A DNA stretch of 48,220 nucleotides from an uncultured Lachnospiraceae bacterium (lineage in GTDB: Bacteria > Bacillota > Clostridia > Lachnospirales > Lachnospiraceae), in assembly GCA_947626365.1 (NCBI GenBank), contig CANQRW010000020.1:1-48220 (forward strand), written 5' to 3'. The notes beneath the pieces were generated by a model, which saw nothing but the letters and a program-made list of their open reading frames with translations, was not told the DNA's origin and searched no databases. Numbering within the stretch: position 1 is the first letter of the stretch; every line of letters starts with the position of its first letter. The position numbers were made by a program, and so were the translations under genes. Below are positions 1-48,220 of the stretch, piece by piece.

Positions 1-197
1 GTATCTCCCGCAGCCTCGGTCGGCTGTGCTTCCGTCGGTTCGTCTGTTCCAGTAACAGTATCTCCCGCAGCCTCGGTTGGCTGTGCTTCCGTCGGTTCGT
101 CTGTTCCAGTAACAGTATCTCCCGCAGCCTCGGTCGGCTGTGCTTCCGTCGGCTCATCTGCTCCTGTAACGGTATCTCCCGCAGCCTCGGCCGACTT
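1..197. repeat. 57-bp tandem repeat, at least 3.4 units
   Basis: Units begin at 1, 58, 115 and 172 and are nearly identical, with a few substitutions. 57 bp equals 19 codons, so copy-number change keeps the frame of the surface protein. The array continues beyond the left edge, so total copy number cannot be seen. Confidence 0.95.
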
Positions 198-623
198 TTC
201 CCCAGTTGAATTTTCTGTTCCTCCTGCAGATTCTTTCTCTTCCTGCAGCTCCGAACTTAAAATATTTACAGTAGCAGCTTCTTCATATCCGCAAGCGTCC
301 GTATGCGTCGGATGATGAATACAGCAGCCCTCCTCATACTCTATTTCTCCTGTTAATCCTATCGCATTGATTTCTCCGGATCCATCGCTGCTATCCGTAT
401 CCTCATCAATAATCTCAACAGCCCCCTGATTAGCCGTCTTCTGAATTTCATCTTCCGGTCCCTGAATATACGCCCATGCCGTAATCCCATTGCCGGACAG
501 GGTCAGACTCAGCGCCAACAGGCCGGCTGCGGCTCTGCGTCTGAATCTTCTGCTGGTAATCTTCCGTACCAGATGTCCTGTACGTCCCGTTTCCACCAGA
601 TTCATAATCTTCCTTTCTTTCAT
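1..623 (-). CDS. Repeat-rich secreted surface protein, N-terminal part (runs off left edge)
   Basis: About 207 codons are visible and the frame stays open to the window edge. The ATG at 623 sits 8 nt after AAGGAG. The N terminus is basic (MKERKIMN, then RRFRRRAAAG), followed by a hydrophobic stretch (LLALSLTLSGNGITAWA), which looks like a Sec signal peptide. About residues 100-115 carry CCIHHPTHTDACGY, a Cys/His motif of the kind seen in repeat-containing clostridial surface proteins. From about residue 140 a 19-residue unit (EPTEAQPTEAAGDTVTGTD) repeats more than three times and continues past the edge. This suggests an exported, possibly cell-wall-attached stalk protein; anchor and ligand domains lie outside the window. 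It is downstream of the conserved gene at 698-1150 and of the BTAD regulator on the same strand. Function unknown. Confidence 0.75.
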   Translation of the reverse strand, partial: MKERKIMNLVETGRTGHLVRKITSRRFRRRAAAGLLALSLTLSGNGITAWAYIQGPEDEIQKTANQGAVEIIDEDTDSSDGSGEINAIGLTGEIEYEEGCCIHHPTHTDACGYEEAATVNILSSELQEEKESAGGTENSTGEKSAEAAGDTVTGADEPTEAQPTEAAGDTVTGTDEPTEAQPTEAAGDTVTGTDEPTEAQPTEAAGD

Positions 624-697
624 TTTGCGTTCTCCTTCCCTTTTGGTTTTCCTTGTAATCCTCTATGTTAAGCTGCTAAAATGCGGCAATTGATTTC

Positions 698-1150
698 TCA
701 GCCGTCATTTTCCGATTCATCCAGCGCCCCGTCGATCAGCTTCAGCAGCTCCAATGCGCTCCTGAAGTTGCGGCTTTGCCTCGTCTCGGCCCAGAACACC
801 TTGCCCTGCCAGGTGGCGTTCTGTCGGTACTGGATGTTCACCACGAAGGTGGCCTTGTCTCCTGTCTGGCTCAGGATATCGTCTGTCGTCCTCATCCGCT
901 CAGCTCCTTTCGGTTCAATTCTGTTCTCAGTGTCGAAGAAATACCTGTTCTGTGTGGATGACTGCGGATAATTAATCCGGTCCATCAGCCGGTCCATTCG
1001 GATCAGCAGGCTGTCCAGGTCCGTGAATATCTCGGCATCCGCAGAATATCTGTCGTAAAAGCGGCCTCGCAATCCGCCGGCCCGGTCTTCATCTACGCAT
1101 ATGCACACCAGATTCGGTGCGGATACGTCAATCATTCTCCTCTCAGTCAA
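698..1150 (-). CDS. Conserved hypothetical protein, about 150 aa
   Basis: The preferred start is TTG at 1150, 6-7 nt after AGGGGGAG; an in-frame ATG at 1132 is the alternative. A longer reading to 1303 would run through the terminator of the upstream gene and is rejected. The C-terminal half contains FVVNIQYRQNATWQGKV and FRSALELLKLID, a combination I associate with small clostridial proteins found beside BTAD regulators and repeat-containing surface proteins. There is no signal peptide or membrane segment, so it is probably cytoplasmic. It sits between the BTAD regulator and the surface protein on the same strand, suggesting a shared function. Biochemical role unknown. Confidence 0.7.
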   Translation of the reverse strand: MTERRMIDVSAPNLVCICVDEDRAGGLRGRFYDRYSADAEIFTDLDSLLIRMDRLMDRINYPQSSTQNRYFFDTENRIEPKGAERMRTTDDILSQTGDKATFVVNIQYRQNATWQGKVFWAETRQSRNFRSALELLKLIDGALDESENDG

Positions 1151-1248
1151 GATAATCTCCCCCTTCTTAATCCCTATCTTAGCAGGGCGGTCGTTATGCC
1201 AGCCGTTACATTTCCCTGATTTTTCATAAAAAGTTAATTTTTTGGACA

Positions 1249-1292
1249 CAAAAAAGAGCCTTCCGCGCCATTTTCGCGCCGAAAAGCTCTTT
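1249..1292 (-). terminator. Rho-independent terminator after the BTAD regulator
   Basis: Read on the minus strand, AAAGAGC and GCTCTTT arms (1283-1292 with 1253-1262, one mismatch) enclose a GC-rich loop, followed by a T tract. It separates the regulator at 1333-2600 from the next gene. Confidence 0.75.
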
Positions 1293-1332
1293 CTCTGATT
1301 CATATTTTCATATTCACAATGATTTCCGCCGT

Positions 1333-2600
1333 CTACCAGTTCTGGCTGCCGAACCTCAGGGGCAGGTTCTGGCGATGGGGCGTATCCCCCGTCACCGGAA
1401 CCATGAAATAGTTCAGGCGGTATCTGCCGGCGCCGGGAATCCTGCTGAAATTCCGATCGATCCTGGCGTAGACGATGGAGCAGTCCTCCTGCTTCAGTCC
1501 CGCGAGAATCATCAGGAACTGGTTCTTGCCGTAGCGGGTATACACATCGGTCCGCCGCAGGGAAGAGCGGATTACGCCGCTGAGTTTTTCCGCCATGTTC
1601 TCAAAATGCTCATCATTGTCATCCAGCCGCAGGCTTCCGTCCTTCTCCGTGATCGTACACAGCACCAGATACAGCGACTGGCCGTTTCTCTCGATCTTGC
1701 GGATCTCGCAGCGGTAGGTGACGATAAAGGAGGCGTAATCGCAGTAATAGGCCCCGGTTTCGTAATCCTTCTCCTCCAGCTCCTCCCGAATCTCCAGCAG
1801 ATTCTTGGAGGAACCCTTGATATGAAGGTTGATCTGGTGGATCCGCTCCATCAGTCCCTCCGTAGGCCGTATGCCGATCTTCTCCATGAGAATCTTTGTG
1901 GACTGCCCCGCCGCCTCCAGGGCCTCTCTCCACCGGCCCATATCTATGAGGACGTCAAGTTCGGCGATAAACCATTCCTCATAAGGATACATGCGGTTCA
2001 CATCCCGCACCAGCGTCAGCATCTCCTCGTAATCGCCTGCCTGCTCCAGTTCCTTCAGATACAGGCGGACGCACTGGAAATACAGCTCCTGACACCGGCT
2101 CTGGATTCCGGCGACCCACATATCCGCGGCCAGCTCCGGCAGAAATTCTCCTGTGTACAGGCGGCAGGCCCGGCCCAGCAGCTTCCGGGAATCCTCTCCT
2201 TCCAGATTGATCCCCCACATGCCGCTCTTTGCGCTGCTGACTGCCTGCCCGGCGATCTGTTCAAACTCCCTGACGTCCACATGAATCTCCAGATCGCGGG
2301 GAATCCAGCGAAAGACGCCCCTCTCACTGATATTCTCCTCTTCTTTCAGCAGGCCGACAGCAGCCATCTGCTTCTTCAGGCGGAAGGCCACGGCCCGCAG
2401 GTTGCCGGCGTCATTGCCCGGCTCACTGTCGCCGTAAAGGATATCCAGTACCTTCTGGCGGGGTATGCCCTTCTCCCCATAATACAGCAGGAGAATCAAC
2501 AGGCGCATCGTCTTACTCAATACCCCCCCGAAATTTCCACATTCACCTGTTCCAGCGTCATTCGAAATTCGCCAAACATACGCACATCCAGAACTTTCAT
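1333..2600 (-). pseudogene. BTAD-domain transcriptional regulator with a frameshift in a G7 tract
   Basis: The gene starts at ATG 2600 (MKVLDVRMFGEF...), preceded by GGGAGGG and by a promoter at 2669-2697. This frame stops after about 27 codons at TGA just past a run of seven Gs (2523-2529). The rest of the protein continues in another frame (VLSKTMRLLILLLYYGEKG...) for 396 residues. One extra G would join both parts into a 422-residue protein. It would hold an N-terminal winged-helix region, a BTAD helical domain (about residues 110-260; CRLYTGEFLPELAADMW and YPYEEWFIAELDVLIDMGRW) and a C-terminal domain resembling a degenerate GGDEF fold (about 300-420; YTRYGKNQFLMIL). This architecture belongs to SARP/AfsR-type activators. 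Either a phase-off allele, a real pseudogene or a sequencing error. Confidence 0.75.
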
Positions 2601-2668
2601 GGCTTTGCTTTCCCTCCCTCCCGGGTCCGTCCCGGGATATTGGCGATACGTTTCTCTTTAGTTTTAAT

Positions 2669-2697
2669 ATTATACAGACCAATTTTCGTAAAATCAA
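2669..2697 (-). promoter_or_regulatory. Sigma-A-type promoter of the BTAD regulator
   Basis: TTGATT, 17-nt spacer, TATAAT on the minus strand. It places the transcript start near 2660, about 60 nt before ATG 2600, which rules out translation starts further upstream. Confidence 0.75.
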
Positions 2698-2749
2698 GTA
2701 AAGATTTATTAAATACTCGTTTCCTCTGGAAGAATTATCGGAAATATGT

Positions 2750-2755
2750 TATAGT
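2750..2755 (+). promoter_or_regulatory. Probable -10 element of azlCD
   Basis: TATAGT lies about 70 nt before the azlC start; the -35 region is weak. It is divergent from the BTAD promoter. Confidence 0.4.
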
Positions 2756-2825
2756 AAAGGACAGCGTTTTCAGACCGGACGTCAAGGTCCGGCGCGTCTC
2801 TTTGGAGTGTAAGGAGAAGAATCAG

Positions 2826-3524
2826 ATGAACCGGAATTTATTGAAAAAAGTTTTGATCAAGACCCTTCCCGTCATGACCGGCTACGTGGTGCTGGGAATG
2901 GGATTCGGAATATTGCTTGAAAACAGCGGATACGGCATCGGCTGGGCTTTGGCCATGAGCGTCTTTATCTACGCCGGGTCCATGCAGTATCTTGGCGTCA
3001 GCCTGATTGCCTCCGGCGCGTCCCTGATCTCGGCGGCCCTGGCTACGCTCATGGTGAACGCCCGCCACCTGTTTTACGGAATCTCCATGATTGAGAAATA
3101 TCAGCATGCCGGGCTGAAGCGGCCCTATCTGATCTTCGCGCTGACGGACGAGACCTACTCTCTGGTCTGCAATGACGACGGGCCGGAGGGTGCGGATCCT
3201 CACTTGTACTACTTTCTCATCTCCCTCTTCGATCAGATCTACTGGATTACCGGCAGCCTGATCGGCGCATGGCTGGGCGCCGCCCTTACCTTTGACAGCA
3301 CGGGAATCGATTTCGCCATGACCGCCCTGTTTGTGACGGTATTCGTGGAACAATGGCTTACGACCAAAAACCACCTGCCGGCGATTGCCGGGGTGGTCAT
3401 CACGGTCCTGTGTCTGGCGGTCTTCGGAAGCGACTTGTTCCTGATTCCGTCTATGATTTTGATTCTTCTGTGTCTGTCCCTGGGAAGAAATGTGCTGGAG
3501 AAAGGAGATGGCGGCCATGAATAA
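2826..3524 (+). CDS. azlC: AzlC family branched-chain amino acid exporter, large subunit
   Basis: 232 residues from ATG 2826, which follows AAGGAG with normal spacing; longer readings would cross the promoter region. It is a polytopic membrane protein with the AzlC signatures: an N-terminal segment around GYVVLGMGFGILLE, then FIYAGSMQYLGVSL, and MVNARHLFYGISM near residue 80, followed by further hydrophobic helices. In characterised relatives (AzlCD, BrnFE) the large subunit works with a small AzlD partner to export branched-chain amino acids. The next gene, overlapping by 8 nt, is that partner. Substrate specificity cannot be read from sequence. Confidence 0.92.
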   Translation: MNRNLLKKVLIKTLPVMTGYVVLGMGFGILLENSGYGIGWALAMSVFIYAGSMQYLGVSLIASGASLISAALATLMVNARHLFYGISMIEKYQHAGLKRPYLIFALTDETYSLVCNDDGPEGADPHLYYFLISLFDQIYWITGSLIGAWLGAALTFDSTGIDFAMTALFVTVFVEQWLTTKNHLPAIAGVVITVLCLAVFGSDLFLIPSMILILLCLSLGRNVLEKGDGGHE

Positions 3525-3846
3525 TACCCACACGATCCTGCTGATTGCCGTTATGGCTCTGGTGACGGCCCTTCTCCGCTTCCTGCCCTTCCTGGTGCTG
3601 GGCGGCAAGCGGAAGACGCCGGAATACATTACCTATCTGGGCAGGGTTCTGCCCTGCGCCATCATCGGAATGCTGGTGGTCTACTGTCTCCGGGGCATCA
3701 CGCCTCTGGCGTGGCCTCACGGCCTGCCGGAATTACTGGCGGTAGCCGCCGTGGCGCTTCTCCATCTGTGGCGGAGGAACACGCTCTTAAGCATCGCCGG
3801 CGGAACCGTCTGCTACATGATTCTGGTGCAGGTGGTATTCCGGTAA
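3517..3846 (+). CDS. azlD: AzlD family branched-chain amino acid exporter, small subunit
   Basis: 109 residues. Start ATG 3517 is 9 nt after AAAGGAG; the in-frame ATG at 3508 abuts the ribosome binding site and is less likely. Three to four hydrophobic helices, with ALLRFLPFLVLGG near the N terminus and a proline-bearing second helix, fit the AzlD family. The start lies inside the end of azlC (8-nt overlap), which implies translational coupling and a two-subunit membrane transporter. Confidence 0.9.
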   Translation: MNNTHTILLIAVMALVTALLRFLPFLVLGGKRKTPEYITYLGRVLPCAIIGMLVVYCLRGITPLAWPHGLPELLAVAAVALLHLWRRNTLLSIAGGTVCYMILVQVVFR

Positions 3847-3908
3847 AGCCGGCATATCGGCGCGCATAACCTGCCGATTCTCTGTACTGCCGTAATATTA
3901 TCTGCCGG

Positions 3909-4814
3909 TCACTTGTCCTTCCGTATCTTCGCCGCGAAGAATCCCTCATACAGTTCCGTGGGGCAGATACAGCAGACGCCCTCCATCTCTGCAGGCAGCA
4001 GCGGCAGATACGACATTACGCGGTGTTCTATGGGTACTACCCGGGCCTTGGCTCCGGGCAGTACCTTTTTCAGTATCCGCTCATTTTCTTCTCTGAGAAC
4101 AGAACAGGTAGAATAAACCATCTCATGGCCCGGCTTCAGAAGCTCCAGGGCCTTCCGAAGAAGAGCCTCCTGGGTCCTAACCGACCGCTCGATCAGTTCT
4201 TTCGTGATCCGGGGCACATCCCCGGTCCCGCTTCCGCTGCAGGGCGCGTCCAGAAGTACTTTGTCGAAGGAGAAAAATGGATCCAGCTTCCGGGCGTCCT
4301 CATTCATCACCACCACTGTCCCTGCTCCCTGTTTTTCCAGATTGTATTTCAGCCGCTGGGATCTGGCATAGTTCTTCTCACAGGCCGTTATCTGCGCCTT
4401 CCCGCCGGACAGCGCCGCCATCTGGGTCGTCTTTCCCCCCGGCGCCGCCGCCATATCCAGAATACATTCCCCGGCCTGAGGGCTCAGGAAAAGCGGCGGA
4501 ATCATAGAAGAAAGGCTCTGAAGGTAAATCTGCCCGTCTCTGTAGATATCCAGGCGCTGAACCTCCGGTTCACGGACATCCTCAAGAATCAGCGCCTCGC
4601 CGTACCATTCTGCCGTCCGGGAATGGATTCCGGCATCGGAAAGCGCCTTTTTCACCGTTTCCGTCTCTGCCTTCAGGGTATTGACCCGCAGTGTCACAGG
4701 CCGTCTTCTGATACAGCCGTCAGATATTTTCGCGGCAGTCTCCGCGCCGTACTGGCCGATCAGCATCTGCTCTAAAAACTCCGGTATCCGCTGGGGTGTG
4801 TGAATCGGCTGCAT
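3909..4814 (-). CDS. NOL1/NOP2/Sun (RsmB/RsmF-type) RNA cytosine-C5 methyltransferase
   Basis: 301 residues. A SAM-binding Rossmann domain begins near residue 115 with DMAAAPGGKTTQMA. The catalytic DAPCSGSGT is near 190 and the second cysteine motif YSTCS near 235; both cysteines used by this family are present. An N-terminal RNA-binding segment includes RRPVTLRVNTLK. Members make 5-methylcytosine in 16S rRNA or tRNA; the exact position is not predictable. It lacks the C-terminal PUA-like extension of the longest family members. The fructokinase gene lies just upstream on the same strand with a 12-nt gap, so they may be co-transcribed. Confidence 0.88.
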   Translation of the reverse strand: MQPIHTPQRIPEFLEQMLIGQYGAETAAKISDGCIRRRPVTLRVNTLKAETETVKKALSDAGIHSRTAEWYGEALILEDVREPEVQRLDIYRDGQIYLQSLSSMIPPLFLSPQAGECILDMAAAPGGKTTQMAALSGGKAQITACEKNYARSQRLKYNLEKQGAGTVVVMNEDARKLDPFFSFDKVLLDAPCSGSGTGDVPRITKELIERSVRTQEALLRKALELLKPGHEMVYSTCSVLREENERILKKVLPGAKARVVPIEHRVMSYLPLLPAEMEGVCCICPTELYEGFFAAKIRKDK

Positions 4815-4826
4815 AAAACGCCCTTT

Positions 4827-5780
4827 CTATTCCATCTCTTCCAGCGTGGGATAAGAGGCGATAGCGCCTGCCTTGGTCACGCTGATTCCGCTGAATTTGT
4901 TGGCAAAAGCCAGATATTCTTCCATCTTTTCCTGGGTCAGGCTCTCAATATTATCCGCCGTGACGCCGTCTCTTGACAGGAAGAAGAGGAAGGAACCGAT
5001 AAAGCCGTCTCCGGCGCCGGTAGTGTCTACCGCCGTCACCTTCCTGCCGGCCGCGGCCCCGCTGGCAGTTCTGGTATAGCACTCCGCGCCGTCAGGACCT
5101 TTGGTGTAGATCACCATCTTTGTGTCTCCTGCCAGAAGCTGAGGCAGGGCATCCCGGATATCCGTCTTGCCGGTGATAAATTCCAGTTCCTCATCAGACA
5201 CCTTCAGCACGTGGGCCATGGGCGCGAACTCCCGGACTACCTTCTTAAGCGCCTCCTCGCTGTCCCACAGAGCCAGGCGCAGGTTGGGGTCGAAGCTGAT
5301 CAATGCGCCGGCCTTCTTGGCGCCTTCGATGGCCTTCTTATGAGCCTCCTTCATAGGCCAGTCCCCCAGGGACACGGAGCAGAAGTGAAGGGCAAACGCG
5401 TCCTCAAACCACTCGTCTTTCACGTCGGCCGGATCCATCAGCATGTCCGCTCCCGGTTTCCGATAGAAAGAAAACTCACGGTTGCCGTCTTCCTTCAGGG
5501 CCACAAATGCCAGGGAAGTGTTGGCCTTATCCGTCCGTTTTATAAAGCTGCAGTCGATTCCGCAGCTGACCAGCTCATCCACAATCTTGTCTCCAAAGGG
5601 ATCGTCGCCCAGCTGGGTGATCATCGCTCCCGTACCTCCCAGCTTCACATACGCGCCCACTACATTGGCAGGCGCACCGCCTACCTTAGGCTGAAATGCG
5701 CTGACATTTTTAATCGGTCTGCCGGACTCCGCCGGTATCCAGTCAATAAGCGCTTCTCCGATTGCCATTAATCGTTTCAT
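4827..5780 (-). CDS. PfkB-family carbohydrate kinase, probable fructokinase
   Basis: 317 residues from ATG 5780, 8 nt after GAGGAGG. The PfkB fold is clear: GGAPANVVGAYVKLGG near residue 35 (sugar-binding signature) and DTTGAGDGFIGSF near 255, which holds the anion hole and the catalytic aspartate. Length and the N-terminal GEALIDWIP match fructokinases (ScrK type), which phosphorylate fructose with ATP. No sugar transporter or hydrolase adjoins it, so the substrate is inferred by family only. Ribokinase or 2-keto-3-deoxygluconate kinase activity is less likely. Confidence 0.88.
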   Translation of the reverse strand: MKRLMAIGEALIDWIPAESGRPIKNVSAFQPKVGGAPANVVGAYVKLGGTGAMITQLGDDPFGDKIVDELVSCGIDCSFIKRTDKANTSLAFVALKEDGNREFSFYRKPGADMLMDPADVKDEWFEDAFALHFCSVSLGDWPMKEAHKKAIEGAKKAGALISFDPNLRLALWDSEEALKKVVREFAPMAHVLKVSDEELEFITGKTDIRDALPQLLAGDTKMVIYTKGPDGAECYTRTASGAAAGRKVTAVDTTGAGDGFIGSFLFFLSRDGVTADNIESLTQEKMEEYLAFANKFSGISVTKAGAIASYPTLEEME

Positions 5781-5841
5781 GATCAAATCCTCCTCTGTAC
5801 GTTCCGCCTATATTTCACAGGCGGAATATAAGATTTATCTG

Positions 5842-6369
5842 TTAAAATGCTATATCCGAAAGAAGCCTTTCCAGCTCTTCCACCACTTCTCCCGCGGATT
5901 TCCCTGTCTCGTCTACGGTGATATCCGCGTATTTTTCATAATACGGAACGCGCTCCTTATACAGATCATAAAATGTCATGCCTTCGCGCACAGCCACTCC
6001 CCGCATCCCCAGATCGCCTACCCGCTTCTTCAGATCCTCATAGCTTACCTTCAGATAGACAATGATGCCCATGGATTTAAAATGTTCCATAGCCTCCCGG
6101 CCATAGACGGCGCTGCCGCCGGGCGCGATCACCGACCGCTCCGCCCGGATATCCGCATTGATCCGGTTCTCAATCTCAAGAAATCCATCCAGTCCTTCCC
6201 GGGCGATGATCTCCCGCAGAAGCCGCTTCTCCTTCTGCTGGATCACAAGATCCGTATCCACAAAGGAATACCCCAGCCGTTTGGCCAGCAAAACTCCCAC
6301 CATGCTTTTGCCGGAAGCCGGCATTCCTATGAGGGTGATGCTGCTGCCCCGCATATCTTCTGTCGCCAT
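5842..6369 (-). CDS. aroK: Shikimate kinase-family protein
   Basis: 175 residues. ATG 6369 is chosen because it lies 8 nt after AGGAG, whereas the ATG two codons earlier is only 2 nt away. The Walker A motif GMPASGKS is at about residue 15, DTD follows near 38, and the glycine pair APGGSAVYG near 85. This order is that of shikimate kinase. The family phosphorylates shikimate at O3 in aromatic amino acid synthesis. The substrate-binding pattern is somewhat divergent and no other aro gene is nearby, so a related small-molecule kinase cannot be excluded. Confidence 0.75.
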   Translation of the reverse strand: MATEDMRGSSITLIGMPASGKSMVGVLLAKRLGYSFVDTDLVIQQKEKRLLREIIAREGLDGFLEIENRINADIRAERSVIAPGGSAVYGREAMEHFKSMGIIVYLKVSYEDLKKRVGDLGMRGVAVREGMTFYDLYKERVPYYEKYADITVDETGKSAGEVVEELERLLSDIAF

Positions 6370-6389
6370 GGACATGTCTCCTGTCCTTT

Positions 6390-6956
6390 TTATCTCTTTT
6401 TTTCCACCGAATAGCCAAACTTTCCCAGCTTTTTCCCCAGACTGAAATATTCTCCGTGGGAATAAGCGGTCAGATCCGTATCATTCAGATGGAATTTGCC
6501 TTTTCCGTCGATGTAGGAATCCTCTACGGTAACGCCTGTAATCTCCGCCACAAACATATCATGGCTTCCCAGTTCCAGCACCTGCTTAACTTTGCACTCC
6601 AGGTTCACAGGGCTTTCCGCGATGCCTGGCGCTTTCACCGTCTCCGACGGCAGCGGCGTCAAATGCATCTCCTTATATTTGTCCACATCCCGGCCGGAAC
6701 GGACTCCGCAGTAGTCGGTAGCATAAGTCAGATCCTTCGTCACCAGATTGATGACAAACTCCCCGGTCTCCTTCACAATCGCGTGGGAATAGCGTTCTTT
6801 CCGTATGGAAACCGACACCATAGGCGGGTCAGAGCAGACGGTTCCTGCCCATGCAAGCGTGATGATGTTGGGGTGTTCTCCCTCTCTCTGACAGCTGACC
6901 ATAACTACCGGCAGGGGATACAGCATATTGCCCGGTTTCCAGTGCTGTTTTGCCAT
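6390..6956 (-). CDS. Flavin reductase-like FMN-binding protein
   Basis: 188 residues; ATG 6956 follows AGGAGGTGG closely. The split-barrel flavin reductase-like domain is recognisable from LYPLPVVMVSC at the start, ITLAWAGTVCSDPPMVSVSI near residue 35 and TGEFVINL near 65. Clostridial proteins of this type bind FMN and are annotated as flavin reductases or flavoredoxins; the electron partner is unknown. It starts 11 nt after the HicB-like gene on the same strand and is probably co-transcribed. Confidence 0.85.
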   Translation of the reverse strand: MAKQHWKPGNMLYPLPVVMVSCQREGEHPNIITLAWAGTVCSDPPMVSVSIRKERYSHAIVKETGEFVINLVTKDLTYATDYCGVRSGRDVDKYKEMHLTPLPSETVKAPGIAESPVNLECKVKQVLELGSHDMFVAEITGVTVEDSYIDGKGKFHLNDTDLTAYSHGEYFSLGKKLGKFGYSVEKKR

Positions 6957-6967
6957 AAGCCACCTCC

Positions 6968-7246
6968 TCAGTCATAATCCGGCAGAAGTTTCACCGTCAC
7001 CATGATCTGCCGGATAAAACCGCCGTCCGGCAGCGTGATTTCCGTCTCATGGGACACTTCCGGCATATCGGGATCGTCCTCCTCCAGCTCAGCCGCTATC
7101 CAGTTGTAAGCGGCATCGCGGGTATTCTCAAGCGTATCCTCCAGATCCGGACCGTCTGCCTCGCAGCACTCCAGATCCGGAAAATACGCGTGATATCCCT
7201 TATCATGTTCGTGCGGCACAAACACCGCTGGATAGATAAATGTCAT
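6968..7246 (-). CDS. HicB-like protein without an adjacent HicA
   Basis: 92 residues; ATG 7246 lies 9 nt after AAAGGAG. The N-terminal half (YPAVFVPHEHDKGYHAYFPD, then a DLEDTLENTRDAAYNW helix) is the degenerate RNase H-like fold of HicB antitoxins. There is no obvious C-terminal DNA-binding helix-turn-helix or ribbon-helix-helix. No HicA-sized partner gene (about 60 residues with a conserved histidine) is found on either side. It is therefore an orphan, perhaps repurposed as a small regulatory or binding protein. A 27-bp tandem repeat that is in frame with it lies directly upstream. Confidence 0.75.
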   Translation of the reverse strand: MTFIYPAVFVPHEHDKGYHAYFPDLECCEADGPDLEDTLENTRDAAYNWIAAELEEDDPDMPEVSHETEITLPDGGFIRQIMVTVKLLPDYD

Positions 7247-7287
7247 GTTTCTTCTCTCCTTTGTTCCTTCTGCCGCGGAGTTTGTTT

Positions 7288-7395
7288 CTTCCGCAGCTTT
7301 TTTACCGCAGCTGCCTTCCGCAGCTTTTTTGCCACGGCTGTCTTCCGCAGCTTTTTTACTGCGGCTGCCTTCCGCAGCCGCCCTTCTTCTGACCC
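7288..7395. repeat. 27-bp tandem repeat between pyrophosphatase and HicB genes
   Basis: Four units begin at 7288, 7315, 7342 and 7369, each starting CTTCCGCAGC on the plus strand; the last is divergent. On the minus strand 27 bp equals nine codons and reads KKAAEGSCG-like peptides in the frame shared by the upstream pyrophosphatase stop codon and the downstream HicB start. No start codon lies between them. Confidence 0.85.
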
Positions 7396-7402
7396 TGTCC
7401 GG

Positions 7403-9061
7403 TTACCCTTCCAGCGCAATCATAATCGCCGGCACCAGCTGCTTCTTCCTGGACACCACGCCGGGCAGCCGCACCCAGTTCGGCTTTCCGTCCTCCTCCA
7501 GCTGGAAAGCATCCTGGATCATCCGCTCTGCCCCTTGTCCGTCGCACAGAAGCACCGTGGACTCCGTCAGTATATTGGTCAGCATCAGGAAGATCATATC
7601 CAGTCCCCGGGACTTTCTCTCGGAAATCAGGTAGGGAAGCATACGCTTCTCCAGCTCTTCCAGCTCAGAACCGCTCAGGGAATTAACCTGTCCTACGCCC
7701 AGAGACACCTTACCTGCCGTAAACAGCTTGAAATCCTGATACAGAATATCCTCTTCCGTCTTGCTCGCGAAATTGCTGGCGGCGGAGAACATCTCTGTAG
7801 CATACTTTTCCACTTCGATTCCCGCGATCTCTGCCAGCTCCATAGCCGCCTGCTTGTCAACAGGCGTGCAGGTCGGCGACCGGAACAGAAGCGTGTCCGA
7901 CAGAATCGCGCTGCACAGAAGGCCTGCCGTCGTCCGGTCCACCTCCACGCCATTCTCCTAGTACATCTGATAAATGATGGTGGCCGTACAGCCCAGGGGC
8001 TGATTCCGGAAATACACCGGCCCGATGGTCTCGATGGGGCCCAGCCTGTGATGATCGATAATCTCTCGAATCCGGGCGTTCTCAATGCCGTCCACCGCCT
8101 GGGACCTTTCGTTATGATCCACCAGGATCACGGATTTTCCTCTGGCCCCCAGAAGATTTCTTCGGGAGATCATCCCCTTATACTTGCCGTCCTGGTCCAG
8201 AATGGGGAAATCGCGGTGGCGCTTGCTGGTCATTACGTCCTTGATCTCATCCACCACGTCCGTCTCCTGGAACGTGATCAGGTGGTCGCATTTCATAAAA
8301 TATCCGATCGGCATGCTCTGGTTGATGAGACGGGCCGCTGTGTAGGCATCGTAAGGAGTCGTGATTACCGTACAGCCATGCTCCTGAGCCAGCTTCTTGA
8401 TGGTCATGGACACTGCGGCGCCTTCGCAGACGATGATACAGGCCGCTTCCATCTCGATGGCGCACAGCTGGGATTCGTAGCGGTTGCCCAGAATCACCAG
8501 GTCGTTCTTGCTTATGTAGTATTCCATCATGTCCGGGTTAGCCGCCGCGATCAGCACCTTTCCCTCGGAAAAATACGCGTTCTCATCGCCTATCAGCAGA
8601 AGGCCCTCCAAAGTCTCGATGATATTGGAATACCTGGTGTTGGCCTTGGACAGAATGCTGCTGTCCAGCACATCCAGGTAGGTCTTGGCGATGTCGCTGA
8701 CGGTGATCAGCCCGTCCAGCATACCGTCCGGCGTAACCGCGGGAAGCGTCACCAGGCCATCCTTCTGCATAATATTCCATGCGCTTTTCAGGGAAATATC
8801 CCTGCTGACGCCGGGAACCTGGCGGATATCGATATCCCGCACTTCTGTCCGCACATGGCGGACTTTCATGGGCTTTTCCACACCAAAATACCGGAGCACA
8901 AACTGAGTCTCCTCATTCAGGTGCCCGGCCCTGGCAGGCTCTACGTCTTCGCCCGTCACTTTCCTCTTAAGCGCCGCGTAACAGATGGCGGAGCAGATGG
9001 AATCCGTATCCGGATTCTTATGTCCGATCACAATGGTCTTTTTCTTATTGTATTCTGCCAC
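7403..9061 (-). pseudogene. ppaC: Manganese-dependent family II inorganic pyrophosphatase (DHH-CBS/DRTGG-DHHA2), interrupted by in-frame TAG
   Basis: 553 codons in one frame encode a CBS/DRTGG-containing family II pyrophosphatase. They hold GHKNPDTDS near residue 13 (metal ligands), paired CBS regions flanking a DRTGG-like domain (about 70-310), IDHHRLG near 342, SDTLLF near 390 and the DHHA2 domain to the end. A TAG at 7958-7960 interrupts the frame after YQMY; the sequence resumes as ENGVEVDRTTAG, as in intact relatives, so it is a single nonsense change inside the DHH catalytic domain. The stop lies in TAGGAG, and an in-frame GTG at 7948 follows 6 nt after that AGGAG, so the second half (7403-7948, 181 residues) could be reinitiated. 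Otherwise the enzyme is dead: the SDT metal ligand and DHHA2 are in the second half. No other pyrophosphatase is in the window. Confidence 0.85.
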
Positions 9062-9126
9062 AGATACATCCTCCGATTTTCAATTCCACAGATTCTTTTG
9101 TCCGGGCCCGTCCGCAGGCCTCAGCC

Positions 9127-10071
9127 TCAGTCCAGCACCAGCCGGGCCGAACCGTAGATTCCGGCGTCATTGCCCAGTTTCGCGAGACCGATAACCGGCC
9201 GATAGTCGGAAAGCGTAAGGCTCTTCTCATAATGCTCCTGAATCATATCTGTCAGATATGGCCCTGCCTTGGATACGCCGCCGCCAATCACAAAGATTTC
9301 CGGGTCCGCTATTTGGGCTATCGCTGCCAGAGCCACTCCCAGATAATGACACACGATATCCATGACCTCCAGGGCAATCCTGTCGCCTGCCTTGGCCGCA
9401 TCCAGTACGTCCTTGGCCGTCACATTATCTCCAAACTCGCGCAGAACCGACGGCCTGGCGGAACCCGCCATGAATTTTCTGGCCTCCCTGGCAATTCCTG
9501 TGGCGGACGCCGTCTGTTCCAGACAGCCCATGCCGCCGCAGTTGCAGCGTTCTGTCTCTCCTTCGCGGACATGTATATGGCCAATCTCGCCGCCCAGCCC
9601 ATGTTTTCCGGCTATGATCTTCTCATCAATGACCACTCCGCCGCCTACGCCTGTGCCCAGAGTGATCATCACAATATCTTTGTATCCCTTGCCGCCGCCC
9701 TGCCACATCTCACCGAGCGCGGCTGCATTGGCGTCATTGGCGCATTTCACAGGGATTCCGTCCAGCATGACGCTGAGTTCCTGTCCGGGATAACAGCTCC
9801 CCCATCCCAGATTCACACAGCGGGGTACATGTCCGTCTGCGGTCACCGGGCCGGGAACGCCGATTCCGACGCCCCTTACATCAGAAAGCTCTACTCCCTC
9901 TTTCTCCAGTTCTTCCCGGATAGACGCCGCTATATCGCCGAGGATCGCGGCCCCGTGGTTCTCGCTCCTGGTAGGAATCTCCCATTTCCTCAGAAGTTCT
10001 CCGCTCTCCTCAAACAGCCCGATCTTCACGGTCGTACCGCCAACATCTACCCCTACGCATTTCTTTCCCAT
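9127..10071 (-). CDS. glcK: ROK-family glucokinase
   Basis: 314 residues from ATG 10071, 8 nt after AGGAG; the GTG at 10080 overlaps the ribosome binding site and is rejected. The N-terminal phosphate loop DVGGTTVKIGLF, the catalytic NDANAAALGE near residue 105, GTGVGGG near 130 and the zinc-binding ROK signature with CNCGGMGCLEQ near 175 are all present. Such enzymes phosphorylate glucose with ATP at the top of glycolysis. It lies between the broken pyrophosphatase and the DUF5711-like gene, all on the minus strand. Confidence 0.92.
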   Translation of the reverse strand: MGKKCVGVDVGGTTVKIGLFEESGELLRKWEIPTRSENHGAAILGDIAASIREELEKEGVELSDVRGVGIGVPGPVTADGHVPRCVNLGWGSCYPGQELSVMLDGIPVKCANDANAAALGEMWQGGGKGYKDIVMITLGTGVGGGVVIDEKIIAGKHGLGGEIGHIHVREGETERCNCGGMGCLEQTASATGIAREARKFMAGSARPSVLREFGDNVTAKDVLDAAKAGDRIALEVMDIVCHYLGVALAAIAQIADPEIFVIGGGVSKAGPYLTDMIQEHYEKSLTLSDYRPVIGLAKLGNDAGIYGSARLVLD

Positions 10072-10089
10072 AGCCGTCACTCCTTTTCT

Positions 10090-11448
10090 CTAGTGCATCA
10101 TAATTTTCTGCATCACCTGGGGACCGGTAACGATGATCTCGTTGGGCAGCTGCCCTTTTGTGATCTTGTCCACCTGATAGTCAAAAGTTCCCTCATATTT
10201 CAGATTCCCATAGCGGTTATAAACCCTGCAGGAATCCTGATTATACAGAAATACCATATCTCCGTCCACATCCGCATGGGTATATTCGTAATTAAATCCC
10301 TGCGAAAATACCAGATCCCCATCGGCCTCATACAGATCCATCCGGTACTCGTATTCGCCGGAAGCCGCCGCAACAATGATTCCCGCGTATTTCCCGCTGT
10401 AGAAAATGCTGCAGATCTCTTCTTCCAGGGGCACCAGCTTGATCATCTCCGGGGACATCTCATCCCGGGAACTGTAGAAGGACAGGCTGTTGTCCGCAAA
10501 CGCCACAGAGTATGTATTATCCAGATAGACCACCCGCGCTACCATGCTGTTCTCATAAATCTCGTGAAAGCCTCCCACCAGACGGTTCAGGGCGTTCTTG
10601 CCCACCTCGGAGAAATTATAAAACGCCACCCGGTTCCGGAGCTGTCCTCCCTGAACGGAAAAATAGGAACCCATCAGCATATTGCCATCCGGAGACAGGC
10701 TTGCATCCAGTGAATATCCGACTCCCCAGTCGTCCTGATCGCTGTCGCTTTCCAGAAGCCCTTTGATGTATATCTCCATCTCCGTCCCGTCCTGCTGGAA
10801 ATAGTTGACCTCCGTGGAAGTTTTGTCCTCCAGGATCGCGGCTACCATTCCCCGCGAAGAAACCGTTATCCGGGAAATGGGAAGAACCGTGGTGGCGATT
10901 CCCTGAAGACCGCTCAGGCTGCATATATAAATCTCATTGCCCTGACGGTCCGCGATCGCCGCATAATCGCCGCTGACGGCCACGATGGGATTATTCATCT
11001 CGTAGCTCTGTATCCACACGTCTTTGCCTGACCCGTCAATATAGGCGGCGCCGTCCCTGCTGTATTTCAGCAGATTTTCTCCATATCGCGCATAACCCGT
11101 ATACCCTTCTTCCGTCCGGTCAAACTGCCGCTCCCAGACAAGCGTCGTATTCTCATACTGGAAAAATCTGTAGTACCAGTATACTCCGCCTAAAGCCCCC
11201 AGGATCAGTATCAGCAGAATAATAACGATCAGCAGCCTCCGGCGGACCACCTTCCTGTGGACCCGCTGAATCGGCCGTTCCGCAAGTTCTTCGTTGGTGG
11301 GAGCGCCTGCCGGGCGGATTCTTTTAATATTCCCCATGGAGGAATCCGGCTCCTTATTCTCTGTCCGAACCGGCTCGCCGGTCGTAATAATCCGGCTCCG
11401 CAGCTGATTTTTCTTAAATTCTCTGTTCATGGAATCATGATTGCTCAT
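10090..11448 (-). CDS. DUF5711-like single-pass membrane protein
   Basis: 452 residues from ATG 11448, which follows GGGAG with 8-nt spacing. The first 70 residues are basic and probably cytoplasmic. A single membrane helix (LLIVIILLILILGALGGVYWYY) is near residues 72-93. The rest (about 350 residues) consists of repeated short beta strands such as YAAIADRQGNEIYIC and VAFADNSLSFY, suggesting a beta-propeller-like extracytoplasmic domain. I place it in the DUF5711 group of clostridial proteins; its function is not known. The stop lies 18 nt before the glcK start, so they likely share a transcript. Confidence 0.75.
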   Translation of the reverse strand: MSNHDSMNREFKKNQLRSRIITTGEPVRTENKEPDSSMGNIKRIRPAGAPTNEELAERPIQRVHRKVVRRRLLIVIILLILILGALGGVYWYYRFFQYENTTLVWERQFDRTEEGYTGYARYGENLLKYSRDGAAYIDGSGKDVWIQSYEMNNPIVAVSGDYAAIADRQGNEIYICSLSGLQGIATTVLPISRITVSSRGMVAAILEDKTSTEVNYFQQDGTEMEIYIKGLLESDSDQDDWGVGYSLDASLSPDGNMLMGSYFSVQGGQLRNRVAFYNFSEVGKNALNRLVGGFHEIYENSMVARVVYLDNTYSVAFADNSLSFYSSRDEMSPEMIKLVPLEEEICSIFYSGKYAGIIVAAASGEYEYRMDLYEADGDLVFSQGFNYEYTHADVDGDMVFLYNQDSCRVYNRYGNLKYEGTFDYQVDKITKGQLPNEIIVTGPQVMQKIMMH

Positions 11449-11510
11449 CTTCGGTTCTCCCACAAGTGCCTTTCACTGCTTTCGTGTTCAGTATAGCACA
11501 AAAACCCTGA

Positions 11511-12830
11511 CTACGGAAGAATCAAATTTTGTCCGGCGATAATCTTGTCTTCGTCCTCAAGATGGTTCATCCGGCATATCTCATCCAGATAATTGCCATT
11601 CCCGTAAAGTTCCAGGCAAATCCCGTACAGGGTCTCTCCTTCCTGTACCTGATGCACCGTCTGCCCGGCCATCACCGGCAGGGACGTTTCCTCCGCCCCG
11701 CCTGCTGCCTGGCTGCCTGCTGCCTGGCCGCTTTCCGCCGCCCGAACGTCTCCTGAGGTCTGCCCGCCGGCCATGGCCTGCGGATCCGTCTCAGTCTGAC
11801 TTCCGTCTGCAGCCCGGTTATCCGCACTGACCTGACTTCCGGTCACAGCCGAATTATCCGCACTGACCTGACTTCCGGCCGCAGCCGGATTATCCGCGCC
11901 GGTCTGGCCCTCGGCTGCGTTCCCATAATCTTCTCTATTTTCCATGGTCTCTTTCTCGGCCGCTTTCACAGTAAGCTGAAGATCGCCTGAGGCCTCTTCC
12001 ACGATCACATCGCCTTTCTGGCTGACAATCTTATCCTGCCCCACGGTACCGGCCGGCAGAACAGATGCAATCACAGCTTCCATCTCCTTCATCCGCTGGT
12101 AATTTCCCATCATAGCGACTCCGCCTGCCAGAAGCATAATCGTCAAAGCCGTACACAATCCGCCAAGAATACGGATTGTCCCTCTTCGGGCCGTGATCTG
12201 GCTTTTATTTTCCTCCATCCGCTGACGGAAATCCCGGATTACCGTATCCCCTGTTCCGGACTCCACCCGGCGGACATCTTTTCTCAGAATCATGTAATCC
12301 TGCATCATCTGATTTCTCTCATAGTAGATACTGTACCCGCGCAGCCGGTAGAAACCGTCTTCTGATGATACATAGGCCGCCTCTTCCCCGTCCAGCCCGC
12401 TGTTTAAGTACATCAGCTGATTCTTTCCCGCAAAATACTGGCCATGCTGCTTCCAGTAATTCAAAGGACTCAGCGTACTTCCCGGCACGCCGCAGAGAAA
12501 CCAGCCCAATATGACTCTCTTGGGAAACATCTGTTCCATCGTCTGGTAGGTCTTCTTCCACGCGGTCTCGGTAAATTCTACCTTCTCTCCGCTTTCTGTC
12601 ACGTCCTCCATCTCCATGGCTCCATCCACGAACAGATAGGGCGTCCCGTCATGTTCCTCCGCCGTCCCAAGAAGCACGCCGACCCGCAGGTCTTGTCCGC
12701 CCTTGGGAAACAGGCGTTTCAGATACGTATTGACATAATCTTCAATGTAAAGCCGGATCGTCTGATCCCTCTCCCCAATCTGCCGGATATTTCTGGGCAG
12801 CCTGGGATATGGATTATATAATTCTCCCAT
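11511..12830 (-). CDS. Membrane-anchored LysM protein with an MPN/JAMM-like N-terminal domain
   Basis: 439 residues from ATG 12830 (weak GGGGTG upstream); a longer open reading runs into yyaC in another frame and is rejected. Residues about 45-180 look like an MPN/JAMM fold: RVGVLLGTAEEHDG, then ILGWFLCGVPGSTLSPLNYW, where active JAMM enzymes have G-W-Y-H-S-H-P and S-x(2)-D. Here the histidines are L and V and the aspartate is N, so metal binding should be lost. A membrane helix (ILGGLCTALTIMLLAGGVAM) is near 230. A low-complexity linker with GSQVSADN repeats follows (about 300-385), then a C-terminal LysM domain (HQVQEGETLYGICLELYG). The LysM part probably faces the cell wall. Role unknown. 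Confidence 0.75.
   Translation of the reverse strand: MGELYNPYPRLPRNIRQIGERDQTIRLYIEDYVNTYLKRLFPKGGQDLRVGVLLGTAEEHDGTPYLFVDGAMEMEDVTESGEKVEFTETAWKKTYQTMEQMFPKRVILGWFLCGVPGSTLSPLNYWKQHGQYFAGKNQLMYLNSGLDGEEAAYVSSEDGFYRLRGYSIYYERNQMMQDYMILRKDVRRVESGTGDTVIRDFRQRMEENKSQITARRGTIRILGGLCTALTIMLLAGGVAMMGNYQRMKEMEAVIASVLPAGTVGQDKIVSQKGDVIVEEASGDLQLTVKAAEKETMENREDYGNAAEGQTGADNPAAAGSQVSADNSAVTGSQVSADNRAADGSQTETDPQAMAGGQTSGDVRAAESGQAAGSQAAGGAEETSLPVMAGQTVHQVQEGETLYGICLELYGNGNYLDEICRMNHLEDEDKIIAGQNLILP
11818..11900. repeat. 36-bp tandem repeat in the LysM protein linker
   Basis: Two near-identical units begin at 11818 and 11854, with a partial third at 11890. 36 bp equals 12 codons and encodes GSQVSADN-type repeats, so unit gain or loss would only change linker length. 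Confidence 0.85.
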
Positions 12831-12892
12831 GGTTTCACCCCGCTTCCTCATACTATCTGATGTATCATAGCACGAAGGCGGCGCGGAATATG

Positions 12893-13492
12893 TCAAACAG
12901 GCGCCGTGGTTTCCCATAATTTTTCGACAAGGCAGATACTGTCGCAGACGCATTCGGCCATGCGCATGACCGTCGCCAGCCGGATACTCTGCAGCATAAG
13001 CGGGTCGAAACATCCGCAGCTGCTGACGATCCCGGTGATAAACAGATCTCCTACCGGACAAAGTTCCTTGCTCACTCCCAGTCCCGGCCTGATCGCCCCG
13101 CGGCCCAGGGTGATGCAGCCTGCGCGGGTTCCGATTCCTACGGAAGCATCTACCGCCACAATCAGATGATAGGGATAATACTGTTTGAGCAGCACCAGGG
13201 TCTCCCTCAGATTCATAGCGTGGATCGGCTGATTCAGCGTTCCCAGGACCTGGATATGCTTTAGTCTTCTCCTGCGCAGATGATACCCGATCAGCGGCCC
13301 CAGGCTGTCCCCCGTGGACCGGTCTGTCCCGATACACAAAATCAGCACCTCTTTCTTAGAACCGTTTTTCAGTTCCTCCCGAATCATCAAAAACAGCCGG
13401 ACAGCCAGCTTCGCCGCCTCGAATTCCTTTTCCGTATCATAATAGTACAGTTCCCTTCCGGCGGAAGCACCCTTTTTTCTTCTCGTCTCCAT
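12893..13492 (-). CDS. yyaC: YyaC-type spore protein (GPR protease-like fold)
   Basis: 199 residues from ATG 13492, chosen because AGGTGA lies 8 nt upstream; the ATG at 13516 has no ribosome binding site and sits almost at the predicted transcript start. ILCIGTDRSTGDSLGPLIG near residue 50, IVAVDASVG near 110 and LCPVGDLFITGIVS near 140 are typical of YyaC, a relative of the spore germination protease GPR. In Bacillus it is expressed in the forespore. The sigma-F-like promoter directly upstream supports the same here. Confidence 0.88.
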   Translation of the reverse strand: METRRKKGASAGRELYYYDTEKEFEAAKLAVRLFLMIREELKNGSKKEVLILCIGTDRSTGDSLGPLIGYHLRRRRLKHIQVLGTLNQPIHAMNLRETLVLLKQYYPYHLIVAVDASVGIGTRAGCITLGRGAIRPGLGVSKELCPVGDLFITGIVSSCGCFDPLMLQSIRLATVMRMAECVCDSICLVEKLWETTAPV

Positions 13493-13526
13493 GCACCTTC
13501 TCACCTGGTCTTTCATTTCTTAACTC

Positions 13527-13556
13527 TATTATAGACGGAGGCCGGGCCGTTTATGC
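13527..13556 (-). promoter_or_regulatory. Sigma-F-like forespore promoter of yyaC
   Basis: On the minus strand GCATA, a 15-nt spacer and GTCTATAATA match the Bacillus sigma-F pattern (GYWTA, 15-16 nt, GGNNANAWTR) at all but one position. It ends about 34 nt before the chosen ATG. Confidence 0.65.
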
Positions 13557-13632
13557 GGACAACTGCCGGACCTGTCAGGCTTCTCCCTTCAGAATGCCGG
13601 CTGCCGGCGCGTTATAAGGCATCCGCCGAAGC

Positions 13633-13661
13633 TTGACTTTCTCCCGGAGGAATGATATGTT
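13633..13661 (+). promoter_or_regulatory. Promoter of the 88-aa conserved gene
   Basis: TTGACT, 17-nt spacer, TATGTT, with an extended -10 TG upstream. It lies about 30 nt before ATG 13695. Confidence 0.6.
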
Positions 13662-13694
13662 AGCCACATAGAAACCCGACAAAGGAGGACGGCC

Positions 13695-13961
13695 ATGTTT
13701 CGTATGTGGGGAAAGATTTTCAGAGACAACAATCTTATCGAAGATACCACTATTTCCATAGGCGATTACAGCCTGACCAGAACTCAGATGGTATTCCGGG
13801 CGCTTGATGAAATCTGCTATGCCTTCGATCTGAGCAAACCCATCTGGCTGGATGCAAATATAAACGAATTCCGGCGTCTGTCCAGAACCCGGTTCCGCCA
13901 GGATAATTTTATCGATTCCATTGATTTTGACTACCTGGAGATTCATGTAATTGAAGAATGA
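13695..13961 (+). CDS. Small conserved hypothetical protein, 88 aa
   Basis: ATG 13695 follows AAAGGAGGACGGCC, a near-perfect ribosome binding site. The protein begins MFRMWGKIFRDNNLIEDTTI and is rich in acidic and aromatic residues, with no membrane segment or signal peptide. The predicted promoter, strong ribosome binding site and clean end before the next promoter support it as a real single-gene unit. The reverse-strand open frame over the same DNA has no comparable signals. I do not recognise a function; small proteins of this type occur in Lachnospiraceae. Confidence 0.75.
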   Translation: MFRMWGKIFRDNNLIEDTTISIGDYSLTRTQMVFRALDEICYAFDLSKPIWLDANINEFRRLSRTRFRQDNFIDSIDFDYLEIHVIEE

Positions 13962-14002
13962 TCTGACAAATCATAAATATTTATTAAAGATGGCACTAAA
14001 AT

Positions 14003-14031
14003 TTGACATTTTTTGCTTCCGGGAGTAAAAT
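14003..14031 (+). promoter_or_regulatory. Strong sigma-A promoter of the DUF5684-like gene
   Basis: TTGACA, 17-nt spacer, TAAAAT, ending 35 nt before ATG 14067. Confidence 0.85.
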
Positions 14032-14066
14032 AGCAGTATATTTTATAAAAGAAAGGGGAATGGGTT

Positions 14067-14516
14067 ATGGATGAGTCAGTACTCGCTTTTTTAGGCGGAC
14101 TGCTTGCCATTATTTGTGTGGCAGTAATCGCATGGTATGTGATCTATGCGATTGCCAACATGAAACTCTTCAGTAAGGCAGGGGAGGCAAGCTGGAAGGC
14201 ATGGATCCCGATCCTGAATACTTACACTTCCTACACGATCTGCTGGGAAGGCAAGTTTTTCTGGATCTGGATGCTCTGCTCTTTGATCAGCGGCTACGCA
14301 AGCCAGAGCCAGAATACCGTTGTGGCTGTCATCGCTTTCGCGGTAAATGTAGTCACTCTGGTCATCAGTCTTCTGAAGGCCATACGGATGTCCAGGGCCT
14401 TTGGACATGGCAACGGCTTCGCTGTCGGTCTGTTCTTCCTGGAGCCGATCTTCACCATGATTCTCGGCTTCGGCAAGTCCGAATACAAGGGAAAACTGGA
14501 GAACTTAAACGGCTGA
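14067..14516 (+). CDS. Small multi-pass membrane protein (DUF5684-like)
   Basis: 149 residues; ATG 14067 is preceded by GAAAGGGG. About four hydrophobic helices are visible: residues 5-30, a segment with WIPILNTYTSY and WIWMLCSLISGY, VVAVIAFAVNVVTLVISLL, and FAVGLFFLEPIFTMILGFG. The pattern of KAGEASWKAWIPILN followed by a late LEPIFTMILGFG is that of DUF5684-type proteins, sometimes found as the membrane part of larger proteins. It is a single-gene unit with its own promoter and terminator. Function unknown. Confidence 0.75.
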   Translation: MDESVLAFLGGLLAIICVAVIAWYVIYAIANMKLFSKAGEASWKAWIPILNTYTSYTICWEGKFFWIWMLCSLISGYASQSQNTVVAVIAFAVNVVTLVISLLKAIRMSRAFGHGNGFAVGLFFLEPIFTMILGFGKSEYKGKLENLNG

Positions 14517-14557
14517 TTTCACAGCAGGCAAATAGGATTTTGTTTTTCATACTGACA

Positions 14558-14585
14558 GCCCCGCCTGATTTTCATCAGGCGGGGC
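14558..14585. terminator. Strong hairpin between convergent genes
   Basis: GCCCCGCCTGA pairs with TCAGGCGGGGC around a short loop. It lies 42 nt after the DUF5684-like stop and 42 nt after the stop of the convergent gene at 14627, so it could serve both directions. Confidence 0.75.
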
Positions 14586-14626
14586 CGTGTTCTTCTCGGC
14601 TCAGACTGCAGAATTCAGACCGGTTC

Positions 14627-15547
14627 TCAAGCCAGATATTGCTTCAGTATCTGGCCTACCAGCTCCAGTTCATCCGGCGACAGTTCTTTGATCCAGTCGC
14701 CGTCAGACCGCCCCTTCTCCCGGCTGGCCGCAATCTGCTCAAGACCTCTTTTCAGATACTCTTCACTTCCGCCGCCGTCCTTCTCAGACGCCGGCGGCAG
14801 GACAGGCTCTTTCTGCTGCCCCTTTCTGGCCAGCCGGCTGCTTTTCCTGGCCGCACGGTCCGCGGCCCGCTCATCAGCGGCAGCCTCCTGGTTCCGGTCT
14901 GTCTCGGCCTGTTCTCCATGGCTGCTTCGGGCAATGCTTCGGATTCCGGCCCGTTTCACACTATCCCTGCTGTCAGCGGCCATGTCTTCTCTGGAAACCG
15001 CTCGGGGACCATCTCCGGCCGCGGCCGTCTCACGCGCCAGACGGTTAAACAGGGAATTCTCCAGATAATCCTGCAGAACAGCCAGAAGCTGCATCCGCTT
15101 TTCCGCCAGATTCACACCGCAGTCCACAAAAAGCGTCAGAAGACCGGTGAGAACTCCCACAGTTCCATACAATACAATATAATAATTATCACAGCGGTAC
15201 CAGTAGGCTCCGAAAGCCGCCGCTCCCCCCAGAAGGAAACAAAGAACCGTCAGCTGTCCGGACAGATTCGCCCAGCCGTTAAGGCTCAGGCCCAGGAAAC
15301 GATAGGCGGACAGCTGCTTTTCCAGATACACCTGGGTATTGTTGATCCCCTGGTTCAGGCGGTATGTATTTTCCGTTCTCTGCTTAAACTCCCGCAGATA
15401 GCGGTTCTTCGTCAGCGTCATGTTGTCTGTCTCTTTGATTAATCTTCGGTAGAGGCTGCGGGCCGTCAGTCTGCTGAGCAGACCGAGAACACATACGGCC
15501 GCCAGCGCGTACAATGCTTTCCCGGATTCCAGGATCTCCAGCATCAT
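14627..15547 (-). CDS. Hypothetical membrane protein, 306 aa
   Basis: ATG 15547 lies 7 nt after GGGGAG. An N-terminal membrane helix (about residues 8-25, LYALAAVCVLGLLSRL) is followed by a short charged helical region. Two more hydrophobic segments lie near 100 and 125 (LTVLCFLLGGAAAFGAYW and IVLYGTVGVLTGLLTLF). The C-terminal half (about 170-290) is a charged Ala/Arg/Glu-rich low-complexity region ending in a short conserved-looking tail SPDELELVGQILKQYLA. I recognise no enzyme motif. A TATAAT box at 15657-15662 upstream suggests its own promoter. Confidence 0.7.
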   Translation of the reverse strand: MMLEILESGKALYALAAVCVLGLLSRLTARSLYRRLIKETDNMTLTKNRYLREFKQRTENTYRLNQGINNTQVYLEKQLSAYRFLGLSLNGWANLSGQLTVLCFLLGGAAAFGAYWYRCDNYYIVLYGTVGVLTGLLTLFVDCGVNLAEKRMQLLAVLQDYLENSLFNRLARETAAAGDGPRAVSREDMAADSRDSVKRAGIRSIARSSHGEQAETDRNQEAAADERAADRAARKSSRLARKGQQKEPVLPPASEKDGGGSEEYLKRGLEQIAASREKGRSDGDWIKELSPDELELVGQILKQYLA

Positions 15548-15656
15548 TGCAAAACTCCCCTTTCTTTACTAAAAAGATAATCTTCGGCCATGTCTCCTCA
15601 TGCTGCCTGCTGCGCGCTCGTGGACCGCATGACGGCATGTCCTTTCAACGTGTCCT

Positions 15657-15662
15657 ATTATA
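15657..15662 (-). promoter_or_regulatory. Probable -10 element upstream of the 306-aa membrane protein
   Basis: A perfect TATAAT on the minus strand about 110 nt before ATG 15547; the -35 region is poor. Confidence 0.45.
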
Positions 15663-15738
15663 AAGGGAGTTTTGCCGTTTGGGAAGTTGAGAACGCCTAA
15701 AATCGTTCGTCAAATTCCGGCAGGAAACGATTCTTAAG

Positions 15739-16425
15739 TTAAGAAAGCATATCCAGCAAGAGCTTCACACTGTGCTCGATGGCCTTAGCCTCAAACTCTT
15801 CGTAGTCCATCTCCGCGCTGTCGTCCGCCTTATCGGAGATAGCCCGGATGATCAGAAACGGCACGCCGTTTAAATAAGCGGTCTGGGCGATGGCAGCGCC
15901 TTCCATCTCGGTACAGTGTCCCTGAAAAGTCTCAAGCAGCCAGGCCTTCTTCGCCTTGTCGGAGATAAACTGGTCGCCGCTGACCACCCGGCCGATGTGG
16001 ACGCCGATCTCCGGATTCACCTTCTCGCAGCTGGCCTTCGCCGCCTGAATCATGGCCTCATCCCCCGGGAACACGGACACCTCCGTCTGGGGGATTACTC
16101 CCACCGGATAGCCGAATCCGGTGGCATCCATATCATGCTGCAGCGCATCCTTTGATAACACGATATCGCCGATATTGATCTCTGCCCGCAGAGAACCTGC
16201 GATGCCGGTATTGATGACTTCATTCACCTGATAGCAGTCCACCAGTATCTGACAGCAGATTGCCGCGTTTACCTTTCCGATACCGGAACGGACTACCACT
16301 ACGTCTTTTCCATAGATGGTCCCCTTATAGAATTCCATTCCAGCCATAGAGCGGATCTCCACTCCCTTCATGACTTCCTTGAGAGCCGCTACCTCCTGGC
16401 TCATGGCACCGATGATTCCCAGCAT
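15739..16425 (-). CDS. mtnN: 5'-methylthioadenosine/S-adenosylhomocysteine nucleosidase
   Basis: 228 residues; ATG 16425 follows GAAGGAGATAAC. The nucleosidase fold is clear: MLGIIGAMSQEVAAL at the start, the catalytic acid in that segment, TGIAGSL near residue 74, GDQFIS near 150, the purine/ribose-binding EMEGAAIAQTA near 172 and ISDKADD near 197. It cleaves adenine from methylthioadenosine and S-adenosylhomocysteine, recycling by-products of SAM-dependent reactions. It stands downstream of rsmA on the same strand. Confidence 0.95.
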   Translation of the reverse strand: MLGIIGAMSQEVAALKEVMKGVEIRSMAGMEFYKGTIYGKDVVVVRSGIGKVNAAICCQILVDCYQVNEVINTGIAGSLRAEINIGDIVLSKDALQHDMDATGFGYPVGVIPQTEVSVFPGDEAMIQAAKASCEKVNPEIGVHIGRVVSGDQFISDKAKKAWLLETFQGHCTEMEGAAIAQTAYLNGVPFLIIRAISDKADDSAEMDYEEFEAKAIEHSVKLLLDMLS

Positions 16426-16521
16426 AGTTATCTCCTTCCGGCGGCACTTTTATTCCTGTTCTGCCGCGTTCTCAATTTTCGCGATTTTCAATTTTCTCGT
16501 TCTTCCGTTCCTCCCGGATCA

Positions 16522-17394
16522 TTACGGTTTTCGGTTTTCACCCAGCCGCTCCGCCAGCGCCGCAAACTGTTCCAGGCTCAGCGCTTCTCCCCGGACCGTT
16601 GGCGCCAGCCCCAGGCTCTCAATGGCGGCCGCAATCTCTTCCCTGGAAAAGGATAGTTCCGCCGCGTTGCCAAGTCCGTTCTGCAGGGTTTTCCTTCTCT
16701 GATTGAAGGATGCACGGATCAGGCGGAACATCAAATCAGGATCCGATACCTGCACCGGCGGCTCCGATCTTTTGGTCAGGCGGATAACCGCCGACCCTAC
16801 ATTAGGCCGGGGCATAAAACAGTTGGGCGGCACATTGGCCACGATGTACGGCTCCGCGTAATACTGGACCGCCAGGGACAGTGCCCCGTAATCCTTGCTT
16901 CCGGGGCCGGTCTGCATCCGGTCCGCCACTTCCTTCTGAACCATAACGGTGATATTATCCACCGGCACATTGCTTTCCAGAAGATTCATAATAATGGGCG
17001 TGGTGATGTAATAAGGAAGATTGGCGACTACCTTCACAGGCCGCCCGCCATTGTACGCTTCCGACAGCGCCTGAATATCGGTCTTCAAAATATCTTCATT
17101 TAAAACGGTTATATTGTCATAGGCAGCCAGCGTCTCCTTCAGAATCGGTATCAGCTTGGCGTCGATCTCCACCGCCACCACATGTCCGGCGCTCTCCGCC
17201 AGATACTGGGTCATGGTTCCGATTCCGGGACCGATCTCCAGGACACAGTCGTCCTTCGTCACTCCGGCGGCCCGGATAATCTTGTCCAGAACATGGGTAT
17301 CGATGAGGAAATTCTGTCCGAATCTCTTCTGAAACGTAAAATCATATTTCTGCAATATCTCAATGGTATTCCTGGGATTTCCCAATGTGGGCAT
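16522..17394 (-). CDS. rsmA: 16S rRNA (adenine1518-N6/adenine1519-N6)-dimethyltransferase
   Basis: 290 residues of normal length. FGQNFLIDTHVLDKI at about residue 23, the SAM-binding VLEIGPGIGTMTQYL near 50, the catalytic NLPYYITTP near 125 and the C-terminal small helical domain with ASFNQRRKTLQNGL near 230 identify KsgA/RsmA. It dimethylates two adenines in the 3' terminal helix of 16S rRNA late in small-subunit assembly. tatD is upstream on the same strand, a common clostridial order (metG-tatD-rsmA). Confidence 0.96.
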   Translation of the reverse strand: MPTLGNPRNTIEILQKYDFTFQKRFGQNFLIDTHVLDKIIRAAGVTKDDCVLEIGPGIGTMTQYLAESAGHVVAVEIDAKLIPILKETLAAYDNITVLNEDILKTDIQALSEAYNGGRPVKVVANLPYYITTPIIMNLLESNVPVDNITVMVQKEVADRMQTGPGSKDYGALSLAVQYYAEPYIVANVPPNCFMPRPNVGSAVIRLTKRSEPPVQVSDPDLMFRLIRASFNQRRKTLQNGLGNAAELSFSREEIAAAIESLGLAPTVRGEALSLEQFAALAERLGENRKP

Positions 17395-17512
17395 GTCTTT
17401 CCTTCTTTCCTGCGTTCCCTTTCTTTTCCGCTGTCATAAGACTGCCGCAGGCATACCCGTCCGCCCGCGGCAGTCTCACACGGCAGTCGCCTGCCGCAAA
17501 TACATCCGTCCG

Positions 17513-18277
17513 TCACATCCGATACATCCGCCTGGCGTTCTCCTCTGTGATCCGGATCACTTCCTCCTCGGAAATTCCCTTGATCTCGCTGACAGCCTTC
17601 ACCACATAGGGCAGATTCAGAGAAGAATTCCGTTTTCCGCGAAAGGGCACCGGCGCCAGATAGGGGCTGTCCGTCTCAAGCACGATCCGGTCCATCGGCG
17701 CATACTCTGTCACTTCTTTCAGTTTCCGGGAGTTCTTAAATGTCAATACGCCGCCGATTCCCAGATAAAAGCCCATATTCAGGTATTCTCTCGCCATCTC
17801 CACGCCGTAGGAAAAACAGTGAACCACGCCGCCCATGCAGGCGGCGTTCTCTTCTTTCATGATATCCAGGGTGTCTTTGGCGGCGTCCCGGCTGTGGATC
17901 ACCACAGGCAGGTTCACTTTCCGCGCCAGCTGGAGCTGTCTGCGGAACCAGCGCTTCTGAATCTCCCGGTCCGGCTCATCCCAATAATAGTCCAGACCGA
18001 TCTCTCCCACTGCCAGGACCTTTGGCCTGGCGCACATCTCTTCCAGCCAGGCTATCCGGTCCTCATCCAGTTCCGCCGAATCGCTGGGATGAACCCCCAC
18101 GGCGGCATAGATAAAAGGATACTGTTCTGCCAGGGCCAGGGTGGTTTTCGTAGATTCAATGCTGGCTCCGATATTCACTACCGTGCCGATCCCTGCCTCC
18201 GGAAAACTCCCCAGAAGCTCTTCCCTGTCTGTATCAAAGGCTTCATCATCATAATGAGCATGGGTTTCAAAAATCAT
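17513..18277 (-). CDS. tatD: TatD-family metal-dependent DNase
   Basis: 254 residues; ATG 18277 follows AAAGGAAAGC. The TIM-barrel metal ligands are visible: the N-terminal FETHAHYDDEAF (HxH), GEIGLDYYW near residue 90, VIHSRDA near 125, HCFSYG near 150 and ETDSPYLAP near 200. Members act as 3'-5' exonucleases or deaminase-like hydrolases on DNA. It lies directly between metG and rsmA. Confidence 0.95.
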   Translation of the reverse strand: MIFETHAHYDDEAFDTDREELLGSFPEAGIGTVVNIGASIESTKTTLALAEQYPFIYAAVGVHPSDSAELDEDRIAWLEEMCARPKVLAVGEIGLDYYWDEPDREIQKRWFRRQLQLARKVNLPVVIHSRDAAKDTLDIMKEENAACMGGVVHCFSYGVEMAREYLNMGFYLGIGGVLTFKNSRKLKEVTEYAPMDRIVLETDSPYLAPVPFRGKRNSSLNLPYVVKAVSEIKGISEEEVIRITEENARRMYRM

Positions 18278-18341
18278 ACTGCTTTCCTTTTATCGGTTCT
18301 CCAAACATTTCATACAGTCAATCTTCTTATACGAACAGCGC

Positions 18342-20411
18342 TCAGCAGATCTCCGACCCCGACGGCATATCCTTATCCGGCGTCATAAGCGCCAGATTGC
18401 CGTCCGCATCTTCGGCGCACAAAAGCATACCCTGAGACTCCAGACCTGCCATCTTTCTGGGCGCTAAGTTCATCAGCACCATGACCTTTTTGCCTGTCAT
18501 CTGCTCCGGCGTATAGCCGGATTTGATCCCGCTTAAGATTTGGCGGACTTCACTTCCGATCTTCACCTGGCTGCAGAGAAGCTTTTTGGATTTCTTCACT
18601 TCCTCGCAGGCGATGATCTCGCCTACAGCAAACTGCAGCTTCGCGAAATCATCATAAGTAATCTCCGGTTTCGGCTCCGATTTTTCCGTGCCTGCCTGTC
18701 CTGCCGCGGAAGCAGCCTTATCCGCTGCCGCCGAATCCGCCTTCTCATGAGCCTTATCCGCTGCCGCTCTGGAATCCGCCGCCTCCGCGGAAGTCTCCGC
18801 GCTCCCGGCCGCCTTCTCCTCCTCTGAGGACCCGTACATAGCTTCCACCTTGGCAAGCACTTCCTTCAGATCCAGCCTTGCGAACAGAATCTCCGGCTTT
18901 TCTGTCACCTTGCCGCCGTCCGGATACCGGCCGAATTCGTTCATGGCCGACAGTTCTCTCTTCTCTGTACACAGCTGCGCCAGAATCTTCTGAGAGGTCT
19001 CAGGCATGAAAGGCTCAAGAAGGGACGCGCCGATGGTGATCGCTTCCGTCAGATTATAAAGCACCTCCGCCAGCCTGTCCTTCTTCGCCTCGTCCTTAGC
19101 CAGGGTCCAGGGCGCGGTCTCATCGATATATTTGTTGCTGCGGCGGAAAATACCGAAAATCTCCGTAATGGCGTCCGCCACGCGAAGCTGCTCCATCTTC
19201 TCGTCCACTTTCTTCACGGCATCCAGCACCGTCGCCTTCAGATCTCCATCCACAGCTTCCGCGGCCCCGGTTTTCTTCACCAAACCGCCGAAATATTTAT
19301 TGCTCATGGAGATGGTCCGATTCACCAGATTGCCCAGAATGTTGGCCAGATCGGAATTGACACGCTCCACCATCAGCTCCCAGGAGATAACGCCGTCATT
19401 GTCAAAAGGCATCTCATGAAGCACGAAATACCGCACCGCGTCTACGCCGAAGAAATCTACCAGCGTGTCGGCGTAAAGCACATTTCCTTTGGATTTGCTC
19501 ATCTTGCCCTCTCCCTGCAAAAGCCAGGGATGTCCAAACACCTGCTTCGGAAGCGGTACGCCCAACGCCATCAAAAAGATCGGCCAGTAGATGGTATGGA
19601 AACGGATAATATCCTTTCCGATCAAATGCAGGTCAGCAGGCCAGTATTTCTTAAACCGCTCCGTGCTGTCTCCATCGCAGTCATATCCAATGCCTGTGAT
19701 ATAGTTGGTCAGGGCATCCAGCCACACGTAAGTCACATGCTTCGGATCGAAAGTCACCGGAATCCCCCACGTAAAGGAGGTTCTGGACACACACAGATCC
19801 TGAAGGCCCGGAAGCAGGAAATTATTCATCATCTCGTTCTTGCGGGACACCGGCTGGATAAATTCCGGGTGGGTGTTGATATGCTCGATCAGCCTGTCCG
19901 CGTATTTGCTCATCTTAAAGAAATAGGCCTCTTCCCTGGCAGGCTTTACCTCCCGGCCGCAGTCGGGACACTTGCCGTCAACCAGCTGGGATTCCGTCCA
20001 GAAGGATTCGCAGGGCGTACAGTAAAGGCCCTCATAATAGCCTTTATAGATATCTCCCTGATCGTACAGCTTCTTGAATATCTTCTGCACCTGAGCCTCA
20101 TGGTCCTTATCGGTAGTACGGATAAATTTGTCGTAGGAAGTGTTCATCAGATCCCAGATGGTCTTGATCTGGGCAGCCACGCCATCCACAAACTCCTGCG
20201 GCGTCACACCGGCATCCTGGGCCTTCTGCTCGATTTTCTGGCCGTGCTCGTCGGTACCGGTCTGGAAAAATACATCATAGCCCTGGGCTCTCTTATAACG
20301 CGCGATGCTGTCTGCCAGCACGATCTCGTAGGTATTGCCGATATGGGGCTTGCCGGAAGTATAAGCAATGGCTGTGGTAATATAATAAGGTTTCTTGCAG
20401 TCCTTACACAT
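18342..20411 (-). CDS. metG: Methionyl-tRNA synthetase
   Basis: 689 residues from ATG 20411, 9 nt after AGGAGG. The class I signatures are PHIGN near residue 20 (HIGH equivalent) and KMSKSKG near 300. A zinc-binding knuckle (CTPCESFW ... CPDCG) lies near 130-150. The anticodon-binding helical domain follows, and the last 110 residues are an EMAP-II/tRNA-binding OB fold (DFAKLQFAVGEIIACEEV). Between these, about residues 530-585, is an unusual Ala/Glu/Asp/Lys-rich low-complexity linker. It charges initiator and elongator tRNA with methionine. A promoter is at 20499-20527; I see no T-box leader. Confidence 0.96.
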   Translation of the reverse strand: MCKDCKKPYYITTAIAYTSGKPHIGNTYEIVLADSIARYKRAQGYDVFFQTGTDEHGQKIEQKAQDAGVTPQEFVDGVAAQIKTIWDLMNTSYDKFIRTTDKDHEAQVQKIFKKLYDQGDIYKGYYEGLYCTPCESFWTESQLVDGKCPDCGREVKPAREEAYFFKMSKYADRLIEHINTHPEFIQPVSRKNEMMNNFLLPGLQDLCVSRTSFTWGIPVTFDPKHVTYVWLDALTNYITGIGYDCDGDSTERFKKYWPADLHLIGKDIIRFHTIYWPIFLMALGVPLPKQVFGHPWLLQGEGKMSKSKGNVLYADTLVDFFGVDAVRYFVLHEMPFDNDGVISWELMVERVNSDLANILGNLVNRTISMSNKYFGGLVKKTGAAEAVDGDLKATVLDAVKKVDEKMEQLRVADAITEIFGIFRRSNKYIDETAPWTLAKDEAKKDRLAEVLYNLTEAITIGASLLEPFMPETSQKILAQLCTEKRELSAMNEFGRYPDGGKVTEKPEILFARLDLKEVLAKVEAMYGSSEEEKAAGSAETSAEAADSRAAADKAHEKADSAAADKAASAAGQAGTEKSEPKPEITYDDFAKLQFAVGEIIACEEVKKSKKLLCSQVKIGSEVRQILSGIKSGYTPEQMTGKKVMVLMNLAPRKMAGLESQGMLLCAEDADGNLALMTPDKDMPSGSEIC

Positions 20412-20498
20412 CGTAGTATTCCTCCTGTCTGAATGCTTGTACATCTGCATTTTCATTCTCTGCGGTAATCTTACACAGATAATTTGCTCATTATTCTA

Positions 20499-20527
20499 AG
20501 TGTACCTTTTCAAGCCTTTTTCGTCAA
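20499..20527 (-). promoter_or_regulatory. Promoter of metG
   Basis: TTGACG, 17-nt spacer, TACACT on the minus strand, about 85 nt before ATG 20411. Confidence 0.6.
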
Positions 20528-20571
20528 TCATTTTTGGCAATTTACTGCCTGGCCAAACTCCTTGTTCTCAG

Positions 20572-20600
20572 TTGTCAAAAAGAACAATATAATTTATACT
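20572..20600 (+). promoter_or_regulatory. Promoter of the DUF885 lipoprotein
   Basis: TTGTCA, 17-nt spacer, TATACT, ending 21 nt before ATG 20622; divergent from the metG promoter. Confidence 0.7.
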
Positions 20601-20621
20601 ATAGAAATGGAGGACAGGACA

Positions 20622-22475
20622 ATGAATGTATCATTTCGAAAATTACCGGCAAAATTACGGAGTCTTTTCATAGCCGCGCTTCTTCTCAGCCTTCTTGCCG
20701 GCTGCGCCTCTTCCGGCGGACCGCAGCCGTCCCCCGGAATGGCAGCGGATGAGACGGCATCCCCGGATACGTACGATATCTATCATCAGGACACCGTGGC
20801 TGTCCGGAAAGATTTCGACGATCTGTGCCAGAGATTTATGCTCGATCAGCTTTCCGGTTCCTTTCTCAATCTCCATTACACGCTGCTGGATCCGGAAAAA
20901 TACGGCGTCACGGATTATGAAAGGACCTTTGGTGATTTCAGTCTGGAGAGTATGAAGGAAGAGCGGCAGCGCCAGAAAGATTTCATGGCGGAATTCAGTC
21001 AAATCGATTCTGAACTGCTGAGCGAAGATCAGCTTCTGACATACCAGATTCTTATGGAGGCCTTTCACTCAGAAGATGCCGGAGATAACCTGGAGCTTTA
21101 CTACCAGCCTCTGGCCCCGTCCACCGGCATTCAGGCTCAGCTTCCCATCCTTCTGGGGGAATTCGCTCTTCGGAACCGCCAGGATGTGGAAGACTATCTG
21201 ACGCTCCTCTCCGATATTGATGAATATTACCGGCAGATTCTTGATTTTGAAAGGGCAAAATCGCAGGCCGGACTCTTTATGACCGACGCCTGTGTGGATC
21301 AGATCGTGGAAGAATGCGGCGGCTACCTGCTTCCGGCCGATCATAATTTCATGACCTCCATATTCAATCAGCGCATAGACGAGATGGAGGACCTTTCCGA
21401 TGCGGAAAAAACAGAGTATAAATCCAGAAACCTGACTATCGTAACCGAACATTTTATTCCGGCTTATCAGCTTCTGACCGACGGTCTCCTGGCCCTGAAG
21501 GGTACCTGTACCAACGAACAGGGATTGTGTTATTATCCGGACGGCGCGGACTATTATGAATATCTGGTCCGTTCCTCCACCGGAACCACCTGCGAAACCA
21601 TAGAGGAACTTCGCGACGCCATATCGGCCCAGATCGACGAGGACCTGATGGCCATGTCTCAGATTCTCAAGGAACACCCGGAAACGGCTGATGAGATTGA
21701 CGGATACAGCTTTTCGCTTACGGATCCTTCGGAGATCCTGGAACACCTAAAGATCCAGGCCGCGGAAGATTTTCCGGAGATTCCGGACTGCAGGTATACT
21801 GCCAAAACAGTTCCGGAGGAACTTTCCCATACTCTGGGACCTGCGTTTTTCCTGGTACCGCCGATTGACGACTACAATAACTGCATTATATACATAAATC
21901 CTGACAGCACTTCCGATTCCCAGGCGCTGTACACCACTCTGGCCCATGAGGGAATTCCGGGCCACATGTATCAGAACGTATATTTTCTGTCCAAATGTAA
22001 GACCGATCTGCGGAAAGTTTTATCATTTACCGCTTACAGCGAGGGGTGGGCCGTCTATGTGGAAAATTATTCCTACACCACAGACAATGGCCTTTCTCCG
22101 GAACTGGGGCAGCTCCTGGCCCGCAATGCGGCCGCCAGCCTGGGCATCCATGCCCTTATGGATGTCAATATCAATTATTTCGGCTGGACGAAAGAACAGG
22201 TCAAAGAATTCCTGGAGCCGTATTTTGATACCGACGAGGACTCCCTGATAGATACTGTGTATAACACTATGCTGAATACTCCGGTCAATTATCTGGATTA
22301 TTATGTGGGATACCTGGAGATTCTCCATATGAAAAACCTGGCGGAAGAAACTTTAGGCCGGCAGTTCAGCCTGAAGAAATTCCACCAATTCCTTCTGGAT
22401 ATCGGGCCGGCCCCCTTCACAGTCATTAATGAGCATTTTCACACATGGCTGCTGACCGGCGGCGCCCTGCAGTAG
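20622..22475 (+). CDS. DUF885 family lipoprotein, putative zinc metallopeptidase
   Basis: 617 residues; ATG 20622 follows GGAGGACAGG. The N terminus is a lipoprotein signal with the lipobox LLAGC at about residues 23-27, so the mature protein should be anchored on the outer face of the membrane. The DUF885 domain spans most of the rest. TLAHEGIPGHMYQ near residue 447 is the family's HExxPGH zinc motif, and TAYSEGWAVYVEN near 470 supplies the second conserved glutamate. The family resembles long helical M32/M3-like peptidases. The substrate is unknown. It is monocistronic between its own promoter and a shared hairpin terminator. Confidence 0.88.
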   Translation: MNVSFRKLPAKLRSLFIAALLLSLLAGCASSGGPQPSPGMAADETASPDTYDIYHQDTVAVRKDFDDLCQRFMLDQLSGSFLNLHYTLLDPEKYGVTDYERTFGDFSLESMKEERQRQKDFMAEFSQIDSELLSEDQLLTYQILMEAFHSEDAGDNLELYYQPLAPSTGIQAQLPILLGEFALRNRQDVEDYLTLLSDIDEYYRQILDFERAKSQAGLFMTDACVDQIVEECGGYLLPADHNFMTSIFNQRIDEMEDLSDAEKTEYKSRNLTIVTEHFIPAYQLLTDGLLALKGTCTNEQGLCYYPDGADYYEYLVRSSTGTTCETIEELRDAISAQIDEDLMAMSQILKEHPETADEIDGYSFSLTDPSEILEHLKIQAAEDFPEIPDCRYTAKTVPEELSHTLGPAFFLVPPIDDYNNCIIYINPDSTSDSQALYTTLAHEGIPGHMYQNVYFLSKCKTDLRKVLSFTAYSEGWAVYVENYSYTTDNGLSPELGQLLARNAAASLGIHALMDVNINYFGWTKEQVKEFLEPYFDTDEDSLIDTVYNTMLNTPVNYLDYYVGYLEILHMKNLAEETLGRQFSLKKFHQFLLDIGPAPFTVINEHFHTWLLTGGALQ

Positions 22476-22555
22476 CCTGATAAAACACATTGCCGGCGTC
22501 TTCCGATGAATCGTCCGGCATACAATACAAGGGACGCTGCATACTGACATAATAC

Positions 22556-22603
22556 AAAAAGGAGCCATCCTGAACTTTCTTCATTTTCAGGACAGCTCCT
22601 TTG
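22556..22603. terminator. Bidirectional terminator between DUF885 and GerMN genes
   Basis: AAAGGAGC and GCTCCTTT arms, with inner TCCTG/CAGGA pairing, form a long hairpin with A tracts on the left and T on the right, so it can work on both strands between the convergent genes. Confidence 0.85.
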
Positions 22604-22620
22604 TCTATCTCCGCTTATTT

Positions 22621-23232
22621 TTACTCTTCTTCCTCGCTGTCATCCTGGACGTTGACATACTCTGTCACATACTCCAGATAATCTTCATCGCCCTGCGAAA
22701 CATTGCCGCTTTCATAATTAGCCCCGTTTACCAGAAGCTTCAGTTTATCCAGCTCATAATTCTCAATAAACGTATTGCCGATTGCACCCAGGAACATGGT
22801 CTCATCTGCCGTTCCGGAAGCAGGCACCTGGGACAGATTAAGGGTGCCGATCCGCTCACCGCCTCCGGTTGTGCCTTCCGGCGCTCCGGGACCGATCGGC
22901 ATATCTCCCTCGATCTCAAAAGACAAAATCTCCGTCCCTTCATCCAAAACGCCGAACTGGATCAGCTTCTCCAGAATCGCATCCTCGGTCATCTCATCCA
23001 CAAATACCTCCACGCGCTCCAGCTTGGTGGCATCCTCATTGCCTCGGAATATAAACATCATATCTTCCGTCGGAAGGCCCGGAACCGGAGTCCTGTCCAG
23101 CGGAGTCTCCGACACAGTAGGCGGAGCGAACGATGTCTCCGGTCTGTCGGAACTGCTGACCTTGGTAGGCGCACATGCCGCCAATAATCCGACTACCGCA
23201 ATTCCTGTCAGCATTATCATAAATTTTCTCAT
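22621..23232 (-). CDS. GerMN-domain lipoprotein (spore-related)
   Basis: 203 residues. The signal peptide has the lipobox LLAAC at about residues 16-20. A Pro/Ser/Thr-rich spacer follows. The domain from about residue 57 to 185 contains LNLSQVPASG, an AIGNTFIENYELDKLKLLVNG segment and paired strands typical of the GerMN domain of GerM-type sporulation and germination proteins. The C terminus is acidic. GerM of Bacillus is an outer-forespore lipoprotein in the engulfment channel complex; whether this one does the same is inferred only from domain and from nearby spmAB. A bidirectional terminator lies just downstream. Confidence 0.72.
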   Translation of the reverse strand: MRKFMIMLTGIAVVGLLAACAPTKVSSSDRPETSFAPPTVSETPLDRTPVPGLPTEDMMFIFRGNEDATKLERVEVFVDEMTEDAILEKLIQFGVLDEGTEILSFEIEGDMPIGPGAPEGTTGGGERIGTLNLSQVPASGTADETMFLGAIGNTFIENYELDKLKLLVNGANYESGNVSQGDEDYLEYVTEYVNVQDDSEEEE

Positions 23233-23411
23233 AATCGCAAAACCTCCTTAACAGCATATCTCAAACGTAGTTATTATACATGATTTCATTTTTTCTGGCA
23301 ACCATTTAATCCTTATACTTTTCTTACTTTTCTTACAAATAATGGGCGTATTTATCCGGATAACGCCTCCTGCCGCCGGAAACCGTGTCAAATAAGCTGC
23401 CGAAACGCAGC

Positions 23412-23936
23412 TCACATATGCCTTGCCAGAAAAACGCTTGCCGCGACTCCTGCCGCCGAGGCCAGCAGGGCTCCCGGCAGTGTATATCCGGTCTTTTTTA
23501 CCTTTACTGACTGAAAATAGATGCTCATTGTGTAAAATACCGTTTCCGTACAGCTGAGCATGATGGATACCATAAGCCCCAGCTGCGAATCCGGACCGTA
23601 TTCTTTAAAGATATCCAGCGCCAGGCCAGTCGCCGCGCTGGAAGAAAACAGCTTCACCAGCGCAATGGGCAGAATTTGAGGCGGAAATCCGATCCGGCTG
23701 ACAGCATCCCCAACTAATCCCGTCAGAAATTCCAGAAGCCCCGATGCCCTGAGAACGCCGACTCCCGCCATCAGACCGACCAGCGTCGGCAGGATCTCCG
23801 CTGCCGTTCTGGCGCCTTCCCTGGCCCCATCCACGAAATCATCATAGACCGGTCTCTTCATTAATAATCCAAAGCCGACAATATAAAGGATCGTAAGCGG
23901 AATGATACAATCTGAGAGATACAGAATCAGTCTCAT
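23412..23936 (-). CDS. spmB: Spore maturation protein B
   Basis: 174 residues; ATG 23936 lies 6 nt after the spmA stop. It is a multi-pass membrane protein of the nucleoside-recognition (Gate) family, with GAREGARTAAEILPTLVGLM near residue 38, FSSSAATGLALDI near 97 and MLSCTETVFYTMSIYF near 125. SpmA and SpmB are needed for spore core dehydration in Bacillus and Clostridium. Co-directional and almost adjacent to spmA, it should form one operon. Confidence 0.93.
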   Translation of the reverse strand: MRLILYLSDCIIPLTILYIVGFGLLMKRPVYDDFVDGAREGARTAAEILPTLVGLMAGVGVLRASGLLEFLTGLVGDAVSRIGFPPQILPIALVKLFSSSAATGLALDIFKEYGPDSQLGLMVSIMLSCTETVFYTMSIYFQSVKVKKTGYTLPGALLASAAGVAASVFLARHM

Positions 23937-23942
23937 GCCCTG

Positions 23943-24530
23943 TCACCCTCTCTTCCAATCCATTACCTTGCAGAACACGACTGCCGCGGCCGTACTGACC
24001 ATAGTCGCCGCAATGGCAGGCCCTGTGACAGCCGCAGGCGCACGGCTTCCGTACTGGGCGCGGTACGCGATCATATTGATCGGAATCAGCTGAAGGGATG
24101 ATATATTGATAATCAGGAATGTACACATCTCACGGCTGGCAGCTTTCTCCGCGGCGGTTTGTGCCCTAAGCCGGTCCAGCTCTTTCATGGCCTTCAGCCC
24201 GGCGGGCGTAGCCGCCCAGCCAAGTCCCAGAATATTGGCGATCATATTGGAAGCAATGAACCGGTTTGCCGGATGGTCCAGCGGCAGTCCCGGAAACAGA
24301 AAACGCAGCGCGGGGGACATCTTTCCTGCCAGCCGGTCGATGAGTCCCGCCCGCTCTCCTATCTTCAGAATTCCGCTCCACAACGCTATGATCCCCAGCA
24401 TGGTAATACAGAGGCTGACCGCCTCTCCTGCGGAATCAAGCGCTCCCTGAGCCACCTCCGCCATATTTCCGTGAAGTGCCCCCCAGGCAATCCCGGCCAG
24501 AATCATAAAAGCCCACAGGTAATTTAACAT
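23943..24530 (-). CDS. spmA: Spore maturation protein A
   Basis: 195 residues. A multi-pass membrane protein of the same Gate family as SpmB: MLNYLWAFMILAGI, ITMLGIIALWSGILKIGERAG near residue 42, MIANILGLGWAATPAGLKAM near 98 and EMCTFLIINISSLQLIPINM near 132. It is first in the spmA-spmB operon. The ribosome binding site is weak (AGAGGG close to the ATG). Immediately upstream begins the AT-rich island with phage remnants. Confidence 0.93.
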   Translation of the reverse strand: MLNYLWAFMILAGIAWGALHGNMAEVAQGALDSAGEAVSLCITMLGIIALWSGILKIGERAGLIDRLAGKMSPALRFLFPGLPLDHPANRFIASNMIANILGLGWAATPAGLKAMKELDRLRAQTAAEKAASREMCTFLIINISSLQLIPINMIAYRAQYGSRAPAAVTGPAIAATMVSTAAAVVFCKVMDWKRG

Positions 24531-24616
24531 TAGCCCTCTGCAGTTTTAATATTAATTATCTATATTTAAAACGCATAGTTTTTATGAATGGGCGGATGAA
24601 TCCCTGCCGGCCTCTA

Positions 24617-24633
24617 TTCGTTCTCCTGATGCG
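24617..24633 (+). repeat. Left copy of a candidate att-like direct repeat
   Basis: TTCGTTCTCCTGATGCG here matches TTCGTTCTTGATGCG at 26762-26776 except for a 2-nt insertion. The pair brackets the phage/toxin-antitoxin island. Confidence 0.4.
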
Positions 24634-24760
24634 CAAGCAAAGCGACTGTCCCGACTGTTGTTTCGTTGAGCAGCCGAATTGCTCTACCCTCTTTACCATC
24701 ATAATATATCGGGAACTTGAAGTCGATTTCACCTACGATGCGCTCGTTTGTCTTTTATCC

Positions 24761-24895
24761 GGATGCCCGAAACTGACAGACAAAAGATTCTGTGAAGAGC
24801 ATGAGAAGCTGCCTTTGAGTGAAGGTGGTACACACGATCGAAGTAATCTGATTGCGCTGTGCAAGTCGTGTCATACGTGCAAAATTGCAAAATGA
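24761..24895 (+). pseudogene. HNH endonuclease remnant (phage type)
   Basis: The open frame from 24584 becomes recognisable at GCPKLTDKRFCEEH, the N-terminal zinc knuckle of phage HNH nucleases. It then jumps directly to EKLPLSEGGTHDRSNLIALC and KSCH, the HNH core and second zinc site. In intact relatives roughly 50 residues separate these blocks. The protein ends early after SCHTCKIAK. The deletion removes part of the core, including the usual catalytic histidine pair region, so it is unlikely to be active. The stretch before 24761 is not recognisable. Confidence 0.65.
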
Positions 24896-24920
24896 AAAGT
24901 GAAATTTGAGCCAACAAGAA

Positions 24921-24937
24921 TTTACCTCAGAGGTAAA
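24921..24937. promoter_or_regulatory. Upstream operator of the higB-higA module
   Basis: Palindrome TTTACCTCAGAGGTAAA just upstream of the -35 element. Nearly the same palindrome recurs at 24978, so it is the likely autoregulatory binding site of the antitoxin. Confidence 0.8.
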
Positions 24938-24945
24938 TAATCATC

Positions 24946-24974
24946 TTGACTAAACAGGATATCTGTGCTATCAT
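24946..24974 (+). promoter_or_regulatory. Promoter of the higB-higA module
   Basis: TTGACT, 17-nt spacer, TATCAT, placed between the two palindromic operators. Confidence 0.75.
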
Positions 24975-24977
24975 GGA

Positions 24978-24994
24978 TTTACCTCAAAGGTAAA
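24978..24994. promoter_or_regulatory. Downstream operator of the higB-higA module
   Basis: Palindrome TTTACCTCAAAGGTAAA directly after the -10 element, covering the expected transcript start. It differs from the upstream operator at the central base only. Confidence 0.8.
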
Positions 24995-25015
24995 TCCGAA
25001 AAGAGAGGTGATGGT

Positions 25016-25312
25016 TTGGATATTACGTACAAGAGCAATAAAATCAAAAAGATTTGTATGGATGCCAAAACTGCAGAGAGAATCTACGGTCGAGAAATGG
25101 CCGATAAAATACATCAGCGTATAGATGAAATTGGTGCGGCAGACACTGTTGAAATGATGATTCAGTTCCATATTGGACGATGTCATCCTCTTACACAGAA
25201 TCGGAAAGGACAATACGCGGTGGATTTGGTTCATCCGTACAGATTGGTATTCGAGAAGAATGGTGACGAAATCCAAATAGCAAACATTTTGGAAATAGTC
25301 GATTATCATTAA
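25016..25312 (+). CDS. higB: HigB/RelE-superfamily toxin
   Basis: 98 residues from TTG 25016, which follows GAGGTG by 5 nt; no in-frame ATG gives a sensible protein. MDITYKSNKIKKICMDAKTA at the start, RIYGREMADKIHQRIDEI and the C-terminal RLVFEKNGDEIQIANILEI strands match short RelE/HigB 'killer' proteins, which are ribosome-dependent mRNA interferases. A basic residue cluster (HIGRCHPLTQNRKGQYAVDL) is where the active-site surface lies in relatives. Toxin-first gene order, as in higBA, with the antitoxin 32 nt downstream under the same operators. Confidence 0.85.
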   Translation: MDITYKSNKIKKICMDAKTAERIYGREMADKIHQRIDEIGAADTVEMMIQFHIGRCHPLTQNRKGQYAVDLVHPYRLVFEKNGDEIQIANILEIVDYH

Positions 25313-25344
25313 AGGTCAAGATGACAAGTCAAGGAGGTAGCACT

Positions 25345-26397
25345 ATGGTGAGAAGTCGCAGTTATATTGCAACGCCACCTGGGGCGACAATTAAAGAGCA
25401 GTTGAATGACAGAGGTATGAGTCAGAAGGAGTTTGCAGCCAGGATGGATATGTCCGAGAAGCATATCAGCAAGCTCATTAACGGTGATGTACAGCTTACA
25501 CCGGAGACCGCTGTTAGATTAGAGATGGTTTTAGGTGTTCCGGCTAAGTTCTGGAATAACCTTGAGGCAATCTACAGAGAGAAGATAATTAAAGCAGAAG
25601 CAGAAAATGCGATGGATGCTGATGCTGAAATGGCTAAACAATTTCCTTATAGCGAGATGGCAAAATTCGGATGGGTTCCGGAGACCAGAGAAGTTAAGGC
25701 GAAGGTTATCAATCTTAGGAAATACTTTGAGGTAGTCGAGCTTTCGCTTCTTGGGAGTGCGCAGATTACGAGAATTGCGTGTAGACGCCTGGCAATAACA
25801 AAAAAAAGTGATCTGGCATTGATGGCATGGGCACAGGAAGCAAAGATTAAGGCTCGTGGTATCCAAACCGCTCCGATCAATATCAAAGGCTTGATTTCTG
25901 CTATGCCCGAGATAAGAAAAATGACGGTTCTTAAGCCTAAGGAATTCTGTCCTCAGATCAAGAAATGTCTTGCGGATTGCGGAATAGCCTTAGTGTTTCT
26001 ACCACATCTTAAAGGATCATTCCTTCAGGGAGCATCTTTTATGGATGGGAACAAAATTGTTGTTGGGCTCACGGCTAGAGGTAAGGACGCTGACAAGTTT
26101 TGGTTTAGTTTATTCCATGAACTTGCGCACATTGCTCTTGGTCATGTAGGACAGCCTAATGGCACGTCTGAAGACGATGAGAAAGCTGCGGATAAATGGT
26201 CTGATGATACACTTATTTCATCCGATGATTTTGAAGCCTTCAGAAGGGATAAAGATTATTCAGAAAGAAGTGTACTCCAATTTGCAAAATCCCAAGGAAT
26301 TGCTCCAGGGATAGTAGTTGGAAGAATGCAGTTGGAGGGAATGATCAAGTACAACATGCTGAATAATTTGAAAGAGAAATATGAAATAGCTGTTTAA
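25345..26397 (+). CDS. higA: HigA-type antitoxin fused to an ImmA/IrrE metallopeptidase domain
   Basis: 350 residues from ATG 25345, 7-8 nt after AAGGAGG. The N-terminal helix-turn-helix (about residues 12-65; MSQKEFAARMDMSEKHISKL, TPETAVRLEMVLGVPAKFW) is of the HigA/VapI type. After a helical linker the C-terminal half is a COG2856/ImmA-like domain with FHELAHIALGH near residue 260 (HExxH) and DEKAADKWSDD near 278, the downstream metal ligand. Fused HTH-M78 proteins occur in phages and mobile elements as antitoxins or as repressor-cleaving proteases. Here the domain could degrade the HTH part or the toxin in response to damage; that is inference. It is followed by a terminator at 26421. Confidence 0.85.
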   Translation: MVRSRSYIATPPGATIKEQLNDRGMSQKEFAARMDMSEKHISKLINGDVQLTPETAVRLEMVLGVPAKFWNNLEAIYREKIIKAEAENAMDADAEMAKQFPYSEMAKFGWVPETREVKAKVINLRKYFEVVELSLLGSAQITRIACRRLAITKKSDLALMAWAQEAKIKARGIQTAPINIKGLISAMPEIRKMTVLKPKEFCPQIKKCLADCGIALVFLPHLKGSFLQGASFMDGNKIVVGLTARGKDADKFWFSLFHELAHIALGHVGQPNGTSEDDEKAADKWSDDTLISSDDFEAFRRDKDYSERSVLQFAKSQGIAPGIVVGRMQLEGMIKYNMLNNLKEKYEIAV

Positions 26398-26420
26398 AAG
26401 CAATATTCAATAGTTTTTTG

Positions 26421-26451
26421 AAGGATCATGTGAAGAGCATGGTCCTTTTAC
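26421..26451 (+). terminator. Terminator of the higB-higA operon
   Basis: AAGGATCATG and CATGGTCCTT arms (one G-T pair) around a 7-nt loop, followed by TTTTA; 24 nt after the antitoxin stop. Confidence 0.75.
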
Positions 26452-26486
26452 TATGCGAATAAATGAAGAAAGGAGGGCGATGCCCT

Positions 26487-26744
26487 ATGGCTGGAAGAAA
26501 GCCGAAGCCTACAACGGTAAAAAAGCTGGAAGGCAATCCGGGAAAGAGAAAACTGAACACAAAAGAACCGAATCCGGGTAAGGGAATGTCCGACTGCCCC
26601 GCATGGTTATTGCCGGAAGCCGAGACAGAATGGATCCGGTTATCGGAAAAACTGAATCAGATGGAAGTGCTGACGGAGATTGATCGGTCTGCATTTGCAG
26701 CCTATCTATTCAAATTCCTATTCGATTGTGAGGCTGAACCTTAG
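26487..26744 (+). pseudogene. Truncated phage terminase small subunit (P27 family)
   Basis: 85 codons from ATG 26487 (AAAGGAGG about 10 nt upstream). MAGRKPKPTTVKKLEGNPGK is the standard start of P27-type terminase small subunits, and CPAWLLPEAETEW and TEIDRSAFAAY follow in normal order to about residue 75. The remainder, which should continue for another 60-80 residues, is replaced by an unrelated tail that runs into the 3' end of rlmD and stops. Intact P27 proteins start DNA packaging with the large terminase; this fragment cannot. Confidence 0.85.
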
Positions 26745-28288
26745 GTGGTAGAATTCTTCCCTTCGTTCTTGATGCGATAGTAGTCTGCCATCTCCACATC
26801 AAGCGTAATATAGGATTCTTTCTTCTTACTTTGGGTGTTGCTCAAGAGACACACAGTTTCCACATGCCCGGTCCAGCCGAACATATCGCAGCACCTTACC
26901 TTCTTGAGTTCATACCCTTCCCCGCACAAATACCTAAGATCCCGGGCCAGCGTGGCCGAATCACAGCTTACATACACCACCCGCCGCGGCGCCATTTTCA
27001 CAATGGTTTCCAGACAGGCTGCGTCGCAGCCTTTCCGGGGCGGGTCCACCACGATCACATCTGCCCGAATATGATTTTCTTCATACTGCCGGGGCAGCAC
27101 TTCCTCTGCTTTCCCCTCTAAGAACTCCACGTTAGTCAGACCATTCAGGCGGGCGTTAGCCCGGGCGTCCGCCACTGCCTGAGGCACCACCTCTACGCCA
27201 TAGACCTTCCCGGCCTTCCTGGCCAGGAAAAGAGAGATGGTTCCGATTCCGCAGTACAGATCCCACACCGTCTCCGCACCGGTAAGTCCCGCGTACTCCA
27301 GCGCCGTGCCGTAAAGCTTTTCTGTCTGCACCGGATTCACCTGATAGAAAGACAGCGGGGAAATCCGGTACTCCGTATCTCCAATATAATCCGTAATATA
27401 TCCAGGACCGTACAGCTGTATTATTTCTTTTCCCATAATTACATTGGTCCGGTCACGGTTAATGCAGTAAGAAACGCTGGTCATTCCGTCAATTCCGCGC
27501 AGTTCATCAACCAGATCTTCCGCCGCGGGAAGCCTCTTCCCGTTGATCACCAGGCATACCATGATCTGGCCGGTCCGGAACCCTTTTCGGATCAGGGCAT
27601 GACGCACCAGTCCCTCGTGAGCCGTCTCATCATAAGGCCGGATATGATTCCGGTACATATACTCCTTGATAACCGCCAGAACCTGCCGATTTTCCTCCAC
27701 GCCAAGCAGACAATCGTCCTGCCGGATGATCGAATGGGTCCGTCCGGCGTAAAATCCCGTAATAATCTTTCCGTTTTTATCAAGCCCGAACGGAAACTGG
27801 GCCTTATTCCGGTATCTCCAGGGATTATCCATTCCAATGATTGGATAGAATGGAATCGTTCCCGTCTCAGCTTTTTCGGGCATATCTCCGGGTTCCGGCC
27901 TGCTTCCGTCTGCGTCTGCACGCCGCAGGTTTTCGAATCCGCCGATTCTCACCAGATTATTATATACTTTATTTTCCTTAAACCGCAGGCCTTCTTCGTA
28001 GCTCATGGCCTGCAGCTGGCACCCGCCGCACTGTCTGGCCACCGGGCAGGCCGGTTCCGTCCGTTTATCCGACGGCCTGATTACGTTTACCAGCCGGGCG
28101 AAGCCATAGGATTTCTTCCTCTTCATCACGCTGGCTTCCACCACATCGCCGATCACCGTGTCTTTGATAAACCAGATATAACCGTCCAGCTTTCCGATTC
28201 CGGCCCCGTCCTCCGTCAGATCTTCAATCGTCAGTATAAACCTGTCATTTTTCTTAAGTGCCGAAACATCCGATGTCTTCTGGGACAT
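26741..28288 (-). CDS. rlmD: 23S rRNA (uracil1939-C5)-methyltransferase, RlmD/RumA family
   Basis: 515 residues; ATG 28288 lies 6 nt after AGGAG. An N-terminal TRAM domain (LTIEDLTEDGAGIGKLDGYI) is followed by cysteines of the iron-sulfur cluster (CPVARQCGGCQLQ and a later DDCLLG). The SAM site is WDLYCGIGTISLFLA near residue 345, with VDPPRKGCD near 425 and the catalytic YVSCDSATLARDL near 450. After the usual end (HVETVCLLS) there is an extra tail of about 30 residues (KKESYITLDVEMADYYRIKN). In many Firmicutes the 3' end of this gene is an integration site, and the tail may derive from an old insertion. Confidence 0.9.
   Translation of the reverse strand: MSQKTSDVSALKKNDRFILTIEDLTEDGAGIGKLDGYIWFIKDTVIGDVVEASVMKRKKSYGFARLVNVIRPSDKRTEPACPVARQCGGCQLQAMSYEEGLRFKENKVYNNLVRIGGFENLRRADADGSRPEPGDMPEKAETGTIPFYPIIGMDNPWRYRNKAQFPFGLDKNGKIITGFYAGRTHSIIRQDDCLLGVEENRQVLAVIKEYMYRNHIRPYDETAHEGLVRHALIRKGFRTGQIMVCLVINGKRLPAAEDLVDELRGIDGMTSVSYCINRDRTNVIMGKEIIQLYGPGYITDYIGDTEYRISPLSFYQVNPVQTEKLYGTALEYAGLTGAETVWDLYCGIGTISLFLARKAGKVYGVEVVPQAVADARANARLNGLTNVEFLEGKAEEVLPRQYEENHIRADVIVVDPPRKGCDAACLETIVKMAPRRVVYVSCDSATLARDLRYLCGEGYELKKVRCCDMFGWTGHVETVCLLSNTQSKKKESYITLDVEMADYYRIKNEGKNSTT
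26762..26776 (+). repeat. Right copy of a candidate att-like direct repeat
   Basis: TTCGTTCTTGATGCG, within the last codons of rlmD, repeats the 24617-24633 sequence apart from a 2-nt gap. Confidence 0.4.
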
Positions 28289-28394
28289 TTCATTCTCCTC
28301 CGCAATTTACTTCATATTTCGTTAAGAATTATTTTCCGAAATTTATATTTATTTTAGGAAATAAACAAATTCTATTCACATTTATCTGCTAGAA

Positions 28395-28567
28395 TAATAC
28401 TCGTAACAAGGAGTTATGACTTTCAGATGATTCCTTAATGAAATGGGGCCGACTTCATCAGCGCGCATACGGTTGCCGGCCTCGACTAACAATAAAAGCT
28501 TCCCCTTGGCTTTTGACATATTTCGATTACCTCTTAAGACAAAAAGAGCGTCACTGGCGCTCTTTTT
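28395..28567 (+). ncRNA. Candidate small RNA or repeat-type element in the 301-bp rlmD-yhaM gap
   Basis: The gap between the rlmD start and the yhaM stop holds no recognised gene. The plus strand contains a GGCCG...CGGCC stem, an AAAAGC...GGCTTTT stem and a clear intrinsic terminator at 28541-28567. On the minus strand a 45-codon ORF (28382-28519, starting MSKAKGKLLLL after AAGAGGT) overlaps it. Peptides translated from this stretch seem familiar as recurrent unannotated ORFs in Lachnospiraceae, which would suit a dispersed non-coding element. No good promoter was found, so the call is tentative. Confidence 0.3.
28541..28567. terminator. Symmetric intrinsic terminator downstream of yhaM
   Basis: AAAAAGAGCG and CGCTCTTTTT arms around a 7-nt loop. 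The A and T tails make it usable on either strand; on the minus strand it ends yhaM. Confidence 0.85.
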
Positions 28568-28589
28568 GTATGCTGACGCGTTTTTGTAT

Positions 28590-29534
28590 TTATTCCGTTG
28601 TCCGGCGGATATTCGTCTCAAGAAGCCGGTTATAACCCAGCCACCCCGGATTATCTCCGCCTGTTCTCAATGCTTCTATCATCGTCTCCATCTTGGCGTC
28701 CATATTATCCGCAAAGCTCAATGCCAAAGCCTCGAGAAGGGCGGGCTTTTTGGGAGAGCCGTATTCCAGTTCTCCATGATGCGCGAGAATGCAGTGCTTA
28801 AGTTCTGATTCCAGCTTCCCCGGAAAACCCTCAATTTTGTGAATCCGTTCTCCCACCATCTCCACGCCTATGATAATATGGCCCAGAAGCTGGCCGTCGT
28901 CGGTGTAGTCATTCTCCGGAAACACCGACAATTCCTTAAGCTTTCCCACATCATGAAACATGGCTGCGCAGATCAGCAGATCACGGTTCAGTTCCGGGTA
29001 ATGCTCCGCCAGAAAACCGCATACCTTCACAACGCTCAGCGTATGCTCCAGAAGCCCTCCCACAAATCCGTGGTGAATGCTTTTGGCGGCGCTGTGCGAC
29101 CGAAACGCCCTGGAAAACTCCCCATCTTCCACGAAAAATGAGGAAGCGAGCTGCTTCAGGTAGGGATTCTTAAGAGAATTTACGTAAGCCAGAAGCTCCA
29201 CATACATCTTGCTGATATCCTTTTTGGATACCGGCAGATAGTCGGCCGGCACATATTCGTTTTTGTCTGCCCTGCGGATTCTGCGTACATTCAGCTGCCG
29301 GTTCCCCTGAAAAAGAGTTACATCCGCATCGATATACACATAATCCATGACCTCAAAACTGCTTACCCCGGGAGAAGTAAGATCCCACACCTTTGCATCA
29401 ATGGTACCCGTCTTATCCTGCAGCACCATGCTCCCATAGTCTTTGCCATTCTTCGTCTGGGCAATCTGTTTGCTTTTACACAGATATACCTCAGAAACAC
29501 GCATTCCCTCTTTCAAATTCTCAATATACTTCAT
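28590..29534 (-). CDS. yhaM: YhaM-family 3'-5' exoribonuclease
   Basis: 314 residues from ATG 29534, 6 nt after AGGAG. The N-terminal OB fold (VYLCKSKQIAQTKNGKDYGS ... KVWDLTSPG) is followed by an HD domain with HHGFVGGLLEHTLSVV near residue 160, AAMFHDVGKLKEL near 190 and HCILAHHGELEYGSP near 243, giving the metal ligands. In Bacillus and staphylococci YhaM trims RNA 3' ends by a few nucleotides. It follows the pseudo-HtrA gene on the same strand with a 42-nt gap. Confidence 0.93.
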   Translation of the reverse strand: MKYIENLKEGMRVSEVYLCKSKQIAQTKNGKDYGSMVLQDKTGTIDAKVWDLTSPGVSSFEVMDYVYIDADVTLFQGNRQLNVRRIRRADKNEYVPADYLPVSKKDISKMYVELLAYVNSLKNPYLKQLASSFFVEDGEFSRAFRSHSAAKSIHHGFVGGLLEHTLSVVKVCGFLAEHYPELNRDLLICAAMFHDVGKLKELSVFPENDYTDDGQLLGHIIIGVEMVGERIHKIEGFPGKLESELKHCILAHHGELEYGSPKKPALLEALALSFADNMDAKMETMIEALRTGGDNPGWLGYNRLLETNIRRTTE

Positions 29535-29576
29535 TCTGTTCTCCTGCATAGAGTTTGTCTGCTTTTTCGCGGAACC

Positions 29577-30896
29577 TTATCTGGCTCCGACCGTCACTTC
29601 ATATTCCAATTCAATATATTCACCGGCTCCCAGCCGCTGAACCACAACCTTCACTTTATCGCCAACCGTCAATTCCGCCACTTTACTTTCAAAATCCATC
29701 ATTGTGATCACATCCCGGCCGGCAATATGCTTAATCACATCTCCGCTGAGAATCCCCGCATAATAGGCGGGACTGTCCGGAATACATTCCGATACATAGA
29801 CGCCGATCGGAATCCCGTTATCGCGCATGGCCTGAGTCACTTCCTGGCCGTAAATCCCGATATAAGGAACCGGAATGCCGTTGGTCATCTTCTCAAGGAT
29901 CGTTTTATACTCAGAGATAACCATGACCGGAACCATACCGGTATTATGGTCGTTCTCAAACTTGTCTGTCGCCCATCCTACCAGTTCTCCTGCAGAATTC
30001 AGGAAAAATGTGCCTGCTTCCGCATCGCCTTTGATATCCGCGTATAACAGGCGGATAATACTGTCCGTCGTCTGTACATTGCGCTGCACGTAAGAAACAA
30101 ATCCATAGGCGCTGGAATGAACCGCCCCCGCCGGAGCCCCTATGGCAATCAGAACATCGCCCTGTTTTAAATTATAGGAATTACCGAGAACCACCGGCGT
30201 TATCCTCTGAATGGAAGACTCATCCATTTCTTCCTTGTTCACGCTGATTACCGCCATTCCTGAGACCTGATCTGCCTGGCGCACCGTTCCCGCCGCTTCT
30301 CCATTATCCGCGAACGTCACGCTGATCGCATCCGCCGACTCTACTGCCGTCTCCGGCGTTAAAATCAGGAATTCTCTGTCCGTATCAGCAATGACAATGC
30401 CGGCGTACATTCCGGAAGTCTCCATGGGATTATCAAACCAGTCTACCCCCTGCTGCACCGAATGAACGATTACAATACTGCTGTCCGCCGTCTGCACAAT
30501 ATCCCTCAGGGTATTGTACATGGTATTAAAATCATGAATATTATACTGATACTGTTCAATTGCCGACTGCATGATATCCTCAATCGGCTCTGTCTCTTCC
30601 TCGGAAGAAGATTCCTCCGTCTCTGTGACCGCAGGAACCGTGGTAGGTTCCACATCCGTAGGGATCGTCACCGGAATCACCGTCTCCGTCGTCTCTTCAA
30701 CCAGATACTTCTCCGCCAGAGGCCCGGCCACGGCAAAACTGATTCCTGCAGCGGTACCGCCCAGAACCGCGATAAGTATAAAGACAAGGATTCTCTTCAG
30801 AACCTGCCCCTTGGTCCGCGGCGGCTTCGCGATCTTCTCTCGAATAAACGGGCGTTTCTCATCAGGAACCTGGCTGGAACCTTTTTTATCCGGCAT
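29577..30896 (-). CDS. HtrA/DegP-like membrane protein with lost catalytic triad (S1C pseudoprotease plus PDZ)
   Basis: 439 residues from ATG 30896, downstream of AGGAGG. A cytoplasmic basic N terminus precedes one membrane helix (about residues 36-60, ILVFILIAVLGGTAAGISF) and a Thr/Glu/Pro-rich stalk. The protease fold (about 120-320) aligns with S1C proteases by FLILTPETAVESADAISV, MAVISV, GDVLIAIGAPAGAV and FFLNSAGELVG. The three catalytic positions are changed: His of ILTNxHVV is Thr, Asp of TDLAVL is Gly, and Ser of GNSGGPLLN is Ala in EAGTFFLN. A PDZ domain ends the protein (PYIGIYGQEV ... ISGDVIKHIAG-like). It should bind, not cut, envelope proteins. Promoter at 30932-30960. Confidence 0.85.
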   Translation of the reverse strand: MPDKKGSSQVPDEKRPFIREKIAKPPRTKGQVLKRILVFILIAVLGGTAAGISFAVAGPLAEKYLVEETTETVIPVTIPTDVEPTTVPAVTETEESSSEEETEPIEDIMQSAIEQYQYNIHDFNTMYNTLRDIVQTADSSIVIVHSVQQGVDWFDNPMETSGMYAGIVIADTDREFLILTPETAVESADAISVTFADNGEAAGTVRQADQVSGMAVISVNKEEMDESSIQRITPVVLGNSYNLKQGDVLIAIGAPAGAVHSSAYGFVSYVQRNVQTTDSIIRLLYADIKGDAEAGTFFLNSAGELVGWATDKFENDHNTGMVPVMVISEYKTILEKMTNGIPVPYIGIYGQEVTQAMRDNGIPIGVYVSECIPDSPAYYAGILSGDVIKHIAGRDVITMMDFESKVAELTVGDKVKVVVQRLGAGEYIELEYEVTVGAR

Positions 30897-30931
30897 ACGT
30901 ATCTTCAACCTCCTCTCAGAGATATACCACT

Positions 30932-30960
30932 ATTATAAATTCAGAATCCGATTTATGCAA
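30932..30960 (-). promoter_or_regulatory. Promoter of the pseudo-HtrA gene
   Basis: TTGCAT, 17-nt spacer, TATAAT on the minus strand, ending 35 nt before ATG 30896. Confidence 0.75.
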
Positions 30961-31036
30961 GAGGAAGTATGGTCTCCGTACTACGGCCATTTCTTAATAT
31001 TTGCAAAATAACCCTGCAAGAACGTGTTATTTGTGG

Positions 31037-31042
31037 TATAAT
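31037..31042 (+). promoter_or_regulatory. Extended -10 promoter of mutS2
   Basis: TATAAT preceded by TGG gives an extended -10; the -35 region is poor. It lies about 50 nt before ATG 31093. Confidence 0.6.
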
Positions 31043-31092
31043 CTCAACAGAGATTCAATTTGGACACCTCTTTCCGCGGGGATATTATATTT

Positions 31093-33477
31093 ATGAATGA
31101 AAAAGCATTAAAGACCTTGGAATTCGATAAGATCATAGCGCAGCTGGAATCTTACGCCTCCTCGCCTCTGGGCCGCAGCCTGTGCCGCGGGCTGGTTCCC
31201 TCTGCCGATATACATGAGATAAAACAGGCTCAGGCAGAAACTTCTGACGCCTTGACCCGGATACGGATGAAAGGGAGCATTTCTTTTTCCGGCCTGAAGG
31301 ATACCGGCCCCTCCTTAAAACGTCTGGAGATTGGAAGTTCCCTCTCTATTTTGGAGCTTCTGGCCGTCAGCGCATCGCTGACCATTGCCGCCAGGGCCAA
31401 AGCTTACGGCCGCCATGAAGATGCGGACCGGCTGCCGGAAGACTCTCTGGAAGAGATGTTCCGGATCCTGGAACCGCTGACTCCCCTGAATAACGAAATC
31501 AAACGGTGTATCCTTTCCGAGGAAGAGATCAGCGACGACGCCAGTCCGGGACTTTACCGGGTCCGCCGCTCCATAAAGACGATCCATGACCGGATCCACT
31601 CCCAGTTAAACTCTATCCTGAATTCCAGCCGCAGCTATCTGCAGGATGCTGTCGTCACCATGCGGGATGGACGCTATTGTCTGCCGGTAAAGGCGGAACA
31701 TAAGAGCCAGGTGGCCGGCATGATCCATGACCAGTCCTCTACCGGATCTACTCTTTTCATTGAGCCTATGGCTGTGATTCAGCTGAACAATCAGCTGCGC
31801 GAACTGGAGATTCAGGAAAAGAAAGAGGTGGAAGCGGTCCTGGCGGATCTCAGCAATCAGACCGCCCCCTATACGGAAACAATCCGGACAAACCAGGAGA
31901 TTCTGACAAAACTGGATTTTATTTTTGCCAAGGCTTCACTGTCCAGACATTACAAAGGAAGCGAACCCGCCTTTAATACAGACGGATATCTGAATATCAA
32001 GGAAGGCCGTCATCCTCTCCTGGATCCGGCTAAAGTGGTCCCCATCAATATCTATCTGGGGAAAGATTTTAATCTGCTTATCGTCACCGGCCCCAATACC
32101 GGCGGCAAGACGGTATCTCTCAAGACGGTGGGCCTGTTTACCCTTATGGGCCAGGCCGGCCTTCACATTCCGGCTTTCGACGGTTCAGAGCTGTCTGTGT
32201 TCGACGAAGTTTTTGCGGATATCGGAGATGAACAGAGTATCGAGCAGAGCCTCAGTACCTTCTCCGCCCACATGACCAATATTGTGTCTATCCTGAATCA
32301 GGCGGACAGCAATTCCCTGTGCCTTTTTGATGAACTTGGAGCGGGAACTGATCCGACCGAGGGCGCGGCCCTGGCCATCTCAATCCTGAATTTTCTTCAT
32401 AATATGAAGTGCCGCACCATGGCCACCACCCACTACAGCGAACTGAAGGTCTACGCCCTGACCACTCCCGGCGTGGAGAACGCCTGCTGCGAATTCAGCG
32501 TAGAGAATCTTCAGCCCACCTACCGGCTGCTGATCGGAATCCCCGGTAAGAGCAACGCATTCGCCATTTCCAGGAAACTGGGACTTCCGGAGTACATCAT
32601 AGAAGACGCCAGGTCCCATCTGGAGACCAGCGATGAAACTTTCGAGGACATGCTGGCACATCTGGAAGAAAGCCGCGTTACCATCGAGAAGGAGCAGGCG
32701 GAAATCAAAGCCTACCGGGAGGAAGCCGCTCTGCTTCGCCAGAGGCTGTCTCAGAAGGAAGAACGCCTGGATGAGCGAAGGGAAAAGATGCTGCGCCAGG
32801 CCCGGGAGGAAGCCCAGCAGATCCTCCGGGAAGCTAAGGAAACCGCCGACCAGACGATCCGCAACATCAATCGGATCGCGGCTGTTTCCGGAGCAGGTAA
32901 AGAACTGGAGGCGGAACGCACCCGCCTCAGGGAACAGATGAATAAGATAGACGAAAAGCTGACAGTCAAGACCAAAGGACCGAAGAAAACCATTTCTCCC
33001 AAAAATATTCGGATCGGAGACGGCGTTAAGGTTCTGTCCCTGAATCTGAACGGCACTGTCAGCACCTTACCCAACGCCAAGGGCGACCTGTACGTACAGA
33101 TGGGCATCCTACGCTCTCTGGTGAATATCAAGGATCTGGAACTTCTGGACGAAGCTACGGTAAGCGGCCCGGGCACCGGCAGCACCGGTCAGAAGACCGG
33201 TTCCGGCAAGATCAAGATGTCCAAATCCTTCAGCGTCTCCCCGGAGATCAACCTGATCGGAATGACCACCGACGAGGCCATACCAGCGCTGGACAAATAC
33301 CTGGATGACGCTTACCTGGCTCATCTCTCCCAGGTTCGGGTGGTTCACGGCAGAGGCACCGGCGCCCTGCGGGCCGCTGTCCACAAGCGCCTGAAAAAAC
33401 TGAATTATGTCAAGGAGTTCCGTCTGGGCGAATTCGGCGAGGGCGACTCCGGCGTGACGATTGTAACCTTCAAATAA
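31093..33477 (+). CDS. mutS2: MutS2 endonuclease/ribosome-rescue ATPase
   Basis: 794 residues. ATG 31093 (MNEKALKTLEFDKI) matches the family start; the upstream TTG at 31060 is less likely. The ABC-type ATPase core has GPNTGGKTVSLKT near residue 340 and LFDELGAGTDPTEGAAL near 418. A long coiled coil (about 510-640) and a KOW-like segment follow. The C-terminal Smr nuclease domain carries LIGMTTDEAIPALD and the VVHGRGTGALRAAV motif. MutS2 suppresses homologous recombination and, in Bacillus, acts on collided ribosomes. It starts a plus-strand block followed by a two-component system 41 nt downstream. Confidence 0.95.
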   Translation: MNEKALKTLEFDKIIAQLESYASSPLGRSLCRGLVPSADIHEIKQAQAETSDALTRIRMKGSISFSGLKDTGPSLKRLEIGSSLSILELLAVSASLTIAARAKAYGRHEDADRLPEDSLEEMFRILEPLTPLNNEIKRCILSEEEISDDASPGLYRVRRSIKTIHDRIHSQLNSILNSSRSYLQDAVVTMRDGRYCLPVKAEHKSQVAGMIHDQSSTGSTLFIEPMAVIQLNNQLRELEIQEKKEVEAVLADLSNQTAPYTETIRTNQEILTKLDFIFAKASLSRHYKGSEPAFNTDGYLNIKEGRHPLLDPAKVVPINIYLGKDFNLLIVTGPNTGGKTVSLKTVGLFTLMGQAGLHIPAFDGSELSVFDEVFADIGDEQSIEQSLSTFSAHMTNIVSILNQADSNSLCLFDELGAGTDPTEGAALAISILNFLHNMKCRTMATTHYSELKVYALTTPGVENACCEFSVENLQPTYRLLIGIPGKSNAFAISRKLGLPEYIIEDARSHLETSDETFEDMLAHLEESRVTIEKEQAEIKAYREEAALLRQRLSQKEERLDERREKMLRQAREEAQQILREAKETADQTIRNINRIAAVSGAGKELEAERTRLREQMNKIDEKLTVKTKGPKKTISPKNIRIGDGVKVLSLNLNGTVSTLPNAKGDLYVQMGILRSLVNIKDLELLDEATVSGPGTGSTGQKTGSGKIKMSKSFSVSPEINLIGMTTDEAIPALDKYLDDAYLAHLSQVRVVHGRGTGALRAAVHKRLKKLNYVKEFRLGEFGEGDSGVTIVTFK

Positions 33478-33518
33478 CCGGCGGAATCCGGCCGGACCGT
33501 AAAGGAGAATTTTACTTC

Positions 33519-34232
33519 ATGGCTGACAAACAAAAAGTTTTGATCGTAGATGACGACAACAACATCGCGGAACTGATCTCTCTCTATCTGACCAAGGAAT
33601 GCTACGAGACTCTGATCGTCAACGACGGCGAGGAAGCTCTCAGAGCTTTTCCTGAATTCAGGCCCAATATTATCCTTCTGGATCTGATGCTTCCGGGAAT
33701 CGATGGATATCAGGTGTGCCGGGAAATCCGCATGTCTTCCCAGGTGCCTATCATTATGCTTTCCGCTAAAGGCGAGATCTTTGACAAGGTTCTGGGGCTG
33801 GAGCTGGGGGCCGACGATTACATGATCAAGCCTTTCGACTCCAAGGAACTGGTCGCCCGGGTAAAGGCCGTTTTGCGGCGCTATCATGCGGTTCCTGCCG
33901 CCGCTCCCGCCTCCCGCACAGAGCAGCAGGGAGAATATGTAGAGTATCCCGATCTGATCGTCAATATGACCAATTATTCCGTTACCTACATGGGACGAAC
34001 CGTTGACATGCCCCCCAAGGAACTGGAACTTCTGTATTTCCTGGCTTCTTCTCCCAACCAGGTATTCACCAGAGAACAGCTTTTGGATCACATCTGGGGA
34101 TACGAGTACATCGGCGATACCCGCACGGTTGACGTACATATCAAGCGTCTGCGGGAGAAAATCAAAGACAACGACAAATGGGCTCTGACTACCGTCTGGG
34201 GCATCGGATATAAATTTGAGGTGAAATATTGA
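33519..34232 (+). CDS. OmpR-family response regulator
   Basis: 237 residues; AAGGAG lies 11 nt before ATG 33519. The receiver domain has the acidic pocket VDDDNN, the phospho-acceptor aspartate in LLDLMLPG near residue 54, the conserved Ser/Thr in MLSAKG and the lysine in IKPFDS. The C-terminal winged helix (about 140-235) includes FTREQLLDHIWG and the recognition helix RTVDVHIKRLREKI. It overlaps its histidine kinase by 4 nt and so forms a two-component pair. It resembles the VanR/PhoP type; the target genes are unknown. Confidence 0.94.
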   Translation: MADKQKVLIVDDDNNIAELISLYLTKECYETLIVNDGEEALRAFPEFRPNIILLDLMLPGIDGYQVCREIRMSSQVPIIMLSAKGEIFDKVLGLELGADDYMIKPFDSKELVARVKAVLRRYHAVPAAAPASRTEQQGEYVEYPDLIVNMTNYSVTYMGRTVDMPPKELELLYFLASSPNQVFTREQLLDHIWGYEYIGDTRTVDVHIKRLREKIKDNDKWALTTVWGIGYKFEVKY

Positions 34233-35641
34233 GAAGAAGACACTCCCTCTACTACAAATTCATACTGGGATATCTGATTTTTGGAATCCTGAGTTTTATG
34301 GTCATCGGCATTGTGTCCTCCGACTGGCTTTACCGGCTTCTTCTGAATATCCGGTCAGAGGCCCTTTATGAAGAGGTCAATCTTCTGGCCTCACGATACA
34401 GCGGCATCTATCGCGGTTCCACCCTGGGGGAGGATTCCACCCAGACACTGATTGAGGCTGTAGGAACCTATCTTCATGCGGAAATCTGGATCGTAGACAG
34501 CAGCGGCACCGTGGTGGAGGACAGCGTTCATTCCTCCCGCGTTGGAACCAACATCGAGGGCTTCAACCCTGCCTTCACCGGAACGCAATCCTACGACATC
34601 GGAAACTATCATAATCTTTTTTCCGGCGATGTCATCAGCGTATGCGCGCCTATCACCGGCAATTATACGACCCACGGCTATGTATTAATCCACCTTCCGT
34701 ACAGCGAGATCAAGAATACCCGGGACACCGTGCTGAATATCCTGTATATCTCTTTCTGCATCATCTTCGGACTGTCCCTGATCATTCTGCTGGTATTTAC
34801 GCTGACCGTATATTTTCCCCTCCGAAAGATCACGGAAGCCGCCACCCGCTATGCGGAGGGCGACTTAAAGCATCGGCTGAGCCTCCACACACAGGATGAG
34901 ATGGGCTACCTGGCCGATACCATGAACTATATGGCGGAAAAACTGGATAAAGGAGAAGAATATCAGAAAGAATTTATTGCCAACGTATCCCATGATTTCC
35001 GGTCTCCTTTAACCTCCATCAAGGGATACCTGGAGGCTATTCTGGACGGCACCATCCCGCCGGAAATGCAGGATAAATATCTGCAGCGGGTCATATCGGA
35101 AACTGACCGGCTGAACAAGCTGACCCAGGGACTTCTGACTCTGAACTCACTGGATCAGAAAAACCAACTGTCACGAAGCAATTTTGATCTGAATCAGATC
35201 ATCAAAGAGACGGCCGCTTCCTTCGAGGGAACCTGCGACGCCAAAGATATTGTTCTGGATCTGACCTTCTCCGAGACTGCCACCATCGTCTACGCGGATT
35301 TGGGCGAGATTCAGCAGGTGCTGTACAATCTGATCGACAACGCCATCAAATTCAGCCATCCCGGCTCCACCATATACATCCAGACTTCCATCCGCTACGA
35401 GAAAGTATTTGTATCGGTAAAAGACACCGGCATCGGAATTCCCAAAGACAGTCTGAAGAAAATCTGGGAACGGTTCTATAAAACGGACCTGTCCCGGGGC
35501 AAAGACAAAAAAGGAACAGGTCTGGGTCTTTCCATTGTAAAAGAGATCATCCAGAATCACGGCGAAACCATTGATGTAATCAGCACAGAGGGAGTGGGAA
35601 CCGAATTCATCTTCACGCTCCCCCGCGCAAGTGAAGGATAA
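34229..35641 (+). CDS. Membrane sensor histidine kinase
   Basis: 470 residues from TTG 34229, which overlaps the response regulator stop (TTGA) and follows GAGGTG. Two membrane helices (about residues 9-30 and 170-192) flank an extracytoplasmic sensor region of about 140 residues of dCache/PAS-like size. A HAMP linker, HisKA with SHDFRSPLTSIKGYL (His near 255) and a HATPase_c domain with NLIDNAIKFS, DTGIGIP and GTGLGLSIVK follow. The pair likely senses an envelope signal; the ligand cannot be predicted. Confidence 0.94.
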   Translation: MRRRHSLYYKFILGYLIFGILSFMVIGIVSSDWLYRLLLNIRSEALYEEVNLLASRYSGIYRGSTLGEDSTQTLIEAVGTYLHAEIWIVDSSGTVVEDSVHSSRVGTNIEGFNPAFTGTQSYDIGNYHNLFSGDVISVCAPITGNYTTHGYVLIHLPYSEIKNTRDTVLNILYISFCIIFGLSLIILLVFTLTVYFPLRKITEAATRYAEGDLKHRLSLHTQDEMGYLADTMNYMAEKLDKGEEYQKEFIANVSHDFRSPLTSIKGYLEAILDGTIPPEMQDKYLQRVISETDRLNKLTQGLLTLNSLDQKNQLSRSNFDLNQIIKETAASFEGTCDAKDIVLDLTFSETATIVYADLGEIQQVLYNLIDNAIKFSHPGSTIYIQTSIRYEKVFVSVKDTGIGIPKDSLKKIWERFYKTDLSRGKDKKGTGLGLSIVKEIIQNHGETIDVISTEGVGTEFIFTLPRASEG

Positions 35642-35660
35642 GCCGCTTTTCTGTACATTT

Positions 35661-36839
35661 TCAGTTATCCTTGTTCCGATACCTCTCCAGCAGCCGGTTC
35701 ACCCTCTTGGTAGGACTCAGAAGCTCGCTGAGGGAGGCGTCATGATTCAGATTGTCAATGATAAGCGCAATATATTTGCTCATATCTACATTGATGTAAT
35801 AGGGCTTTGATAAAAGCGTAGGCGTCTGATATACCAGATTGGTAGTAAGCAGCCGATCCAGCAATCCCTGCTCATAATACTTATCAAACTGAGCCAGCCC
35901 GCCGGTGAACAGGCCAAAGGTAGCGCAGGCAAACACTTTCCTGGCATTCCGGCGCTTAAGTTCCTTGATGACATCCAGCATACTCTCACCGGATGAAATC
36001 ATATCGTCGATAATCAGAACATCCTTGCCGGCCACATCCGCTCCCAGGAATTCATGGGCTACGATGGGATTCCGGCCGCCTACGATCTTGGTGTAATCAC
36101 GCCGTTTGTAGAACATACCCATATCCAGCCCCAGCATATTGGCGAAATACACCGCGCGGGTCATACCGCCTTCGTCAGGACTGATCACCATCATATGGTC
36201 GCTGTCAATCTTTAAATCGGTCTCTACCTTCAAAAGATACTTGATAAACTGATAAATCGGCTGAACCGTCTCAAAGCCGATGTCCGGAATCGCATTCTGA
36301 ACCCTGGGATCATGGGCGTCAAACGTAATGATATTCTCCACTCCCATTCCGGCCAGTTCCCGCAGCGCCAGGGCACAGTCCAGGGACTCTCTGCCGGAGC
36401 GCTTATGCTGTCTGCTCTCGTACAAAAACGGCATAATTACATTAATCCTTCGGGCCTTGCCTGCCGCCGCCGCAATAATCCTCTTCAGATCCTGATAATG
36501 GTCATCCGGCGACATATGGTTGATCTGCCCGCTCTGGGAATAGGTCAGGCTGTAGTTCAGCACATCCACCATGATATACAAATCATCCCCGCGCACAGAT
36601 TCCTCAATGGTTCCCTTGGCTTCGCCGGAGCCAAACCGGGGAGTACGGTTTTCAATAATATAAGAATCCCTCTGGTAACCGGCAAAGGCAATGGTTGATT
36701 TATGTTCGCTTTCTCTCTCGTTTCTCCAGGTGACAAGGTACTCATCTACCTTCTCACCCAGCGCACGGATACTTCTCAAAGGCACCAGCCCCAAGGGGCC
36801 TACTGGTATGGTCTCGATAGTCTTCTCTTCGTATATCAT
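35661..36839 (-). CDS. prs: Ribose-phosphate pyrophosphokinase, long clostridial form
   Basis: 392 residues from ATG 36839, 4 nt after GGAGGAAAGC-type site; the usual enzyme has about 315. The PRPP-binding loop LIIDDMISSGESMLD near residue 280 is clear, and FDAHDPRVQNAIPDIGFE near 178 corresponds to the conserved histidine region. The N-terminal half contains an extra insertion (about 45-110, with NYSLTYSQSG and MSPDDHYQDLKRI). The flexible catalytic loop reads YKRRDYTKIVGGRN. It makes PRPP for nucleotide, His and Trp synthesis; the divergence leaves some doubt over regulation or activity. Its own promoter is at 36879-36907. Confidence 0.85.
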   Translation of the reverse strand: MIYEEKTIETIPVGPLGLVPLRSIRALGEKVDEYLVTWRNERESEHKSTIAFAGYQRDSYIIENRTPRFGSGEAKGTIEESVRGDDLYIMVDVLNYSLTYSQSGQINHMSPDDHYQDLKRIIAAAAGKARRINVIMPFLYESRQHKRSGRESLDCALALRELAGMGVENIITFDAHDPRVQNAIPDIGFETVQPIYQFIKYLLKVETDLKIDSDHMMVISPDEGGMTRAVYFANMLGLDMGMFYKRRDYTKIVGGRNPIVAHEFLGADVAGKDVLIIDDMISSGESMLDVIKELKRRNARKVFACATFGLFTGGLAQFDKYYEQGLLDRLLTTNLVYQTPTLLSKPYYINVDMSKYIALIIDNLNHDASLSELLSPTKRVNRLLERYRNKDN

Positions 36840-36878
36840 GCTTTCCTCCATGATGCAGATCACGTCAGCGACGCATCC

Positions 36879-36907
36879 ATTATGCCATTATCCTGCGTCT
36901 TCGTCAA
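36879..36907 (-). promoter_or_regulatory. Promoter of prs
   Basis: TTGACG, 17-nt spacer, CATAAT on the minus strand, about 40 nt before ATG 36839. It overlaps the short gap after the dnaC-like stop at 36919. Confidence 0.65.
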
Positions 36908-36918
36908 GATGAACCTTT

Positions 36919-37905
36919 CTATTTCAAAGATTTTCTCATACGAATATCATCGCCATACAGCGGAACAATATTATAGCTCCCCACGATTCTGGAAGAAACC
37001 CGGTCCGAATAGGTATCTCTCAGCATGGAAACCGACAGATTGGTAGAGATAACCGTACCTTTATTTCTCACCAGCCGCTCATTGATACAGTAGAAAAGCT
37101 GGGAGGACACAAAAGAATTATTCAGCTCCGTGCCCAGATCGTCAATAATCAGCAGGTCGCAGTCCAGAATGTATTGGCACATATCCTGGGTTTCTTCCTC
37201 TGCCTCGTAGTGAAACTTATTTTTGGAAAAAATATCAAACAGGTCGCCGGACGACAGATAGACCACCGACTGATACCGGTCGATCAGTTCCCTGGCTATG
37301 CAGTGAGTGAGAAATGTCTTTCCCACTCCGGTACCTCCGGTAAAGAGAAGATTATCCTTCTTTCGGGAAAAGTTCTCCACAAATTCCCAGCACCAGTCAT
37401 AAACCTGGTGCATGTACCGTGCCACAGTCATATCCAGTCCGGGAATCACCCGGCTGTCATCATAAACGTCAAAGGTAAAAGCAGAAAAATTCTCTCTCTT
37501 AAGCACATCCTCGATGCTGGACTGGGCGTAAAGCAGCTTCATCTGTTCCCTGCGGAAACACCGGCATCTCTCATGATTTACATATCCTGTATCGTGACAC
37601 TCCGGACAATGGTAACGAATCTCCATGTAATCTTCCGGATACCCGGAAGCCGTAAGCAGATCCGCCTTCCGCCCGCGAAGCTGCCGAATCCGTTCCCGTA
37701 TCTCCCCGGCTGCCTTCTCATCCTCAGCCAGAATCAGCCGGGCCTGTTGGGCTGCCAGCGTACTCAGCTCTTCCTCCCACTCCTTTACCTGGGGCAGTTT
37801 TTCATAGACCTCCTGCCTGCGCAGCTCCTGCTCATATCTGTCCTGATACTGCCGCTCATTATAGATTCTCATAATTGCCTGATACTGAGAATTGCTAAGT
37901 GACAT
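36919..37905 (-). CDS. DnaC/DnaI-like helicase loader ATPase
   Basis: 328 residues; ATG 37905 follows GGGAGAGAG. The N terminus (about 1-90) is a charged helical region. A zinc-binding module follows, CPECHDTGY ... CRCF (about 100-120), as in DnaI. The AAA+ domain has FTGGTGVGKTFLTH near residue 190, LLIIDDLGTE near 255 and a sensor-1 region with ISTNLS near 292. Such proteins load the replicative helicase at origins or restart sites. It is the second gene of an operon with the DnaD-like gene (15-nt gap). Confidence 0.88.
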   Translation of the reverse strand: MSLSNSQYQAIMRIYNERQYQDRYEQELRRQEVYEKLPQVKEWEEELSTLAAQQARLILAEDEKAAGEIRERIRQLRGRKADLLTASGYPEDYMEIRYHCPECHDTGYVNHERCRCFRREQMKLLYAQSSIEDVLKRENFSAFTFDVYDDSRVIPGLDMTVARYMHQVYDWCWEFVENFSRKKDNLLFTGGTGVGKTFLTHCIARELIDRYQSVVYLSSGDLFDIFSKNKFHYEAEEETQDMCQYILDCDLLIIDDLGTELNNSFVSSQLFYCINERLVRNKGTVISTNLSVSMLRDTYSDRVSSRIVGSYNIVPLYGDDIRMRKSLK

Positions 37906-37920
37906 ACTCTCTCCCTGCCT

Positions 37921-39009
37921 TTACTGCTCTCCGAGACGCTCCTTCAGCTTCTCAAAAACAATCGCGTCATAATTGGTATCTCTCTGTTCAAAATTATGAA
38001 ACTTATTCCTGCTTCCGGCTGTCCTGGCTCCTTGATTCACCGCCTGAGGATGGGCGCTTTCCCTGCCCGAATCCAGTTTCCGCACATCATCCATCCCCCG
38101 GATCCCGGCCTTTTTCCACCCGCTCAGAATCCTGTCCGCATAAGCAAAGCTGGGCTTCTGCGTAGCCCTCAGAGTCCTGCCGCACGCCTCCAGCACCAAC
38201 TCTTTGGAAAAGCCCCATTCCTGAAACCATCTGCGGATCATCTCCATCTCGGAATCTCCGGGCCGTCTGTCACTGAGGCCGAAGGCCTTCATGACAGCAA
38301 ACGCTTCTTTTGAAAATGACGCCGTGTACTGCTTCGCGGCCTCGATCGTTCCAATCCCTCTCTCATGCCAGTTAAGGGCCACCGTCTCCAGATAACGGAT
38401 GCTGTAATGACCGCCCTGAACGCAGTATTCCACCAGATACTCCAGAAGCTCCGGAGGCATCCTGAGCCCATCGTACAAGTAAGCGAACACTTCGCATTCC
38501 CTGGGTGTAAATACCTTATTCATGTATTTCTGCGCTATGTACAGAAGCTGCGTAAAATCCTCCTCATCTGCCAGACGGCTTACCTGCTCCGGCGTATACA
38601 ACGTTCTCTGCGTCGGTATTCTGGTATCCGACACTGCAGAATACTCCTTCTCTTCCGGTTGGGAAATCAAGTTTTTCTGCTCGGCCGGAACCGCTTCTTC
38701 TTCCTTCGCCTCCGCTTCCGCCTTCACGGGTTCCGTATCCTCCTGTACCGGATTGTCTTCTGTATCTCCCGCCGTCTCCTCGCGCCCCTTCACAAGCACG
38801 CCGATCCTCTCCCAATACGTCATGGCCCTGCGGATATCCGACTCGGTGTGATTCAGCGCATCCGCAAGTTCCACCTCCGTCACTGCCCTGTCCTGATGCC
38901 GCAGAAGATATAGATATACTTTCACATATTCGCCGTTAGCCGCCGGCATATACCGATCAATGAATTCATCCGCTACCAGTGTTGCTCTGACACTCAGATT
39001 ACTTTTCAT
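37921..39009 (-). CDS. DnaD-like replication initiation protein
   Basis: 362 residues; ATG 39009 follows GGAGAATT. The N-terminal winged helix (about 15-75, YLYLLRHQDRAVTEVELADALN) is followed by a Glu/Ala-rich linker. Two DnaB_2/DnaD-type helical domains then follow (about 140-220 with FTPRECEVFAYLYDGLRMPPE, and 245-310 with WGFSKELVLEACGRTLR). It works with the downstream DnaI-like ATPase in primosome assembly. Its promoter region carries two clusters of DnaA boxes. Confidence 0.88.
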   Translation of the reverse strand: MKSNLSVRATLVADEFIDRYMPAANGEYVKVYLYLLRHQDRAVTEVELADALNHTESDIRRAMTYWERIGVLVKGREETAGDTEDNPVQEDTEPVKAEAEAKEEEAVPAEQKNLISQPEEKEYSAVSDTRIPTQRTLYTPEQVSRLADEEDFTQLLYIAQKYMNKVFTPRECEVFAYLYDGLRMPPELLEYLVEYCVQGGHYSIRYLETVALNWHERGIGTIEAAKQYTASFSKEAFAVMKAFGLSDRRPGDSEMEMIRRWFQEWGFSKELVLEACGRTLRATQKPSFAYADRILSGWKKAGIRGMDDVRKLDSGRESAHPQAVNQGARTAGSRNKFHNFEQRDTNYDAIVFEKLKERLGEQ

Positions 39010-39046
39010 AATTCTCCACTCTCCCCGCTTTTTTTGCTCTTTTTAT

Positions 39047-39055
39047 ACTATACCA
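39047..39055 (-). promoter_or_regulatory. Extended -10 promoter of the dnaD-dnaC operon
   Basis: On the minus strand TGGTATAGT gives an extended -10, about 40 nt before ATG 39009; the -35 region is weak. Confidence 0.55.
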
Positions 39056-39102
39056 CATGTTTTTTCAAAAGAAAATAGGGGGCTTTCTCCCACCAGCGCC
39101 TA

Positions 39103-39129
39103 TGTGGATAATGTGGATAATGTGAATAG
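39103..39129 (+). promoter_or_regulatory. DnaA-box cluster, proximal (two perfect, one degenerate)
   Basis: TGTGGATAA occurs at 39103-39111 and 39112-39120, directly followed by TGTGAATAG. These are the complement of the DnaA box TTATCCACA, joined head to tail with a 9-bp period, about 50-80 bp upstream of the dnaD -10. Confidence 0.8.
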
Positions 39130-39228
39130 TTCTTTTCTTCATATATGAAAACAATGTCGGAATATGCTATATTTCCCATAAAATTCCATGTTGCCCGACA
39201 GCTTCCGGCACATCTTATGTTAATTAAA

Positions 39229-39285
39229 AAATCCACATAGTTTTCCCTGCCGCTTTGTTGAAAACTATGTGGATAATGTGGATAA
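39229..39285 (+). promoter_or_regulatory. DnaA-box cluster, distal (two perfect, one degenerate inverted)
   Basis: TGTGGATAA at 39268-39276 and 39277-39285, ending 1 nt before the murC stop codon; AAATCCACA at 39229-39237 is a degenerate box in the other orientation. The DNA between the two clusters is AT-rich. Confidence 0.75.
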
Positions 39286-39286
39286 G

Positions 39287-40666
39287 TTACATTCCCAGCA
39301 GATTTTCTCCGACTTTCACTATATCTCCGGCCCCCATAGTTATCAACAGGTCACCGTTAATACAATTTTCTAAAATAAATTTTTCAATTTCATCAAAGGA
39401 GCCAAAATAATGGGCTTTCGTACCCAGTTTCTCAATCCGGTCCGCAATATCCTTTGAACTGACTCCCAGATTGTCTGTCTCCCTGGCTGCGTAGATATCC
39501 GCCAGAATCACCTCATCTGCCGCAGACAGCGCCTGCGCGAACTGATCCAGGAACGCTTTTGTTCTGGTATACGTATGGGGCTGAAAGACACACCACAGCT
39601 TCCTGTGGGGATAATTTTTCGCCGCCGCCAGCGTTGCCTGAATCTCCTGGGGATGATGGGCATAATCATCGATAATGGTAACTCCGCAGATCTCGCCTTT
39701 CTTCTCAAACCGGCGATTGGTTCCGGAAAAAACCGCCAGCCCTTTCTTAATGTCCGCCATGCCGATCCCCAGAGCCTGGCAAAGGGCAATAGCCGCCAGA
39801 GCATTGTACACATTATGTTCTCCCGGCACCCCCAGGGTAATCCGGTCAAGTCTCTGACCGTCAGCCACCAGATCAAAGCTGGCCCTCGCGAACTTATCAT
39901 AAACAATATCCGCCGCCTGATACTGAGCCCCGGCGTTTCTGCCAAACGTGGCGACCCTGCAGGGAAGTCCCTCCACAATCTCCTGCCAGCGGTCAATATC
40001 CGCTCCGATCACCACCAGGCCTCCTTCCGGCACCAGCGATGCAAAGCGGCGGAAGGAACTGCGGATATCATCGATATCCTTGAAGAAATCCATATGATCC
40101 TCTTCAATATTCAGGATAATCTCCATATTGGGGAAGAAAGAAAGGAAGCTGTTGGTATACTCACAGGCCTCTGTCACGAACAGTTCAGACCCGCCTACCC
40201 GGATATTCCCTCCGATGGAATTCAGAATGCCTCCCACGGAAATCGTGGGGTCCTGACCTGACGCCAGGAGGATCTCCGTCACCATAGAGGTCGTCGTCGT
40301 CTTTCCGTGAGTACCGGCTATCGCCGCCGCATACTGGTAATTTCTCATCAGCTGTCCCAGAAGTTCTGCTCTGGAAAGCATGGGAAGACCCTTTGCCGCA
40401 GCTGCGGCGTACTCCGGATTGTCCGGATGGATCGCCGCCGTATAAACTACCACACAGATGCCTTCTATTATATTCTCGGCCTTCTGACCGATGAATATCC
40501 TGGCTCCTTTCTGCTGCAGATGCTCCGTCAGCTCGGAAGCATGGGCATCGGAGCCTGATACCGTGAAACCCTCAGACATAAGAATCTCAGCCAGGCCGCT
40601 CATACTGATGCCGCCGATTCCGATGAAATGAACGTGTTCCGGTCTGTCAAAGTTGATCTGATACAT
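39287..40666 (-). CDS. murC: UDP-N-acetylmuramate--L-alanine ligase
   Basis: 459 residues from ATG 40666, 5 nt after AAGGTGGG. The N-terminal Rossmann motif HFIGIGGISMSGLAEI, the ATP loop GTHGKTTTTSMVTE near residue 112, the central-domain acid NIEEDHMDFF near 177 and the FQPHTYTR segment near 345 are all in order. It adds the first residue, L-alanine, to UDP-MurNAc in the cytoplasm. It lies upstream of the dnaD operon on the same strand, separated by the DnaA-box region. Confidence 0.97.
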   Translation of the reverse strand: MYQINFDRPEHVHFIGIGGISMSGLAEILMSEGFTVSGSDAHASELTEHLQQKGARIFIGQKAENIIEGICVVVYTAAIHPDNPEYAAAAAKGLPMLSRAELLGQLMRNYQYAAAIAGTHGKTTTTSMVTEILLASGQDPTISVGGILNSIGGNIRVGGSELFVTEACEYTNSFLSFFPNMEIILNIEEDHMDFFKDIDDIRSSFRRFASLVPEGGLVVIGADIDRWQEIVEGLPCRVATFGRNAGAQYQAADIVYDKFARASFDLVADGQRLDRITLGVPGEHNVYNALAAIALCQALGIGMADIKKGLAVFSGTNRRFEKKGEICGVTIIDDYAHHPQEIQATLAAAKNYPHRKLWCVFQPHTYTRTKAFLDQFAQALSAADEVILADIYAARETDNLGVSSKDIADRIEKLGTKAHYFGSFDEIEKFILENCINGDLLITMGAGDIVKVGENLLGM

Positions 40667-40845
40667 AGTACCCACCTTATATACTCATACTTTGCGCCGC
40701 AGTCCGGGCAGCGGAAACAGGCAGCCGCCCAAACTAAAGCTAATTTATCTTATGATACAAGAAGGCAAACGGTATTGCCCCCGTAATAATGCATTCCTCT
40801 TGATTTCTACCGCTTTTTCACTCTAAAGTCAATACTTTCACCGGA

Positions 40846-41367
40846 TTATTTGACGGCAAACCGCTTTTCATCTGCCTGTTTTCCGAACATAACTCCTCTG
40901 TACTTCTCAAGAGTAACCAAAAGCAGGTTTCCCAGCACTCCTATAGCCAGAATCTCACCGATTCCCACGGTCACCATCATCACCGGAATCAGGTCCTCCG
41001 AACCGTAGGCATAGCGAAGCACCCATGGAATTATTATGGCGTTGGACAGGATCGGCGGCACACACACCAGCCATTTATTCTTCCGAAGCATCCGGGAACC
41101 GACCGCTCCGATCAATGTGGCCAGGCTGCCAAACACAATATCCGGCGCGGCCGAGCCGTACAAAATATTGGACAGAAGACAACCCAGCGTCACACCCGGA
41201 ACCGCCGCCGGCGTAAAATACGGCAGCACGCACAGCGCCTCTGAAACGCGGAACTGAACCGGCCCGAAAGCGATGGGCAGAATCATCCCTGTCACTACTA
41301 CATAGATGGCGGCGATTACGGCCGCCTGGGCCATGGCATACACAGCCCCGTTGGTTGATTTTTTCAT
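40846..41367 (-). CDS. queT: QueT-family queuosine-precursor transporter (ECF substrate-binding component)
   Basis: 173 residues; ATG 41367 lies 8 nt after AAGGAG. It is a membrane protein with about five helices and the family pattern ILPIAFGPVQFRVSEALCVLPYFTP near residue 30, GCLLSNILYG near 62 and IGAVGSRMLRKNKWL near 87. QueT proteins import queuine precursors through an energy-coupling module encoded elsewhere. A preQ1-I riboswitch overlaps the ribosome binding site, matching this role. Confidence 0.92.
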   Translation of the reverse strand: MKKSTNGAVYAMAQAAVIAAIYVVVTGMILPIAFGPVQFRVSEALCVLPYFTPAAVPGVTLGCLLSNILYGSAAPDIVFGSLATLIGAVGSRMLRKNKWLVCVPPILSNAIIIPWVLRYAYGSEDLIPVMMVTVGIGEILAIGVLGNLLLVTLEKYRGVMFGKQADEKRFAVK

Positions 41368-41375
41368 GGTACATT

Positions 41376-41417
41376 CTCCTTAGTTTTGTTTTTCGTCAGG
41401 ATGGTTTCGAACTGACG
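41376..41417 (-). promoter_or_regulatory. preQ1-I riboswitch controlling queT translation
   Basis: On the minus strand a 6-bp stem (CGTCAG with CTGACG) encloses the loop TTCGAAACCATC. An A-rich tail (AAAAACAAAACTAAGGAG) then runs into the Shine-Dalgarno. This is the H-type pseudoknot layout of preQ1-I and closely resembles the Thermoanaerobacter example. Loop CC pairing with the GG of AAGGAG would hide the ribosome binding site when preQ1 is bound, shutting off import. Confidence 0.85.
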
Positions 41418-41624
41418 TGCCGCCGGCCTGCCGCTTTACTTTGCGCGCACCGGGCGCAGCGCCTATCAGTATACCATCTCCCGGTACAAAACGCAAGATT
41501 TTTGACTTCCCAAACTCCCCAAAACGTGCTAAGATGGTACTTACGTCCTATATGCAGAAAACCAAAGGATTTTACGCCTGCGGCTTCCCCTGCATACCAA
41601 CGCAGTATAAAGAGGAGTTTCATT

Positions 41625-43394
41625 ATGCCTGAGCTTCGATTCATCAGCCGCTATGTTAAGCGTTACGGCCTTCAGTATGCCATAGGCATCATCGCCCTGC
41701 TCATCGTAGATGTGCTGAATGTCAATATCCCCCGAATCATCGGCCAGATCACCGACGGACTGGAGACCCATTCCATCGGCATTCACGACATCTGGTTTCT
41801 GATCGGCAAGATTCTTTTGTTCGGCCTGCTGATCGCCGCCGGCCGCTTCTGCTGGCGCTATTTCATCCTGCTGCCTGCCCGCTGCATCGAGCGGGAGCTG
41901 CGGGACGATCTGTTCGGCAAGCTGGAAACGCTGTCCATGCGCTATTTCAACGACCATAAAACCGGCGATCTCATGGCCCATTTTACCAACGATCTGGGCA
42001 CCATGCGGATGTTTCTGGGCTTTACCATCATCACCGCCTTTGACGCCACGGTCATGCTCGTCCTGGTACTGGTCCAGATGATCTGGTACGTCAGCCCCAA
42101 GCTGACGCTTCTGGCGGTGCTCCCGCTGCTTCTGATCATGTTCGGCGATTATTATTACGGCAAGGTCATGCACCGGCGTTTTCTGGAGAAACAGCAGGCC
42201 TTTTCCGATCTGACCGACCAGGTTCAGGAGGCGGTCTCCGGTATCCGGGTCATCAAGGCCTTTGTCCAGGAACAAAAAGAGCTGGCCGCATTCGCCAGGA
42301 CCAACCTGCGCAATCAGGAGAAGAATCTGGGCGTGGCGCGGCTTCAGGCGTTGTTTCTGCCTCTTTTGGAGCTGGTGATTGGCGCCAGCAGTCTTCTTAC
42401 ATTAATTTACGGCGGTTATCTGGCCATCACCGGAGAGATCACCGTAGGCCAGTTTGTGGCCTTCAATCAATATATCACCATGCTTATCTGGCCCATGTTC
42501 GCCGCCGGGGACTGCATCACTTACATATCCCAGGGATTGGCTTCCCTGAAGCGGATCCTTATTATTTTCAATGAGAAGCCGGATATTGTGGATGATTTCA
42601 ATACGGACCATTCCATTCAGAGTCTGGAGGGGCAGATTGATCTGGAAGACCTGACCTTTACCTACCCGGACCAGAAGAAAACCACGGTCCTTGACCATGT
42701 GAATCTTCATGTGGAAAAAGGAGAGACCCTGGCCGTCATCGGCCGGACCGGAAGCGGCAAATCCACCCTTGCCAATCTGCTGCTGCGTCTCTATGACACC
42801 CGGCCGGACATGATACGCATCGACGACCACCCTCTCCGTGAAATCCCCCTGTCAGTCCTGCGGAAAAATATCGCCTACGTGCCCCAGGATAATTTCCTGT
42901 TCTCCGACACCATTGAGAACAATATCGCTTTCGGTATCGAGAACAAAGACCGGACCGCCATTGAACAGGCTGCCAGGGACGCCTGTATCCACGACAACAT
43001 TATGGATTTCCCGGACGGCTACCAAACTCTGGTGGGCGAGCGGGGCATGACCATATCCGGCGGCCAGAAGCAGCGGACTTCCATCGCCAGAGCCCTTCTA
43101 AAGAACGCGGCGATACTGATCCTAGACGACGCCCTTTCCGCCGTAGATACGGATACCGAGGAGCAGATTCTGGGCAATCTCAGCCGCAATCGCGCGGGAA
43201 AGACCACCCTGATCATCGCTCACCGGATCTCCACCATCCAGAATGCGGATCACATTCTGGTGCTGGATGAAGGTCGCAGGGCCGAATACGGCACCCACGA
43301 GGAGCTGATGGCCCTTAACGGAATCTACAGAAGCATTTATGAAAAACAGCAGCTGGAGAAACAGCTGCATGAGGAAGGAGGCGACCAGCAATGA
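41625..43394 (+). CDS. Heterodimeric ABC exporter, subunit A (degenerate ATP site)
   Basis: 589 residues from ATG 41625, 7 nt after AGAGGAG. Six membrane helices (about 1-310) are followed by a nucleotide-binding domain: Walker A VIGRTGSGKSTLANL near residue 370, signature TISGGQKQRTSIARAL and Walker B ILILDDALSAVD. The residue after the Walker B aspartate is Asp instead of the catalytic Glu, as in the degenerate half of TM287/288-type exporters. It overlaps the next ABC gene by 4 nt. Together they form a type IV exporter for drugs, lipids or peptides; substrate unknown. Confidence 0.92.
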   Translation: MPELRFISRYVKRYGLQYAIGIIALLIVDVLNVNIPRIIGQITDGLETHSIGIHDIWFLIGKILLFGLLIAAGRFCWRYFILLPARCIERELRDDLFGKLETLSMRYFNDHKTGDLMAHFTNDLGTMRMFLGFTIITAFDATVMLVLVLVQMIWYVSPKLTLLAVLPLLLIMFGDYYYGKVMHRRFLEKQQAFSDLTDQVQEAVSGIRVIKAFVQEQKELAAFARTNLRNQEKNLGVARLQALFLPLLELVIGASSLLTLIYGGYLAITGEITVGQFVAFNQYITMLIWPMFAAGDCITYISQGLASLKRILIIFNEKPDIVDDFNTDHSIQSLEGQIDLEDLTFTYPDQKKTTVLDHVNLHVEKGETLAVIGRTGSGKSTLANLLLRLYDTRPDMIRIDDHPLREIPLSVLRKNIAYVPQDNFLFSDTIENNIAFGIENKDRTAIEQAARDACIHDNIMDFPDGYQTLVGERGMTISGGQKQRTSIARALLKNAAILILDDALSAVDTDTEEQILGNLSRNRAGKTTLIIAHRISTIQNADHILVLDEGRRAEYGTHEELMALNGIYRSIYEKQQLEKQLHEEGGDQQ

Positions 43395-45208
43395 GCCTGT
43401 TTTCACGACGTTCCTCCTCCGAACCCAAGGAACTTTCCGATATCCATTATGAAGGCAATGCTCTGCTTCGGATGATGGCCTACTTAAAGCCCTATGGCGG
43501 AGCAGCCGCCCTGTGCCTCCTGCTGGTCCTGGTCATCACGGCCCTGGAACTTTACAAGCCCATCCTCATCGGAGACGCCATCGACCAGTTTATCACCGAA
43601 AATTACGCCGCCGGCGAGATGGTTCGGCAGCGGTTTACGGGCGTCCTCATTGCTGCCGCCAAGTATCTGGCCGTGCTGCTGGCCCTGTTTGTCTGCAGCC
43701 GGATTCAGTATCTGCTGATGCAGATCACCGGTCAGAAAATCATCTATGAAATGCGGAATCAGCTGTTCGAGCATATGGAAAGCCTTTCCATGCGGTTTTT
43801 CGACCTGACGCCCGTAGGCAAGGTCGTGACCCGGATCACCAACGACGTGGAGGCCGTCAACGAACTTTACGCCAACATTCTGGTAAAGCTGTTTAAAAAT
43901 ACCGTAAAAATCATCGGCCTGGCTGTGGTCATGATCTTCCTTGACTGGAAGATGGCCCTGTTTTCCTTCATCATGGTGCCGGTGGTGACCGGCCTGACCA
44001 TTATTTTCCGAAACATTGCCCACCGGGTCTATCAGATCACCAGAACCCGGATCACCGCGCTGAACACCTTCCTGTCCGAAAATATTTCCGGCATGAAAGT
44101 CATTCAGATCTTCAGCCGGGAACAGGAAAAGCACAGGGAGTTCTGCCAGAAAAGCGGCAATCTTTACCGGGCCAACCATCAGGAGATCATGGTCAACGCC
44201 GTCTTCCGTCCTGTGATCTATATGGCGTCGGTCGTCGCCCTGATCATCGTCATCGCCTCCGGAAGCTACGGCGTATTTTACGGGACCATCACCCTGGGGA
44301 CTTTGTACATTTTCATTCAATATATCCAAACCTTTTTTGAGCCCATCCAGGAACTGACCGACCAGCTGGCCGTCCTCCAGTCGGCCACTGCCTCGGCGGA
44401 GAAGATTTTTACTCTTCTGGACGAAAAACCGCTGATCCGCGACCCAGAGCAGCCGGTGACGCTGCCCGCAGTCAAAGGACGGATCGAATTCCGCCATGTC
44501 TGGTTCGCCTACAATGAAACCGATTATGTCCTGAAGGATGTAAGCTTCGTCATAGAGCCGGGTCAGAAGGTGGCCTTCGTAGGCGCCACCGGTGCCGGAA
44601 AATCTTCGATTTTAAATCTGATTGGACGATATTATGATATTCAGAAGGGCCAGATCCTCATCGACGGCGTGGATATCCGGAGTATGACCAGAGAACAGAT
44701 ACGCGGCTCCATCGGGCAGGTCCAGCAGGACGTTTTCATATTTACCGGCGACATCAAGAGCAATATTCGCCTGAGAAATGAAGAGATTTCCAATAAGACG
44801 ATCCGGGAAGCCTCCAGACAGGTCAACGCCAGCCGGTTCATTGAACGGCTGCCCAACGGCTACGACGAACCGGTATCCGAGCGTGGCTCCACCTTCTCCG
44901 CGGGACAGAGACAGCTTCTGTCCTTCGCCCGGACGCTGGCCTTTGATCCCGCCATTCTGATTCTGGACGAGGCCACCGCCAACATCGACACGGAGACCGA
45001 GCAGTGGATCCAGGACGCCCTGGAAAAGCTTATGGCGGGCCGCACTACTATCATGGTAGCCCACCGCCTGTCCACGATCCAGCACGCTGACAATATCATC
45101 GTCATGCACCACGGGCGGATCCGGGAAACCGGCACCCATCAGGAGCTGCTGGAACAGGGCGGCATCTATAAAAAGCTTTATGAGCTTCAGAAAAGCGAAC
45201 AGGGCTGA
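43391..45208 (+). CDS. Heterodimeric ABC exporter, subunit B (consensus ATP site)
   Basis: 605 residues, ATG overlapping the previous stop (ATGA). Six membrane helices, the last near residues 270-300. The nucleotide-binding domain has FVGATGAGKSSILNL near residue 397, STFSAGQRQLLSFAR (the signature is FSAGQ) and ILILDEATANIDTETE with the catalytic Glu intact, and MVAHRLSTIQHAD (H-loop). It supplies the active hydrolysis site of the pair. Its 3' end overlaps the convergent metallophosphoesterase gene by 22 nt. Confidence 0.93.
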   Translation: MSLFSRRSSSEPKELSDIHYEGNALLRMMAYLKPYGGAAALCLLLVLVITALELYKPILIGDAIDQFITENYAAGEMVRQRFTGVLIAAAKYLAVLLALFVCSRIQYLLMQITGQKIIYEMRNQLFEHMESLSMRFFDLTPVGKVVTRITNDVEAVNELYANILVKLFKNTVKIIGLAVVMIFLDWKMALFSFIMVPVVTGLTIIFRNIAHRVYQITRTRITALNTFLSENISGMKVIQIFSREQEKHREFCQKSGNLYRANHQEIMVNAVFRPVIYMASVVALIIVIASGSYGVFYGTITLGTLYIFIQYIQTFFEPIQELTDQLAVLQSATASAEKIFTLLDEKPLIRDPEQPVTLPAVKGRIEFRHVWFAYNETDYVLKDVSFVIEPGQKVAFVGATGAGKSSILNLIGRYYDIQKGQILIDGVDIRSMTREQIRGSIGQVQQDVFIFTGDIKSNIRLRNEEISNKTIREASRQVNASRFIERLPNGYDEPVSERGSTFSAGQRQLLSFARTLAFDPAILILDEATANIDTETEQWIQDALEKLMAGRTTIMVAHRLSTIQHADNIIVMHHGRIRETGTHQELLEQGGIYKKLYELQKSEQG

Positions 45209-46596
45209 TTCCGGTACCAGCCCATAACGCCGTCTTTCTTCACAAACAAACCGATGGAGGTCTTCTCGACTACTGACAGAAGATCTCCTTTTTTTATCTC
45301 CAGAAGGGCATCAGAACAGTCCTCACACTTCAGCTGCCCCTCCGCCCCCTTATACAAAAAGGATTCCGGCGCCGGAAATTCCATCCCGGAACTTATATGG
45401 CGAAGCCGGACTACGCGCGCGCTGTTCTGTGTGCTGCTCTGGGCGCTGTTCTGTGTGCTGCTCTGCGTACTGTTCTGTGCGTTGCTCTGTGTGCTGTTCT
45501 GTGCGCTGCTCTGCGTACTGCTTTCCCTGCCGCCGGGAGAATATTCACAATCTCCTTCTATATATCCGAGAAGTTCCACCTCACTATCCCAGTAATGAAC
45601 TACGATACCAGCCCTGCGGCCCGCCTGGTCATGATCCGCCGTAATTACCGGAAAATCGTCATAAGAGACGAAACCCACGGTTTCCCGCACATCTTTCGGA
45701 ACATCTCTCCGAACATTATCTGTCACTTCTTCTGCAGCCGCTCCCTCTGTCTCGGTAATTCTTTCTGCCCCGGTAATTCTTCCCACTCCGGCGATTCTTC
45801 CCGCTCCGGCAATTCTTTCCGCTCCGGCGATTCTTCCCGGCAGAATCAGCCCGTTCAGCTGCTGTCCAATCTTCAGTCCGCAGCCTCCATCCAGGGCGAT
45901 AATATGCTTTTCCCAATCACAGATCGGCTCCATACTGTCTTCGTCATCCCGATAGAGACACACCGGCCAATGGCCCGTCACCACATATTTCTCAAACTTT
46001 ACATTCGACCGCAAAAACTCGTCCTGTTTCAGATAAGTGAAGGCTTCCGTTCCCTCCAACTCCTCCAAATGGTCGGTGGGGATTCCCCCATGGACGAAAA
46101 TAAAATCGCCAGCCGCAAGAATCGCAGGCAGTCCCTTAAGAAAAAACAGCTCTTTTTTAAAACGCTCTCTCATCTCCGCTTTTACGATCATCACACGGTC
46201 TTCCGTCAGATCCTCCAAACTCAGATCCATCTCTGAAAGCATGTCCAGAAACATGCTTCCGCCCCAGACCTTCTTCATCTTATAGAGGAGCCTCAGAAAT
46301 TCCCGGTTTCCCGCCGGGCTGTCGTCCTCAAACCTGGCCATCCGATGATACTCTACATTTCCCATGGAAACATGTACGGAATATCCCGAATCCAGTAATT
46401 CCATGACAAAACGGACCGTATTCAGACTCTCCGGTCCTTTCTCAATCATGTCTCCAATAATTACCAGCGTATCTTTTTTCGAAAAATGCACCTTCTCCAA
46501 CAGCCCCTTCAGATAATGGAGATGACCGTGAATGTCGCTTACGGCAATCAGCCGTCCGTCAGGGGATGGGAGAATCTTCTTTATAATTGTCTTCAT
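45187..46596 (-). CDS. Calcineurin-like metallophosphoesterase with repeat linkers and SH3-like tail
   Basis: 469 residues. The metallophosphoesterase core (1-245) has AVSDIHGH (D-x-H), IIGDMIEKG, MGNVEYH (the usual GNHE/GNHD changed to GNVE), VHGG near 170 and VVTGHWPV near 207, so most metal ligands of a PPP-like fold are present. A first tandem repeat (RIAGAE-type, about 253-282), a middle strand-rich region, a second repeat (STQSSAQN-type, about 355-390) and an SH3-like C terminus (LLEIKKGDLLSVVEKTSIGLF) follow. Relatives act on nucleotides or phosphoproteins. Possible substrate unknown. The Walker-type convergent neighbour overlaps its end by 22 nt. Confidence 0.82.
   Translation of the reverse strand: MKTIIKKILPSPDGRLIAVSDIHGHLHYLKGLLEKVHFSKKDTLVIIGDMIEKGPESLNTVRFVMELLDSGYSVHVSMGNVEYHRMARFEDDSPAGNREFLRLLYKMKKVWGGSMFLDMLSEMDLSLEDLTEDRVMIVKAEMRERFKKELFFLKGLPAILAAGDFIFVHGGIPTDHLEELEGTEAFTYLKQDEFLRSNVKFEKYVVTGHWPVCLYRDDEDSMEPICDWEKHIIALDGGCGLKIGQQLNGLILPGRIAGAERIAGAGRIAGVGRITGAERITETEGAAAEEVTDNVRRDVPKDVRETVGFVSYDDFPVITADHDQAGRRAGIVVHYWDSEVELLGYIEGDCEYSPGGRESSTQSSAQNSTQSNAQNSTQSSTQNSAQSSTQNSARVVRLRHISSGMEFPAPESFLYKGAEGQLKCEDCSDALLEIKKGDLLSVVEKTSIGLFVKKDGVMGWYRNQPCSLF
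45422..45517. repeat. 12-bp tandem repeat, eight units, in the metallophosphoesterase
   Basis: Eight 12-bp units of the type CTGTTCTGTGTG, arranged partly as 24-bp pairs, encode the Ser/Thr/Gln/Asn-rich linker. The unit is a multiple of three, so copy-number changes keep the frame. Confidence 0.9.
45749..45838. repeat. 18-bp tandem repeat in the metallophosphoesterase
   Basis: About five imperfect 18-bp units (CGCTCCGGCAATTCTTTC type) encode six-residue RIAGAE-like repeats. Confidence 0.85.
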
Positions 46597-46674
46597 GATT
46601 ATTGATTATATCGAAAATATTCGGATTTGTCAGCAGAGATTTGAAAACGGTACAAAACAAGCCGATTTTCAAGC

Positions 46675-46727
46675 ACCTCGTTTCTGAGATAGTACCTGTA
46701 TCATTCTCAGAAACGAGGTACTTTTTT
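46675..46727 (+). terminator. Orphan strong intrinsic terminator
   Basis: A perfect 15-bp stem (ACCTCGTTTCTGAGA at 46675-46689 with its complement at 46705-46719) is followed by TTTTTT. It points in the plus direction, but no plus-strand gene precedes it; the divergent metallophosphoesterase starts at 46596. It may end a small unannotated RNA. Confidence 0.8.
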
Positions 46728-46748
46728 ATAAAAACTACTGATGACATG

Positions 46749-46907
46749 TCAACGGAGGAACGGGGTGGAATTCTGGACCATGGCCCTCCTGGCGCAGGTC
46801 ATCGGGGTATTGTGCTGCAGATATGACACGCCCTTCCCGGTCTTTGATATATTATCTAAATAAGGGTTCTCTTTTTCCGCCGGGATATATGACTGTCTTA
46901 AATCCAT
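46749..46907 (-). CDS. Small hypothetical protein, 52 aa
   Basis: ATG 46907 lies 7 nt after AAAGGAGG, a perfect ribosome binding site, and the frame runs 52 codons to TGA at 46749. The protein (MDLRQSYIPAEKENPYLDNI at its start, CARRAMVQNSTPFLR at its end) is soluble and slightly basic. It is divergent from the phage-type repressor at 47057, the place where a lysogeny-control partner or excision protein would lie in a phage. I do not recognise it and the C-terminal part may be truncated. Confidence 0.55.
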   Translation of the reverse strand: MDLRQSYIPAEKENPYLDNISKTGKGVSYLQHNTPMTCARRAMVQNSTPFLR

Positions 46908-47006
46908 GTATATACCTCCTTTTGTGTTAAATGGTTGCCTTAAAACCGTTTTTGTGTTGTATTAAGTCTTTTGTCAAGTATTGTTTTGTTTTATTAGAAT
47001 ATTTTG

Positions 47007-47035
47007 TTGACATGCCACATTTTTATATGTATAAT
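47007..47035 (+). promoter_or_regulatory. Consensus sigma-A promoter of the XRE regulator
   Basis: TTGACA, 17-nt spacer, TATAAT, all consensus, ending 21 nt before ATG 47057. Confidence 0.9.
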
Positions 47036-47056
47036 TCATTTTAAGGAGACATCACA

Positions 47057-47506
47057 ATGAATGAACGAATAAAAGAAATTAGAAAAATAAATAATCTGAC
47101 TCAACAAGAATTTGCTGATCGATTAAAAATCAAAAGAAATACTGTGGCAACCTATGAGGCCGGAAAAAGTTCTCCTAGTGATGCAGCGATTGCATTAATT
47201 TGCCGGGAGTTTAATGTCAACGAAACCTGGCTCCGGACTGGCCAGGGAGAAATGTTTCATCCTGCTTCCAGCTCATCTATCAATGCTGTCGTACAGGAAT
47301 ATGGTTTATCGGAGCCATCACGTATATTTCTTGAAAAGTTCCTCCATCTGGCTCCGGAACATAGAACTGTTTTACTAAACTTTATAAAAGACGTTGCTTC
47401 TGCTCTTCCGAATGCGGAAAAAACTGGGTCTACACGACAGGAGATAGATATCGATGCAGAAATTGCAAATTACCGTGGATACTTGGAATCAAAAATCGAT
47501 ATGTGA
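47057..47506 (+). CDS. XRE-family phage-type transcriptional regulator
   Basis: 149 residues; AAGGAG precedes ATG 47057 with normal spacing. The N-terminal helix-turn-helix (about residues 5-60; LTQQEFADRLKIKRNTVATY) and the NETWLRTGQGEMF segment near 55-67 are typical of repressors of clostridial prophages and integrative elements. The C-terminal half (about 75-149) is a helical region without a visible S24 peptidase serine/lysine dyad, so it would not be self-cleaving. It has a full consensus promoter and lies just upstream of the toxin cassettes. Its operators were not identified with certainty. Confidence 0.85.
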   Translation: MNERIKEIRKINNLTQQEFADRLKIKRNTVATYEAGKSSPSDAAIALICREFNVNETWLRTGQGEMFHPASSSSINAVVQEYGLSEPSRIFLEKFLHLAPEHRTVLLNFIKDVASALPNAEKTGSTRQEIDIDAEIANYRGYLESKIDM

Positions 47507-47561
47507 TGTGAGCAGATAGAAAAGGCTCAGCATTACATAAATGACAAAACCACTTTGACAG

Positions 47562-47567
47562 TATAAT
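47562..47567 (+). promoter_or_regulatory. Toxin 1 promoter -10 element
   Basis: TATAAT, about 70 nt before the toxin ATG. It begins a 26-bp block (to 47587) that recurs, inverted, at the antisense promoter 47801-47826. No good -35 with standard spacing is seen. Confidence 0.55.
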
Positions 47568-47599
47568 ATGCTTAACCGGGCAGCCGGGGGACGTGCTCT

Positions 47600-47629
47600 C
47601 ACCCGTTCCGAGTCTTGCGGAAAGGGGTG
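47600..47629 (+). promoter_or_regulatory. Leader hairpin hiding the toxin 1 ribosome binding site
   Basis: CACCCGTTCCG (47600-47610) pairs with CGGAAAGGGGTG (47618-47629), which contains the Shine-Dalgarno, 6 nt before the ATG. Sequestration of the start region is typical of type I toxin mRNAs. The same hairpin is at 48033-48062 in copy 2. Confidence 0.75.
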
Positions 47630-47635
47630 ATTATT

Positions 47636-47719
47636 ATGAGTACATATGAGGAATTGAGTTTGATTGTGAGCGTTGCTCTATTGATCGTAGCGATTCTGAG
47701 TCTGACACATAAGAAATAG
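47636..47719 (+). CDS. Holin-like type I toxin peptide, copy 1 (27 aa)
   Basis: The peptide is MSTYEELSLIVSVALLIV followed by AILSLTHKK: a short polar start, a single membrane helix and a basic end. This matches the short 'putative holin-like toxin' family of Firmicutes, whose members sit in type I toxin-antitoxin loci silenced by an antisense RNA. A strong Shine-Dalgarno is held in a leader hairpin. A convergent promoter at 47821-47849 would produce an RNA antisense to its 3' part. Confidence 0.8.
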   Translation: MSTYEELSLIVSVALLIVAILSLTHKK

Positions 47720-47773
47720 CCGTCCGGTTCTCTGCAAAAAATTGGGCGACTATTCTTAGTTTACCTATATTTC

Positions 47774-47805
47774 GCCGGGACAGGTGAGCACCTTCACCTT
47801 CCGGC
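47774..47805. terminator. Nested hairpin downstream of toxin 1, possibly a shared terminator
   Basis: GCCGG/CCGGC outer and AGGTGA/TCACCT inner pairings, followed on the plus strand by TGTCTTGTT. It lies between the toxin stop and the antisense promoter, where both transcripts pass. Confidence 0.55.
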
Positions 47806-47849
47806 TGTCTTGTTAAGCATATTATAAGACATTTCTTTCCGTTTTGCAA
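47801..47849 (-). promoter_or_regulatory. Antisense promoter facing toxin 1
   Basis: On the minus strand TTGCAA (47844-47849), 17-nt spacer, TATAAT (47821-47826). Its TATAATATGCTTAAC...CAGCCGG block matches the toxin promoter block at 47562-47587 at 23 of 26 positions. It would yield a presumed antitoxin RNA starting near 47814. Confidence 0.7.
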
Positions 47850-47872
47850 CTATAATTTTAAAGTAATAACCG

Positions 47873-47896
47873 CCCCTGTTGGCGCAGGAGCGGCAT
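47873..47896 (-). terminator. Hairpin with T-rich tail between the cassettes
   Basis: On the minus strand CCGCTCCTG and CAGGGGCGG arms are followed by TTATTACTTT. It could end a leftward RNA coming from the copy 2 leader region. Confidence 0.5.
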
Positions 47897-47964
47897 TACA
47901 TAGATACTACTATCGCCGGCTGACCGGAGATGAAATAATATCCCTAACCAAGATAATTATATCA

Positions 47965-48145
47965 ATTACATAAATGGTAAAACCACTTTGACAGTATAAT
48001 ATGCTTAACCGGGCAGCCGGGGGACGTGCTCTTACCCGTTCCGAGTCTTGCGGAAAGGGGTGATTATTATGAGTACATATGAGGAATTGAGTTTGATTGT
48101 GAGCGTTGCTCTACTGATCGTAGCGATTCTGAGTCTGACACATAC
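47965..48145. repeat. Toxin cassette, copy 2 (direct repeat, 3' truncated)
   Basis: Matches 47532-47712 up to the codon for the last Thr-His of the toxin and then diverges into unrelated sequence, so the stretch that in copy 1 carries the hairpin and antisense promoter is not present within the remaining 75 bp. Confidence 0.95.
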
Positions 48146-48161
48146 CCGTCTTCCGTCGTAG
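48069..48161 (+). CDS. Holin-like type I toxin peptide, copy 2 with altered C terminus (30 aa)
   Basis: Identical to copy 1 for 25 residues (MSTYEELSLIVSVALLIV, AILSLTH) and then ends TRLPS instead of KK. The change follows from the break of homology at the end of the repeat. The leader hairpin and Shine-Dalgarno are kept. The net basic end is reduced. No antisense promoter is visible before the window ends at 48220, so the toxin may rely on the copy 1 antitoxin in trans, be inactive, or have a control element beyond the edge. Confidence 0.75.
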   Translation: MSTYEELSLIVSVALLIVAILSLTHTRLPS

Positions 48162-48220
48162 TACTAGGTTTTTTCCGTCGATCTCATTCTTAAATTCATT
48201 TACAGATCACTTATGCCCCC

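Follow-up and report, generated by a model that had tools for sequence, protein, structure and literature searches.

The window analysed here (the whole stretch of 48,220 bases) contains a non-coding gap of 277 bp between murC and dnaD, which spans positions 39010-39286 exactly. All genes around it are encoded on the minus strand: murC (39287-40675) is the upstream neighbour of dnaD (37921-39009), whose product shows a DnaB_2 domain (PF07261), and downstream of dnaD lies dnaC/dnaI (36919-37905), which encodes an AAA+ helicase loader according to IstB_IS21 and Bac_DnaA ATPase domain matches. The DnaA box TGTGGATAA was found four times in the gap as an exact match on the plus strand, at 39103-39111, 39112-39120, 39268-39276 and 39277-39285; the rest of the window contains no exact match. 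When one mismatch is allowed, the window shows 28 matches, whereas 100 shuffled sequences averaged 8.8 and never exceeded 17.

The exact boxes form two contiguous pairs with a period of exactly 9 bp, and the two pairs have a 21-nt unit in common. Array 1 (plus strand, 39268-39285) is located right after the murC stop codon, and array 2 (plus strand, 39103-39120) on the promoter side of the gap. Each pair is accompanied by an additional plus-strand box with two mismatches. In array 1 this is TGTTGAAAA (39256-39264), recognized by eye 12 nt from the pair, a position that holds a box with at most one mismatch in a number of the census loci described below (offset pattern 3,12,24). The third box of array 2, TGTGAATAG (39121-39129), was found by the scan in the same 9-bp register and in relatives is often exact or shows a single mismatch. 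The scan therefore confirms what the initial annotation described: two contiguous pairs at 9 bp made of four exact boxes, accompanied by degenerate ones, within 277 bp. The gap combines DnaA boxes beyond chance near a predicted promoter, as sought in DnaA-regulated promoters, with a density of boxes outside oriC, as in titration clusters of the datA type. Comparison with Rfam gave three matches, each below the gathering score (E 0.2-1). A one-mismatch reverse box, TGTTGATAA, is also present at 39340-39348, near the 3′ end of murC; its place is constant in many relatives, which may be explained by constraint on the murC coding sequence.

Conservation was analysed in a named set of 80 dnaD loci, in which 700 bp upstream of the gene were scanned on either strand for boxes with at most one mismatch. 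At least four boxes were found in 75 of the 80 loci; the other five (L116-L120) show none or one and have no murC in the flank. The gap was aligned in 73 of the named loci and the window (74 gaps), leaving out L116-L120 as well as L096 and L108, whose contigs end early; the murC end of L081 was placed by hand and the listed dnaD start was used for ten loci. In 68 of the 74 aligned gaps, the array 1 pair begins 3-4 nt past the first nucleotide of the murC stop codon, and in 59 the separation between arrays 1 and 2 is 155-157 bp. Among 33 non-redundant gaps, the boxes reach means of 1.90 (array 1) and 1.59 bits per column (array 2), against 0.28-0.66 in the spacers.

To avoid best-hit bias, a census was made of 110 genomes of the window's family, probably Lachnospiraceae, from 109 genera, which share ancestry and are not independent. 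It comprises 107 loci, as dnaD was found in 108 genomes, two lacking a match, and the contig of G044 begins at dnaD. The murC gene is upstream of dnaD in 106 of the 107 loci, a contiguous 9-bp pair (summed mismatches of two or less) is present in 91, and 88 show at least three boxes in the orientation of dnaD; Markov-shuffled gaps showed a contiguous pair in 0/107 loci in 100 rounds. The arrangement is not universal, since 16 loci have no 9-bp pair and five of the census loci have no box at all: L218, L241, L245 and L265, with gaps shorter than 92 nt, and L252, with a gap of 390 nt. Outside the family, neither a contiguous pair nor three boxes were found in the 600 bp upstream of dnaD in any of 27 loci, obtained from 30 genomes of which three belong to the same order, and murC is upstream of dnaD in only one of them. 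Absence of the boxes from close relatives had been named as evidence against a DnaA-binding site; they are present, and G097, of the same genus as the window, carries pairs with 1-2 mismatches (L199), with no exact contiguous pair among the matches listed.

Between array 2 and dnaD, a promoter was predicted on the minus strand. Its extended -10, TGGTATAGT (39047-39055), is supported by consensus and conservation and lies 47 nt from the end of array 2, and a 17-nt spacer separates it from a predicted -35 region (TTTTCT, 39070-39075) within the conserved block CCTATTTTCTTTT (39067-39079). A CYATT-type block is found 23-24 nt from the end of array 2 in 63 of the 74 aligned gaps, and an extended -10 of the TGnTAnnnT pattern 46-47 nt from it in 65; six other gaps show the extended -10 at 45, 55-57 or 67 nt and three show none. 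Across the same 74 gaps, array 2 is separated from the dnaD start by 89 to 381 nt. Among the 93 census loci retained after filtering, a predicted extended -10 with at least five of six letters was found in 88 (shuffled mean 10.9), and the nearest box is located 39-93 nt upstream of the predicted -10 in 85, compared with 37.8 on average and at most 50 under permuted pairing, the promoters being predicted by consensus and both this offset window and the phase classes given below having been set after viewing the data. The predicted -35 begins with TT in more than 90% of the 93 loci, and TTGACA is matched at four or five of six letters in 36. The boxes thus hold a conserved position relative to a promoter, as in DnaA-regulated promoters, the promoter here being a predicted one. 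A promoter block common to dnaA and dnaD was not established when the region upstream of dnaA was inspected by eye in the window's genome and three relatives.

The position of the boxes relative to the predicted promoter is also helically phased. This was analysed in 43 loci, filtered from the census, whose gap is long and whose triple array is usable; triple arrays were used because single boxes are confounded by the 9-bp register, and nearest-box phase concentration (R) is indeed highest at 9.5 bp. The distance from the proximal end of the triple array to the -10 is 46-47 nt in 10 loci, 54-57 in nine, 65-68 in 18 and 76 in two, and the other four are off-phase, at 59, 60, 82 and 98 nt. In 42 loci, R is 0.80 at 10.0-10.5 bp and 0.60 at 9.0 bp, and the maximum R in 2000 jittered controls was 0.52. 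Placed on a murC tree, the distance classes need a minimum of seven changes, so that the shifts are unlikely to reflect one event, although the resolution of the tree is poor, with 20 of its 102 inner branches starred. In short gaps, found in 18 of the 93 loci, array 1 itself adjoins the predicted promoter, 49-51 nt away in 11 of those; the boxes therefore stay with the promoter in either layout. The array 1-to-promoter distance is less well phased (R of 0.40 at 10.5 bp and 0.56 at 11 bp). Distances between the two arrays are quantised near 11 bp in the 31 census loci left after filtering (R of 0.69, null 99% of 0.50; 0.50 at 10.5 bp), which is suggestive of looping between arrays 1 and 2.

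Array 1 overlaps a likely intrinsic terminator of murC, predicted on the minus strand at 39231-39274, with a perfect stem of 15 bp (arms 39260-39274 and 39231-39245), a loop of 14 nt and a T run. The hairpin has a predicted energy of -19.5 kcal/mol (z -5.8). The box at 39268-39276 lies mostly within its 5′ arm, and the other arm contains an inverted degenerate box; this overlap of one pair with the terminator was absent from the initial annotation. A stem of at least eight pairs with a T run is present in 135 of 148 loci, only about twofold the 51-69 found in shuffled controls. Covariation (T-A, G-C, A-T and others) was observed in 33 non-redundant sequences at three stem positions immediately outside the box and makes the terminator likely, while seven positions inside the box hardly vary, which argues that the box is under a constraint of its own beyond base pairing. 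Stable stem-loop, T run and covariation, the features of an intrinsic terminator, are thus all found here.

The dnaA gene of the window's genome is located on a different contig from the dnaD gap and has its own boxes, two of them exact and 11 nt apart from start to start. Its product retains the C-terminal DNA-binding domain of DnaA (PF08299). In seven of 11 relatives, dnaA and either the site or dnaD are on one contig, at distances of 155 (G109), 239 (G026), 276 (G127), 278 (G156), 286 (G036), 519 (G070) and 667 kb (G117). For G085, a circular contig would place the two about 257 kb apart and a linear one 3.3 Mb apart, and in the remaining three relatives the two are on separate contigs. Other box-rich regions were observed around apparent dnaA genes: L128 and L129 show more than 20 exact boxes in a few kb, flanking the gene on both sides, whereas boxes around dnaA are sparse in the window's genome. 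G491:C26 is also very rich in boxes. Exact contiguous pairs away from dnaD were found at about 35, 39 and 51 kb from dnaA in G124, G026 and G117, respectively, and, assuming a circular contig, at about 66 kb in G070.

Across the draft genome (3.50 Mb, 144 contigs), 63 exact boxes were found, against 13 matches of the reversed control pattern. Exact contiguous pairs number four: two in the dnaD gap, which is the sole site with two of them, one upstream of secA and one inside a pseudouridine-synthase gene. The latter (L001:1501-1575, G000:C1:149615-149689) is accompanied by a third exact box within the coding sequence (PF00849). The pair upstream of secA belongs to a second recurrent cluster of DnaA boxes, often beside hpf and secA (L002:1501-1571, G000:C17:23523-23593), which is also found in L012, L014, L017, L025, L026, L029, L032, L033, L035, L036, L038 and L138. 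It consists of a contiguous pair, usually followed 12 nt further by a degenerate box of the GGTGcATAA type, and, at 52-54 nt from the second box, one more. Several relatives show this geometry next to other genes (named by eye, only those of L002 being checked with Pfam), and it may therefore be an independent DnaA-binding element. The initial annotation had singled out the contiguous spacing as tighter than that of usual origins. However, it is the commonest tandem spacing in a sample of 60 family genomes, accounting for 62 of 98 tandem exact boxes with gaps of 0-12 nt (counted by hand, 17 of the 98 from G491), and is therefore not peculiar to the dnaD site. At least 115 of 200 family genomes contain exact contiguous pairs, in relation to 39 of 293 genomes of a class-wide draw that includes some family members. 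This draw gave 46 tandem places, 37 of them non-family, and none of the 20 inspected among those 37 is located between murC and dnaD.

Control of dnaD-dnaC transcription by DnaA is not the only reading of these data. The cluster could mainly be a reservoir that titrates or inactivates DnaA, its nearness to dnaD being incidental, an option raised in the initial annotation alongside operon regulation. The concentration of two exact contiguous pairs at this one place of the genome, the distance of the site from dnaA (155-667 kb in the seven relatives) and the recurrence of a cluster often at hpf-secA, which shows that such clusters exist away from dnaD, are in line with it, as are published excerpts reporting that deletion of six Bacillus subtilis clusters leads to early initiation (PMC5295017) and that Escherichia coli boxes accumulate near oriC (PMC12371093). 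A titration site, however, could work without any promoter or helical phasing, whereas array 2 keeps a fixed relation to the predicted -10, and the cluster keeps its place, with murC upstream of dnaD in 106 of 107 loci; we consider a reservoir unlikely, though the strongest of the alternatives. Rather improbable is a main role as a murC terminator or read-through switch, in which DnaA, or the RNA hairpin alone, would govern whether murC transcription reaches dnaD. It would account for the location of a box within the 5′ arm of a strong stem that precedes a T run and for the recurrence of such stems above shuffled controls (135/148 against 51-69), but the stem covers one of the four exact boxes, leaving outside both the second array 1 box and the whole of array 2, and the near-invariance of the positions inside the box, while three outside covary, is a constraint that the hairpin leaves unexplained.

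The boxes could also be bound by a protein other than DnaA, which seems very unlikely from the exact match to the consensus box, the clustering of the same box upstream of dnaA and the DNA-binding domain of the genome's own DnaA. Least probable of all, at a very low likelihood, is that the gap serves as a second origin or as a site of origin unwinding. A T-rich block does follow the DnaA boxes at the gap, but wherever found (67 of 74 gaps) this block starts 22-34 bp from the box, while DnaA-trios are expected within 16 bp according to the available part of PMC8287927; no trio was found within that distance of a box at the dnaD gap. Furthermore, dnaA has a separate box cluster of its own, and the skew analysis proposed in the initial annotation for locating a nearby origin revealed no lasting switch within the window, so no origin is seen at the gap and this candidate was rejected. 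Direct control of transcription by DnaA explains both the promoter lock and the helical phase, neither of which is needed by titration, an origin or a terminator.

Comparison with known systems gives a similar picture. Promoters controlled by DnaA include those of dnaA-dnaN (autoregulation), E. coli nrdAB and Caulobacter gcrA, ftsZ and mipZ, and the dnaD gap resembles them, as presented in the available sections of the review PMC8203912, in having boxes at the promoter and in a target tied, like several of theirs, to replication or the cell cycle. In contrast to the promoters described in those sections, its arrays are contiguous at 9 bp and placed in whole helical turns, and dnaD is not among the direct B. 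subtilis DnaA targets given there, with no mention of the gene (PMC8203912). The B. subtilis DnaA-box clusters are likewise dense non-origin boxes in a Firmicute, whereas the boxes of the dnaD gap are tied to one operon and a predicted promoter (PMC5295017, as excerpted). E. coli datA and DARS are also short non-coding DnaA-box clusters outside oriC; however, they alter the nucleotide state of DnaA, and the dnaD cluster adjoins a predicted promoter. Head-to-tail boxes beside a T-rich block recall the basal unwinding system of oriC (boxes and DnaA-trios), from which the gap differs by having no trio-like block within 16 bp and by not being at dnaA. No paper that ties DnaA boxes to dnaD, or that describes the same target and geometry, was found in searches of the open-licence PMC literature, although DnaA-controlled promoters as such are already known.

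The murC-dnaD gap would then be the control region of the dnaD-dnaC operon, and its comparative features point to direct, face-of-the-helix control of transcription by DnaA at array 2 as the probable explanation. DnaA on the contiguous array 2 boxes, a short distance upstream of a sigma-A-type promoter with a weak -35 beginning with TT and a strong extended -10, would act from a fixed face of the helix on RNA polymerase at the predicted dnaD promoter. Array 1, 155-157 bp further upstream in most named relatives, would add DnaA, and the murC terminator that it overlaps may insulate the operon from murC read-through. Activators often act upstream of the -35 on one face of the helix; given the position of the array, activation therefore appears to us a little likelier than repression, as a matter of judgement. 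The proposal of the initial annotation that DnaA regulates the helicase-loader genes is thus strengthened by comparison, through the promoter lock in helical phase, the boxes beside the promoter in short gaps and the family-wide occurrence, while its titration option has become less likely.

DnaA level or activity would thereby set the supply of DnaD and of the helicase loader. YabA is another limiter of DnaA besides DnaD, and none of 40 family genomes shows YabA at the cut-off (five have matches below it), which a Bacillus subtilis control reaches. In B. subtilis, DnaD limits cooperative DnaA binding, according to the available parts of PMC5295017 and PMC13220808, on which the idea of a homeostatic loop is based. 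Together with the result for YabA in the 40 genomes, this makes feedback between DnaA and dnaD plausible. A more tentative extension, which we regard as possible but hold with less confidence than the control itself, is that RNA polymerase at the dnaD-dnaC promoter is held in phase with a DnaA oligomer occupying the contiguous 9-bp boxes, that DnaA sets DnaD and the loader while DnaD limits DnaA, and that this constitutes the main initiation feedback of the family.

The finding suggests a possible feedback loop between the start of replication and the making of the helicase-loading machinery. It bears on the question of how initiation is coordinated in Firmicutes that lack a recognisable YabA. 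If true, a family-wide circuit from DnaA to dnaD-dnaC would create a direct connection between the initiator and the loading machinery and would represent a homeostatic loop in a dominant gut family. Furthermore, the whole-turn shifts of the arrays across genera would offer a natural experiment on how DnaA bound contiguously to double-stranded DNA might contact RNA polymerase.
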